A stretch of DNA of 51,956 bases from Halomicronema sp. CCY15110. Its GTDB lineage: Bacteria; Cyanobacteriota; Cyanobacteriia; Phormidesmidales; Phormidesmidaceae. Below are positions 1-51,956 of the stretch, in pieces. The notes beneath the pieces were generated by a model, which was not told where the DNA came from, did not search any database, and worked only from the letters and a program-made list of their open reading frames with translations. The DNA is taken from assembly GCF_016888165.1 (NCBI RefSeq), contig NZ_JACSWC010000319.1:1-51956 (forward strand), written 5' to 3'. The translations under genes and the position numbers were made by a program. Position 1 is the first letter of the stretch. Every line of letters starts with the position of its first letter.

Positions 1-70
1 CTCACAGATGGCTCCCCTTCTCAATCTGAGAATCTAGCTACATCAATACTCTCAGGACTTTTCTGCACCA

Positions 71-1546
71 CTAAGCAACGTTACCTGTGAGATCGCCTAA
101 TCCTTCACCAGAAAGACCTTTGCGAATGCTTTCGAGCAGCCCAGTGGCACGTTGGCGAAAGCAGAAAACATAGCACTCATCGAGGGCTTTGACCTCAGTT
201 TTGCGGGCATAGGGCTGACGCAAAATCCGGCCTACCAGTTGAGTGATGGCAGTTTTGGAACTGGGATTGGTGAGAACCGTCAGCACATAGGCAAAAGAAC
301 AATCCCAGCCTTCCTGCAAGGCTTGTTTGGTAATGATGTAGCAGATGGGGCAATTCTGACTCAGCAGATCGATGCCCTCGATATCATCCTTTTCACTGGA
401 TTTGATGGCGATCGCATCGGGGCTAATCCCACACTCGCGAATCAAATAGTTTTTGGCATCTTCGGCATGAATGTAATGGAGGTCACCCCGTTGATCGCGT
501 CCCGTCCGCTCGACTTGAATCAAGCAAATCGGACGAATGTAGGTGCCAGTGCGATTGCGATATTCGAGGGCTTGTTTCTCTAGTTCGTCACGTTTAGCAA
601 TGCTATCTCGCAGGCAATCTTTCCAGTCATGGCTGGCTTTATTGGTGAGGTGAATGTCGAGCTTGATCATTTCCTCCCGATTCAAATCTTGTCCCCCAAT
701 GCTGACCAACGCATTACTATTTGGCGGCGGTGTGGCCGAAAGCTCAACGACGATGGACGGGTTGAAATTGCAAATCGTGTCTTGAGAGCCTTTGCTATAG
801 GCTTTATGGCCTTCGTCAATGATGACAATGGGTTGAAGAATGCGGAGGGTGTTGCCCAAAGATGTCTTGATCTGGCTACCGAACAGCGAGTGTTTTTCAC
901 CAAAGCAGTCCAGATTAGGAAACTGCTCTAGCAATTTTTGGTGATCGGGCAGGCGATCGTCCGGTGGGAAGAAGTCATTAAAGCCCGCCGAATCCTGAAA
1001 GATTTTCAGCGTCTCTTTGTTCTTACGGTTGGCGGAAGGCAGCATGAGCAGCAACACTACCAAGCTTTCGGTGATGTCAGCCGGGGTGAAGCGTTCTGTT
1101 TTTTCGACAATTTTGGTGCGATAGCCGCTGTTAACATCCAACACTTGGCGATAAGGGTGCTCACGGGTGCGGAGGGCTTTGAGGGTTTGGCGATAGATCT
1201 GGTTGGTGGGCACAATCCACAACACCAGACCCGTTTGTCGCTGGCGGTAGTGGGCGTTGATTAGGCCGATGCTATGGGTAGCCAGTAAGGTTTTGCCGCC
1301 GCCAGTGGGCACCTTGATGCAAAAGTTGGGCAGGGGTTCACCTAAGCCATTGCGCTTGGAATGGTAAATAGCGCCTTGAAAGGTTTTCGTATCTTTGGTT
1401 TTGCTCCAAGCCTGTCGCGGAAAGTCAAAAGCATAATCAGGATCTTCAGCCACATCGCGATCGTACTTGGCTTTTAATTTCGCCAAGTGCCCGAGGTACG
1501 CTCTGACCTCGTCTAAACAATGTTGCTGGTAATCCTTGAGTTCCAC
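71..1546 (-). CDS. Type III restriction enzyme Res subunit, C-terminally truncated (helicase part only)
   Basis: A superfamily-2 helicase/translocase of the type III Res kind, 491 residues. Visible motifs in order: Walker A PTGGGKT (about residues 80-86), the DEAH-box variant DEGH (244-247), motif III SATPP (270-274), QEGWDC (411-416) and motif VI QLVGRILRQPYA (436-447). In the family these drive ATP-dependent translocation, and a PD-(D/E)XK nuclease domain follows, giving about 850-1000 residues. Here the frame ends with TAG only about 44 residues after motif VI, so the nuclease domain is absent. The start is GTG, chosen because TAGGAGG lies 7 bases upstream and overlaps the stop of the preceding Uma2 gene, which implies translational coupling. 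It is the third gene of mod-Uma2-res. Either the gene is decayed or interrupted, or it works as a nuclease-less translocase. Only 70 bases beyond the stop are visible, so the cause cannot be settled here. Confidence 0.85.
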   Translation of the reverse strand: MELKDYQQHCLDEVRAYLGHLAKLKAKYDRDVAEDPDYAFDFPRQAWSKTKDTKTFQGAIYHSKRNGLGEPLPNFCIKVPTGGGKTLLATHSIGLINAHYRQRQTGLVLWIVPTNQIYRQTLKALRTREHPYRQVLDVNSGYRTKIVEKTERFTPADITESLVVLLLMLPSANRKNKETLKIFQDSAGFNDFFPPDDRLPDHQKLLEQFPNLDCFGEKHSLFGSQIKTSLGNTLRILQPIVIIDEGHKAYSKGSQDTICNFNPSIVVELSATPPPNSNALVSIGGQDLNREEMIKLDIHLTNKASHDWKDCLRDSIAKRDELEKQALEYRNRTGTYIRPICLIQVERTGRDQRGDLHYIHAEDAKNYLIRECGISPDAIAIKSSEKDDIEGIDLLSQNCPICYIITKQALQEGWDCSFAYVLTVLTNPSSKTAITQLVGRILRQPYARKTEVKALDECYVFCFRQRATGLLESIRKGLSGEGLGDLTGNVA

Positions 1547-1557
1547 AGATACGCCTC

Positions 1558-2166
1558 CTACAACTGACCAGCGGCAAAAATGGCGCTGGCTGCAAACTGC
1601 AACTCAGGGAAAATCGCAGAGGTTAGGGTGTCACCTGGGCGGAACTGAGACTTTTGATACAAATCATCCGCTAGCTGGCAAATGGTCAGGGTGGGCTGTT
1701 TGGTTTTGCCGATGTATTCTCGACCGCCCAAACCCAGATAGTCGGCAATCCAGTATTCCGGCACCCCTAGCAGGGCATAGTCTTCAACCTTGCGGGCATA
1801 GTCATTTTGCCAGTTAGTGCTGACGACTTCGGCAATGAGCTTGATTGCGACCCCAGAGGTAATGACAGGTTGCGACTGCCAAAGCGGTTCTTGAACCAGC
1901 TTTGTTTGGTCTAAAACGATGACATCAGGACGAAAAGCGGTGTCATTAGAAACGCGAATCAAACAGCGGTGGGGAATGAAATAGGGCAAATTGAGACGGT
2001 CAATTTCCACATTGAGCTTGCGAGCCAGAAAGCCAATTACTTGTTCATGCAACCCGGTCGGTTCCACGTCAATTAATTCCCCATCAATGAGTTCATACTG
2101 ATCTTGATCGCCGTACTGGGTGATAAATTCATCAACCGTTAATAACTTGGGATGGGCTTGAATCAT
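1558..2166 (-). CDS. Uma2-family (DUF820) PD-(D/E)XK nuclease-like protein
   Basis: A 202-residue protein with the Uma2/DUF820 pattern: YELIDGEL near residue 24, FRPDVIVLD near the middle, then AEVVST followed by KVEDYALLGVPEYWIAD. The conserved RPD, the glutamate of AEV and the lysine of the KVEDY segment match the restriction-endonuclease-like fold of this family. Uma2 proteins are very numerous in cyanobacteria and their substrates are mostly unknown. The gene sits between mod (14 bases upstream) and res (11 bases downstream), so the three are probably co-transcribed. TAGGA lies a few bases before the ATG. Whether it cuts DNA as part of the restriction system, or merely inserted there, is inference. 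The family assignment is solid and the role is not. Confidence 0.88.
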   Translation of the reverse strand: MIQAHPKLLTVDEFITQYGDQDQYELIDGELIDVEPTGLHEQVIGFLARKLNVEIDRLNLPYFIPHRCLIRVSNDTAFRPDVIVLDQTKLVQEPLWQSQPVITSGVAIKLIAEVVSTNWQNDYARKVEDYALLGVPEYWIADYLGLGGREYIGKTKQPTLTICQLADDLYQKSQFRPGDTLTSAIFPELQFAASAIFAAGQL

Positions 2167-2180
2167 TGTTCCTACTCGGT

Positions 2181-3800
2181 TTATTTATAAATCTCGAAGG
2201 GAAGCTGACAGTATTCGATTCGTTTATTGAGTAGCGTGTCATTGTCCAAATATTTCATGGGCGCAAAGACCAGGCGTGTTTTGCTATTCGGTTTCGGTTG
2301 GCCCAGCGCATCGGCTTTGTCTAGGTCGAAGGCGGTAGAGCGTAAATATGTTAGGTCAGGCTCATAAAACAGGTAAACTTCGTATTGTGAGCTTGTGCCG
2401 ATGTAGTGACGGCTGCTGTCGATTTTGGCGGGGTCAAACTCGTCGCCAGTGGCGGTGTAGAACACGTAGCGGGCGAGGTCTTCATAGGTGGGCAGAGTAT
2501 CGCCTTCTAAAATGGCCTGCATCTCCACCGGATCACCCAACGCAAAAAACGAGAAACTGCCACCCAAGCCATTTTTCAACGCTTCGTCTTTAGCCTTCGG
2601 CACTCCCTTAATCACCCGTCGCACTCGTTCCGCTGTCAACGAGTCGGCATAGTCTTCCATCTCAATGAGAATAAACTTGCGGTTTCCGCCATCTTCTTTG
2701 TTCAGCGCCAAAACCGAATGAGCGGTTGTTCCTGAACCTGCAAAAGAATCAAGGATAATGGAATCTTTATCTGTGGCAACTTGAAGAATTCGCTTGATTA
2801 GCTTAGATGGCTTTGGAGTAATGAAGACATCAGCAGAGGTATCAAAATCCAGGATGGAAAGTAGTTCTTTTTTGGCGTCCTGGGTGTGACCAGCATCTTT
2901 ATACGACCAAATAGTCTGAGGTACTAAACCTTGTTTAACGTCACTCAGAAATCTTTTTAATCTGGGCATATTCTTTCCAGAATCTCCCCACCAAATTCGA
3001 TTATCTTTATCTAGTTCTAGAAATTTTTCATAAGAGATCCGCCAGTATGTTCCGGTAGGATTCGAGTATTTTTTGCCTGAAGGACTGGTCACTTCATACT
3101 GACCCTTACTATATGGATTACGGGCAGTTAAATTGTCTGATGCCCAATCTCCTCTAGAATCATTATCAAGATTTTCATATCTATTATTCATTTCATCTGT
3201 TCTTGGCAGTAAATTAAGCTGCCAGTCTGACGCATCTCTCGCGTAGACAATAATGTAATCGTGAGACTCCGAAAAAAATCGAGCAGAATTTTTAGGGGCA
3301 AAATTCTTTTGCCAAATAACAGATGCAATAAAGTTTTCACCCCAAAAAATTTCATCCATTAACATCCGCAGATGATGGACTTCGTTGTCATCAATGGACA
3401 CAAAAATCACGCCATCGTCCCGCAATAACTCTCGCAGCAGCTTTAAGCGGGGCATCATCATACACAGCCACTTGTCATGCCGGGCCAGGTCTTCCTTGTC
3501 CACTGGGCTGTTCGCCTTCAGCCATTCCTGCATCATCGGCGAATTTACATTGTCGTTATAGATCCACCCCTCATTGCCCGTGTTGTAAGGCGGGTCAATG
3601 TAGATGCACTTCACCTTGCCTGCGTAGGTCGGCAACAGTGCCTTCAGTGCCAGCAGGTTATCGCCCTGGAGGATCAGGTTGTCGTGCAGGCTGACTTTAT
3701 CCGTAAGGCTCGCTTCCGGCTGCGGCACCAGGTGATGGTACTTCAGGGTGAGGTGGTGATTTTGAACGTAGGACTTGCCCTTAAAGTGGATCGTCGCCAT
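2181..3800 (-). CDS. mod: Type III (beta-class) adenine-specific DNA methyltransferase Mod
   Basis: A 539-residue site-specific DNA methyltransferase. The catalytic motif DPPYNTG (residues 69-75) comes before the AdoMet-binding motif FAGSGTT (353-359), the order typical of beta-class N6-adenine methyltransferases of type III systems. The region between them (about 165-330) is where the target-recognition domain normally lies. In the DNA that stretch (about 2810-3305) is clearly richer in A+T than both flanks, as expected of an exchanged recognition domain. The ATG is preceded by AGGAGG at a rather long spacing of 12 bases. It is the first gene of an apparent operon with the Uma2 and res genes. 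Both methyltransferase motifs are intact, so this subunit could be active even though the Res partner looks truncated. Sequence specificity cannot be read from the gene. Confidence 0.9.
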   Translation of the reverse strand: MATIHFKGKSYVQNHHLTLKYHHLVPQPEASLTDKVSLHDNLILQGDNLLALKALLPTYAGKVKCIYIDPPYNTGNEGWIYNDNVNSPMMQEWLKANSPVDKEDLARHDKWLCMMMPRLKLLRELLRDDGVIFVSIDDNEVHHLRMLMDEIFWGENFIASVIWQKNFAPKNSARFFSESHDYIIVYARDASDWQLNLLPRTDEMNNRYENLDNDSRGDWASDNLTARNPYSKGQYEVTSPSGKKYSNPTGTYWRISYEKFLELDKDNRIWWGDSGKNMPRLKRFLSDVKQGLVPQTIWSYKDAGHTQDAKKELLSILDFDTSADVFITPKPSKLIKRILQVATDKDSIILDSFAGSGTTAHSVLALNKEDGGNRKFILIEMEDYADSLTAERVRRVIKGVPKAKDEALKNGLGGSFSFFALGDPVEMQAILEGDTLPTYEDLARYVFYTATGDEFDPAKIDSSRHYIGTSSQYEVYLFYEPDLTYLRSTAFDLDKADALGQPKPNSKTRLVFAPMKYLDNDTLLNKRIEYCQLPFEIYK

Positions 3801-3902
3801 AGCTCGATAAATCCTCCTAGGGTTTCTAGCCTACCGGGGAACGCTAACCCTGGTGGTATTCTGTTGTATTTTTTCGCCTTTTGGGTGACGAGTTGAGAGC
3901 GG

Positions 3903-5870
3903 TTAGGGGGCGATCGCCACTTTCCCCTGATCCATCCCCTGTCGTCGCGCTTGAATTTCCAGGTACACCAGCAGGGCATTGATGTCAGCGGGATTGACAC
4001 CACCGATGCGGGAGGCTTGGCCCACCGTCAGAGGACGGACTTTGCTCAGCCGTTCCCGCGCTTCTTTCGAGAGCGTGTCAATGGTGTGGTAATCCAGCGC
4101 TTCGGGCAGTTTACGATTCGCGTTTTTGCTGACCTGCTCGATTTGCGCTTGCTGCCGCTGAATGTAACCCGAATATTTGATATCGATCTCGGCCCCTTCC
4201 TTTTCTTCGCGAAGCAGCTCGGCGCGACCGAGGCCGTAGCTATCCAGATGGGGATAGTGGAAGCCGGGACGCCGCAGCAGATCCGCCAGGGTGATGGAGC
4301 CTTTGATGCGCTGGCCGGTATCGGCGACAATGCGCTGGCCGAGGTCGTCGTGTTCTTTAACTCGCTCTTTCGCCAACCGGGCCTTTTCGGCTTGGATATT
4401 AGTTTGTTTGCTTTGAAAAAGCTCCCAACGGCGATCGCTAATCAGCCCAATTTCTCGTCCCAAGGGCGTCAGGCGCTGATCGGCATTGTCCGATCGCAGC
4501 AGCAGCCGATATTCCGATCGCGAAGTCAGCATCCGGTAAGGTTCGCGCAGTTCCTTGGTACACAGGTCATCCAGCAGGGTGCCGATGTAGCTACCCTCAC
4601 GGGGAAAGACGATCAGCGCTTGCCCGTTCACTAAACGGGCGGCGTTGATCCCAGCGACGATGCCTTGGGCGGCGGCTTCCTCGTAGCCAGTCGTGCCATT
4701 GATTTGCCCCGCGCAGAACAGCCCCTCCACCCGCTTGGTCATCATGGTGGGGTAGCACTGGGTAGCGGGCAGATAGTCGTACTCCACAGCATAGGCAGGG
4801 CGCAGCATGGCGCAGTGTTCCAGGCCGGGCAGACTCCGGAGCATCGCCAGTTGCAGCTTCTCGGGCAGTCCCGTAGAAAAGCCCTGAACGTAAATTTCAG
4901 GGATGTCACGCCCCTCCGGTTCCAGAAAAATCTGGTGGCTGTCCTTATCGGCAAAGCGAACAATTTTATCTTCAATGCTGGGGCAGTAACGCGGACCTTT
5001 GGCATCAACCCAGCCACCGTACACAGGCGACAAATGCAAGTTTTCCCGAATCAGGCGGTGGGTTTCGGCAGTGGTGCGGGTCAGGTGGCAGGGCATTTGC
5101 TCGCGCTCGACCCACACCTCAGGGTCAAAGCTAAACCAGCGCACATCCTCGTCGCCGGGCTGCGGTTCCAGCACATCAAAGTTGATGGAGCGGCGGTCAA
5201 CACGGGCGGGGGTGCCCGTTTTTAAGCGATCGGTTTCAAACCCTAGTTGGTTCAGCGTTTCCGTCAGGCCAGTGGCGGCAAATTCACCCGCCCGCCCGGC
5301 AGACATCGACTTGTCACCAATCCAGATAATGCCGCCTAGAAACGTCCCGGTGGTGAGGATGACGGCGCGGCACTTAAACCCGACGCCAAAATAAGTCTCG
5401 ACGCCGACCACCTCGTCGTTATCGCCGAGCACCAGATCCGTCACCATGCCTTCGCGAATCGTCAGGTTCTCCTGATTTTCGACAATGTTTTTCATAACGG
5501 CGGCGTATTCGCGCTTGTCGGTTTGCGCCCGCAGCGCCCACACCGCTGGGCCACGGGAATTATTGAGCACTCGCTTTTGCAGGTAGGTGCGATCGGTCAT
5601 TTTGCCGATCTCGCCACCGAGGGCATCCACTTCGTGGGCCAGTTGCGACTTCGCAGGCCCGCCCACCGCTGGGTTGCAGGGCTGCCAGGCAATTTTGTCG
5701 AGGTTCAAGGTGATGAGCAAGGTGCGACAGCCGAGGCGGGCTGACGCCAGTGCCGCCTCACAGCCAGAATGTCCGCCCCCGACGACGACCACATCATATT
5801 CATCTAAAAAGTCAACGGAACTGGGAGCCACCATGTACCTGTTCAAACCTGTTTGCGTCTGGCCAGCCAT
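3903..5870 (-). CDS. mnmG: tRNA uridine-5-carboxymethylaminomethyl modification enzyme MnmG (GidA)
   Basis: FAD-dependent subunit of the MnmE-MnmG complex, which modifies the wobble uridine of certain tRNAs in the cytoplasm. The N-terminus has the dinucleotide-binding loop [10 protein letters not shown] (about residues 27-36), followed by the family signature [14 protein letters not shown]. The pattern continues through GTFLGG, the C-terminal helical domain and the YSGYI segment. Length (655 residues) is slightly above the usual 620-640 because of an N-terminal extension. The reading frame also allows TTG at 5873 and ATG at 5834; none has a strong ribosome-binding site. I give the upstream ATG, but the ATG at 5834 would give a more typical length. 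About 100 bases separate it from the downstream restriction genes on the same strand. The identification is certain; only the start is open. Confidence 0.97.
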
Positions 5871-6122
5871 CAAGCTGTAGCGATCTAAATTTTAACGGCT
5901 CTGGCTCAAAAGTCAGAGATTGGCCGTCAGCGCCATTTTCCATCCGGCTGCCAGCATTTGCAGCGATCATCACCGCGATCGCGATTACCCCAACCCCACC
6001 AACCACACAAATCTTTGATTGCGGATCCATAACAAGCAGAGTATATTACTACTTAGTTGTATCGGTATTTAACCTATTAGTTGGTTGAACCGAGGGCAGC
6101 CTGTTGTCACTGAGAGGAGACC

Positions 6123-6911
6123 ATGACGTTGATATTGGGATATGTGCTGGCGATCGCGATCGGCCTGAGCCTAGGGCTCATCGGCGGCGGTGGCTCGGTG
6201 TTGGCCGTGCCCATCATGGTTTACGTGTTGGGGGTACCGGCTAAGTCGGCGATCGCTATGAGCATGTTCGTCGTGGGGTTCGTCAGTCTGTTAGGCGTGA
6301 TTCCCCACTGGCAACAGGGCAATGTGAATTTCAAAACCTTCATGACTTTCACCCCCGCCGCGATGTTGGGCACCTTTTTGGGAGCCAAAATTGCCGGTTT
6401 GCCCTGGGTGAACGATACCTTTCAACTAGTGGCGTTTGGCATCGTGATGGTGGTTACGAGCTTGTTTATGATTCGTCAAAGCAGCCGTAAACCGCAGCCA
6501 AGCAGTGTGGGCGCGATGGCGCGGCATGAACCGCAACCACATCACGGCAGGTTGCCTACATGGCTACTCATTCCCCTAGAAGGAATCGTGGTTGGCATTG
6601 TGACCGGATTTGTCGGGGTTGGTGGTGGCTTTCTGATTATTCCGGCGCTAGTGCTGTTAGGCGGCATTCCGATGAAAGAGGCCGTGGGCACCTCGCTCCT
6701 GATCATCGCCTTCAAGTCAGCGATCGGGTTTATGGAATATCTCAACTACGTGACCTTAGATTGGCAACTCATGTTGACGTTTACCCTCGCTGCCAGCATC
6801 GGCATGGGGGCAGGCGTTTACCTCTCGCGCAGTATCGATGGTCGACATTTGCAAAAGGGCTTTGGGTACTTTGTCCTCGCTGTCGCTGTATTTGTGCTGC
6901 TGAAGCGATGA
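6123..6911 (+). CDS. TauE/SafE-family sulfite exporter-like permease
   Basis: A 262-residue polytopic membrane protein of the TauE/SafE (formerly DUF81) family. The family pattern is seen twice: [20 protein letters not shown] near the N-terminus and [19 protein letters not shown] in the second half, each followed by the KSAIAMS / KEAVGTS type segment. Seven or eight hydrophobic segments are interrupted by a short polar, histidine-containing loop at about residues 120-145. Members export organosulfur anions or move other small anions; the substrate here is unknown. A good Shine-Dalgarno (GAGAGGAGA) precedes the ATG. It is divergent from mnmG and separated from the next gene by a spacer with a G-rich tandem repeat, so it is probably a single-gene unit. 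Confidence 0.9.
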
Positions 6912-6960
6912 GGCCCATCGTTGATAGGCGAGCCGATCAAACACATCCGGTTGTAAGTAG

Positions 6961-7008
6961 TGGCTGGGTGGATGGGTGGATGGGTGGATGGGTGGATGGG
7001 TGGATGGG
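6961..7008 (+). repeat. 8-bp tandem repeat TGG(C/A)TGGG, six copies
   Basis: Five perfect head-to-tail copies of TGGATGGG occupy 6969-7008 and are preceded by one variant copy, TGGCTGGG, at 6961-6968. The G-runs on one strand could form a G-quadruplex or cause slippage. It lies between two same-strand membrane protein genes. The variant unit TGGCTGGG recurs in the spacers near 15576 and 27641. Confidence 0.95.
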
Positions 7009-7175
7009 TATCGGTAGTATGCGTCACCAACGGCTTACAGCGCTTGGGGGGCACCCCATCATCAAAACCTCATGGTCTCTGGCGATCAGCGGGCTACTTC
7101 GCGGGGCGTGATCTGTTATAGATGAATGGAGGTTTTTAGCTGCTTTTGGCTACGCCCAAGGACGACCCAGGTTGT

Positions 7176-8327
7176 ATGGCTTCTAACGAACAGCGCATAT
7201 CCATTTCTCTCAGCAGCGTGGTGTTGCTGGTGTTGTCAGTCCCGTTGCTGGCGCTGTTATGGCAACTGCGCAGCTTGTTTTTGCTGGTGATGATTGCGAT
7301 CGTCTTGGCCGCGTCGATCGCGCCCGTGGTCGATTGGGCGGAGCGGTATCGGGTACCGCGCTGGTTGGGGGTGGTGCTGACGTATCTCGCGATCGCCGCC
7401 ATCATCACGGGCGTCGCCTTTTGGGTGGGTCCCACCGTGGTGGAACAAATTCAGCGATTAATTCGCCAAATTCCCGTCTCGCTCAAACAGATTCTCGATT
7501 ACGCCGAGACTTGGGTCGTTTCGCTTAACGACGAGCGCCCCGACTTTGCCAGTGAGTTGATTAACCAATTCGTGGATGTGCAGGGTCTCACCCGCTGGGT
7601 CATTCGCTCCAGTCAGCAACTACTCGTGCGCTCCTATGGACTGACGACAGGCATTTTGGGCGGCTTTTTTAGCGTGATTTTGGCCCTCTTTTTGTCGGGG
7701 TATATGCTGGCCGACAGCCGCACCCTGATCAAGAACCTGGTGCGCTTGTTGCCCCAACCCTGGGACGATCGCCTCGCCGCCCAAGTTGGCCCCATGAGCA
7801 ACCGCATCGGTAGCTATCTGCGCGGGCGCTTGCTCGTCTCCACGATTCTGGCCGTCGCCACCACCGTCAGCCTCACGATTTTGGGCCTGTCAGACTTTGC
7901 TTTGGGCCTGGGTGCCATTTCTGGTTTTACCAACCTCATTCCCTTTTTGGGGCCAATTTTGGGGGCGATTCCGGCCCTGGTAGTCGCGATTTCGCAGGGG
8001 GGCTGGACCATCCTTTGGGTGTTGATCTTGTACATCGTGATCCAAAATCTGGAAACCTACGTGCTTGACCCCTTGCTAGTCGGCACGTCCGTGGGAGTGC
8101 ATCCGCTGTATCAACTCCTCGCCGTACTTGGGGGCACCCAAGTTTTGGGCATCATCGGGGCGCTGATCGTGCCTCCGTGGATTGCGGGCGGGGCGGTGCT
8201 GCTGGAAAACCTGTATTTGCGACCTAAACTCATGGCGGAGCGACGGCGATCGCTCCCGACTAAATCTCCCTCGGAAACTCCCGTCGGCAATCGTCCGTCT
8301 CCTAGTCCCATGATGGCTGACGGCTAG
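7176..8327 (+). CDS. AI-2E family (PerM/YhhT-like) membrane transporter
   Basis: A 383-residue protein of the AI-2E transporter family (PF01594). It has an N-terminal pair of hydrophobic segments, an amphipathic soluble-looking region (about residues 95-150), then four to five further membrane spans. The family's conserved C-terminal stretch is visible as GFTNLIPFLGPILGAIPA followed by DPLLVGTSVGVHPL. The name comes from E. coli TqsA, but most members, including cyanobacterial ones, have no proven substrate, so autoinducer export should not be assumed. A TTG at 7146 in the same frame sits 13 bases after GGAGG and would add ten residues; I prefer the ATG. The C-terminal tail is polar and rich in arginine, serine and proline. 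Confidence 0.9.
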   Translation: MASNEQRISISLSSVVLLVLSVPLLALLWQLRSLFLLVMIAIVLAASIAPVVDWAERYRVPRWLGVVLTYLAIAAIITGVAFWVGPTVVEQIQRLIRQIPVSLKQILDYAETWVVSLNDERPDFASELINQFVDVQGLTRWVIRSSQQLLVRSYGLTTGILGGFFSVILALFLSGYMLADSRTLIKNLVRLLPQPWDDRLAAQVGPMSNRIGSYLRGRLLVSTILAVATTVSLTILGLSDFALGLGAISGFTNLIPFLGPILGAIPALVVAISQGGWTILWVLILYIVIQNLETYVLDPLLVGTSVGVHPLYQLLAVLGGTQVLGIIGALIVPPWIAGGAVLLENLYLRPKLMAERRRSLPTKSPSETPVGNRPSPSPMMADG

Positions 8328-8429
8328 CCGTAGACCGCCTGATTTAGCGTCAAGGGCAGCCGAACGCATTACAAAGCCTCTACAGCGGGTGGTAATCCTG
8401 AGAGGATGTGTCAATATAAGGAGCTAGAT

Positions 8430-8471
8430 TTGACCTTGCTAGATGCACTGTTTTGGGTAGTGGGCGAATGA
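8430..8471 (+). other. Possible 13-codon upstream ORF (leader peptide) overlapping the next gene
   Basis: AAGGAG at 8418-8423 is followed six bases later by TTG and a short frame encoding roughly MTLLDALFWVVGE. Its TGA (8469-8471) overlaps the ATG of the next gene in an ATGA arrangement. The downstream ATG has no good ribosome-binding site of its own, so coupled translation through this ORF is a sensible reading, but there is no direct evidence that the peptide is made. Confidence 0.35.
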
Positions 8472-9217
8472 TTGGGATCAAAAATCTGCGGTGGTGGGGC
8501 TTAACCTTGTTGTTGGCGTCGGGTGGCCTGGCTGCCCCCCGGGCCTGGGCGGATGAGTTTCCCCCTTGTGCGCCGCCCAATGCCAGCGAGTATCTGTTGC
8601 TCGTGCAGGGCGACACGGTCGAAGCCCGCGATCGCATTCAAAACCTGCTGCCCACCACCACCATCGTGAGTGTGTGTCGGTATTTGGACGATGTAGTCGT
8701 TCGCGCAGGCGGCTTCACCAGTCTGGAAAATGCCAACGCCTGGGCTCAGTATTTGACCGAAGCCGAAGGGGCACAAGCTTTTGTCGCCCGCCCAGCGGCT
8801 CCTGGCGAAGTGACCACCAGCACCCCCATTACCGCCGAACCCGTCACTACTCCCGAACCTGCCCCGGAGCCGGCCACCCCGGAACCCACTGCCCCCGCCA
8901 CCACACCCACACCACTGCCCACGGAATCGGTGGCCCCGGCTGAAGTGGCCTATGCCCCGAAACTATTGGGCGAGGGCTATGCCGTGTTGGTGAACTACAG
9001 CAATAATCCTGACATCGCCAAACAGCTCCAGCAATTCCTCAATCAGCCAGTGGGATTAGCCATTTATCAACAGCAACCCTTTTTGCTCGCGGCCCAAAGT
9101 CCCGACCCGCAGGCGGCAGCGCAAGTGCTACAAACGCTGAGCAACAACCGATTTGGGGCATTCATTGTCGATAGCAGCGAAGTTGTGTTGCTCTCCGACG
9201 CCGTCGCAACGCCTTGA
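8468..9217 (+). CDS. Secreted protein with two SPOR-like halves joined by a Pro/Thr/Glu linker
   Basis: A 249-residue hypothetical protein. The N-terminus has a twin-tryptophan and leucine-rich segment ending in an Ala-x-Ala-type site (ARAWADEF region), consistent with a cleaved signal peptide. Two similar domains follow. The first (about 30-105) contains YLLLVQGDTVEARDRIQ and two cysteines; the second (about 165-245) contains YAVLVNYSNNPDIAKQL. They are separated by about 45 residues dominated by proline, threonine, alanine and glutamate. Both halves resemble SPOR-type beta-alpha-beta repeats, which bind denuded peptidoglycan in other proteins; this similarity is my inference. A TTG at 8453 in frame is an alternative start. 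The short upstream ORF overlapping its ATG may couple translation. It converges with purM, with only nine bases between the genes. Confidence 0.75.
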   Translation: MIGIKNLRWWGLTLLLASGGLAAPRAWADEFPPCAPPNASEYLLLVQGDTVEARDRIQNLLPTTTIVSVCRYLDDVVVRAGGFTSLENANAWAQYLTEAEGAQAFVARPAAPGEVTTSTPITAEPVTTPEPAPEPATPEPTAPATTPTPLPTESVAPAEVAYAPKLLGEGYAVLVNYSNNPDIAKQLQQFLNQPVGLAIYQQQPFLLAAQSPDPQAAAQVLQTLSNNRFGAFIVDSSEVVLLSDAVATP

Positions 9218-9226
9218 CGACCTTCA

Positions 9227-10285
9227 TCACTCCGCGCCGGGAATGCCGCTGAGCCGACCATCGCCGTCAACGACCTCACCGATCGCATAGGCGGCAATGT
9301 CTTGTGATTGAAAGTGGGCGATCGCTGCTTCCTGTTGCGCAGACGGCACAATTACAACGAACCCTATCCCCATATTGAAAGTGTTGTACATCGCCTCAGC
9401 AGACACCTGACCCGCCGCTGCCAGCCACTCAAAAATCGGCAACACGGGCCAACTGTCGGCATTGAGCATGATCGAATGGCGATCGCTTAGGCAGCGGGGC
9501 AGATTTTCCGGTAAGCCGCCACCAGTGATATGAGCCATCGCGTGAATCGAGAGCCCCGCCTGCTGCGCTGCGAGAATCGGTTTTACGTAAAGCCGGGTGG
9601 GTGTCAGCAGCGTCTCTGCCAGGGAAGCGCCATTCAGCATTGCCGGACATTCAGCCCAATCATAGCCAGGGGTGTCGCGATCGCCCCGCGCCGCTTCGGC
9701 CATAATCTTGCGCACCAAGCTGTAACCATTGCTGTGAATGCCGCGACTCGCTAACCCGATCACTGCATCGCCAGTCGCCACCTGTGAGCCGTCAAGGATG
9801 GCAGATTTTTCCACAATACCGACACAAAAGCCCGCCAGGTCATATTCCCCTGGCCCATAAAATCCCGGCATTTCCGCCGTTTCGCCCCCAATCAGGGCGC
9901 AGCCCGTCTCCCGACAGCCCGTGGCAATCCCTTCAACTACCGCCGCCAGTTGTTCTTCATCGAGTTTTCCCGTCGCCAAATAATCCAAAAAGAACAGCGG
10001 TTCCGCCCCGCAGGTCAGCACATCGTTGACGCACATCGCCACCAGGTCAATGCCCACCGTGTTGTGCCGGTTGAGGGTTTGGGCCACCTTGAGCTTGGTG
10101 CCCACGCCATCGGTGCCCGAGACCAACACTGGCGTCTGATACCCCGAGGGCAGTTGAAACAACCCACCAAAGCCGCCTAAACCCCCCAACACTTCGGGGC
10201 GGCGCGTACTGCCCACCATCTGTTGAATGCGATCGACAAAGGCTCTGCCAGCCACTACATCGACGCCTGCGTCTTGATAATCCAT
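9227..10285 (-). CDS. purM: Phosphoribosylformylglycinamidine cyclo-ligase (AIR synthetase)
   Basis: PurM catalyses the fifth step of purine biosynthesis: ATP-dependent closure of the imidazole ring to give aminoimidazole ribonucleotide. The 352-residue length is typical. Clear signatures are MDYQDAGVD at the N-terminus, [15 protein letters not shown] (about 55-70), [29 protein letters not shown] and the C-terminal [13 protein letters not shown] with NMGIGFVV. The start is ATG at a position expected for the family. It is a single-gene unit on the minus strand facing the SPOR-like gene. Upstream lies a long spacer of about 700 bases before rlpA on the other strand. Confidence 0.97.
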
Positions 10286-10883
10286 AAACCTTGCCCTTTA
10301 GAACGAAATCAGCGAATGCCGTTGAGACAGCGTGACATCTATATATTTTCTGGGCAAACGGTCATCTCGATACCTCAATTAGTTGCTGGGCTTGATGCCC
10401 ATGGCCGCACTCGCCCGATGGCAGTCCCCCGACCCCGCCGGGACAAACGCACCACCACACCGGACACGCACCCTCGCGATCGCCCCGATCAGCCCACGGC
10501 GATGATGGATAAGAAAATCAGCGATCGACAATAATGATTGCTGATTGATTAAGCAGCATTGTCCACAGAGGTGGCACTGCAAAAAATTGCATTATCCATA
10601 GCCAATTTTTAAAATGGCACAGTCCCCATCACCGGAACTGCCATCGCTTTTTCGAAATCTTCACTCCATGGGCGATAAGTTTTATTAACTACCCAAGCCT
10701 GGCTGGCGAAGTCTCAACCAGTCGATTCATAAGGATCTGATAGATTTTAGACATTTTTCACAAACTCTTGACATTCCGCCTTAGAAAAACCCTCGCTGTT
10801 TTCTGCGGATTGCCAATCGAAACGTTCGTGCTAACGTACGGGACGTTCAAACGAACACGAAGGGTTATGTCGAGGTGGACGTG
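10286..10883. other. Intergenic spacer between purM and rlpA
   Basis: No gene recognised. It holds an A/T-rich perfect inverted repeat (AAAAATTG at 10582-10589, CAATTTTT at 10603-10610, 13-base loop) and an exact TTGACA at 10768-10773 without a convincing -10 at the right spacing. Near the end, GTTCGT and ACGAAC form a potential stem just upstream of the short ORF before rlpA. Divergent promoters for purM and rlpA must lie here. Confidence 0.5.
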
Positions 10884-10985
10884 ATGATCAATGGTTCGAA
10901 TCAACAGCAACCGCTGATGGATGGAGTCATTGATCGCTGGCTTGCAGGTTTGCAGTCCCAGCTTGTCACCGCGCCACTATGTTGA
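10884..10985 (+). other. Possible 33-residue upstream ORF before rlpA
   Basis: An ATG preceded by GAGG at a spacing of eight bases opens a 33-codon frame that ends in TGA 15 bases before the rlpA ATG. The peptide begins MINGSNQQQPLMDGV, continues through DRWLAGLQSQL and ends in a cysteine. In-frame GTGs at 10875 and 10881 would extend it slightly. It could be a small protein or an attenuating upstream ORF. There is no family match I can recall, and chance cannot be excluded for an ORF of this size. Confidence 0.35.
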
Positions 10986-11000
10986 GCTCTTGGAAACTAC

Positions 11001-11948
11001 ATGATTCAGAACTTGTGTCGCAGCTTTACGGTCGCCGCAGTGGTATGTGCCACGGGTGTCCCCCTAGCCGCAAGCGCTGAGCAAACCTCAGGGAATGCTC
11101 ACGCGAACTTACAGGAAACGCTCGAAGTCGCAGTTGAACAACGGGGCGCAGCCGCCGGTTTGGGTAATCTCAACTCAGCTCAGTTAGCCCCTGAGGCGGC
11201 TGAACTATCGGATCTATTCCGCATTGCTGCCCACACCCTGGAAGGCGAGCGCATTGCCATTTTGCACGTCAACAACTTACCCGTGCTGACCTTTGTGGCG
11301 GGCGATGCGACGGCTAAAGCCGTTAGCGATGGTGCCACTAGCGATGATCTCGTGAATCGGGCTGAGTCAGTGGCCCGCGCGATCGATGCCTTTTATCAAG
11401 CCAATGGCGACCCCCATGCCATCGGGGTGCGCTGGGATGACACCGCCGAAGAATATGAGCTCACCCTGGAGGGTGAAGACCTCGTCGCCATTAATGAGGT
11501 CGTGCGCTATTCGAATCCGACCGGCCAACTCCAGACGGACGCTTTGCAGGCTGCCAATCGCCTGCGCAATCTGCTGGGAGCCTCTGAAGAGCTGACCGAA
11601 GTCGAGGGCGCACCAGCACCCACCGCCGTGGCTCGCACCAACTGGGGCGTGGCCTCCAGCTTCTCGGGTGTCGCCTCTTGGTATGGCCCTGGCTTTCATG
11701 GCCGTTCCACTGCCAGTGGCGAAAGATTCAACCGCAATGCGCTGACGGCAGCTCACCGGACGTTGCCTTTTGGCACCCGAGTGCTGGTTACTAATGTCAG
11801 CAATAATCGCCAAGTCGTGGTGCGCATTAATGACCGAGGCCCGTTCTCGGGGGGTCGGGTCATTGACCTATCAGAAGGGGCCGCTCGCGAAATTGGTCTC
11901 CATCTAGCTGGAGTCGGCACTGTTCGTGTAGAAGTCCTCGCCGATTAA
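11001..11948 (+). CDS. rlpA: RlpA-family double-psi beta-barrel septal/cell-wall protein
   Basis: A 315-residue exported protein. Residues 1-26 form a signal peptide (hydrophobic core [15 protein letters not shown], cleavage after ASA); there is no lipobox cysteine. An uncharacterised middle domain (about 30-205) precedes the C-terminal RlpA double-psi beta-barrel (about 218-315), seen as [39 protein letters not shown] and [14 protein letters not shown]. The conserved histidine of FHGR and aspartate of NDRGPF, needed for lytic transglycosylase activity in characterised RlpA, are present. The likely role is peptidoglycan remodelling in the periplasm. A clear terminator hairpin follows about 90 bases after the stop. 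A short ORF lies just upstream and may affect its expression. Confidence 0.92.
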
Positions 11949-12039
11949 AGAATGAGGATCACATAACATCCCAATTATCTAGGACAGGCAAGCCTCATTC
12001 CTTAGTGACAAGGCTCGCTGAAATTGAATAAAGTTTTTG

Positions 12040-12072
12040 CTCCCCAGCAGTTAGTGAACAACTGCTGGGGAG
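12040..12072 (+). terminator. Strong hairpin terminator downstream of rlpA
   Basis: Perfect 13-bp inverted repeat CTCCCCAGCAGTT / AACTGCTGGGGAG around a 7-base loop. It is preceded by a T-rich stretch and followed by TTTCATT, so it could work as a Rho-independent terminator for rlpA, though the T tract is short. Confidence 0.8.
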
Positions 12073-12154
12073 TTTCATTAATCGGGGAATCCTGCAAACC
12101 CGACTGGAGAACCGGGGTTATACTAGAAAAGCCGCTTCGCCCAACCAAACGCCT

Positions 12155-12589
12155 GTGGAACTGTCTAGCAAAAGTGAATATGCGCTGTTAGCGTTACTTG
12201 AATTGGGACGTGGGTTTGCGACTGGCGAACCGATGCAGATTCGGCAAATTGCGGCTCAGCAAAATATCCCCGATCGCTATCTGGAGCAACTGCTCGCGAC
12301 GCTACGGCGAGCCGGGTTTGTGAAAAGTCAGCGAGGGGCCAAAGGGGGGTATCTCTTAGCGCGATCGCCCTGGCAAATTACTCTCTACGAGATCATTAGC
12401 TGCATTGAAGGATTTGAGATCGGCAAAGCAGCGGTAACTGCGCCACAAACGTCGGCAGGCGCAGTCATTGCGGAGGCTTGGGAAACCGCTCGCCAAGCCG
12501 CCGAAGACGCACTAAGCAAGCAGACCTTGCAGGACTTACTAGATCAATGCAAGGCTAAACAACAAGTTGACCTGATGTATTACATTTAG
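12155..12589 (+). CDS. Rrf2-family transcriptional regulator (CymR-like)
   Basis: A 144-residue winged-helix regulator of the Rrf2 family. The N-terminal pattern [14 protein letters not shown], the recognition helix region [31 protein letters not shown] and the wing [12 protein letters not shown] are all typical. Cysteines occur only at about 88 and 133, so the three-cysteine cluster of iron-sulfur Rrf2 proteins (IscR, NsrR) is absent. That points to a CymR-like, cluster-free regulator, a class that controls cysteine metabolism. Its GTG start follows no strong ribosome-binding site. The stop codon abuts the cysK start region (TAGTGACCATG), so the two genes are almost certainly one transcript. 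It probably regulates sulfur or cysteine supply; this is inferred from context. Confidence 0.92.
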
Positions 12590-12594
12590 TGACC

Positions 12595-13557
12595 ATGCGT
12601 ATTGCCGAAAATGTTACTGACCTTATTGGTCACACTCCACTTGTTCGACTGAATCGGATTCCCCAGTCAGTCGGTTGTCAGGCAAATATCGTGGTCAAGT
12701 TAGAGGGCATGAATCCCTCCGCATCCGTGAAAGACCGCATTGGCATCAATATGATTAATGTGGCGGAAGCGGCGGGCAAAATCGCCCCTGGCCGGACCAC
12801 GTTGGTGGAACCAACATCCGGTAATACTGGCATTGCCCTGGCCATGGCAGCGGCGGCCAAAGGTTATCGCCTTATTTTGACCATGCCCGAAACCATGAGC
12901 AGTGAACGCCGCGCCATGCTCAGAGCATTTGGGGCCGAACTCGAACTCACGCCTGGCGTCGAAGGGATGTCGGGCTGTATTCGCTGTGCGCAGAGGTTAG
13001 TGAACACGCTGCCCGATGCGTATATGTTGCAGCAATTTTCGAATCCGGCAAATCCTGATATTCACCGTCAGACGACCGCCGAAGAGATTTGGGCCGATAC
13101 GGATGGCACCGTCGATATTGTGATTGCCGGTGTTGGCACCGGAGGCACCATCACCGGCGTCTCGGAAGTGCTCAAAGCCCGCAAGCCGGAGGTGCAGGCG
13201 ATCGCCGTTGAACCGACGAATAGTCCTGTGTTATCTGGAGGACACGCCGGCCCCCACAAAATTCAGGGCATTGGGGCCGGGTTTGTACCCGAAGTATTGA
13301 ACACTGACATCATTGATGAGGTGATCACCGTCAGTGACGAGGAGGCGATTACCTACGGTCGCCGTTTAGCTCGGGAAGAGGGCCTCCTGTCAGGCATTTC
13401 CACCGGCGCTGTGCTCAAGGCCGCGATCACGGTGGGGTCGCGCCCCGAAAATATCGGCAAACTGATCGTGATGATTCAGCCCAGCTTTGGTGAGCGGTAT
13501 CTGAGTACACCGCTATTCCAAGACCCAGAGTTACTCGCGCCCGTCGCGATGAATTAA
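12595..13557 (+). CDS. cysK: Cysteine synthase A (O-acetylserine sulfhydrylase)
   Basis: PLP-dependent enzyme making cysteine from O-acetylserine and sulfide. 320 residues. The PLP-lysine motif is visible as [14 protein letters not shown] (lysine near residue 43), followed by the substrate loop [12 protein letters not shown] and the phosphate-binding [11 protein letters not shown]; the C-terminal SGISTGA is also present. A GTG six bases upstream is in frame, but the ATG matches relatives that begin MRIA. It lies directly behind the Rrf2 regulator gene with a five-base gap, which suggests co-transcription and feedback control of cysteine synthesis. Other OAS sulfhydrylase paralogues (CysM) are close, but the sequence fits CysK. 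Confidence 0.95.
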
Positions 13558-13636
13558 ATTCCGGCTTGGGCCATCGGCAAGACGCAATCCCGACCACCGT
13601 TTCCAGACGCGGCATGTTACCGCCGATCCTGATCGA

Positions 13637-15451
13637 TTACTCGGTGGGTGCCAAGCGCACCAGATTATACGTCTCAGTCGTGACCAACGGCGTCGACTCG
13701 CTGGGCCAATTCAGCGCTGAGAGTTCGTCCGCCGTGCCCACCACCAGTGCTGATTGCGCTGGCTGCTTCGCCTGTAGCGTGTTGCGCAGTTCACTAGGCT
13801 GCTCGATGTAAGTCACTGGTGCTTGGGTGTAGAACACGAGGGATGGCTTCATGAAGCCCACCATGTAGAGGGTCTCGTCCGGCTGCTGTGCCGCGATCGC
13901 GGTGGCCGCAATCTCCCGCAGGGGCTGCTGGCGTACCTGATCGGCGAGCTGCAAGGTTGGCAAAATTGACAGCAGAATAAACGCCGCAAACGCCGCTAGA
14001 TTCACGCTCCACAGCCAGCGCTGGCGATGTCGCAGCAGCAGCCCGAGCCCGGCCACCAGCGCCGTGCCCCAAATGACCGCCGCCCGCACCATGACCCCCG
14101 ACTCACGCACCAGGTTCGGCAGTCCCGGCATGGCCGGATCATTCCCCATCCAGTTGGGACTGTAGAGAGCCGCCCCCACCAGCACTACAAAAATCAGTAG
14201 GTTCAAGCCATAACTCACCCCAAAACCGACTCCAGGCTTAGCTGGCTGGTTGGGAGATGGGCAGAGGCGATCGCTCCAGCCCAGGCCAATCAAGATGGCC
14301 GCTGCTGGCATGAGGGGCAGTACATAACTCGGCAGCTTGGTCACCGCAATGGTAAAAAAGCCAAAAATCACGCCGAACCAGGCCAGCGCAAAGATGCCCA
14401 AATGCGACGAACGGGGTTGCATTTGCCAAAACCGGGGACGATGGCACTGGAGACGGGCGATCGCCCAAGGCAAAAACGGCGACCACGGCAAAAAGCCCAC
14501 CGCCACTACCAAAAAGTAAAAGTACCAAGGGGCCGCATGGCCATTCACCACGTTGGTAAAGCGCTCAACATTGTGATAGCCAAAAAAGGAATCGATGTAC
14601 GCTTGGCCGTTAGCGGCAATCACCAGTACATGCCACGGCACCGTAATCGCGAGGAAGATGGCCGCCCCCTTCAAGAGATGCAGCTCACGCAGCACCTGGC
14701 GGAATTGACCCACATACAGCAAAAATGCCAGCACAATCAGACCGGGCAAAACCACCCCAACCGGCCCTTTGGTCAGGACAGCTAAGCCGAGAAAAACATA
14801 AGTCGTGAAATACCAATTACGCTGCCGTTGGGGCGTTTCGGGCTGAGCATAGCCCAAAAAGAAGGCCAACAAGGCAATGCCCATGCAGCCCGACAACAGC
14901 ATATCCGACACCCCACTCCGCGCCCACACAATCGTTTCGGGATGGAGGGCCATGGCCGCCGACCCGATGATGGCTGACCAGAACAGGTTGCGTTGACTGA
15001 GGCGAGATCGCTGGGGGGTGGCCCCATTCATGTTTTGCGTAACCGCCGTGGCCAGCTCCGGTCGCGAAAAGCCAAACCGCCGCAGGGTGTAAAAGCCCAT
15101 ACCCACGAGCGCAGTGGCCGCGAGGGCCGACGGCAATCGCACCGCCCATTCACCCACACCAAAAATCTGGAATCCGATCGCCATCAGCCAATACACCAGG
15201 GGCGGCTTGTCAAAGCGAGTCACACCGTTGAAGTAGGGCGTCACCCAATCGCCGGTTACGGTCATTTGCCGCGAGGCTTCGGCAAAGAGAGGCTCAGTTT
15301 CATCCATCAGGCCCACGCTGGCCAACCCCACAAAGAAGGCAATCCCGCAAATGAAGATGAGCCAGCCAACCGACACCCAGCCTTCTCGCCGCACCGGGCT
15401 GAGGGTAGTCGAGGGGAATGGCGCAGAACTCTGGAGGGTAGGATGCTTCAT
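13637..15451 (-). CDS. ArnT/PMT-like glycosyltransferase family 39 membrane protein
   Basis: A 604-residue polytopic membrane protein with about twelve hydrophobic segments. After the first span comes the hallmark of GT39/ArnT-type lipid-linked sugar transferases: MDETEPLFAEASRQM (acidic DE pair in the first extracytoplasmic loop), then TGDWVTPYFNGVTRFDKPPLVYWL. These enzymes move a sugar from a polyprenyl-phosphate donor to lipid A, protein or other acceptors at the outer face of the membrane; the substrate here is unknown. The C-terminal ~120 residues form a soluble domain. The ATG has no strong ribosome-binding site. The gene converges with cysK and is divergent from the J-domain gene, with a G-rich repeat in the spacer. 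Confidence 0.88.
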   Translation of the reverse strand: MKHPTLQSSAPFPSTTLSPVRREGWVSVGWLIFICGIAFFVGLASVGLMDETEPLFAEASRQMTVTGDWVTPYFNGVTRFDKPPLVYWLMAIGFQIFGVGEWAVRLPSALAATALVGMGFYTLRRFGFSRPELATAVTQNMNGATPQRSRLSQRNLFWSAIIGSAAMALHPETIVWARSGVSDMLLSGCMGIALLAFFLGYAQPETPQRQRNWYFTTYVFLGLAVLTKGPVGVVLPGLIVLAFLLYVGQFRQVLRELHLLKGAAIFLAITVPWHVLVIAANGQAYIDSFFGYHNVERFTNVVNGHAAPWYFYFLVVAVGFLPWSPFLPWAIARLQCHRPRFWQMQPRSSHLGIFALAWFGVIFGFFTIAVTKLPSYVLPLMPAAAILIGLGWSDRLCPSPNQPAKPGVGFGVSYGLNLLIFVVLVGAALYSPNWMGNDPAMPGLPNLVRESGVMVRAAVIWGTALVAGLGLLLRHRQRWLWSVNLAAFAAFILLSILPTLQLADQVRQQPLREIAATAIAAQQPDETLYMVGFMKPSLVFYTQAPVTYIEQPSELRNTLQAKQPAQSALVVGTADELSALNWPSESTPLVTTETYNLVRLAPTE

Positions 15452-15551
15452 TTTCAGGCACCAAGCCAGTGATAGGAAAACCAGTCTTCTAGATTACAGC
15501 GATTCGGCAATGACCATGGGCGCTGGCGGGTCACAACCCAAGGTGGCATAA

Positions 15552-15607
15552 AGGGGGAGTGTGAGGGTAAGGGGGTGGCTGGGTGTGAGGGTAGCGGGTG
15601 GCAGGGT
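15552..15607 (+). repeat. G-rich spacer repeat containing TGGCTGGG
   Basis: A run of G-tracts in the divergent spacer between the GT39 and J-domain genes. The two halves share GTGAGGGTA and GGGTGGC blocks, and TGGCTGGG at 15576-15583 is the same 8-mer found at 6961 and 27641. It may form a G-quadruplex and lies where promoters for both genes are expected. Confidence 0.7.
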
Positions 15608-15712
15608 TAAGTTAAAGCCTGGGGGTGACTTTGCATCTAGGCAGGGAATCTTCCACAATGGAGCGGAGCGCGATCGCGCCCTGTCTTTACTGCCACCTGT
15701 GTAAATGCTGCT

Positions 15713-16438
15713 ATGACTGCGAGATCTGTGGAGACTGATCACTACCGCACCCTCAAAATTGCTGAGACTGCCACCCAGCAACAAATCAAGGAATCCTATC
15801 GACGCTTGGCTAAGGCACTCCATCCCGACACGCAGCACGACACCGGGGATGCAGAGAGCATCAAGCAGTTGAACGCGGCCTACGAGGTGCTGGGCGATCC
15901 ACAGTCCCGTTCAGACTATGACCGCGATCGCCGGGTGCAAAAAGCTGGATTTCAGTCAGATCAGATTCGCGATCGCACCCACCGCACCGCCCAGTCCCAG
16001 GCGCAGTATCGCCAGCGTCGCCAAGCGGCCTATGCGGCAGATGATGCCTTTGCCGTGTGGATCAGCAAGGTTTACAACCCAGTGGATCGATTGATCGCAA
16101 AAATCCTCACTCCGCTCAAGGGCGAAATTCGCGCGCTGTCGGGTGATCCCTTTGATGATGAGCTGATGGAAAATTTTCAGACCTATTTAGAAACCTGCCG
16201 CGAACATTTGGAAAAAGCCCGCAGTAAATTTCAGTCGGTGGCTAACCCATCGAACACAGCGGGGGTCGCGGCCAATCTCTACTACTGCCTCAACCAATTA
16301 GAAGACGGCATCGAAGAAATGGAGCGCTACACCTACTGCTATGAAGAGAGCTACTTGCATACGGGACAAGAGCTTTTCCGCATTTCAACAAAGTTACGGC
16401 GAGAGGCCAAGGAAAAATTAAAGGTCGCAAGCCGTTGA
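15713..16438 (+). CDS. J-domain (DnaJ-like) protein
   Basis: A 241-residue protein with an N-terminal J-domain (about residues 9-72) containing the essential HPD tripeptide (37-39), the helix-II pattern IKESYRRLAKALHPD and the C-terminal LNAAYEVLGDPQSRSDYDRDRR. J-domains stimulate Hsp70 (DnaK) ATPase. The zinc-finger and substrate-binding domains of classical DnaJ are missing, so this is a class III co-chaperone. The rest is largely helical, with a charged, arginine-rich segment after the J-domain and a Glu/Tyr-rich helix near the end. Its TGA overlaps the TTG start of the following membrane protein gene, which suggests coupled expression. Client and partner are unknown. Confidence 0.92.
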   Translation: MTARSVETDHYRTLKIAETATQQQIKESYRRLAKALHPDTQHDTGDAESIKQLNAAYEVLGDPQSRSDYDRDRRVQKAGFQSDQIRDRTHRTAQSQAQYRQRRQAAYAADDAFAVWISKVYNPVDRLIAKILTPLKGEIRALSGDPFDDELMENFQTYLETCREHLEKARSKFQSVANPSNTAGVAANLYYCLNQLEDGIEEMERYTYCYEESYLHTGQELFRISTKLRREAKEKLKVASR

Positions 16439-16995
16439 CCCAGCCAGTCAGACGGTTGGCGAGCGCTTGGTTGGTCATCATCGTGATGACCATTGTTTAC
16501 CAAGGCTTGTCAAAGCGGTGGTTGCCGTTTGGCGATCTGCAGCCGGGGGCGGTGGTCGATGGGACTGACTACCTTTACGAGTGGGAAAGCACCGACATCT
16601 TGCTCCCTACGGGCGAGACCGTCGCGCAGAACGAGCTTTATCTCAACCATCGAGCCAACGACAGCCGCTTCAAAGTGCCACTAGAGCTGTGGCCGGGTGC
16701 GCTGGCAGGGGCAAGCTGCCGCGATTGTGTGAGTGTGATCCACACCCACGGCAGAACCTATCTGGTCATCCGCTTGCCGGGCGGCGGTTCGGGGGGCTAT
16801 TACCTAAACCAAGTCATTGAGGTCTGGGAAGGTTGGGCGATTTATCGAGAGGGCTTTTTGAGCTGTGGTCGAGCCTATTTACAGCACAATGAATTGGTGT
16901 TTCCCCGCCATGCGAGTAGCTGCCCCGAAATGCCCTGGGGCTACGTGCCCTGGAACCAGTGGGAGAATGGCAAGCTCACCCTCTCCGAATTTTGA
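16435..16995 (+). CDS. Small membrane-anchored protein with conserved-looking cysteines, unknown function
   Basis: A 186-residue protein I do not recognise. Residues 9-25 form one hydrophobic segment (signal anchor or uncleaved signal peptide), followed by a soluble, probably extracytoplasmic domain rich in Tyr, Trp and Gly. Four cysteines are visible: the CRDC pair near residue 97, one in LSCGRAY and one in SSCPEMP, which could form two disulfides. The TTG start (TTGA overlap with the J-domain gene) has AAGG about nine bases upstream. The overlap ties its expression to the J-domain protein. Codon use and strand agree with neighbours, so I consider it a real gene. It is followed about 95 bases later by der. 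Confidence 0.75.
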   Translation: MTQPVRRLASAWLVIIVMTIVYQGLSKRWLPFGDLQPGAVVDGTDYLYEWESTDILLPTGETVAQNELYLNHRANDSRFKVPLELWPGALAGASCRDCVSVIHTHGRTYLVIRLPGGGSGGYYLNQVIEVWEGWAIYREGFLSCGRAYLQHNELVFPRHASSCPEMPWGYVPWNQWENGKLTLSEF

Positions 16996-17091
16996 ACGAT
17001 GAATACTACACCAAGTCTGCGATAATAAAATGTTTGCTGGAAAGCGATCGCTACAATAAACTCATCCCTTCATCACCCTCGGCCTGAATCC

Positions 17092-18456
17092 ATGCCTCTT
17101 CCCATTGTTGCTATTATTGGTCGCCCCAACGTGGGCAAGTCAACTATCGTCAATCGACTGGCGGGGGTGCAAGAGGCGATTGTCTTTGATACCCCTGGCG
17201 TAACCCGCGATCGCACCTACAAAGCCGCCTTCTGGGCCGATCGCGATTATCTCGTCGTCGATACGGGCGGGCTGATTTTTGATGATGATACTGAGTTTTT
17301 GCCCTACATCCGCGAACAAGCCATGCTGGCGCTCAGTGAAGCCAGTGCCGCCATTATGGTGGTCGATGGTCAAGAAGGGCCGACGGAATCCGATCGCGAA
17401 ATTGCCCAATGGCTGCGTCAACAGCACTCAGTCCGGGTATTGCTGGCGGTGAATAAGTGCGAGTCCCCCGATCAGGGCTTAATCCAAGCGGCGCAGTTTT
17501 GGGAGTTAGGGCTAGGCGAACCCTATGCCGTCTCGGGCATTCACGGCAATGGTACGGGAGAGTTGCTGGATGAGCTGGTGACCCACTTGCCGCCTCCGGA
17601 AGAAATCGAGGAGCCAGAAGAGATCCGGGTGGCAATCGTCGGTCGTCCTAATGTGGGCAAATCCAGTTTGCTGAATGCCTTTGTGGGGGAAAATCGAGCA
17701 ATTGTCAGTCCCGTCTCGGGCACCACTCGCGATGCGATCGACATGTTGGTCGAACGGGATGAGACCCGCTACCGCCTGATTGACACCGCAGGCATTCGCA
17801 AGAAAAAGAACGTCGATTACGGCCCGGAATTTTTTGGCATCAACCGCGCCTTTAAAGCGATTCGCCGCGCCGATATCGTGTTGCTGGTCATTGATGCGAT
17901 CGATGGCGTCACCGAGCAAGATCAGAAATTGGCCGGACGCATCGAAGAAGACGGTCGCGCCTGTGTCGTCGTCGTCAATAAATGGGATGCGGTGGACAAG
18001 GACTCCCACACCATTTACGAATACGATCGCACCATCGGCAACAAGCTGTATTTCATGGAGTGGGCCAAGCGCATCTACACCAGCGCCATCACCGGACAGC
18101 GGGTGCCGAAGATTCTCGACCTGGTAGACCAAGCGGTCGCCGAGCATCGTCGCCGCGTCACCACCTCAGTGGTGAACGAAGTGCTGGAAGAAGCGGTAGG
18201 CTGGCATACCCCCCCCACCACCCGCCAAGGCCGCCAAGGTCGCATTTATTACGGTACTCAGGTCACGGCGCGGCCCCCGACCTTTGCGCTGTTTGTGAAT
18301 GATCCAAAACTGTTTGGGGAGAGCTATCGCCGCTATATTGAAAAACAGTTTCGTCAGAATTTAGGCTTTGAGGGCAGCCCCATTCGGCTATTGTGGCGAG
18401 GCAAAAAAATGCGGGATCTGGAACGTCAGAGTGCCAACCGCGCGACGAAAGTATAA
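17092..18456 (+). CDS. der: Ribosome assembly GTPase Der (EngA)
   Basis: Essential tandem-GTPase for 50S ribosome assembly. 454 residues with two G domains. The first has GRPNVGKST (residues 10-18), [12 protein letters not shown] and NKCE; the second has GRPNVGKSS (about 184-192), [17 protein letters not shown] and NKWD. A C-terminal KH-like domain follows ([15 protein letters not shown], then FVNDPKLF and [11 protein letters not shown]). The start ATG is the natural one for the family. It lies in a plus-strand row with ecfT and the TrpE/PabB gene, 15 bases before ecfT, so these may share a transcript. Confidence 0.98.
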
Positions 18457-18471
18457 CGGCCTGACTACCGT

Positions 18472-19401
18472 ATGGATCTGCTCAAAACCCTGCCCATTGG
18501 CCTCTATCTCGAAGAGCCGGTCACCTGGCTGCATCGACTCGATCCTCGCGTCAAGCTGTTTTGGCTGTTTAGCATTTTGGTTAGCCCCATCTTGGCGAAT
18601 GCGAGCTGGCGCTTCTTCCTAGTCGGCTTGCTAATGGCGCTCACAATCACCGCCCTGATTCCCCTACGAGTCTGGCGGCAACAAATGGGCTGGTTACTAT
18701 TCCTCTGCACCATGATGCTGGTGCTGACTGCGCTGCTGCCCGATGGTTTGGCGATCGCCTACCAGGCTCCAGTCCCCTCACCCACGGCAATACAGAGCAT
18801 TGAGCCGTTTCCCGATCAGTTTCCCCCCACTGCGTTTGCGGTGCCGCCTGCGACGGGCTATCAATATGTGGTGCTGGATGCTTGGCGACTGACGGTGACC
18901 CAGCGATCGCTGGAACTGGGCATTCGTCTGAGTACATTGTTGTTCACGTTGATTTACGGCACCAACTTATTTTTGCTGACGACGGCATCAGAGGAGGTGA
19001 CGGTGGCGATTGAGGTGCTGATGCGCCCCCTGCGATCGCTCAACGTCCCCGTCACGGAAATTGCCCTCACCGTCACGCTGGCGCTGCGGTTTATTCCCCT
19101 CGTGCTGGAAGAAACGCAAAACTTGATTCGCTCCGTCCAGACTCGGGCGATTAACTGGAAAAAACTCGGCTTTCGGGGCTCGGCGCAAGTGTGGCTGGCC
19201 ATCACTGAGCGTCTATTGAAAAACCTACTGCTCCGCGCCGAGCAAACTGCCGCCGCGATGGCGGTGCGGGGCTTTACCACGCCCGATACGCACCGGGTGA
19301 AATGGTCAGAACTGCGGCTGCGGACGGCTGACTTTCTCGCATTAGTCGCCCTCGTTGGCTTTTGGTATGCCCGCGTGGTGTGGGGTGGCGAAGGAGTCTG
19401 A
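18472..19401 (+). CDS. ecfT: Energy-coupling factor transporter transmembrane protein EcfT (CbiQ family)
   Basis: A 309-residue membrane component of an energy-coupling factor (vitamin or metal) importer. The N-terminal LDPRVKLFWLF is typical of CbiQ/EcfT. Five to six spans are present, along with two cytoplasmic coupling helices with the Ala-Arg-Gly-type motifs: SVQTRAINWKKL (about 221-232) and AMAVRGFTTPD (about 260-270), which match the two A-R-G boxes in relaxed form. An unusually long loop of about 50 residues rich in Pro and Thr sits between spans 3 and 4. No ATPase or S-component gene is adjacent, so it presumably works with EcfA and substrate-binding partners encoded elsewhere. The stop codon overlaps the next gene's ATG by one base. 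Confidence 0.9.
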   Translation: MDLLKTLPIGLYLEEPVTWLHRLDPRVKLFWLFSILVSPILANASWRFFLVGLLMALTITALIPLRVWRQQMGWLLFLCTMMLVLTALLPDGLAIAYQAPVPSPTAIQSIEPFPDQFPPTAFAVPPATGYQYVVLDAWRLTVTQRSLELGIRLSTLLFTLIYGTNLFLLTTASEEVTVAIEVLMRPLRSLNVPVTEIALTVTLALRFIPLVLEETQNLIRSVQTRAINWKKLGFRGSAQVWLAITERLLKNLLLRAEQTAAAMAVRGFTTPDTHRVKWSELRLRTADFLALVALVGFWYARVVWGGEGV

Positions 19402-20870
19402 TGCTGTCACCGTGGTATGTGCGATCGCGGCCCCTCAATCACCAAACGGGGTCGGAAATTTTTTCGGCATTGTATGGTGCGGCGGCGTTGGAAGCGACCA
19501 CAGCCCAGCCGGAGCAGAGTTGGCAGACCATCGCTACCCTGCTTGAAAGCCCTGCTCAGTTACCGCCAGAGACCCCCCAAGCGCGACTCGCCCGCTATTC
19601 CATCTGTGCGGGAGCCCCCAGGGTCATCAACGCTCGCCCTCAGCTGTGGACGCCCCCCGTCGGGGAAATCTTGCCGATGCTGGCGGCGCGGCTGGCAACT
19701 CCCCCAGCTGACACCATGCTGCTCGATGAGCAGGGGCAGCCACTAGAGACCCCTCTGGAGCCCTTTGCGGGGGGCTGGCTGGGCTGGCTAGGGTACGACC
19801 TCGCCTGGGAAATTGAGGCGCTGCCGACTCACAATGCTGATCCGCTGCCGTTTCCCGTCGCCTTTTGGTATGAGCCGAAAACGTTCGCCATTTTAGATCA
19901 TGTGGAGCAACGGCTCTGGCTGGCAGCTACCCAGGCTGCACAACTGGAGGAGATGGAGCAGGCGATCGCCCGCGCCCAATACCCGCTACCGTCATCCCCG
20001 GCCTTTGCAAAGCCCTTAGAATTTGCTTCCTCGCAAGCCGCCTATGAAGCCGCTGTGCAACAAGCCAAAGCGTACATTCGGGCCGGGGATATTTTTCAAG
20101 CCAACCTCTCCCTACGTTTCACCACCGAAACCGTCACCGATAGCTGGACGGTTTATCAACACCTGCATCGCATTAACCCCTCGCCCTTTGCCAGCTATTG
20201 GCGCACCCCGTGGGGGGCCGTTGTGAGCTGCTCGCCAGAACGCTTAGTCTCGCTTCAGGGCGATCGCGCCGAAACGCGACCCATTGCGGGTACCCGCCCC
20301 CGGGGTGCCTCAGCCCCAGCAGACCAGGCCCTCGCGCAAGAACTCCTGAGCAACCGCAAAGAACTGGCCGAGCACATCATGCTCGTTGACCTTGAGCGCA
20401 ACGATTTGGGGCGAGTCTGCACCTGGGGCACGGTCGAAGTCGACGAACTGCTGGCGCTGGAACCCTACAGCCACGTGATGCACCTGGTCAGCAATGTGGT
20501 GGGGCAGCTAGCCCCGGATAAAACCGCGATCGACCTGATTCGGGCGACCTTTCCCGGCGGTACCATCACCGGGTGCCCCAAAGTCCGCTGTATGGAAATC
20601 ATCGAAGCGTTGGAACCTTGGCGGCGCAGCCTGTTCTATGGCTCCTGTGGCTATCTGGACTGGCGTGGCCATCTGGACCTGAATATTTTGATTCGCACGT
20701 TGCTGATGGCTCCCACAGGGCATGATGGCTTACAAGCCGTATGGGGACAGGTGGGAGCAGGCATTGTGGCCGACAGTCAACCCACGCGAGAGTGGCGCGA
20801 GTCCCTGCAAAAAGCTCAAGCTCAGTTGCTGGCGATCGGCCTCACTAGCGAAACGATGGCACCCCAGTAA
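19401..20870 (+). CDS. Chorismate-binding enzyme, anthranilate/aminodeoxychorismate synthase component I (TrpE/PabB family)
   Basis: A 489-residue chorismate-utilising enzyme. The C-terminal catalytic domain shows FQANLSLRF, SCSPERLVS, PIAGTRPRG (294-302), LLSNRKELAEHIMLVDLERNDLGRV, YSHVMHLVS, FPGGTITGCPKVRCMEII and GYLDWRGHLD. N-terminal length and PFAGGWLGWLGYDL favour PabB (folate p-aminobenzoate branch). However, the residue after PI in PIxGT is alanine, as in TrpE, where E. coli PabB has lysine, so I leave the symbol empty. The ATG at 19401 is chosen because AAGGAG lies four bases upstream and the start overlaps the ecfT stop (TGATG). The next gene, pipX, is about 370 bases away with its own regulatory region. 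Confidence 0.88.
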   Translation: MLSPWYVRSRPLNHQTGSEIFSALYGAAALEATTAQPEQSWQTIATLLESPAQLPPETPQARLARYSICAGAPRVINARPQLWTPPVGEILPMLAARLATPPADTMLLDEQGQPLETPLEPFAGGWLGWLGYDLAWEIEALPTHNADPLPFPVAFWYEPKTFAILDHVEQRLWLAATQAAQLEEMEQAIARAQYPLPSSPAFAKPLEFASSQAAYEAAVQQAKAYIRAGDIFQANLSLRFTTETVTDSWTVYQHLHRINPSPFASYWRTPWGAVVSCSPERLVSLQGDRAETRPIAGTRPRGASAPADQALAQELLSNRKELAEHIMLVDLERNDLGRVCTWGTVEVDELLALEPYSHVMHLVSNVVGQLAPDKTAIDLIRATFPGGTITGCPKVRCMEIIEALEPWRRSLFYGSCGYLDWRGHLDLNILIRTLLMAPTGHDGLQAVWGQVGAGIVADSQPTREWRESLQKAQAQLLAIGLTSETMAPQ

Positions 20871-21243
20871 CACTGCTCACGATGTGCTGGGCGCAATGGG
20901 CCATGACGCTGACGCGCCCTTTGCCCCCCCCAGAGGCGGTCGGCCAATGAGTCGGAGACGGTGCTTGGCGATGATTGCTGACCGACTTGCTTAAACCGCC
21001 AGAGAACTGTTCTCCAATCGGCGATTTTCAGCAGCATGAAGCCTGCCTGCGATCGCTCTCTGGTAGCGCAATGAACTTATCCACATCGGTAACTACCCTT
21101 ACGTAGCGGCCTGCAAATCATCGTGAATCGAGGGGATTTTGTAATCTAAGTGCCACCCTGATATACACTCTAGTGTTACATCCCATGATGACCTAAAGTG
21201 TTTGGGTGGCTAGCGGTAACATGACTCAAGTTTTCCCACCTGG
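20871..21243. other. Intergenic regulatory spacer upstream of pipX
   Basis: About 370 bases with no gene. It contains a small perfect palindrome, GAGAAC-T-GTTCTC (21002-21014), and a GTA-N8-TAC sequence (21089-21102) matching the NtcA consensus. TAATCT at 21142-21147 is a possible -10, but it lies further from the NtcA box than in typical NtcA-activated promoters. Confidence 0.5.
21089..21102 (+). promoter_or_regulatory. Candidate NtcA-binding site GTA-N8-TAC upstream of pipX
   Basis: Exact match to the NtcA consensus GTA-N8-TAC, about 140 bases before the ATG of pipX, which encodes the co-activator of NtcA. The consensus has only six fixed bases, so roughly one chance match per 4 kb is expected; context is what makes it worth listing. 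No textbook -10 box sits about 22 bases downstream. Confidence 0.4.
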
Positions 21244-21516
21244 ATGAGTACAGAAAATTACATCAATCACCCCACGTTTGGCTTACTCTTCCGGCTGTGT
21301 ATGGTTGCCGAAGGGCAGGAATTATTCGCCACCTTATATGCCCAGCGATTATTTTTTATCGTGACCGCCACCATTCCCCGAGGCTTTACCTTCGATTCGG
21401 TGAGTCGCAGCGATGCTCGACAGCGGTTTGAGGAAAGGATGCGATCGCTGCGGCGACAGGGCAACTATTCGGAGTACGATCGCTTGCAGAAGATCTACAA
21501 GCAAACCTTTCAATGA
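21244..21516 (+). CDS. pipX: PipX, NtcA co-activator / PII-interacting protein
   Basis: A 90-residue protein closely resembling cyanobacterial PipX: NYINHPTFGLLFRLC at the N-terminus, LFATLYAQRLFFIVT in the Tudor-like domain, and the helical C-terminus with RRQGNYSEYDRLQKIYKQTF. PipX swaps between the nitrogen regulator NtcA (activating it when 2-oxoglutarate is high) and the PII protein GlnB. The ATG has no strong Shine-Dalgarno. Its TGA overlaps the ATG of pipY by four bases (ATGA), the usual pipXY arrangement. A candidate NtcA box lies upstream, which would give autoregulatory feedback. Length and sequence leave little doubt. Confidence 0.97.
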   Translation: MSTENYINHPTFGLLFRLCMVAEGQELFATLYAQRLFFIVTATIPRGFTFDSVSRSDARQRFEERMRSLRRQGNYSEYDRLQKIYKQTFQ

Positions 21517-22199
21517 CCGCTTCTCCGTTAACTAATCCCATTGCGAATCGCGTTACCGCCATTACCCATGAGCTGCCCCCATCGGTGCGTTTGATCGGGG
21601 TTTCCAAAAAGCAGCCTGCCAGTGCGGTGCGGGCGGCGTATCAGGCCAATCTGCGCGATTTTGGCGAAAGCATGGTGCAGGAGGCGATCGCGAAACAAGC
21701 GGAACTGGCTGACCTGGACGATATTACCTGGCACTTGATCGGCCATCTGCAAAGCAATAAGGCGCGGAAAGCGCTGGAGCATTTTGACTGGATTCATTCC
21801 ATCGATAGCCTCAAAATCGCCACCCGTTTGAACAAGATCGCAGGTGAAATGGCCCGATCACCCGATTGCTGCCTGCAAGTAAAAATGGTGCCTGATCCGA
21901 CCAAGTTTGGCTTTTCGTTAGAAGAACTTTGGTCAGCCCTGCCCACATTGAACCAACTAGAGCATTTAAACATTGTGGGGTTGATGACCATTCCCCCTTT
22001 AGAAAGCTCTATGGCCGAAGTCGAAGCCATCTTCGAGCAGGCCAAAATCTTGATCGATCAAATCAATCAGCAAGGGTTCGATCAGCTGCACTTATCAGAA
22101 CTTTCGATGGGGATGTCGGGCGATTATCCAGTTGCGATCGCCGCCGGTTCAACCATGATTCGACTAGGCACAACCCTCTTTGGCGATCGCCCTGCTTAG
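21513..22199 (+). CDS. pipY: PipY, YggS-family pyridoxal-phosphate homeostasis protein
   Basis: A 228-residue PLP-binding protein of the YggS/PLPBP (COG0325) family, named PipY in cyanobacteria. The PLP lysine lies in LIGVSKKQPA (about residues 26-35). Other family signatures are FGESMVQEAIAK, WHLIGHLQSNKARKAL, WIHSIDSLKIA, KFGFSLEEL, VGLMTIPP and the C-terminal LSMGMSGDYPVAIAAGSTMIRLGTTLFG. These proteins have no known catalytic activity; they buffer PLP and influence amino-acid and nitrogen balance. Translation is coupled to pipX by an ATGA overlap. sepF and proC follow, the conserved cyanobacterial order. Confidence 0.96.
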   Translation: MTASPLTNPIANRVTAITHELPPSVRLIGVSKKQPASAVRAAYQANLRDFGESMVQEAIAKQAELADLDDITWHLIGHLQSNKARKALEHFDWIHSIDSLKIATRLNKIAGEMARSPDCCLQVKMVPDPTKFGFSLEELWSALPTLNQLEHLNIVGLMTIPPLESSMAEVEAIFEQAKILIDQINQQGFDQLHLSELSMGMSGDYPVAIAAGSTMIRLGTTLFGDRPA

Positions 22200-22616
22200 G
22201 TTTCAGCGATCGGTCATTTGCCAGTTGGCTTCCAGTCAGTTTGATCATTCACTAACGACCTCGATCAAAAAACTTGATCGGTGCGATCGGATCAATTCGA
22301 ACTGGAGGATGAAATCAAGCCGCAGTCGAGATCCTAAAGTTTTTAACTAATTATTAATCGGGGTATCCATTTTGGGATTTCGTGTATACTGTGGACTCAA
22401 ATTCCGCAAACTCGATTAGAGTATAAGCGGTTCAACGAACGACTCGTTTTCTGACTGATTCAACTTTCGATTCCGCTAGAAAACGACGCCTCTTACCTCA
22501 ATTAGTTTGTTTCTTCACTCACACAGTTGGAAGCCACTAAACGAGGTCGTTGGCATCATCTCTCATGCTGAGCGGGTCTCTGACCTGCAAACTGCTGATT
22601 GTCATGGAGTGTAGCT
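22200..22616. other. Long leader/promoter region of sepF
   Basis: About 415 bases without a gene. It holds a GATC-rich stretch with several partial repeats of GATCGG/GATCAA (22255-22295) and an A/T-rich segment with TATACT at 22385-22390, a candidate -10 without a matching -35. GGAG at 22606-22609 is the sepF ribosome-binding site. Confidence 0.45.
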
Positions 22617-23246
22617 GTGAGCAACTTGTTCAATAAACTAAGAGACTTTGTCGGCCTTAACGACCCTGCCGACTACGACTATGAGTATGACGAGATAGAC
22701 GCTGGTGATGATTACCAGACGCTCTATCAAGAAGAGAACTCACCACAACAACCGGCAATGGCGGCTCCGCAGCCCCAGCCGCAACCTGTGCAAGAAGACG
22801 CACGCGCTCGCCGTCGAGTCCGCGAGCGGATGTTGTCCAATGAAACTGGAATAAACACCATGGGAAGTAATGTGATTGGTATGCCTGGAGCGATTAACGG
22901 AGCCTCCGAAGTGGTGGTGATGGAGCCACGCTCATTTGAAGAAATGCCGCAGGCGATTCAAGCGCTGCGGGAGCGCAAGTCGGTCGTGTTGAACCTGACC
23001 ACGATGGATCCGGATCAGGCCCAGCGCGCCGTTGACTTCGTCGCCGGCGGCACCTACGCCATCGACGGCCATCAAGAGCGCATTGGCGAGAGCATCTTCC
23101 TGTTCACGCCGAACTGCGTCCACGTGAGCACGCCGACCGATGTCGAGGAAGACATGCCCGTCGCGCCGCAGACGCCGATGATGGATCCTCGCAACGTGCC
23201 CCCCACTCCCGTTTGGGGCACCGATCGCGCCGTGGGCATGGGTTAA
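22617..23246 (+). CDS. sepF: Cell division protein SepF (Cdv2)
   Basis: Membrane-associated FtsZ anchor that polymerises at the septum. 209 residues. The N-terminal amphipathic helix [12 protein letters not shown] is the membrane-targeting part. Then comes an acidic and glutamine/proline-rich linker (about 13-85), and the SepF core (about 95-175) with [44 protein letters not shown] and [17 protein letters not shown] is chosen as start because relatives begin at this helix and GGAG lies seven bases upstream; an in-frame TTG at 22599 would add six atypical residues. A proline/methionine-rich tail follows the core. It lies between pipY and proC, as in many cyanobacteria. Confidence 0.96.
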
Positions 23247-23320
23247 TTGCCCCACTCCAGCAGCATTGCTGAGAGCGTGATTTCTGCCGACGATGGTGAC
23301 ATCGTCAACTTGATTGTTCG

Positions 23321-24148
23321 TTGAACAAGGACGTTAGCTCGTTGCCAACACAGCTAGGCGTTTTGGGAGGCGGGGTAATGGGTGAGGCACTCATTTCCCG
23401 CCTTATTTCCCTGGGAACTTTTGCCGCTGAGGCGATCGTCGTCGGAGACCCGTCGGCATCGCGTCAGCAATTTTTGGTGGATACCTATGGCGTTCAGGCC
23501 ACCGGCGATAATCGCGCCGTGCTAGCTGACACCGCCGTGGTACTTGTGGCGGTCAAGCCCCAGATCTTCAGCAAGCTCGTGCCGGATTTGCAAGCCGCTG
23601 CTAGTCAACAAACCTCGCTATTGCTCTCAATTATGGCCGGGACGCCGCTCACCACCCTCGAAGCGGCGGTGCCCGGTTGGCCCGTGGTGCGGGCCATGCC
23701 CAACACCCCCGCCACCGTGGGCGCAGGAATAACCGCGATCGCCCCTGGCCAAACCGCCACCGCTGACCATCTGGCCCAAGCGCGAACCATTTTTGCCGCC
23801 GTGGGCGATGTGGTCGAAGTGCCCGAACACTTGATTAATGCCGTGACGGGCTTATCCGGCTCTGGCCCTGGTTACGTCGCCGTCATGATTGAGGCGTTAG
23901 CTGATGGGGGCGTCGCGGCGGGCCTGCCGCGCGCGATCGCGTTACAACTCGCGATTCAAACCGTGCGGGGCACCGCCACCCTCGTGCAAGAAACTGACTT
24001 ACACCCCGCCATCCTCAAAGATCGAGTGACGAGTCCAGGCGGCACCACCATCGCGGGCATTGCGGCGTTAGAAGCCGGCGGCATCCGCACGGCTTTGATC
24101 AGTGCCGTCCAGGCCGCCTGCGATCGCGCAGATGAGCTGGGGAAATAA
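23321..24148 (+). CDS. proC: Pyrroline-5-carboxylate reductase
   Basis: Last enzyme of proline synthesis, NAD(P)H-dependent. 275 residues from the TTG at 23321, or 268 from the TTG at 23342, which has AAGGA ten bases upstream. The Rossmann motif is VLGGGVMGEAL (about 14-24). Family signatures include VVRAMPNTPATVGAGITAI, the dimer-interface GLSGSGPGYVAVMIEALADGGVAAGLPR (split around residue 180) and the C-terminal HPAILKDRVTSPGGTTIAGI. It is the fourth gene of the pipX-pipY-sepF-proC row, about 75 bases after sepF. Neither start has ATG, so the N-terminus is uncertain by a few residues. Confidence 0.96.
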   Translation: MNKDVSSLPTQLGVLGGGVMGEALISRLISLGTFAAEAIVVGDPSASRQQFLVDTYGVQATGDNRAVLADTAVVLVAVKPQIFSKLVPDLQAAASQQTSLLLSIMAGTPLTTLEAAVPGWPVVRAMPNTPATVGAGITAIAPGQTATADHLAQARTIFAAVGDVVEVPEHLINAVTGLSGSGPGYVAVMIEALADGGVAAGLPRAIALQLAIQTVRGTATLVQETDLHPAILKDRVTSPGGTTIAGIAALEAGGIRTALISAVQAACDRADELGK

Positions 24149-24166
24149 CCCTATGGGAGATCGGCT

Positions 24167-24466
24167 GTGGACTGGACTCGTTTAGTCGTTCAAATTTTAA
24201 TTGCGTTTGGCTGTGCCGGTTTAGCGTCGTTATTGCTGCCCCGACGCATCCCCGGCAAACTGTTTGGGCTGCTTGTCATCGGCTTTGCGGGCGTCTGGCT
24301 GGGAGAGTGGGTTGTCCAATATTTAGCCACGACCTTTGGACTGCCCATCCCCAACTTTGTCACCTGGGATATTCAAGGGGTACCGATTTTGCCTGCGGTG
24401 CTCGGTTCCGCCATTATCTTGTTCGTGGTGACCAGCTTTCTCTCTTGGGGACGGTATCAGCGCTGA
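24167..24466 (+). CDS. Small three-span membrane protein, GlsB/YeaQ-like
   Basis: A 99-residue membrane protein with three hydrophobic helices: residues 6-24, 32-53 and 74-92. The glycine-rich pattern around RIPGKLFGLLVIGFAGVWLGEW resembles GlsB/YeaQ/YmgE stress-response membrane proteins, but the similarity is loose. The GTG start comes 18 bases after the proC stop, so co-transcription with proC is likely. A GGGAG sequence lies upstream. It faces plsY with about 20 bases between stops. Function unknown. Confidence 0.78.
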   Translation: MDWTRLVVQILIAFGCAGLASLLLPRRIPGKLFGLLVIGFAGVWLGEWVVQYLATTFGLPIPNFVTWDIQGVPILPAVLGSAIILFVVTSFLSWGRYQR

Positions 24467-24487
24467 TGGCCCGTGGTCGTCCAGCCT

Positions 24488-25132
24488 TTAGCTAGTGGGG
24501 GTGCGGCTGCCCAGACGTGGCTCCGTGCCTTCCAGCAGTCGCTGAATATTGGTGCGATGGCGCAGGATGACGTAAAGGCTACCGGCGATCGCTAGCAAGA
24601 GATACGGCCATGGTTGCTGAAACACCACCATAAAGACGACGGCGGCTAATGCCGCCATAATCGAACTCAACGAAACAATTCGCGAGCAGCCTAGCGCCAC
24701 AGCAAACACCGCCGCCGCCCCGAGGCCAGCGGGCCAGTACAGCGCCAACAGCACTCCCAACCCGGTGGCCGCCGACTTGCCGCCGGTCCAATTTAACCAG
24801 ACCGAGCGACTATGCCCCAAAATCGCCAGCCCGCCTGCTCCAGTAATCCACCAGTCCACAGTGCTCAGCCAAGTGGACTGGTCGGCATAGCTAGCCGTCA
24901 GTAGCCCCTGCACCATCAACACCGCTAGCAAGCCCTTACAGAGATCGATCAGCAGCACAGCGATCCCCGCGGCTTTGCCCACCACACGCATGACGTTAGT
25001 TGCGCCGGTGTTGCCCGAGCCGTGCTCTCGAATATCAATTCCTCTCACGGCTTTGGCGATGAGATATCCCGTTGGGATTGAGCCGAGCAAATAAGCCGCT
25101 AACAGCGTCAATAGTCCAACTAGCCAAGCCAT
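24488..25132 (-). CDS. plsY: Acyl-phosphate:glycerol-3-phosphate acyltransferase PlsY
   Basis: Integral membrane enzyme adding the first acyl chain to glycerol-3-phosphate, using acyl-phosphate. 214 residues. The three conserved motifs of the family are visible: GSIPTGYLIA (motif 1 with serine and glycine), EHGSGNTGATNVMRV (motif 2 region) and KSAATGLGVLL (motif 3), plus the first-helix AAYLLG. The ATG at 25132 is chosen because GGGAG lies eight bases upstream and the protein starts in a membrane helix; an in-frame upstream start at 25189 would add 19 polar residues. It is convergent with the small membrane protein gene. Confidence 0.96.
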   Translation of the reverse strand: MAWLVGLLTLLAAYLLGSIPTGYLIAKAVRGIDIREHGSGNTGATNVMRVVGKAAGIAVLLIDLCKGLLAVLMVQGLLTASYADQSTWLSTVDWWITGAGGLAILGHSRSVWLNWTGGKSAATGLGVLLALYWPAGLGAAAVFAVALGCSRIVSLSSIMAALAAVVFMVVFQQPWPYLLLAIAGSLYVILRHRTNIQRLLEGTEPRLGSRTPTS

Positions 25133-25309
25133 GATGAATTCTCCCTGGGGACACCATTCCTCAGTGTACTGTCCGGTGTGATCCCGCAAAATCTGACCGC
25201 TCGAACTTTTACAAAGAACGGCTGCTCCTTTACAAAGGATCCGCCCTCTAGCTCAGCGATCGCTCATCTTTGAGTTCAGCTAATGTGGTCAAACCTCTGT
25301 AGTCAAACC

Positions 25310-27427
25310 TCAAGGCTGTAGAGTCCAGGCTTTGATGGCGGAGTTTTCGCGGCTGGCGGTGACGATCTGTTTTTCAGAGGGTAGCAATAGATGATCGATC
25401 GGCATGCCAAAGCCTGTATAAGTGGCCTTGAGCTCGCCGGTGGCCACATCCCACAACCGGACAGTTTCGTCAGCGCTGCCGCTCGCTAAGGTTTGACCGT
25501 CACGACTCACGGTCAACACATTGACGAAGCTAGTATGGCCACTCAGCGTTTCCAGTACTTCGCCCGCGTCTAAATCCCAGCGCTTCAAGGTTTGGTCGGC
25601 GCTAGCGCTGAAGAGATAGCGCCCGTCGGGGCTGGCGGCGATCGCATTGATGTAGCTGTCATGACCGACAAGGACAGCCAGGGCCTCACCCGTTTGCAAC
25701 TCCCAAACGCGAATGGTGCGATCGGCGCTGCCCGTAATGATGCGTTGGCCGTCGTTCGTAATAATCAGCGTGTTCACCGCGCCCTCGTGTCCGATCAGGG
25801 TTTGCACCAGCGCTTGGGTGTTCGTATCCCAAATTTTGATCGTGCCATCGGAGCCGCCACTCACGAGCAGGCGACCATCAGGATTGCGAGCGAGGACATT
25901 GATCGGACTTTCATGTCCGGCAAAGGTCGCCTGCGGCTCTGCCGTGTTCACCTGCCAAGCGAGGAGGGCACCGTCGGCACTGCCGCTGTAGAGGGTGAGT
26001 TCATCTGGGCTGAGGGCGATCGCATTCACAAAAGTCTCATGCCCGGTGAAGGTTTGGACGATTTCCCCCGTACTTAAATCCCATAGGCGGATAGTGTTAT
26101 CGGCGCTGGCACTGACAAACCGCCGCTGATCCGACATGAGTTGTAAACCGTTGATGGAGCTAGTGTGGCTGGTCAAGGTGCGCATTAGCTCGACGCGGAT
26201 TGCTGGGGTTGACGAGTCTAGGTCAATGGCGTTGACCTCGCCAGAGGGCACCGTGGCGGCTGGGGGCTGCGATCGCTGGCGACTCCAAATACCAATCCCG
26301 ATGAGCACCATTGCGGCGAACGTCACGCCGCCCACAATCAGCCAAGTCCAACGGCTGACAGCGTTATTGCCCGTGATGACAGTGTGGTCTGTGGCAGTTC
26401 CGGTTGGGCCTTCGGCAGAGGCTGGCATCTGAAAGCCGCTGGCCTGAGTCGTGCCGTCCACCATGGGCGGTGAAGTAATCGCATGTAACGCGACCTCATC
26501 GCCCTGCTGCATAAACTGACTCAGAGAGAGCTTTTGCAAGCGATCTAATAACTCTTGTGCCGTTTTGGGGCGATCAATCACGCGGGGCGAGACCAAACTT
26601 TCCAACAAATGCGCAAATTCATCAGAAATAGTCGGTGCATGGGACCGCCATTTGAACAGATTCAGCATGGGATCGTAGAGTGCCGGATCATTGGGCGATC
26701 GCCCCGTGAGCAAAAAGATAATCGTGCGGCCCAGGGCGTAAAAATCAGACTGCGGCACCGCCTGTCCCTGTTCTTGTTCCGGCGGTGTGTACCCCGCCGA
26801 ACTGATGGTCGTCACGCCCGAACCACTCACCTGAGCCAGGTAGGTTTGGCTCATTTCCCGGGCTGCGCCAAAATCGACCAGCACCAGTTGCCCGCTAGAC
26901 CGCAGCATCACATTGTCCGGCTTGATATCGCGGTGAAAATAATTACGCTGATGCACCCGCCGCAAAATTTCGGTGAGCTGATACAACCACTGAAACGCCT
27001 GGCGCTCCCCGATGGGATGATTCCCCTGCTGCTGCATCCACTGCAATAAATTGGGGCCATCAATTTTTTCCATGACCATGCAGTGCAGGGGCGGCCCATC
27101 CTGGGGCCGATAGACAAAGTAGCCATCGGCCTCAACTAGCGGCACCCCGGGATGATGCAGTTGACTCAACACTTCCGCTTCTTTGCGAAAGAGACTCAAA
27201 ATTTTAGGATTGCCGGTGCGATCGGGCCGCAGCACTTTCAAAATCTTAGGCTGATCCTGTTGGTAAGCCTCATACACCAAGCCAAAACCGCTACTGCTGC
27301 TCAGCAGACGCATGACCCGATACTGCCCTTGCAGCAACAGCCCCGACCCACAAGCTTGACAAGTCACATGGCGACTATTGTCTGGATGCACAGGCTGGGG
27401 ACAACTGGGGTTAATGCAAAGACTCAT
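25310..27427 (-). CDS. Serine/threonine kinase with N-terminal zinc ribbon and C-terminal seven-blade WD40 propeller
   Basis: A 705-residue signalling protein typical of cyanobacteria. Residues 4-26 carry a C-x4-C...C-x2-C zinc ribbon. The Hanks-type kinase domain (about 36-290) has HRDIKPDNVMLRS and LVDFGAARE intact, with the ATP lysine in KILKVLRP. The glycine loop reads LLSSSSGFGLVY, with serines where the first glycines usually lie. After a linker comes one membrane span (TWLIVGGVTFAAMVLIGIGIW, about 363-385). Seven WD40 repeats (about 415-700) follow, each with GH...(S/A)D...(L/I)(W/R)WD patterns. The kinase should be cytoplasmic, but which side of the membrane the WD40 part occupies is uncertain. 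The ATG is strong. The spacer upstream holds three copies of a G-rich 8-mer. Substrate unknown. Confidence 0.93.
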   Translation of the reverse strand: MSLCINPSCPQPVHPDNSRHVTCQACGSGLLLQGQYRVMRLLSSSSGFGLVYEAYQQDQPKILKVLRPDRTGNPKILSLFRKEAEVLSQLHHPGVPLVEADGYFVYRPQDGPPLHCMVMEKIDGPNLLQWMQQQGNHPIGERQAFQWLYQLTEILRRVHQRNYFHRDIKPDNVMLRSSGQLVLVDFGAAREMSQTYLAQVSGSGVTTISSAGYTPPEQEQGQAVPQSDFYALGRTIIFLLTGRSPNDPALYDPMLNLFKWRSHAPTISDEFAHLLESLVSPRVIDRPKTAQELLDRLQKLSLSQFMQQGDEVALHAITSPPMVDGTTQASGFQMPASAEGPTGTATDHTVITGNNAVSRWTWLIVGGVTFAAMVLIGIGIWSRQRSQPPAATVPSGEVNAIDLDSSTPAIRVELMRTLTSHTSSINGLQLMSDQRRFVSASADNTIRLWDLSTGEIVQTFTGHETFVNAIALSPDELTLYSGSADGALLAWQVNTAEPQATFAGHESPINVLARNPDGRLLVSGGSDGTIKIWDTNTQALVQTLIGHEGAVNTLIITNDGQRIITGSADRTIRVWELQTGEALAVLVGHDSYINAIAASPDGRYLFSASADQTLKRWDLDAGEVLETLSGHTSFVNVLTVSRDGQTLASGSADETVRLWDVATGELKATYTGFGMPIDHLLLPSEKQIVTASRENSAIKAWTLQP

Positions 27428-27889
27428 AGGATGCTCGTCAACGGCAGATACGGTTTGAGGCTCAAATCGGCATGGGCTGATTCAGCGCTTTGATCACAGG
27501 CATTCGTCAATCAATATAGTCAACCAAGCTAGCCGTCCAGCATTCGCGATGGCGGCGGGGAAGGGTTGTCTCTGGGGACAAGTGATCGACTGCCTGGGAA
27601 TCGGCGGGGAAATAACATCCCGGTAACGGCAGTGCTTGGGTGGCTGGGTGGCTGGGTCAGTTGCGGGTCTGAAGTCGGTACTTGAATTGCCCGCGCATCC
27701 CCTGGCACCATTTTGGCCTAACCATGCCGTTGCTTCTCTCAAATAAAGCTCACCCAACATCCTAAAAGCGGATCTGCTCAATCTGTCTTAACGCATAGGG
27801 GGCAGCCAGTCTGTCGAAAATTTGCGGCCATGGTGTCTGATGCCGAGACGACTGGTGCATTGGCCAGGGCCAGCATGATCCATCAGCCA
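27428..27889. other. Intergenic spacer between GGDEF-EAL gene and kinase gene
   Basis: About 460 bases between two minus-strand genes, so it holds the promoter of the WD40 kinase. The only structure noticed is the TGGCTGGG-type tandem repeat at 27633-27656. Nothing resembling an RNA gene was recognised. Confidence 0.5.
27633..27656 (+). repeat. Tandem TGGCTGGG repeat, three copies
   Basis: Two perfect head-to-tail copies of TGGCTGGG (27641-27656) preceded by the variant TGCTTGGG. The same 8-mer occurs at 6961 and 15576, always in a spacer and always on this strand. Confidence 0.9.
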
Positions 27890-29584
27890 CTAAGACGCTG
27901 TCGATCGCGATCGCAAAATCGCTGCCATCGCCGACTGATCGAGGGGAGGCGAAAAGAGAAAGCCCTGGCCCGACTCACAGCGAAGCGCTTGAACTTGCGC
28001 TAAGTGCTTTTGCGTTTCAATGCCTTCAGCTACCACTTCTAAGCCCAAATTCCAGGCCAACCGCACCACTGACTGGAGAATTTCGAGCTTTTCATAATCG
28101 GAGTCGGCGTTTTCTAAAAAGGAGCGATCGATTTTCAACGTATCGACAGGGAAGCGGTGCAAATAACTGAGGGAGGAATAGCCCGTACCAAAATCATCGA
28201 CCGAGAGCCGAATGCCCAGGTCACGAATCGCCGCCAAAATTTCGATAATTGACTCAGAATTGTCAATCAATACACTCTCGGTCATTTCGATTTTCAAAAA
28301 TTCAGGGGACAACCGAGTACGTTGCAAAATGGCTTTGATGCGATCGAGTACGTCCGGTTGGGCAAATTGTTGGCTCGACATATTCACACTCACAAACAAG
28401 TTTTGCGCTTGGGGAATGGTCTCTTGCCAGGCTTTTAGTTGACGGCACGACTCTTCGAGTACCCACCAGCCGAGCGGAATAATCAGCCCCGTGCGTTCGG
28501 CGATGCCGATGAATTGGCCGGGGGCTAGGACGCCTTGCTCAGGATGTCGCCAGCGCACGAGCGATTCCATCCCCACAATTTCCTGCGTCCGCACCAGCAC
28601 CATGGGCTGATATTCCAAATACAGCTCGCCGTTTTCGATCGCCTGTTTGAGCGACATTTCGAGATGTAGAGCATCTTCGGTGGTGGCAGTAAGCTCCCCG
28701 GCAAAAATCCGATGCCGTTCACCAAAATGTTGTTTGGTTTCCGCCATAGCGCGATCGGCTTGCCGCAACAAGGTATCCGCGTCGAGGCTTTGAGAGTGGC
28801 TCAGACTGATCCCGATATTCAGCCCAATGTTGATTTCACATCCATTAATGACGAAGGGGGACACCATTTGTGCGTGCAATGCTTCGGCGATCGCGATCGC
28901 GGCGGCTTCGGTCGCAATGTCTTCTACCAGCACGATAAATTCATCTCCCCCCAAGCGAGCAATTGTGTCGGTAGGCCGCAAACTGTTGCTGAGCCGATGC
29001 ACAATTTCAACCAAGAGGCGATCGCCCGCCAGATAGCCAAATGTATCGTTGATGGCCTTTAAGCGCGTAATATCCACACATAAAATCGCGATTCCGGACT
29101 GCTGAGTTTGAGGGGATTGATGGAGCGCCTGTTGAATACGCTCCATTAAAATGGTGCGATTGATCAAACTCGTCAGCACATCCCGACTGGCTAAACTACT
29201 GTGCGAGTCACTACTGTCTGGTGACTGACTCACTTCATGCATGAGTAGCAACCATCCGTGAAAGTCCAGACTGGGTAAATGAAAGGCCTGGCTGGTAACC
29301 GCTAACCAGGTGGCCGCAGGCGATCGCTGGAGCAAAAAATCCTGGCTGAGTCCTGGCTGATGGGCCAGCACAGTTTGTAACAAGCTCCTTGGCTGCTCAA
29401 TCAAGCGCCCTTGCTGCTTTTTCCACAGTGCCCCCTGCGCTTGTCCGGGCGTTGCCGTCAGCATCATGACAGGATCGCCCAAGAGACCCCAGGCCGAGGG
29501 GTTGGCGTAGGTCAGCCCAGCCTGCTCATTCACAATTACAACGGCATCACCACATCGATCAAATAAATTCTTAAAAATATTCAT
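27890..29584 (-). CDS. PAS-GGDEF-EAL cyclic-di-GMP signalling protein
   Basis: A 564-residue protein with an N-terminal PAS-like domain (about 1-115), a diguanylate cyclase domain (about 130-290) and an EAL phosphodiesterase domain (about 305-560). The cyclase has an intact GGDEF and, exactly five residues before it, an RPTD inhibitory I-site. The EAL domain keeps the catalytic set: glutamate in GMESLVRW (ESL variant of EAL), asparagine in NMSSQ, EMTES, DDFGTGYSS, the lysine in LKIDRSF, EGIET and GQGF. Both activities are therefore possible. The ATG at 29584 is preferred over an upstream TTG (29623). No membrane span is visible, so it is probably cytoplasmic. The PAS ligand is unknown. Confidence 0.94.
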   Translation of the reverse strand: MNIFKNLFDRCGDAVVIVNEQAGLTYANPSAWGLLGDPVMMLTATPGQAQGALWKKQQGRLIEQPRSLLQTVLAHQPGLSQDFLLQRSPAATWLAVTSQAFHLPSLDFHGWLLLMHEVSQSPDSSDSHSSLASRDVLTSLINRTILMERIQQALHQSPQTQQSGIAILCVDITRLKAINDTFGYLAGDRLLVEIVHRLSNSLRPTDTIARLGGDEFIVLVEDIATEAAAIAIAEALHAQMVSPFVINGCEINIGLNIGISLSHSQSLDADTLLRQADRAMAETKQHFGERHRIFAGELTATTEDALHLEMSLKQAIENGELYLEYQPMVLVRTQEIVGMESLVRWRHPEQGVLAPGQFIGIAERTGLIIPLGWWVLEESCRQLKAWQETIPQAQNLFVSVNMSSQQFAQPDVLDRIKAILQRTRLSPEFLKIEMTESVLIDNSESIIEILAAIRDLGIRLSVDDFGTGYSSLSYLHRFPVDTLKIDRSFLENADSDYEKLEILQSVVRLAWNLGLEVVAEGIETQKHLAQVQALRCESGQGFLFSPPLDQSAMAAILRSRSTAS

Positions 29585-30180
29585 GCAAAAAGTCTGGAGA
29601 CGATCAATGGCCGCGTTCAGCAATCATGAAAGCCCACTTGCCTTGATGCAGTGAGCCTTAATCTAAAGCTTATTATCGTGCGGCACATGCGGGCATTGGC
29701 CAATGTGGTAATCAAAAAACATTCAACAGTGGACGGGGAAACCGGCTGGCCATGAGGGCGATCGCTGGCATGTCGATCCAGCAGCATCCGTCAAAAATCC
29801 AGAAATCGCGGAGATGCCAACTCAGAAGTCACGTTACCTAGAGCGACATCACGATGCTTTCACCATCAAGGAAGCAAGATCCCCCCTTTGAGAGACCCTG
29901 AACAGGGGAGCAAACCCGTTGGGTGGGCGGCCAAGCCCGCCACCCACCCACCCACAGTTCACGAATGGAAGACTGGGTGACAGCACGACTGTATGTACCG
30001 AGCAGCCGCCAAGCATCCCGCCGAAAAGTTTGTCCCCCCGGCTCCACTATGCACCGACAACAAAAGACAGGCCATCTGATAAATTGAAGGCTCGACTGCA
30101 CACCCCAACCCAGATAACTTGATCAGCACCCATTGTCTGATTGCATATCTTAGAAGCTATGAACACCAGGGAATGACTTG
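29585..30180. other. Divergent intergenic region between GGDEF-EAL gene and wzm
   Basis: About 595 bases holding promoters in both directions. The clearest structure is the imperfect inverted repeat listed at 29921-29949, with a C-rich CCCACCCACCCAC run. An A/T-rich stretch TCTAAAGCTTATTATCG near 29655-29675 could contribute to the minus-strand promoter. No ORF is convincing. Confidence 0.45.
29921..29949. repeat. Inverted repeat GGGTGGGCGG / CCACCCACCC
   Basis: Ten-base arms with one mismatch around a nine-base loop in the spacer before wzm. The right arm runs on into further CCCAC units, so the opposite strand has GTGGGTGGGTGGG. It may form a hairpin or quadruplex. A terminator role is unlikely because there is no T tract. 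Confidence 0.7.
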
Positions 30181-31074
30181 ATGAGAGCTGCTATCAAGCC
30201 CGTAAAATTATTTATAGAATCTTGTTTCCATAAACTTGGGCGGTTTCTGCAACACCTGAAACCCCTCATCCCCCTCAATGATGCGCAATGGAGCAAGCTA
30301 GCACTGCTAGCGACCTTGATTCAACGGGATATGTCGTCGCGATATAAAGGGTCTTTTTTAGGTAACCTTTGGCCATTTATCAACCAAATTGCCCTATTGC
30401 TAATCTACACCTACGTCTTTTCAGTGGTCTTACAGGTCAGACTAACGCTCAAAGGAGTGTCCTCAGACAATCCCCTGACGTTTGGGCTGTGGCTCTTTGC
30501 CGGCTTGTTGCCTTGGCTGGCCTTTAGCGGGGGTCTAACCGCGTCTGCCGCCAGCGTCATTAGCCAACCCAGCCTCGTCAAAAAAGTCGTCTTTCCGCTG
30601 GGATTACTCCCATTAGTCCCCGTGGGGACTTTATTTTTTGAAAGCACATTTGGTTTGGTGGCCTTAATTACGCTAACCACGATCACGACCCAAACGATTC
30701 ATCCCACCGTTTTACTGTTGCCATTAGCGTGGATACCACAACTATTAATCACGTCCGGTTTAGGATTTCTCACAGCAGCGCTCACCGTCTTTATTCGTGA
30801 TATTCCCCAAACCCTGGGAGTGTTGCTCAATCTTTGGCTATATGCAACACCGATCATCTATCCCGCCGAACTCATTCCAGAACGGTTTCAGGTTTGGGTA
30901 TTCTGGCTGAATCCATTCACGGCTATCTGCGAGATGTATCGAGACACCATCCTCCTGGGTGAAATCAATCATTGGGCTGAGTGGGGCATCTCAACCTTGG
31001 TCTCAACCGTTATTTTTGTGGGTGGTCTATGGTGCTATCGTAAGCTACGACCTGCGTTTGCCGATGTGCTTTAG
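30181..31074 (+). CDS. Polysaccharide/O-antigen ABC exporter permease (Wzm/TagG type)
   Basis: A 297-residue ABC-2 type permease with about six membrane spans. After an N-terminal cytoplasmic helix comes LIQRDMSSRYKGSFLGNLWPFINQIALLLIYTYVF (seen across residues 44-80), the characteristic Wzm/KpsM/TagG motif with RYKGS and G-LW. NLWLYATPIIYPAELIPE follows near residues 215-235, also typical. It forms the channel through which lipid-linked or capsular polysaccharide is exported. The ATG is preceded by AGGGA at about nine bases; an overlapping TTG three bases upstream is possible. The matching ATPase gene is downstream, after 272 bases. No other polysaccharide genes adjoin. Confidence 0.92.
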   Translation: MRAAIKPVKLFIESCFHKLGRFLQHLKPLIPLNDAQWSKLALLATLIQRDMSSRYKGSFLGNLWPFINQIALLLIYTYVFSVVLQVRLTLKGVSSDNPLTFGLWLFAGLLPWLAFSGGLTASAASVISQPSLVKKVVFPLGLLPLVPVGTLFFESTFGLVALITLTTITTQTIHPTVLLLPLAWIPQLLITSGLGFLTAALTVFIRDIPQTLGVLLNLWLYATPIIYPAELIPERFQVWVFWLNPFTAICEMYRDTILLGEINHWAEWGISTLVSTVIFVGGLWCYRKLRPAFADVL

Positions 31075-31346
31075 CCCGAGCGTCTAGAGTCTTATCGAGT
31101 ATTAGTCGCGGCGTAGTCTAGGTGAAAAAGCTAGTGGAGTCCATTAACTGCAAAGGTTTCTCTGGGGTATATCAAAACCTATGCCATGGACAGTTGACGC
31201 TGCTGGAGCGTCTATCGTCATGATATGTCGGACCAACTGCCCGTGCGCTGCTCAGCCTGAAAGCTGATAGTATCCCAGCTAAAGGTCACCATCGCTTGCC
31301 TGTAGATGTTGTGAATTACTCAGCGCTAGAACTGTTTTAACTACCG

Positions 31347-32732
31347 ATGTCATCACAACCACAAGCCATCGTTTTAGAAAACTTATCGAAAGCTTATAAA
31401 CGCTATCATCACCCCACCGATCGCTTAAAAGAACTGTTGCTGCCAGGCAAGGTGAAGGCCGAAACCTTCTGGGCCCTGCGGGATATTAATCTGGAGATTA
31501 ATGCGGGGGAAACAGTCGGCATCATTGGGCGTAATGGTTCCGGCAAAAGCACGTTACTGCAAATTATCGCTGGCACCTTACAACCCAGCCAGGGGCAGGT
31601 GATGGTCAATGGCCGCATCTCAGCGCTTTTAGAATTGGGTAGTGGGTTTAATCCCGAATTTACGGGTAAGCAAAACGTTTTTTTTAATGGTCGCATTTTA
31701 GGCTTGACTCAAGAAGAAATCGCCTCTCGATTTGATAACATCGCTGCCTTTGCGGATATTGGCGATTTCATTCATCAGCCGGTTAAAACTTATTCCAGCG
31801 GCATGTATGTGCGACTCGCCTTTGCCGTTGCCATTAACGCTGATCCGGATATTTTGATTGTCGACGAAGCTTTATCGGTAGGCGATGAGGCCTTTCAGCG
31901 GAAATGCTTCGCCCGGATTTACGACCTCCAAGAGCAGGGGGCGACTGTTCTTTTCGTTTCGCATTCTGCCGGATCCATTGTTGAACTCTGCGATCGCGCG
32001 GCGCTGATCGATAATGGCGAGATTATTTTGCAAGGTGCGCCCAAAATTGTCATCGCGAACTACCAAAAGTTCCTCTTTGCCCCCATTGACAAGCGGTCTG
32101 AGCTGAGGGAAATGTACAAACGGGAAGGGGCTGGTGATGATACTTCCCTAGCCGATCAGTTTTCGACTGCTGAGCCTTCTCAGGAGATTAAAGGGAGCGA
32201 TCGCCAGGATGAACCTGAAGCATCTCGCATTTTAGAAGTTGGCTACGATCCCTACCTCAAGCCCCAACATACGATTGAGTATCAGTCGCATGGGGCGAAA
32301 ATCAAAAATCCTGCAGTGACAACTTTAGAAGGTCGCTCAGCCAATCTTTTACTCAGAAACGAAAAGTATCTCTACAGTTACTCTGTCTATTTTTCTCAGG
32401 CAGCCTTTCAAGTCCGATTTGGCATGATGATCAAAACGATCACTGGTTTCGAACTAGGAGGGGCCGCTTCCCATACTTACGGCAACGAAATCGAATATGT
32501 TTCAGCCGGCAGCTTAATATATGTCAGCTTTGAATTCTTCTGCGCCCTGGCCCCTGGCGCATATTTTTTGAATTCTGGTGTAGTGGGACGGGTCAATGGA
32601 GAAGAGGTTTACTTAGATCGTGCGGTTGATGCCTCAATGTTCAAGGTGCAGCCGGATCAAGATCTTAAGGCGACTGGAATTATTGACTTTCAAGTGATGC
32701 CAAAAGTCTCAATCACTCCCAGCATTCTGTAA
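31347..32732 (+). CDS. Polysaccharide ABC exporter ATP-binding protein with C-terminal Wzt carbohydrate-binding domain
   Basis: A 461-residue ATPase partner of the upstream permease. The nucleotide-binding domain (about 1-245) shows GRNGSGKST (Walker A), SALLELGSGFNPEFTG, the short signature YSSGM and ILIVDEALSVGDEAF (Walker B), all typical of the Wzt/TagH group. After a charged linker, residues about 290-455 form a Wzt C-terminal beta-sandwich domain (KTITGFELGGAAS and AGSLIYVSFEF), which in E. coli O9a Wzt binds the terminal cap of the polysaccharide before export. It probably forms a two-gene exporter with the preceding permease. A small palindrome lies in the spacer between them. Confidence 0.92.
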   Translation: MSSQPQAIVLENLSKAYKRYHHPTDRLKELLLPGKVKAETFWALRDINLEINAGETVGIIGRNGSGKSTLLQIIAGTLQPSQGQVMVNGRISALLELGSGFNPEFTGKQNVFFNGRILGLTQEEIASRFDNIAAFADIGDFIHQPVKTYSSGMYVRLAFAVAINADPDILIVDEALSVGDEAFQRKCFARIYDLQEQGATVLFVSHSAGSIVELCDRAALIDNGEIILQGAPKIVIANYQKFLFAPIDKRSELREMYKREGAGDDTSLADQFSTAEPSQEIKGSDRQDEPEASRILEVGYDPYLKPQHTIEYQSHGAKIKNPAVTTLEGRSANLLLRNEKYLYSYSVYFSQAAFQVRFGMMIKTITGFELGGAASHTYGNEIEYVSAGSLIYVSFEFFCALAPGAYFLNSGVVGRVNGEEVYLDRAVDASMFKVQPDQDLKATGIIDFQVMPKVSITPSIL

Positions 32733-33158
32733 ATCCATGGCACTGTGAGATTCGGCGTAATGGGTCTAATGGTCTGTCAGCTTTGCAATAAAGGACCGTG
32801 TCGGTTAGTTGCAGTGGCGTCGCACCCAACCTAGTTGGTGCTGCACGAGGTGGACAACGAGGCATAGTCGGTGGTTACTGGTTAGCTTGCGATTTGTGCC
32901 CGCTTCCCGGAATCTTTGCCGCTACTTCTGTAAAACCCCGTATCGATGAGCAACTCCAGCATCCCTGTGTTGGGCAAGGGTCGAAACAACCACACTGAGG
33001 TCTCAGAGTTAAGGTGGGCATACTGAAGGCACACCCTCAGCGTGGCTTTAGCATCTACTCCTTGCCGACCCTCATCTTCACCGACTGGTATCATGCGCCG
33101 CTTTGCTGACAAAAGACTGCCTGCTGCCAATGTCTTGGGCACTCGCCCTTGCAACTCT
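32733..33158. other. Intergenic spacer with hairpin, possible decayed sequence
   Basis: About 425 bases between wzt and the cyclase. GCACCCAAC-CTA-GTTGGTGC (32822-32841) forms a near-perfect hairpin with one bulged base. The rest reads like degraded coding sequence in several frames, but no family is recognisable. An in-frame upstream extension of the cyclase into this region looks non-homologous and was not used. Confidence 0.4.
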
Positions 33159-34361
33159 ATGAACCATGTTTCGGCAGAATCTGGCTACGACTTTTTACTG
33201 ATTGATGCGTTAGGTAATCAGCAATCAGTCTTGCGATCTGCTCTGAATGACATGGGGGCAAGGGTTCATCAGGTCACGGCGATCGCGGATGCTTGGCCGG
33301 TTCTGACTGCTCATCCACCGCATTTAGTACTCTTGACGGTACCGTCGGGTCACCATGAAGGCTACGAATTTTGTCGGCAGTTGCATGAGCGGTCTCAGAC
33401 TGCCAACGTCCCTGTTGTGTTTATGGGTTCTGGAGAGCATCAAGCCGATCGCTTGCGAGCCTTTGAAGTCGGTGGGGTCGATTTCATCACCATGCCCTAT
33501 TGGCCCGAAGAAGTCGTCGCTCGGGTAAAACGATATCTGGCCCTGGCCCCGCCCCCGCCTGAGACAACGCCACAGATGCAAAAGATCATGACCCACCGGG
33601 GCTATTCCCCACTACTGGCCAACTTACAAAAAACGCTGCATCAGCAAGCACTCAAACTCAAAGAGCAAAATGCTCAACTCCAGCAGGAAATTCACGAGCG
33701 CCACGAAATTGAAAGTGCCCTGCGCCAAGAACAACAAAAGTCGGAGCAATTATTACTCAACATTTTGCCGGAAGCGGTGGTGAACCAGCTCAAACAGTTT
33801 CAGGGGTCGTTAGCCGAGCGCTTTGACGAGGCCACTGTGTTATTTGCCGATATTGTGAACTTTACGCCCCTCGCGGCGCAGTACAGTCCCCTAGAGTTAG
33901 TCAATCTACTGAATCAAATTTTTTCTACGTTCGATCGCCTGGCTGAAGATTATCGCCTCGAAAAAGTGAAAACGATTGGCGATGCCTACATGGCCGTAGG
34001 TGGAGTTCCCGTTGCTGACGCTGATCACGCGGGGGCGGTGGCAGAGATGGCCCTCGCGATGCAAACCGCGATTCGCCAGTTCAAGCCAGTGGCGGGAATG
34101 CCGTTGCAACTGCGGATTGGCATCAATACGGGCACGGTGGTAGCCGGGGTCATTGGCATCAAAAAGTTTAGCTATGACCTGTGGGGCGATACGGTGAACG
34201 TCGCCAGCCGCATGGAATCACAAGGTAAGCCAGGGAAGATTCAAGTGACGGAAGCGACTTATGAGCGCCTCCGGGAGCGCTTTCAATTCACCCCCGCTCA
34301 GGAAATTGAGATTAAAGGCAAGGGGCCGATGCGCACTTACTATTTGATTGGGCGCTTGTAG
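33159..34361 (+). CDS. Class III adenylate cyclase with degenerate receiver domain
   Basis: A 400-residue protein. Residues 10-128 have a receiver (CheY-like) fold pattern, but the phospho-acceptor aspartate position is threonine (LVLLTVPSG, T60) and the conserved lysine is methionine (FITMPY, M112), so it should not be phosphorylated normally. A coiled-coil helix (about 150-200) leads to the cyclase domain (about 220-400). Metal aspartates D231 (FADIVNFT) and D275 (TIGDAYM), adenine-specifying K271 and D340 (YDLWG), and transition-state N347 and R351 (NVASRM) are all present, indicating ATP rather than GTP as substrate. The ATG at 33159 is preferred; an upstream frame is open but looks unrelated. 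The product would be cAMP, acting through CRP-type factors. Confidence 0.93.
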   Translation: MNHVSAESGYDFLLIDALGNQQSVLRSALNDMGARVHQVTAIADAWPVLTAHPPHLVLLTVPSGHHEGYEFCRQLHERSQTANVPVVFMGSGEHQADRLRAFEVGGVDFITMPYWPEEVVARVKRYLALAPPPPETTPQMQKIMTHRGYSPLLANLQKTLHQQALKLKEQNAQLQQEIHERHEIESALRQEQQKSEQLLLNILPEAVVNQLKQFQGSLAERFDEATVLFADIVNFTPLAAQYSPLELVNLLNQIFSTFDRLAEDYRLEKVKTIGDAYMAVGGVPVADADHAGAVAEMALAMQTAIRQFKPVAGMPLQLRIGINTGTVVAGVIGIKKFSYDLWGDTVNVASRMESQGKPGKIQVTEATYERLRERFQFTPAQEIEIKGKGPMRTYYLIGRL

Positions 34362-34588
34362 TATCGGGCAGTTCACCCTCGCGATACACTATTAAAGTTT
34401 ATGAGAATGGGCGGTCGCCATCGTTGGCGCTGCTGGCGGAAAATGATGTGCTGCCAGACTTCTGTGCCTGAGTTTACTGGGCAGCTTGCCTTGATCAGTG
34501 CAGCTTGCAGCAAGCTAACAGAAGCGCTAGATTGGCCCATTCCTCTGTGCCTTAATGATGGCCCACCGACAGGAAGACAACGAGAGTT

Positions 34589-36745
34589 ATGGCAACGTTT
34601 CTATTGGAAGTTGGGACAGAAGAACTGCCCGCCAGTTTTGTGGAAGAAGCCCTCGCCCAGTGGCGCGATCGCATTCCCACTGAACTCGAAGCAGCTTATT
34701 TAGCCCCCGGCGACATTCGCTACTACGGAACGCCGCGACGCCTCGCTCTCCTGTTGACGGATTTGCCTGAGAAACAGCCCGATCGCGAGGAAGAGGCCAA
34801 AGGGCCACCCGCGAAAGCGGCTTTCAAAGACGGCAAACCGACAAAAGCGGCTGAGGGCTTTGCCCGGTCGAAAAATGTCAGCGTCGAAGATTTGGCGATT
34901 CGCGAAACGGACAAGGGCGAGTTCGTGTTTGTGCAACACCAGATTCCGGGGCGACCCGCAGCGGAGCTTTTGCAGGAATGGGTGCCCCAATGGATTTTGG
35001 GTCTGGAAGGCAAGCGCTTTATGCGCTGGGGCGATGGCGATTTTAAGTTCCCCCGCCCGATTCGTTGGGTAGTGACGCTGCTAGACGATGAATTGATTCC
35101 CCTGACGCTGGAGAATGGCTCGGAAAAGTGCGAGAGCGATCGCGTCACTCAAGCCCACCGAGTCCTGCATCCCGCCCCGATTACCCTGCAACACGCTCAG
35201 GACTATGTCGCCACGCTCCGAGGAGCCTACGTGGAAGTCGATGTCGAAAAGCGGCAAACCCAAATCAAAGCCGCCGTCGAAACAGCGGCAGCGGGGGTGA
35301 GTGGGACGGCTCGGATTGATGCCGACTTACTGAGTGAAGTCGCTAACCTGGTGGAATGGCCTACGGCAGTGGTGGGGGAGTTCGAGACGGAATTTTTGGA
35401 GCTGCCGTCCGAAGTCGCCATCATGGAAATGGAGAGCCACCAGCGCTACTTTCCGGTACTCCAGCCCGGTACAGCGGCTCAGTTACTGCCGTACTTCATC
35501 ACCATTTCTAACGGTGATCCCCAAAAGTCGCCACTGATTGCCGAGGGCAATGGTCGGGTGATCCGGGCGCGGCTCTCGGACGGCAAGTTTTTCTTTGATG
35601 CCGATCGCGCTGTTTCCCTCGATACCTTTGTCACTAAGCTCGACACCGTGACGTTTGAAGAGCGGCTCGGGTCGATGGGGGCCAAGGTCGATCGCATTGA
35701 GGCGATCGCCACCCTGATTGCCGACCAGTTAAATCTGGGCGAAACCGAACGACTACACCTGCACCGGGCGGCGCATCTTTGTAAAGCGGACTTGGTCACC
35801 CAAATGGTGGGCGAATTCCCCGAATTGCAGGGGGTGATGGGGGAAAAGTACGCCCGCCATTGCGGGGAAGCAGAGCCCGTGGCGATCGCCATTGCCGAAC
35901 ACTATTTGCCGCGCGGTGCTAACGACCATTTGCCCCAAACGTTGATTGGTCAGGCCCTGGGACTCGCCGACCGGCTCGATACGCTGGTCAGCATTTTTAG
36001 CTTGGGCATGTTGCCGACGGGCTCCTCGGATCCCTTTGCGCTGCGGCGAGCGGCGAATGCGATCGTCACCGTGACCTGGGACGCCAACCTCGCCATCAAC
36101 TTGCATGAACTGCTGGATCAAGTTGTCAACACTTTTGTTGACAATCCTGATTTGACGGTGGATCGGGCTGAGCCGTTGCGATCGCAGCTGCAAGACTTTT
36201 TCCTCCAGCGGGTGCAGACCTTACTGCAAGACGATTTGGGGATCGACTACGACTTAGTCAATGCCGTGCTAGGCGAAAACGATCCGACTTACACCCAGCG
36301 CGCACTGACGGATTTGCTGGATGTGCGCGATCGCGCCACCTATTTGCAGGCCATTCGGCAGGATGGCACCCTCGCCAAGATTTATGAAACGGTGAATCGG
36401 GCAGCCCGGTTAGCGGCTCAGGGCACATTGGACACCGCCGCTCTGGATCCGGCTCAGGTGATTGAGACGGGCCGCTTTCAGCAAGCGTCAGAACGGGCGT
36501 TTTACGAGGTATTGCAAGCGCTGTTGCCCCAAACCCAAAGCGCCCAGCGCGATCGCGATTATCAGCAGCTCATTGCGGGACTCGAAAATGCCGCCCCGGT
36601 AGTCAGCCGCTTTTTTGATGGGCCTGACAGCGTGATGGTGATGGACAAAGATCCCGCGATTCAGCAAAATCGACTGAATCTCTTGGGTTTGCTCCGTAAC
36701 CATGCCCGCGTGCTGGCCGACTTTGGGGCCGTGGTGAAAGGGTAA
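34589..36745 (+). CDS. glyS: Glycine-tRNA ligase beta subunit
   Basis: Beta chain of the bacterial two-subunit glycyl-tRNA synthetase; it binds tRNA and works with GlyQ. 718 residues, as expected. The N-terminus [19 protein letters not shown] is diagnostic, followed by [36 protein letters not shown] (residues about 138-160), [22 protein letters not shown] and [16 protein letters not shown]. The middle HD-like region [20 protein letters not shown] and the C-terminal DALR-type anticodon-binding domain complete it. glyQ is not in the window. AGGAAG lies about 12 bases upstream of the ATG. murD follows after about 100 bases. Confidence 0.97.
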
Positions 36746-36842
36746 GCAGTTGGGGATCGGGTGCAGGGTGTCGCGGCTGGGAAATCGAACCTGGCCGCCG
36801 ACAAGATAACTTCCAAGTTCTAGGTTGCATAGCTACCAGGTG

Positions 36843-38192
36843 ATGGACAAACAGGCGCATGTGATTGGGTTGGGGAAATCGGGCATCGCGGCGGCGCGAC
36901 TGCTGGCGCAGCAGGGTTGGCAAGTCGTGTTGAGCGATCGCAACCTTGCCCCCCTGTTAGCCGATGCGGTGTCGGCGTTGCAGGCTGATGGAGTAAGCGT
37001 CCGATTGGGGCACAGCTTTGGCGCTCAGGATGACGCGTCGCTGATTGTGGTCAGTCCGGGGGTGCCCTGGGATCTGCCTGCACTCAAACAGGCTCGCGAG
37101 CAGGGCAAAGAGGTCATTGGTGAAGCAGAATTGGCCTGGCGTCACCTGAGCGATCGCCCCTGGGTAGGCATTACGGGCACCAATGGCAAAACGACGGTGA
37201 CGGCCCTCACGGCAGCGATTTTTCAAGCGGCGGGACTCAACGCCCCGGCCTGCGGCAATATTGGTGACGCGATCGGCGACTTAGCGCTCAACTCGACGCC
37301 GCCAGATTGGGTGATTGCTGAACTGAGTAGTTATCAGATTGAGTCATCTGCTACCCTCGCCCCCAAAATTGGCCTGTGGACGACCTTCACCCCGGATCAT
37401 CTGGCCCGTCATCACACCCTAGAAAACTACTTTCGGATTAAAGCGCAGTTGCTGCATCAGTCAGAACAGGTGGTGCTGAATGGCGATGATCCCTATTTGC
37501 GAACCCACGCCAGCAACTTGTTTCCCCAACCCTATTGGACGAGCACCCAGGGCCGCGAGGCGATCGCCCCCCTCACCCCCCTGGCCTACATCGAAGACGG
37601 CTGGGTCAAGATCAACGACCGCCCCATCGTCGCTGCCGATGCGCTGAATATGGTGGGCACGCATAACCAGCAAAATCTGTTGTTAGCCGTCGCTGCTGCC
37701 TATTTGGCCGGTTTGGCCCCCGCCGCGATCGCCCATGGCGTCAAAATGTTTCCTGGGGTGCCCCATCGGTTAGAGCGGGTCGCCACCTGGCAGGGCATCG
37801 ACTTTATCAACGACAGCAAAGCCACGAACTACGATGCCGCCGCAGTCGGATTGCGGGCGATCGCCCCACCCGCCATCCTGATCGCCGGAGGAGAAGCGAA
37901 GGATGGCGACGATACCGACTGGCTCAACGAAATTCAAGCCAAAGCAGCTAGCGTTTTATTAATCGGCAGCGCCGCTCCCCAATTTGCCGCGCGATTAAAA
38001 GAGACGGACTTTGCGGCGGTTGAGATTGTCGAAACGATGGAACGAGCCGTGCAACGCAGCGCTGAAATTGCCCCTCAGCTAGCGGCCAAAACAGTGCTGC
38101 TTTCTCCCGCCTGCGCCAGTTTTGACCAATATCCCAACTTTGAGGTGCGCGGCGACCATTTCCGCAGTTTGTGCCAGTCGCTCCTGGCGTAG
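36843..38192 (+). CDS. murD: UDP-N-acetylmuramoyl-L-alanine:D-glutamate ligase
   Basis: Cytoplasmic peptidoglycan-precursor enzyme adding D-glutamate to UDP-MurNAc-L-Ala. 449 residues. Signatures: [15 protein letters not shown] (N-terminal nucleotide-binding domain), [26 protein letters not shown] (ATP loop, about 112-125), [49 protein letters not shown] and the C-terminal [22 protein letters not shown]. The ATG at 36843 is preferred; in-frame GTG (36840) and TTG (36825) are also possible. It lies downstream of glyS on the same strand and converges with a glycosyltransferase gene about 20 bases away. Confidence 0.97.
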
Positions 38193-38214
38193 AGCCATCC
38201 GGTCGCTAAAGGCG

Positions 38215-39294
38215 CTAAAGATAACGCTGCAAGACTTCAACCGTGGCTTCCCCGGTGCGTTGCCAACTGAACTGCGCCGCCCGATCGCACCCCGCCGCAC
38301 TCAACTGTTTGACCAAATCAGGGTCTCTAGTCAGGCGATGCATGTAGTGAGCGATCGCCCCCGCATCAGTGGGATTCACCAACAACGCCGCGTCTCCCGT
38401 GACTTCGGGAAGGGAGGCGCGATCGGACGCAATTACTGGGGTGCCACAGGCCAGCGCTTCCAGCACGGGCAGACCAAACCCTTCCCACAGGCTGGGGAAA
38501 ATCAGCGCCAAGGCTTGATTGAGTAAACCGGGCAACTGGTCATAGGACACGTAGTTCAGAAATTTGACCTGTGAGGTAATGCCTAACTCGTCAGCCTGTC
38601 GTTTGAGGTCGGGCGTGTAGCGGGGGTCTTCAGGACCAGCAATCCACAGCTCGTAGTCTCGGTAATGAGGAATTTGGGCAAAGGCTTGGAGGGCGATCGC
38701 GCCATTTTTATAGGGCGTCTGCCGACCCAACAGCAAAAAATAGTTGCGCCGCTCTAGTCCTAATAGCTGAAAGTGCTGGGCATCGTGCGCTAAAGCGATC
38801 GGCGTAATTTTTTGGGGACTCACGCCGTAAAACTCAGTCAGGTCTTTAGCAGTGGCCTCAGAATTGCAGAGGATGTGCTCTGCCATCTGCACCACTTGCG
38901 GCACGTAGTACCGATGCAGCCAAGTTTGTGCCCGCGACACTGGAAACCGGAGCGGGATCAGGTCATGCACCATCACGACGCAGCGGCAGCGGGTGAAAAG
39001 CGGGGCTTCCGTAATCGGAGAGAAAAGGAGGGAGGGGGCGGGCGATCTCGCCGTGAGTTGCCGATAAATCGACGGTAAACGGAACTGCGTCCAAAGAAGC
39101 CGTCGCAAATGCCCCGACATCCCGTATTCAGCAGTCATCTGGTCGGGTACCGGGTGATAGTCGGCCAAGCCGCTAGCCGTCGTCGCCAGATAGTCCGGCT
39201 GCAATTGCGCGAGATAGGGCAACAAGTTCAGAGCATAGTTCGTGGTGCCCGTTGGCCGACGCAACAGGTAAGCCAGGTTCACCAACACTGTCAT
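38215..39294 (-). CDS. GT4-family (GT-B fold) glycosyltransferase
   Basis: A 359-residue glycosyltransferase of the glycosyl-transferases group 1 / GT4 type. The N-terminal domain has the glycine-containing [15 protein letters not shown] loop and [13 protein letters not shown]. The C-terminal domain has [43 protein letters not shown] and the conserved donor-binding [23 protein letters not shown], followed by [12 protein letters not shown]. No membrane segment is visible; such enzymes often act at the inner face of the membrane on surface polysaccharides. Sugar donor and acceptor are unknown. The ATG lacks a strong ribosome-binding site. It converges with murD. Confidence 0.9.
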
Positions 39295-39423
39295 CGTTGC
39301 CCCGGCCTCCCCATGCTTGCCAACATTATCGGTTCCCTAGCAACCGCTAGATCCGCCCATCGCCGATGCCCTAGCCGCCACCTCAGTCGAACGACTGTTG
39401 CCGTCATGGGCATCTATCGCTCG

Positions 39424-40056
39424 CTACTCTGCACCCTCCTCAGGAGCCGCTTCACCTTCACCCTCGGGGGCGGCTTCGCCGCCTTCTTCAGGCGCAGCGG
39501 GCGCGGGTTCTGCGCCTTCTGCACCGCAGTAGGTGTTCACTTCGTTGATGATGGTCGATTCTTCGACCGACAATTCTTGAATTTGCTGAACGGCTTGCAC
39601 CGTTTGCTGCTGCGACTCTTCAATCTTGGCGGGCAAGTCCGCCTCGGTTTCCACATCTTGTACCACGCTCATGGCCGAGCTGGCCTGGGTCAGTGCAGTG
39701 CTAAAGCCCTGCACCATCTCGATGTAGCGATCGCGATAGCTAATCAGTTGCTCATCGCTGAGATCCGTGTTTTCTAGCTCAGTGCCGAGGGCATCTAAAT
39801 CGCTGACGACGCCATTCACCGCCTGCACGTACTGGTCGGCAGCGGCTTTAATATCGTCCAAACTTTTGACCTGCGCCGCATTGGCGCTAAAGGTTTGAAT
39901 ATTGCTCTCGAACGCAGGCATAAAGCCTTGAGCCTGGTTGACAATTTCGGCTAGGCGATTGCATTGCGAGACTGTGGACTCACCACAACCAGCCGCCAGC
40001 AAAGCGATCGCGGCACTCGCTGAAACCACGCCCAGACGGCGGCGAACTGTCAGCAT
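39424..40056 (-). CDS. Predicted lipoprotein with acidic Ala/Glu/Gly-rich tail
   Basis: A 210-residue exported lipoprotein of unknown function. The N-terminus MLTVRRRLGVVSAS leads into a hydrophobic core ending in the lipobox LLAAGC, with the lipidated cysteine at residue 24. Residues 30-170 are largely helical, with repeated Gln/Glu/Ala spacing that suggests a coiled coil. The last about 30 residues are low complexity, built from EGGEAAPEGEGEAAPEE-like repeats. The ATG at 40056 is chosen because GGAAGGAGA lies immediately upstream and it begins a textbook signal; the longer open frame upstream is not needed. Cysteines at about 33 and 180 could form a disulfide. No family recognised. Confidence 0.85.
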   Translation of the reverse strand: MLTVRRRLGVVSASAAIALLAAGCGESTVSQCNRLAEIVNQAQGFMPAFESNIQTFSANAAQVKSLDDIKAAADQYVQAVNGVVSDLDALGTELENTDLSDEQLISYRDRYIEMVQGFSTALTQASSAMSVVQDVETEADLPAKIEESQQQTVQAVQQIQELSVEESTIINEVNTYCGAEGAEPAPAAPEEGGEAAPEGEGEAAPEEGAE

Positions 40057-40374
40057 GAAAGTCTCCTTCCCAGAGTAAAAATCAATCACAAGCAGCAACA
40101 GAATTTTAGATTCTATCGGCTGGGCACATAATACTCTCGATTGTCCGCTCTGCCCGGTCAATTTTGCTGAGCCCATGCCCGTCAAACATCCGGTGCAAGC
40201 AACTCATCCTTAAAAGTCTTAGGGGATACCGCCATAAAGCTGAAACGAAGCTGTTAGGATCAAGATACGTCTTTTTTAACTGCGCTGACGCCGCTGGATA
40301 TCTTAGTCAAGTCCCATGCCGTCAGCGTTAGTAGCGTTCCATGTACTGCCTTTGGCGCACCCGTTGAAATCATC

Positions 40375-40914
40375 ATGCCCACCCCCGCCGAGTTTTTAGA
40401 AGCCACCAAATATTTGGGGATTGCCACCCTCACCATGGCTGGCATCACGTTATTAGCCTTTGGGTTGGGCTGGGGCTTCCGATTTCGGCTCGTGGGCATC
40501 ACCAGCTTTATGGGAGTGCTGACGGGGGGCTTGTTGGGGTTAAGTTTCGAGCCGTTTACGCCCACGGTGGTGCCGGGCTCAGTGCCCTACAAAACGGTAT
40601 ACGACTCTGGGGCCGCCCAAATTGTGATCAAAGTTTCAGACACGATCACGCCAACAGAACTGGAAGCGACGCTACAGCAGGCGGCTGCCAATTTGCTGAA
40701 ACCCAGTCGCCTCGGAGTCATGGGCGTGGCCCCAACGATTCGCGCCCGCACCATCGTTCACGAGGCCGGGGGCGTCTCGAATTTGGTCTACTTGGGGCAA
40801 GTTCAGCCGATACGCGACCCCAATGCCGACTCAGATTTGGATATCAAAATCTTCGCCGACGCTTTTGACGCTCTGTCTGCATCTACCGCTAGTCTGACTG
40901 ACGACCACGCTTGA
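40375..40914 (+). CDS. ycf51: Ycf51-family protein (DUF2518)
   Basis: A 179-residue protein matching the cyanobacterial/plastid Ycf51 (DUF2518) pattern: MPTPAEFLEATKYLGIATL, two membrane helices (about 12-34 and 38-58) joined by WGFRFRLVGITSFMGVLTGG, then FEPFTPTVVPGSVPYKTVYD and a soluble C-terminal domain with LLKPSRLGVMGVAPTIRARTIVHE. The function of Ycf51 is not established. Its presence supports a cyanobacterial origin. It is followed 24 bases later by the iron-alcohol-dehydrogenase gene on the same strand, so they may be co-transcribed. Confidence 0.88.
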   Translation: MPTPAEFLEATKYLGIATLTMAGITLLAFGLGWGFRFRLVGITSFMGVLTGGLLGLSFEPFTPTVVPGSVPYKTVYDSGAAQIVIKVSDTITPTELEATLQQAAANLLKPSRLGVMGVAPTIRARTIVHEAGGVSNLVYLGQVQPIRDPNADSDLDIKIFADAFDALSASTASLTDDHA

Positions 40915-40938
40915 GGACACGCTAACTGTATAAACCCG

Positions 40939-42102
40939 ATGAATACAACTACTTTGCCGCCGTTGATGATTGCTCCGGCTCAGGTGAGCCGTGGTACCGG
41001 AATTTTGCCCCATATGGGAGCCGCGATCGCCGCCTTGGGCACCCGGCCCCTGGTGATTGGGGGCGAGCGATCGCTGGCCCAAGCCGAGCCCTGGCTGACC
41101 CCCGCCCTGCAAGATCTAACCACAGCAACAGCGACCTACGGCGCGGACTGTAGCGAGGCGACCTTAGCCCGATTGTCGGATGCGATCGCGGCCCACCAAG
41201 CCGACCTCATTATCGGCGTGGGCGGCGGCAAAGCTCTCGATACGGCGAAATTGGCCGCCCACCAAGCACAGTTGCCCGTGGTGACGATTCCCACCTCGGC
41301 GGCGACTTGCGCTGCCTGGACGGCCCTGTCGAACGTTTACTCCGAAGCCGGGGCCTTTCTATACGATGTGGCGTTGGCCCGTTGTCCCGATCTGCTGATT
41401 TTGGATTACGACCTGGTGGCGACGGCTCCCCAGCGCACCCTGATTGCGGGCATTGGCGATGCCCTCGCCAAGTGGTACGAAGGTTCTGTAAGTAGCGGCG
41501 ACTCAGATCAGACGCTGATCATTGCGGCGGTGCAACAGGCGCGGGTGCTGCGAGATTTGCTGCTGCAAAAAACGCCAGCGGCCTTAGCTGAGCCCGGTGG
41601 CGCGGTGTGGCGAGAAGTGGTGGATGCCTGTGTGCTGCTGGCCGGAGTGATGGGTGGCCTCGGTGGCGCGCAATGCCGCACGGTGGCAGCCCACGCCGTT
41701 CACAACGGGTTGACCCACCTGGCCGAGAGCCACGGCATTTTGCACGGCGAAAAAGTCGCCTATGGCATTCTCGTGCAGCTACGGCTGGAAGAAATTGCCC
41801 AGCAGTCTTCTCTGGCTTACACGTCGCGGCAGCAGCTCATGCAGTTTTATCAGGCGATTGGCTTGCCCCAAACCCTGGCCGACATGGGTCTGGGCGATGT
41901 GCGGGTGAGCGATTTGCAACGGGCGGCAGACATCACCTGCCGTCCCCAGTCTGACATTCATCACTTGCCGTTTAGCGTTACGCCAGCAGCCTTGATGGGC
42001 GCATTGGTCACCACCACGACTGAAGAGATGAAAGTTAAAAAATCGCAGGCGGCAAGCCAGACGGCGACCCCAGTCCATCCGTCGGCGGCGCGATCGCGCT
42101 AA
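40939..42102 (+). CDS. Iron-containing alcohol dehydrogenase family protein (glycerol dehydrogenase-like)
   Basis: A 387-residue protein of the Fe-ADH/GldA superfamily. NAD-binding GVGGGKALDTAKLAA (about 93-107) and TIPTSAATCAAWTALS are typical. Metal-ligand positions appear as GIGDALAKWYE (aspartate), HAVHNGLTHL (histidine) and SHGILHGEKVAYG (histidine pair). These fit glycerol-dehydrogenase-like enzymes using zinc or iron. The exact alcohol substrate is unknown, and many cyanobacterial members are uncharacterised. The C-terminus has an extra Ser/Thr/Ala-rich tail of about 25 residues. The ATG comes 24 bases after ycf51. Confidence 0.9.
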   Translation: MNTTTLPPLMIAPAQVSRGTGILPHMGAAIAALGTRPLVIGGERSLAQAEPWLTPALQDLTTATATYGADCSEATLARLSDAIAAHQADLIIGVGGGKALDTAKLAAHQAQLPVVTIPTSAATCAAWTALSNVYSEAGAFLYDVALARCPDLLILDYDLVATAPQRTLIAGIGDALAKWYEGSVSSGDSDQTLIIAAVQQARVLRDLLLQKTPAALAEPGGAVWREVVDACVLLAGVMGGLGGAQCRTVAAHAVHNGLTHLAESHGILHGEKVAYGILVQLRLEEIAQQSSLAYTSRQQLMQFYQAIGLPQTLADMGLGDVRVSDLQRAADITCRPQSDIHHLPFSVTPAALMGALVTTTTEEMKVKKSQAASQTATPVHPSAARSR

Positions 42103-42284
42103 CCGTCGGGATCTGAACATATTCCAAATTGGCCAAGTCCTGCCTGACCAAGGCAAGCCTCTGGTTCGCGAGCGAAATTCGCAATCCAAAATTGGGATGC
42201 ACTCTGTGGTTTAAGCTAGAAAATCTAATTACTTTTGCACAGTGGGCGCGGCGGCGCTCCGACATTTACGAGAGGATTGCGGGC

Positions 42285-43487
42285 ATGAATCTGGATTGGC
42301 TGCAACCAGCAGAGCGGGTGCGGCGTTTACCCCCGTATGTGTTTGCGCGGTTAGATGAACTGAAGGCCGGTGCTCGGGAGCGGGGACTCGACCTGATTGA
42401 TTTGGGCATGGGCAATCCCGATGGCCCCACCCCGCAGCCGGTGATCGATGCAGCCCATGCAGCGATTCAAGATAGTGCCAATCACGGCTACCCGCCGTTT
42501 GAGGGCACGGGCAGCTTTCGGGAGGCGATTACCCAGTGGTACCACCGGCGCTATGGCGTCAGCCTGGATTCCAATGGGGAGGCGCTGCCCTTGCTGGGGT
42601 CGAAAGAAGGGTTGGCGCACCTGGCGATGGCCTACATCAACCCCGGTGACACGGTGCTGGTGCCGACGCCTGCGTATCCCGCGCATTTTCGCGGCCCCGC
42701 GATCGCGAACGGCCACATTTACGACCTGCCCCTGACGGTGGAAAACGACTGGCTGATTGACGTTGCCGCGATTCCTGAAGACGTTGCTCGCAGAGCCAAA
42801 GTGCTCTTTTTCAACTATCCCAACAACCCGACGGCGGCGACGGCTCCCCGCGAGTTTTTTGAAGAGATTGTGGCCTTTGCCCGGCATTACGAAATCATGC
42901 TGGTCCATGACCTCTGCTATGCCGAACTCGCCTTTGATAACTACCAGCCCACCAGCCTGCTAGAAATCCCCGGTGCCAAAGACATCGGCGTCGAGTTTCA
43001 CACCCTGTCTAAGACCTACAACATGGCAGGCTGGCGGGTCGGTTTCGTCGTCGGCAACCGTAATATCATTCAAGGACTCCGCACCCTGAAAACCAATCTC
43101 GACTACGGTATTTTCTCGGCGCTGCAAAAAGCGGCAGAAACCGCCCTGCAACTGCCTGATCATTATTTGGACGAGGTGCAAACCCGGTACCGCACCCGTC
43201 GCGATTTCCTGATCAAAGAATTCGCCTCCCTCGGCTGGGAAGTGGCGAAAACCCGCGCCACCATGTATCTCTGGGTCGCTTGCCCCCCTGGCATTTCATC
43301 CACCGATTTTGCTCTCTCAGTGATGGAGCAAACGGGCGTCGTATTCACGCCGGGGAATGCTTTTGGGCGCGGCGGTGAGGGCTATTTCCGGGTGAGTTTG
43401 ATTGCCGACTGCGATCGCCTCGGGGAAGCGATGAACCGCTTGCGCCAAGCTAATATCCAGTTTGGCCCGGTGGCCGCTAAAGTGTGA
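42285..43487 (+). CDS. PLP-dependent class I/II aminotransferase (aspartate aminotransferase-like)
   Basis: A 400-residue fold-type I aminotransferase. Visible are LIDLGMGNPDGPTPQ, GYPPFEGTGSFREAI, GSKEGLAHLAMA, PTPAYPAHFRG, FFNYPNNPTAATA, HDLCYAELAFD and the PLP lysine in HTLSKTYNMAGWRVGFVVGN (about residue 240). The conserved arginine near the C-terminus (GYFRVSLI) binds the substrate carboxylate. The sequence is closest in feel to AlaC/LL-diaminopimelate-type aspartate aminotransferases of cyanobacteria; the exact amino donor is not readable. The ATG at 42285 is chosen because homology begins at MNLDW and AGAGGA precedes it; the frame is open further upstream, but that part is not family-like. 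Confidence 0.92.
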   Translation: MNLDWLQPAERVRRLPPYVFARLDELKAGARERGLDLIDLGMGNPDGPTPQPVIDAAHAAIQDSANHGYPPFEGTGSFREAITQWYHRRYGVSLDSNGEALPLLGSKEGLAHLAMAYINPGDTVLVPTPAYPAHFRGPAIANGHIYDLPLTVENDWLIDVAAIPEDVARRAKVLFFNYPNNPTAATAPREFFEEIVAFARHYEIMLVHDLCYAELAFDNYQPTSLLEIPGAKDIGVEFHTLSKTYNMAGWRVGFVVGNRNIIQGLRTLKTNLDYGIFSALQKAAETALQLPDHYLDEVQTRYRTRRDFLIKEFASLGWEVAKTRATMYLWVACPPGISSTDFALSVMEQTGVVFTPGNAFGRGGEGYFRVSLIADCDRLGEAMNRLRQANIQFGPVAAKV

Positions 43488-43644
43488 GGTTAGTAACGAC
43501 TATCTGTTGCAGCGGCAAATGATCTGCCCGATAGACCGCCCGGACTGATGGCATAGCCACTATGCTGAACCGCAACTTTCCAGCCACAGCGCTGGACTAC
43601 CCTACAATCTCTTACAGTAACGACACCCGACGGAGTAGCACCCC

Positions 43645-43833
43645 ATGTTTAATATCGGCTGGACGGAAGTGATTTTGGTTCTCGGAGTCGGGCTACTCAT
43701 CTTTGGCCCCAAAAGAATTCCCGAACTGGGGCAAGCCTTGGGCAAAACGTTGCGCATCGTCAAAGACGAAATCAATACGACCGATGTAGAAGAGACCGCT
43801 TACATCGAAGAGGAAGACGAAGAGCCATCTTAG
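43645..43833 (+). CDS. tatA: Sec-independent protein translocase subunit TatA/TatE
   Basis: A 62-residue Tat translocase pore protein. The N-terminal helix FNIGWTEVILVLGVGLLIFGPKRIPELG includes the FGP hinge (about 20-22) and the amphipathic helix GQALGKTLRIVKDEI. The tail is short and acidic (EEEDEEPS). TatA multimers help fold-competent, twin-arginine proteins cross the cytoplasmic or thylakoid membrane. GGAG lies nine bases before the ATG, and TACAAT at 43603-43608 is a plausible -10. It is a single gene between the aminotransferase gene and ftsX. Confidence 0.95.
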   Translation: MFNIGWTEVILVLGVGLLIFGPKRIPELGQALGKTLRIVKDEINTTDVEETAYIEEEDEEPS

Positions 43834-44145
43834 TGTGTTCCATCTAAATACCCCCCAAGCCCCTTCCCCAAAAACAAGCGAAGGCGAGCCGGAAAGCCTT
43901 GTCTGACAAAATCCTTGCCCATTTTGGTAGAGGGGAAACGTTGGCGTAGCCTGCCCAGCGAACTTAGGGGTGAGGATCAAGATTTAGGTACTTGGTAGCT
44001 CAGAACGGGAGAAGGGAGGCATCGAGACGCTGGCAATAAAAGTCCGGCGCACGACAGAATCGGTGACCATCCGAACACCCAGAGACCCCTTCACCCAGCA
44101 ACCCATCCACTGCCCGCAACCGGGATGTGATTGGCTTACCGATCC
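43834..44145. other. Spacer between tatA and ftsX with decayed dispersed repeat
   Basis: About 310 bases between convergent genes. The left part contains the inverted repeat listed at 43860-43935 and wording such as GCGTAGCCTGCCCAGCGAAC, which resembles dispersed repeats of cyanobacterial genomes. No ORF is convincing. Confidence 0.5.
43860..43935. repeat. Imperfect inverted repeat CCCCTTCCCCAAAA ... TTTTGGTAGAGGGG
   Basis: Fourteen-base arms (43860-43873 and 43922-43935) with three mismatches, 48 bases apart. The pattern resembles a decayed miniature repeat element common in cyanobacterial spacers. It lies between two convergent genes. Confidence 0.55.
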
Positions 44146-45048
44146 TTAGCGCAGGGCGTATTTGCGGACTGCCACCAAACTCCCCAGCAGGCCAATGACG
44201 CAGCCTAAGCTCAGGAGCGAAGTCGGCAACAGAATAGTTTGCTGGGGGGTGAGTTGGAGGCCATTCACCACGAATTTAATAAAGTCGGGCTGCTGGTTGA
44301 CCAGTTCGAAGAGGAACTGATGAATACCGGCGAGTAGGCCCCAAGCCACGCCCGCCCCCACCAGCCCAAAAAAGGCTCCCTGGAGAATGAAGGGCAGGTA
44401 AATCCAGACGTTAGTGGCCCCGACGAGCTGCATCACCTCAATTTCTTGGCGGCGAGCCATCACAATCAGGCGAATGGTCGTCGTGATGACGGCGATCGCG
44501 GTCAGACTCAAAATGCCGATCACAAAAAAGCTCGACCAGCGGAGTCCTTGATTGAGCTGTTCGATGCGCTGTACCGCTTCATCGATATACAGCACATCGC
44601 TGACGCCCTGAATCGTTTGCAGTTGCGCCGCCAGTTGGGGCACATCTTCCGAGCGATTGGCCTTCACCCGCAGCGCATCCACCAGGGGATTGCCCTTGAG
44701 CTGTTCCGTCGCCCCGGCAATATCAGAAATACCCAGGTCAGCCACCAGTTGTTCCCAGGCCACCTCTTTCGAAATGGACTCGACATTGGTCACGGTGGGC
44801 AAGGCGGCGACCGCTTCCTGCAACGTATCGGCGGGCACCCCACTATCGAGGTAAACCGAGACTTCGAGCTGACTGCCAAAGTGATTCAGCAAGCCTTCGA
44901 GTTGCCAACTGGCCTGTAGGCTAATACCGAAGAGAAAGAGCAGCACCGTCATGGTACTAATGGCGGCCCAGTTCATCCAGCCCCCACGGCGTAACCCCAA
45001 TAGAGTTTCGCGAATCAGATAGTCAGCTTTAGCAAAAGCCTTGAACAT
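44146..45048 (-). CDS. ftsX: Cell division protein FtsX
   Basis: Permease-like partner of FtsE that controls septal peptidoglycan hydrolases. 300 residues with the FtsX topology. After a short N-terminus comes TM1 (AAISTMTVLLFLFGISL). A periplasmic domain of about 135 residues follows (SQLEVSVYLDSGVPADTLQEA, VESISKEVAWEQL), then three C-terminal spans around IRLIVMARRQEIEVMQLVGATNVWIYLPFILQG, which includes the signature RRQEIEVMQLVGA. The ATG at 45048 is chosen from homology (relatives begin near KADYLIRETL); a longer frame exists. ftsE is not adjacent in this window. Confidence 0.95.
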   Translation of the reverse strand: MFKAFAKADYLIRETLLGLRRGGWMNWAAISTMTVLLFLFGISLQASWQLEGLLNHFGSQLEVSVYLDSGVPADTLQEAVAALPTVTNVESISKEVAWEQLVADLGISDIAGATEQLKGNPLVDALRVKANRSEDVPQLAAQLQTIQGVSDVLYIDEAVQRIEQLNQGLRWSSFFVIGILSLTAIAVITTTIRLIVMARRQEIEVMQLVGATNVWIYLPFILQGAFFGLVGAGVAWGLLAGIHQFLFELVNQQPDFIKFVVNGLQLTPQQTILLPTSLLSLGCVIGLLGSLVAVRKYALR

Positions 45049-45468
45049 CACAATCAACCAGGGATAGCAGGAAAATTCTCGATCGCACGATCGCTGCTGT
45101 TGCAGACCCAAGCAGCCATTGTCTTCTCATGATTTTAGAAGCTCAGTGCAATCACGTGAGCGGTTTTGTAAACCCTCTGCAATGTAAACACCCTGGACAT
45201 CGCGCCGCCCCACTCAGAGACAGATTCTCACATTGTTGCGAGAGTGTGGCTTAAAGTAAGCGGGATGGCGGGTCTTTGTCAAGCAGGGGCAGCGAAGATT
45301 TACAGGGCGATCGCTCCGACGACTGAGCGGCGGGCAAGCAGCTACTTAGGGAGCGGCGGGGCGTCCCCATCTGCGGCATAATTGGCAGTCGAGTGAGCCA
45401 CTGAGCATCACGGTGGGAGATGGCGTCAGCCTCACCGACTGGGTTGATGCGTGTGGAAAGGAGCCCCG
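45049..45468. other. Divergent intergenic region between ftsX and nodB-like gene
   Basis: About 420 bases holding divergent promoters. Nothing beyond HIP1 octamers and short GC-rich partial repeats was recognised; AAAGGAG at 45457-45463 is the ribosome-binding site for the deacetylase gene. Confidence 0.45.
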
Positions 45469-46329
45469 TTGAAAAAATCGCCTTTGAGCAAACTGGTCGT
45501 GCTAACTACGATCTCAGTTGTCTGTTTCCTCCTCGGCAACTGTGTGCAGCAATTGGTCTGGACGGGCACAACCGCGCAGCTAGCCTCAGTGCCCGTGAGC
45601 GCTGCCAGTCACCAATGGGTGAACACGCTCCAGCCGACCTTTCCCCAAGTCCAAATCAGGGTGCAGCCTCCGGTCACGAATGGGACTAATATCGACAGCG
45701 ACTTGATTCAGCAGTGGCTGGGCGATCGCTCACCCGAAGTTTTTCTCACTTTTGACGACGGGCCGAGTGCTGAGGCCACCGTACAGATTTTGGATGTGCT
45801 GCAACGGCACAATATCAAGGCGACCTTTTTTGTCTTGGGCAGCAATGTGATCCGACTGCCCGACGTGGTGCAGCGCATTGTCGCCGAAGGTCACGAACTC
45901 GCCCTGCATTCCCACACTCACCCCAATTTTTTGACCCTCACCCGTGAGCAAAAAGAGGCGGAAATTGCCCAAAGTCTGTCGCTCCTGCACTGGTATTTTC
46001 CCGATTTGCGGATTCGCTGGTTTCGCCCGCCCTACGGCAAATATGACCAGGAAGTGGTGGATATTGCCCACGACTACGGCATGTGCATCGCCATGTTTAA
46101 CGAAATTTCGACCGACAACACCTCATCAGCCGGGGAAATTGCGCGGGTAGTGCTCAAGAGCCGGGGCAAAATTATGGTGTTTCACGATGGGCAATGGCCC
46201 CCGTTAGGGAGATTGAGTGAGCCGGAAGCGCAACTCGTGGCGGGCCTCAATCGCTCCGTGGGGATCGCCCAGGGGCAAGGGGCAAAATTTATGACGCTGA
46301 GCGATTATTTTGGCCACTTTTGTCCATGA
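45469..46329 (+). CDS. NodB-domain polysaccharide deacetylase, membrane-anchored or secreted
   Basis: A 286-residue carbohydrate esterase family 4 protein. An N-terminal lysine pair and hydrophobic segment (LVVLTTISVVCFLLGN, about 9-24) act as signal or anchor. The NodB domain (about 85-275) has TFDDGPS with the catalytic base aspartate, the metal-binding H-S-H-T-H (HSHTHPNFL), RWFRPPYGKYD, and the late MVFHDG with the catalytic histidine. Such enzymes deacetylate peptidoglycan or other N-acetylglucosamine polymers outside the cytoplasm. TTG is chosen because AAAGGAG lies five bases upstream; an in-frame GTG at 45451 would add six residues. Confidence 0.93.
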   Translation: MKKSPLSKLVVLTTISVVCFLLGNCVQQLVWTGTTAQLASVPVSAASHQWVNTLQPTFPQVQIRVQPPVTNGTNIDSDLIQQWLGDRSPEVFLTFDDGPSAEATVQILDVLQRHNIKATFFVLGSNVIRLPDVVQRIVAEGHELALHSHTHPNFLTLTREQKEAEIAQSLSLLHWYFPDLRIRWFRPPYGKYDQEVVDIAHDYGMCIAMFNEISTDNTSSAGEIARVVLKSRGKIMVFHDGQWPPLGRLSEPEAQLVAGLNRSVGIAQGQGAKFMTLSDYFGHFCP

Positions 46330-46464
46330 TGGTCAGTTCCCTGTCGGGCGGGCTTCCAGCCTGCCGCCCTCGCCAGTCCGTGAAAAGGCACGATTTAGCG
46401 ATCGCGGACGGCCAGGATCGCCATCCAATCAGAACCACCGCTATGGGACGAATCGCAGCGATCG

Positions 46465-47847
<1,383 letters not shown>

Positions 47848-47888
47848 TTAATGGCATCCCGATCCCTCTCCGGCTAAACGATCAGGCT

Positions 47889-50309
47889 TTACCGACAGAA
47901 ATCGTTGCCTTTGTATGGCCACTGCCAGTTGGTGACTTCTTCGATGTCAGTTCCCTGCTCAAAGGCATAGGTCAAACACTCGATAATGCGGTTTTTCATC
48001 CGCTCTTTGACATGGGCCGCCGCTGAGCCAAGTTTGGGCACGCGATCGATCACGTCTATGACTAAGTTGAAGCGATCGATCTGGTTGCGAATCGCCAGCT
48101 CCAGCGGCGTGTTGATGTTGCCCTCTTCCTTGTAACCGCGCACATGGATACGTTCTTGGTTGGCCCGACGATACACCAACTTGTGAATCAGCCAGGGGTA
48201 ACCGTGGAAGTTGAAGATCACCGGCTTGTCAGGGGTAAAGAGGGAGTTGAAATCCCAATCGTTCAAGCCGTGGGGATGCTCGCCTTCGGACACCAGCTTG
48301 AACAGATCCACGACGTTGACAAAGCGCACCTTGAGATACGGAAACTCCTCTCGCAGGATGGCCGTCGCCGCCAACGACTCCATCGTCGGAATGTCACCAC
48401 AGCTCGCCATCACCACATCGGGAATGTCCGGCTCCGTGCCGCAGTCATCGTTGCTGGCCCAGTCCCAAATGCCGATGCCCTTGGTGCAGTGCTGGATCGC
48501 TGCATCCATGGGCAAAAACTGGAGGTGATTCTGCTTGTCGGACACGATGACGTTGATGTAGTCCACACTGCGGAAGCAGTGATCCGCCACCGACAGCAGA
48601 CAGTTCGCATCCGGCGGGAAGTAGACCCGCACCACGTCAGGACTCTTGTTCGTCACCAAATCCACATAACCGGGATCTTGGTGGCTAAAGCCGTTGTGAT
48701 CCTGACGCCACACCAGTGACGACAGCAGAATGTTCAACGACGAGACCGATCGCCGCCAGGGCACATGGTTCTTGCAGATGTCCAGCCACTTGGCGTGCTG
48801 GTTAAACATCGAGTCCACCACATGGGCAAACGCCTCATAGGTGTGGAAAAGGCCGTGGCGACCCGTGAGCAGGTAACCTTCTAGCCAGCCTTGCAGCGTA
48901 TGCTCCGACAGCATTTCCATCACCCGCCCGTCCGGCGACAGTTCACTACCGTCCAAGTCTTCTTCGTAGAAGTCCGCCATCCAGGCTTTCTTGGTAACTT
49001 CGTAGACCGCTTGTAATCGATTTGATGCCGTTTCATCCGGCCCCATCAGGCGGAAATTGTTAGGGTTGTCGCGCATAATGTCGCGCATCAAGAAGCCCAA
49101 CACTTTCGTATTCTCAAATTTCACTGTGCCAGGTTCGGGGATCTCAATGGCATACTGCCTAAAGTCGGGCATAGTCAGTTCGCGCCGCAACAGGCCGCCA
49201 TTCGCTTGCGGGTTCGCACTCATGCGGCGGTTGCCCGTCGGAGCCAATTCCTGCAACTCCGGGATCAACGTGCCGTTTTCATCAAACAGTTCCTCGGGGC
49301 GATAGCTCTTCATCCATTCGCCGAGTCGCCGCAAATGCTCGGGATTGCTGTGCATGCCCCCCATAGGCACCTGGTGCGCCCGCCAAAAGCCTTCCACCTT
49401 GTGACCATCGACCTCTTGTGGCCCCGTCCAGCCCTTGGGCGTGCGGAGAATAATCATGGGCCAGCGGGGACGTACCGGGTTCCCACTGTTGCGACACTCT
49501 TGCTGAATGCCGCGAATCTCGTTGATGCACAGTTCCATCGTGGCGGCCATTTTCTGGTGCATCTCAGCGGGATCGCTGCCCTCAACGATGTAGGGCGTGT
49601 AGCCGTAGCCCCGGAACAGCGCTTCCAACTCTTCGTGGGAAATCCGCGCCAAAATCGTCGGGTTGGCAATCTTGTAACCGTTCAAATTCAGCACGGGCAG
49701 CACCGCCCCATCGCGGATCGGGTTGATGAACTTGTTGGAATGCCAGGCCGTTGCCAGCGGGCCGGTTTCCGCTTCGCCATCGCCGACGACGCAGCAGGTA
49801 ATCAGATCGGGGTTATCCAAAATGCTGCCGTAGGCGTGGGAGAGGCTGTAGCCCAGCTCGCCCCCTTCGTGAATGGAACCGGGGGTTTCGGGGGTGACGT
49901 GGCTGCCGATGTGACCGGGAAAGGAAAACTGCTTGAAAAACTTCCCCATCCCCCGTTCGTCCAAACTCTTGTCAGGATAAATCTCGGAGTAGGTACCTTC
50001 TAAATACACTGGCCCCAAGACTCCCGGCGCACCGTGACCTGGCCCCGCCATGAAAATCATGTCGAGGTCGTACTGCTTGATCAGGCGATTGCAGTGGATG
50101 TAAGTGAAGCTGAGGGCGGGTGACGCTCCCCAGTGGCCGAGCAGTCGGTGCTTCACATGCTCAGGCTTGAGGGGTTCCTTTAAGAGGGGATTTTCGCGCA
50201 GATAAATCATGCCCACGGCGAGGTAGTGACAGGCTCGCCAATAGGCATCAATTTTCCGCAACGCTTCGTCTGACAGGGGCTTCGCCTGAGGTGAAGAGAC
50301 CATGATCAT
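47889..50309 (-). CDS. xfp: Phosphoketolase (xylulose-5-phosphate/fructose-6-phosphate)
   Basis: Thiamine-diphosphate enzyme cleaving xylulose-5-phosphate or fructose-6-phosphate to acetyl phosphate and a sugar phosphate. 806 residues as usual. Signatures: [44 protein letters not shown] (across two lines of the pattern), [59 protein letters not shown] and [12 protein letters not shown]-like [15 protein letters not shown]. In cyanobacteria it shortcuts carbon to acetyl phosphate. The ATG at 50309 is preferred over the ATG two codons later because GGAG lies ten bases upstream. It is upstream of eno on the same strand. A CRP-like sequence lies about 270 bases before it. Confidence 0.97.
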
Positions 50310-50780
50310 AGTGCTTAAACTCCAGCGATTAGTTCAGTGGTTATGGGTGTCAATATCGGTTCAGTATTCTGTAGACGGCTCATATCCAGCAGAGCCTAGA
50401 CCTACGCATTTAAGAGGGAGGATGAGCGTGACATATGCGATCAACTGCGATCAACTTTCTCTGAGCGGCAAATCTCAAAATCGCAACGGCCTTTCCAAGC
50501 TGACATTGCTCACAGACTAGCAGCTTGATGAAAGGTTGATTTTTCTGGGAGCAATTCGATTCAAGCATTGTTTTCTGTGATCTTTTTTACATTTTTTCGT
50601 CGTGTCACTCTCTAAATAATGATTTTCCATCAGGATTTACGATGAATGTAAGTTTCATTCTTTTATGTCGTTGCATTCATTCCGCTTGAGGATGACATTT
50701 TCGCGGGCAAAATTTTGTTTTTGGGTTGGTCGAGTTTTAGATTTTTTCTAGATTTCGGGAGTCGGAAAAGGCGATCGCGC
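50310..50780. other. A/T-rich spacer between xfp and ldh
   Basis: About 470 bases, markedly A/T-rich after about 50520, between the xfp start and the end of the lactate dehydrogenase gene (both minus). It is the promoter region for xfp and holds the CRP-like sequence listed at 50576-50591. Confidence 0.55.
50576..50591 (-). promoter_or_regulatory. Candidate CRP (SyCRP1-type) site TGTGA-N6-TTACA
   Basis: Nine of ten fixed bases match the CRP consensus TGTGA-N6-TCACA. It lies in the A/T-rich spacer about 270 bases upstream of the phosphoketolase ATG. About one or two such near-matches are expected by chance in a window this long, so the case rests on its intergenic place and the adenylate cyclase gene nearby. 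Confidence 0.3.
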
Positions 50781-51779
50781 TTAGGGTTGCGGCTGGAGCT
50801 GGTTGGCACACTCGCGGCCCGCTTCGATGTCGTCAATATTGGTCAAGGTAGTGGCGGCGATATTGGCTAGCGCTTCTCGCGTAAAAAAGGCTTGGTGGGC
50901 CGTCATCACGACATTGGGAAAGGATTGCAGCAGTTGAAAGGTTTCGTCTTGGATGATGCGATCGGAATGATCCTGAAAGAATAGCTTTTCTTCTTCCTCA
51001 TAGACATCCGAGCCAAAGTAGCCCAGTTGGCCGCTTTTCAACGCATCAATGACCGCCCGTGTATCGACCAGTCCGCCTCGACTGGTGTTGATCAGCATCG
51101 CTCCCGGTTTGACGATCTGTAAGGATGCGGCGTTGATCATGTAATACGTCGCAGGCAGCAGCGGGCAGTGCAACGAGATGATGTCTGACTGCGCCATTAA
51201 ATCATGAAGGGAAACGTAGACTGCTCCCAATTCCAGGCATTCGGGATTCTCGTAAACGTCGTAGGCCAGCAGATTAGCCCCAAACCCCTTCATGATTTGG
51301 GCAAAGCACAGGCCGATTTTGCCCGTGCCGACGACCCCGACCGTTTTACCGTAAATGTCGAACCCGAGCAGTCCGTTCAGCTCAAAGTTGTCATCGCGCA
51401 CGCGGTTGTAGGCTCGGTAAAGCTTGCGATTGAGCGAGAGAATCAGACCCACGGCATGTTCGGCAACGGCGTAGGGCGAGTACGCGGGCACCCGCACCAC
51501 GGTGAGACCAAGCTCGGCGGCAACTGGCAGATCAACATTGTTGAAGCCAGCGCAGCGCAGGGCGATCGCTTTCGTTCCGGTACCCGCGATCGCCCGCAAC
51601 GTCGCCTCATTCAGCTCATCATTAATAAAGACACACACCACCGAAAAGCCTTCGGCCAGGGCCACTGTAGTGGCATTCAACCGGGCCTCAAAAAAGACCA
51701 GTTCGTGCTGGTGATGTTCATTGGCTGCGGTGAATGAAATTTGGTCGTAGGGCTTGGCGCTAAAGAAGGCAATTTTCAT
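50781..51779 (-). CDS. D-isomer 2-hydroxyacid dehydrogenase, D-lactate dehydrogenase type
   Basis: A 332-residue NAD-dependent 2-hydroxyacid dehydrogenase. Visible are LRCAGFNNVDLPVA, the Rossmann GVVGTGKIGLCFAQIMKGFG (about 148-167), the catalytic arginine in NTSRGGLVDT (about 234), the catalytic glutamate near SDVYEEE, and the histidine in MTAHQAFFTREAL (about 300). Together with the sequence around YSPYAVAEHAVGLIL these match LdhA/Ddh-type D-lactate dehydrogenases, which reduce pyruvate to D-lactate during fermentation. The ATG has no strong ribosome-binding site. The 177 bases after the gene start, to the window end, hold only upstream sequence with no recognised gene. Confidence 0.92.
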   Translation of the reverse strand: MKIAFFSAKPYDQISFTAANEHHQHELVFFEARLNATTVALAEGFSVVCVFINDELNEATLRAIAGTGTKAIALRCAGFNNVDLPVAAELGLTVVRVPAYSPYAVAEHAVGLILSLNRKLYRAYNRVRDDNFELNGLLGFDIYGKTVGVVGTGKIGLCFAQIMKGFGANLLAYDVYENPECLELGAVYVSLHDLMAQSDIISLHCPLLPATYYMINAASLQIVKPGAMLINTSRGGLVDTRAVIDALKSGQLGYFGSDVYEEEEKLFFQDHSDRIIQDETFQLLQSFPNVVMTAHQAFFTREALANIAATTLTNIDDIEAGRECANQLQPQP

Positions 51780-51956
51780 ATCGTGTGTGGCCTGTAGAGT
51801 TCCTGAAGCGGCAGAGCATCGTTAGGCTATCTACCAGAGCCTAGGTTATGTGCCTTTGGACTTTGCCTGTTGAGAACAGCCTAGTACTCGACGGCATAAA
51901 TAACCATAGCCATTATGAGGTCAAAGGCTTGCCCGAATAGTTCCATTTAAAGGGCT

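Follow-up and report, generated by a model that had tools for sequence, protein, structure and literature searches.

The left edge of the window, a stretch of 51,956 bases forming one entire contig (G000:C245) of the Halomicronema sp. CCY15110 draft assembly, very probably holds a type III restriction-modification operon whose mod-res junction carries a Uma2 cassette and whose res gene an IS4-like insertion sequence has interrupted after codon 490. The locus as assembled is a broken member of the type III family, and not a working one. The minus-strand order mod, Uma2, res, spaced by 14 and then 11 bases, was found as the first-pass annotation had described it (Table 1). That annotation had offered two readings, of which the plainer, a decayed res with an inserted solo Uma2 gene, stood and became more specific, while the other, in which Uma2 supplies the missing nuclease in trans, did not.

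Table 1. Positions of the mod-Uma2-res locus and of the adjoining insertion-sequence terminus in the window
Feature	Position	Strand	Description
mod	3800-2181	minus	ORF of 539 aa, apparently intact
Uma2 (DUF820)	2166-1558	minus	ORF of 202 aa, apparently intact
res-like ORF	1546-71	minus	491 aa, GTG start
res 5' part, interrupted	76..1546	minus	codons 1-490, encoding the helicase part of a type III Res subunit
Expected 9-bp target-site duplication adjoining the element	76..84	minus	partner copy not found in the assembly
Left terminus of the IS4-like element	1..75	minus	begins CTTAGTGGTGCAG; contig ends inside the terminus

The Mod translation contains DPPY and FAGSG, which we take to be motifs IV and I. 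It matches Pfam N6_N4_Mtase (2.7e-38), the PADLOC model MTase_III PDLC03644 (2.9e-175, positions 1-539 of 542) and the Mod subunits 6k0w_B (3.8e-61) and 4zcf_A of EcoP15I (1.4e-46) in the PDB, which together mark it as a type III-like Mod methyltransferase. As in EcoP15I (PDB 4zcf), mod lies upstream of res on one strand; unlike EcoP15I, the locus has a Uma2 gene between the two, and an insertion sequence interrupts its Res beyond the helicase region.

The Uma2 protein belongs to the Uma2/DUF820 family (COG4636), with a near full-length match to Pfam PF05685 (107 bits, where the gathering score is 27, over profile positions 2-170 of 172), a PADLOC call of PDC-S03 and a match to PDB 9y1l_A (4.2e-07). 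Its dN/dS is 0.03 and 0.09 against two relatives, at synonymous sites near saturation. Residues D81, E113 and K126 are invariant in an alignment of 11 sequences, and are presumably the catalytic residues of a PD-(D/E)XK-type site. The family is multicopy in cyanobacteria of the order, and 55 of 63 genomes, the own genome included, carry matches at E<=1e-30. Instead of standing alone or in a cassette of paralogues, the window's copy, whose nuclease activity is a prediction, lies inside a type III operon; the stretches around the ten best matches outside the window held no mod or res match. Uma2/DUF820 is a predicted member of the PD-(D/E)XK superfamily (PMC2701414 and PMC1913061), and the former paper describes it as a likely solo toxin. 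Judged by sequence, the window's gene would be an independent nuclease or solo-toxin cassette, although its tight placement makes co-expression and some functional link possible.

A survey of related loci places this insertion in a wider pattern. Uma2 was found in none of 64 other mod-res junctions (L151 being read only to HicB), so the mod-Uma2-short-Res triplet, which the first-pass annotation proposed to look for in other genomes, did not turn up among them. Some other gene occupies the junction in 26 of the 64, and in the remaining 38 mod and res are adjacent or almost so (ORF calls give spacings of -162 to 115 bases). Of the 26 loci with an occupied junction, 23 have Res as one full-length ORF. 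In the window's own class, six of 16 other junctions are occupied, each by a toxin-antitoxin-type pair such as HicAB, MNT-HEPN or UPF0175-DUF3368, and ten are empty. The occupants of some junctions in other classes are Abi_C, Abi_alpha, YaaC, Bro-N or DUF3644 proteins; a Pfam family above cut-off was found in six of the 14 occupied junctions scanned, and none of these is a type II pair. The naming of UPF0175-DUF3368, DUF433-DUF5615 and MNT-HEPN as toxin-antitoxin-type pairs draws in part on general background. Among the slot families, Pfam itself labels only HicA, HicB and VapB as toxin or antitoxin, and the VapB partner in L042 was judged by eye.

These counts describe loci picked by Res or Mod similarity and not at random. 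The 28 loci of other classes of the phylum all belong to one family except L215, and include near-duplicates (L210/L216 and L215/L219) and a Bro-N protein common to L206 and L207. The junction count leaves out nine loci that did not give a readable mod, a readable res or the usual order: L034, L200, L205, L220 (with the order res-mod), L229, L237, L240, L246 and L249. L036, in which the ORF caller missed res, was counted as empty by tblastn, and L151, whose res lies beyond its contig, was counted as occupied. Separately, a plasmid search matched 54 records.

The mod-res slot seems general, and Uma2 can be read as one more occupant of it, given the solo-toxin role put forward for this family. 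A stand-alone Uma2 gene would then have entered the junction, a site that repeatedly takes small genes. A stronger claim is that toxin-antitoxin and abortive-infection genes dock in the junction time and again and work together with the restriction system as addiction or guardian modules, much like PrrC in EcoPrrI, with Uma2 as a single-gene toxin version. We hold this claim as a tentative and rather unlikely one. Toxin-antitoxin-type pairs sit in six of 16 junctions of the window's class and on one of 29 flank sides, a difference with a Fisher p of 0.0054 in a comparison that was chosen post hoc and counts such pairs only. The flank control behind it covered 15 loci and two ORFs of at least 60 aa per side (56 ORFs in all, from the 29 of 30 sides that had any), with the best 25 of 66 families reported and 20 of the 56 ORFs scanned singly, so that a weak or longer toxin gene could escape it. 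The abortive-infection-type proteins in the junctions of other classes and the solo-toxin proposal for Uma2 point the same way. Against the claim, most junctions of the window's class are empty and the occupants vary among relatives, while the slots of other classes yielded few Pfam families and no type II pair. Flanks, too, carry defence-type genes: the 56 ORFs flanking other type III loci include three AIPR and three Uma2 proteins. For the flanks of the other two groups, scans of 65 of 66 ORFs and of 102 ORFs, with the first 25 of 75 and of 90 families and no count per locus, gave at least one ApeA-type HEPN protein and at least two HigB-like toxins among the matches listed.

According to PMC4963859, the Synechocystis hox operon, like the operon in the window, contains a DUF820 gene, and also a toxin-antitoxin pair; its host operon is an unrelated hydrogenase operon, whereas the host here is a restriction system. 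Because such genes also sit in a hydrogenase operon, passive insertion explains the slot pattern too. PMC12707154 describes PrrC in the type IC locus ecoprrI, where a gene of toxin type likewise lies within a restriction operon. That PrrC senses the inhibition of restriction has been tested for this type I system, and a similar role for Uma2 or the slot pairs is putative, by analogy. Among the matches listed in a search of titles and abstracts, which is no proof of absence, no paper dealt with type III systems whose mod and res are separated by toxin-antitoxin or abortive-infection genes.

The res gene carries the damage. Its ORF matches Pfam ResIII/DEAD and the PADLOC model REase_III, and the motifs PTGGGKTLL, DEGH, SATPP, QEGWD and QLVGRILRQP are all present in the translation, which identifies a superfamily 2 helicase region. 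The 490 res codons have no internal stops, and a TAGGAGG stands upstream of the GTG start. The ORF ends 46 residues after QLVGRILRQP, and the REase_III match covers positions 2-515 of 883. The first-pass annotation had listed all the helicase motifs it looked for, an end some 44 residues after motif VI, the lack of the usual PD-(D/E)XK domain and a strong TAGGAGG, from which it supposed that res is still translated. The full-length Res relatives in the alignment have 825-898 residues and possess the C-terminal PD-(D/E)XK-type nuclease domain that the window's ORF lacks. The C-terminal half was matched in all 24 of the closest Res loci fetched (including L041, the source of the query), and in four of 12 more distant loci at 1e-5, a low yield that is expected at about 33% identity but gives no positive support. 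A D...E.K site (D751, E772 and K774 in the numbering of L026, a full-length relative that matches the EcoP15I Res subunit) is invariant in 22 aligned relatives.

The missing half was not found in the genome assembly with the C-terminal sequences of two relatives as queries; one matched no more than 46 residues, which belong to the window itself, and the other gave nothing. A continuation of res in another frame to the left of position 1, raised by the first-pass annotation, was rejected on the same searches and because the contig ends at position 1.

The res stop, a TAG at 71-73, lies inside the terminus of a mobile element. Copies of window bases 1-75, 99-100% identical over 72-77 bases, stand at 22 further sites, each of them a contig end, and the genome has 23 left and 27 right termini of the element. 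Seventeen of the 23 left ends pair with a right end by a matching flank of 9-10 bp, the mark of a target-site duplication. Two characters of an insertion sequence, multiple copies and target-site duplications, are read from the sister copies and not from the window's own, whose expected 9 bases occur at none of the 27 right ends (best match to the window's end, 5 bp). Neither the right-hand end of the window's copy nor an element body was found in the assembly. L257 contains a related element of about 1.33 kb, which encodes a 401-aa DDE_Tnp_1 transposase. The best match to the terminus outside the genome (88%) is in G005, and the stretch examined there (L250) holds no transposase ORF, for which reason the window's element may be non-autonomous. 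The resemblance to IS4-like insertion sequences lies in the imperfect inverted termini, the 9-bp duplications and the DDE_Tnp_1 transposase of the related element. The window's element is known from its 75-base terminus alone, and its family name is a provisional assignment from these traits.

As the insertion sequence sits in res, the shortness of Res is not natural. An IS4-like element would have landed in res after codon 490, probably recently, and its own TAG would end the truncated ORF. The missing partner end and the 3' part of res may reflect a deletion, a rearrangement or a short contig absent from the assembly, and an intact res may persist in part of the population.

It is quite unlikely that the cut is only an assembly artefact, with res intact in the cell and the contig mis-joined to a repeat. 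The draft of 443 contigs does break at the repeat found in bases 1-75, and the window's element copy has no partner end. However, contig ends at the repeat behave as true insertion sites, because so many of the left ends pair with right ends by duplications of 9-10 bp, and the C-terminal half of res was absent from the assembly searched. Least probable is a three-part system that would divide recognition, translocation and cutting in trans among Mod, a short Res and Uma2, respectively, and for which the tight operon, the conserved Uma2 residues, the TAGGAGG and the stop-free codons of res might speak, but against which stand a short Res made by the element end, a C-terminal half in every one of the closest Res loci, full-length Res in nearly all loci with occupied junctions and the absence of Uma2 from all 64 other junctions read. 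Uma2 is not a designed nuclease replacement, because the closest Res relatives keep the C-terminal half with its D...E.K site.

With res interrupted by the IS4-like element, the operon probably no longer restricts. From its sequence, Mod would stay as an orphan methyltransferase that continues to methylate, and Uma2 would stay as an independent cassette. A false lead, that of a restriction enzyme with its nuclease in trans, is removed, and the locus illustrates that, in a draft genome, the terminus of an insertion sequence can pass for the natural end of a protein. The survey also suggests a pattern in which small toxin-type modules are placed repeatedly between mod and res. If it were true that such slot modules guard restriction, the way PrrC works within a type I locus, guardian modules would extend to type III systems.

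The minus-strand type III locus near the left end of the window reads mod, Uma2, res, with 14 bases between mod and Uma2 and 11 bases between Uma2 and res. ORF calls, Pfam and PADLOC bear out the first-pass annotation in its description of this order, of the tight spacing and of a short Res. On a PADLOC model of 883 positions the Res ORF spans 2-515, and its stop lies 46 residues past the last helicase motif. Nonsynonymous differences are few in Uma2, mod and the res pieces (pN 0.05-0.20 vs pS 0.66-0.88, the synonymous sites being saturated or nearly so). Farther into the window, at 6960-7009, GTGGATGG is repeated in tandem in 6.2 copies.

Genes of the window locus, occupants of the mod-res junction in other loci, and broken Res copies (L numbers denote DNA stretches fetched from other contigs or genomes, G numbers genomes)
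Feature	Location	Coordinates	Strand	Description
mod	window	3800-2181	minus	539 aa; type III methyltransferase (Pfam, PADLOC)
Uma2 gene	window	2166-1558	minus	202 aa; Uma2 (Pfam), PADLOC candidate PDC-S03
res-like ORF	window	1546-71	minus	491 aa; type III restriction subunit (Pfam, PADLOC)
Junction	L041	7450-7934		HicAB
Junction	L151	2-468		HicAB
Junction	L201	5942-6437		HicAB
Junction	L223	5899-6565		MNT-HEPN
Junction	L238	12067-12733		MNT-HEPN
Junction	L239	7640-8372		UPF0175-DUF3368
Junction	L039			DUF433-DUF5615
Junction	L042			VapB with truncated partner
Junction	L031			One protein without family
Junction	L207			Abi_C with Bro-N
Junction	L215			YaaC
Junction	L227			Bro-N
Junction	L242			Abi_alpha
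Junction	L244			DUF3644 with EC042_2821
Junction	L218			Sheath_initiator
Broken Res	FACHB-1136 (G446/L024)			Starts at residue 72 at contig end; two internal stops; mod only 126-127 residues
Broken Res	CCP5 (G008/L047)			Starts at residue 403-404 at contig end; mod full length
Broken Res	Phormidesmis priestleyi (L041)			Frameshift near residue 226; mod full length
Broken Res	G326 (L157)			Stub, first 93 residues only, inside long contig

The plainer of two earlier readings, a decayed res plus an inserted solo Uma2 gene, is confirmed, now with a cause, which is an insertion sequence in res. The left end of this IS4-like element starts at window base 75; the final res codons run GGT AAC GTT G and are followed by CT TAG from the element, so the res stop codon at 71-73 is element-derived. 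The window makes up the complete contig G000:C245, and the genome has 22 further copies of its first bases (72-77 bases, 99-100% identity), each at the end of a contig that leads out of its own flanking DNA, enters the repeat and stops there. Pattern matches in the genome number 52, with 23 left termini of the window type and 27 similar right termini. All 27 right ends were retrieved for flank comparison with the left ends, and 17 of the 23 left ends have a right end with matching 9-10 adjoining bases. Such matching flanks are the footprint of an element that makes 9-bp target duplications. A related element on L257 has two such termini about 1.33 kb apart, and the 401-aa ORF enclosed by them matches DDE_Tnp_1. 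The right end expected for the window's copy is absent from the 27 right termini, and the body of this copy was not found in the genome assembly. Beyond this genome the element is best matched in G005 (88%), where the stretch examined showed no transposase ORF; the element in the window may therefore be non-autonomous. In L005/L090 and in L054/L077 (contigs C156, C225, C163 and C85), both element ends occur on both sides of one target site, as if the element stood in both orientations within the population or had been inverted.

A check for a continuation of res to the left of position 1 had been proposed; the contig ends there, and C-terminal queries from two relatives recovered none in the genome, the first returning only 46 residues already inside the window and the second no match. 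Since the shortest contig encountered in the assembly has 3,309 bases, short contigs may be absent from it. The 3' part of res may have been lost by deletion, or may lie on a contig absent from the assembly.

The other reading, in which Uma2 supplies the nuclease in trans to a short Res, is not supported: the mod-Uma2-res order was sought elsewhere and Uma2 is in 0 of 64 other junctions (tblastn, family scans and a Uma2 profile), while the C-terminal half is matched in 24 of 24 related loci that N-terminal peptides had retrieved, the query being taken from one of them, L041. D751, E772 and K774 (numbering of the relative L026), which would be the nuclease site as known for the superfamily, are invariant across 22 aligned Res relatives. 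Among 12 more distant Res loci, a set that includes the G326 stub, only 4 gave a C-terminal match at 1e-5.

Uma2 itself is common outside this setting. The ten best matches outside the window share 65-84% identity, with no match to mod or res in the stretches around them, and three (L141, L143, L144) lie close to genes of toxin-antitoxin type, either UPF0175-DUF3368 or one that is HicB-like. Of 63 genomes of the order, counting the window's own, 55 have matches at E<=1e-30, often several each, and the profile found three matches over 907 ORFs, none in a junction. A comparative survey classes Uma2 as a probable solo toxin and notes its high abundance in cyanobacteria (PMC2701414).

The junction between mod and res is often occupied by other genes (26 of 64 other junctions overall), and Res is a single full-length ORF in 23 of these 26 loci, the exceptions being L041, L151 and L227. 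The window's class offers 17 readable junctions if L151 is counted, where the contig stops short of res; excluding the window, 6 of 16 are occupied, each by a toxin-antitoxin-type pair (L041, L151, L201, L223, L238, L239), and these six loci span at least three PADLOC Res models. Occupied junctions number 3 of 20 among the other loci of the N-terminal-peptide set (L031, L039, L042), and 17 of 28 in other classes of the phylum. Slot proteins were scanned for 14 of these 17; a Pfam family rose above cut-off in six loci (L207, L215, L218, L227, L242, L244) and in eight none did, and no type II pair was found in the 14. One type III locus (L220:6285-10879) has the inverted order, with res upstream of mod.

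The control comprised 15 loci of the window's class, with two ORFs taken per side; an ORF was present on 29 of the 30 sides, which gave 56 ORFs in all. They include one toxin-antitoxin-type pair (DUF2281-PIN, L201), three Uma2, three AIPR and one XisI, so the flanks contain defence-type genes too. What stands out in the slot is the two-gene pair, found in 6 of 16 slots vs 1 of 29 flank sides (p 0.0054, in a test chosen post hoc on loci that are not a random sample).

This Res tends to be damaged in cyanobacteria: all five copies found, counting the window's, are broken. The frameshift in L041 is possibly a sequencing error. Full-length mod is retained in three of the five loci, and the 9 kb examined at the G326 stub yielded no mod. 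Immediately ahead of that stub is a HicB-like gene that scores under the Pfam cut-off (L157:2560-3107). That restriction is lost earlier than modification is a known tendency.

The Uma2 gene would be a cassette placed in a junction that accepts such cassettes, and the insertion sequence would have hit res in a separate event. The window locus fits a habit of cassettes inside operons. The Synechocystis hydrogenase operon likewise contains a toxin-antitoxin pair along with a DUF820 gene (PMC4963859), as the window operon contains Uma2. PrrC, which lies within a type I locus, is the known example of such a gene sensing that its restriction system is inhibited (PMC12707154); the slot genes of type III operons, the window's Uma2 among them, might act likewise. 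Among the literature matches listed, none concerned toxin-antitoxin or abortive-infection genes between mod and res of type III systems. It is the slot pattern that is the part worth following.
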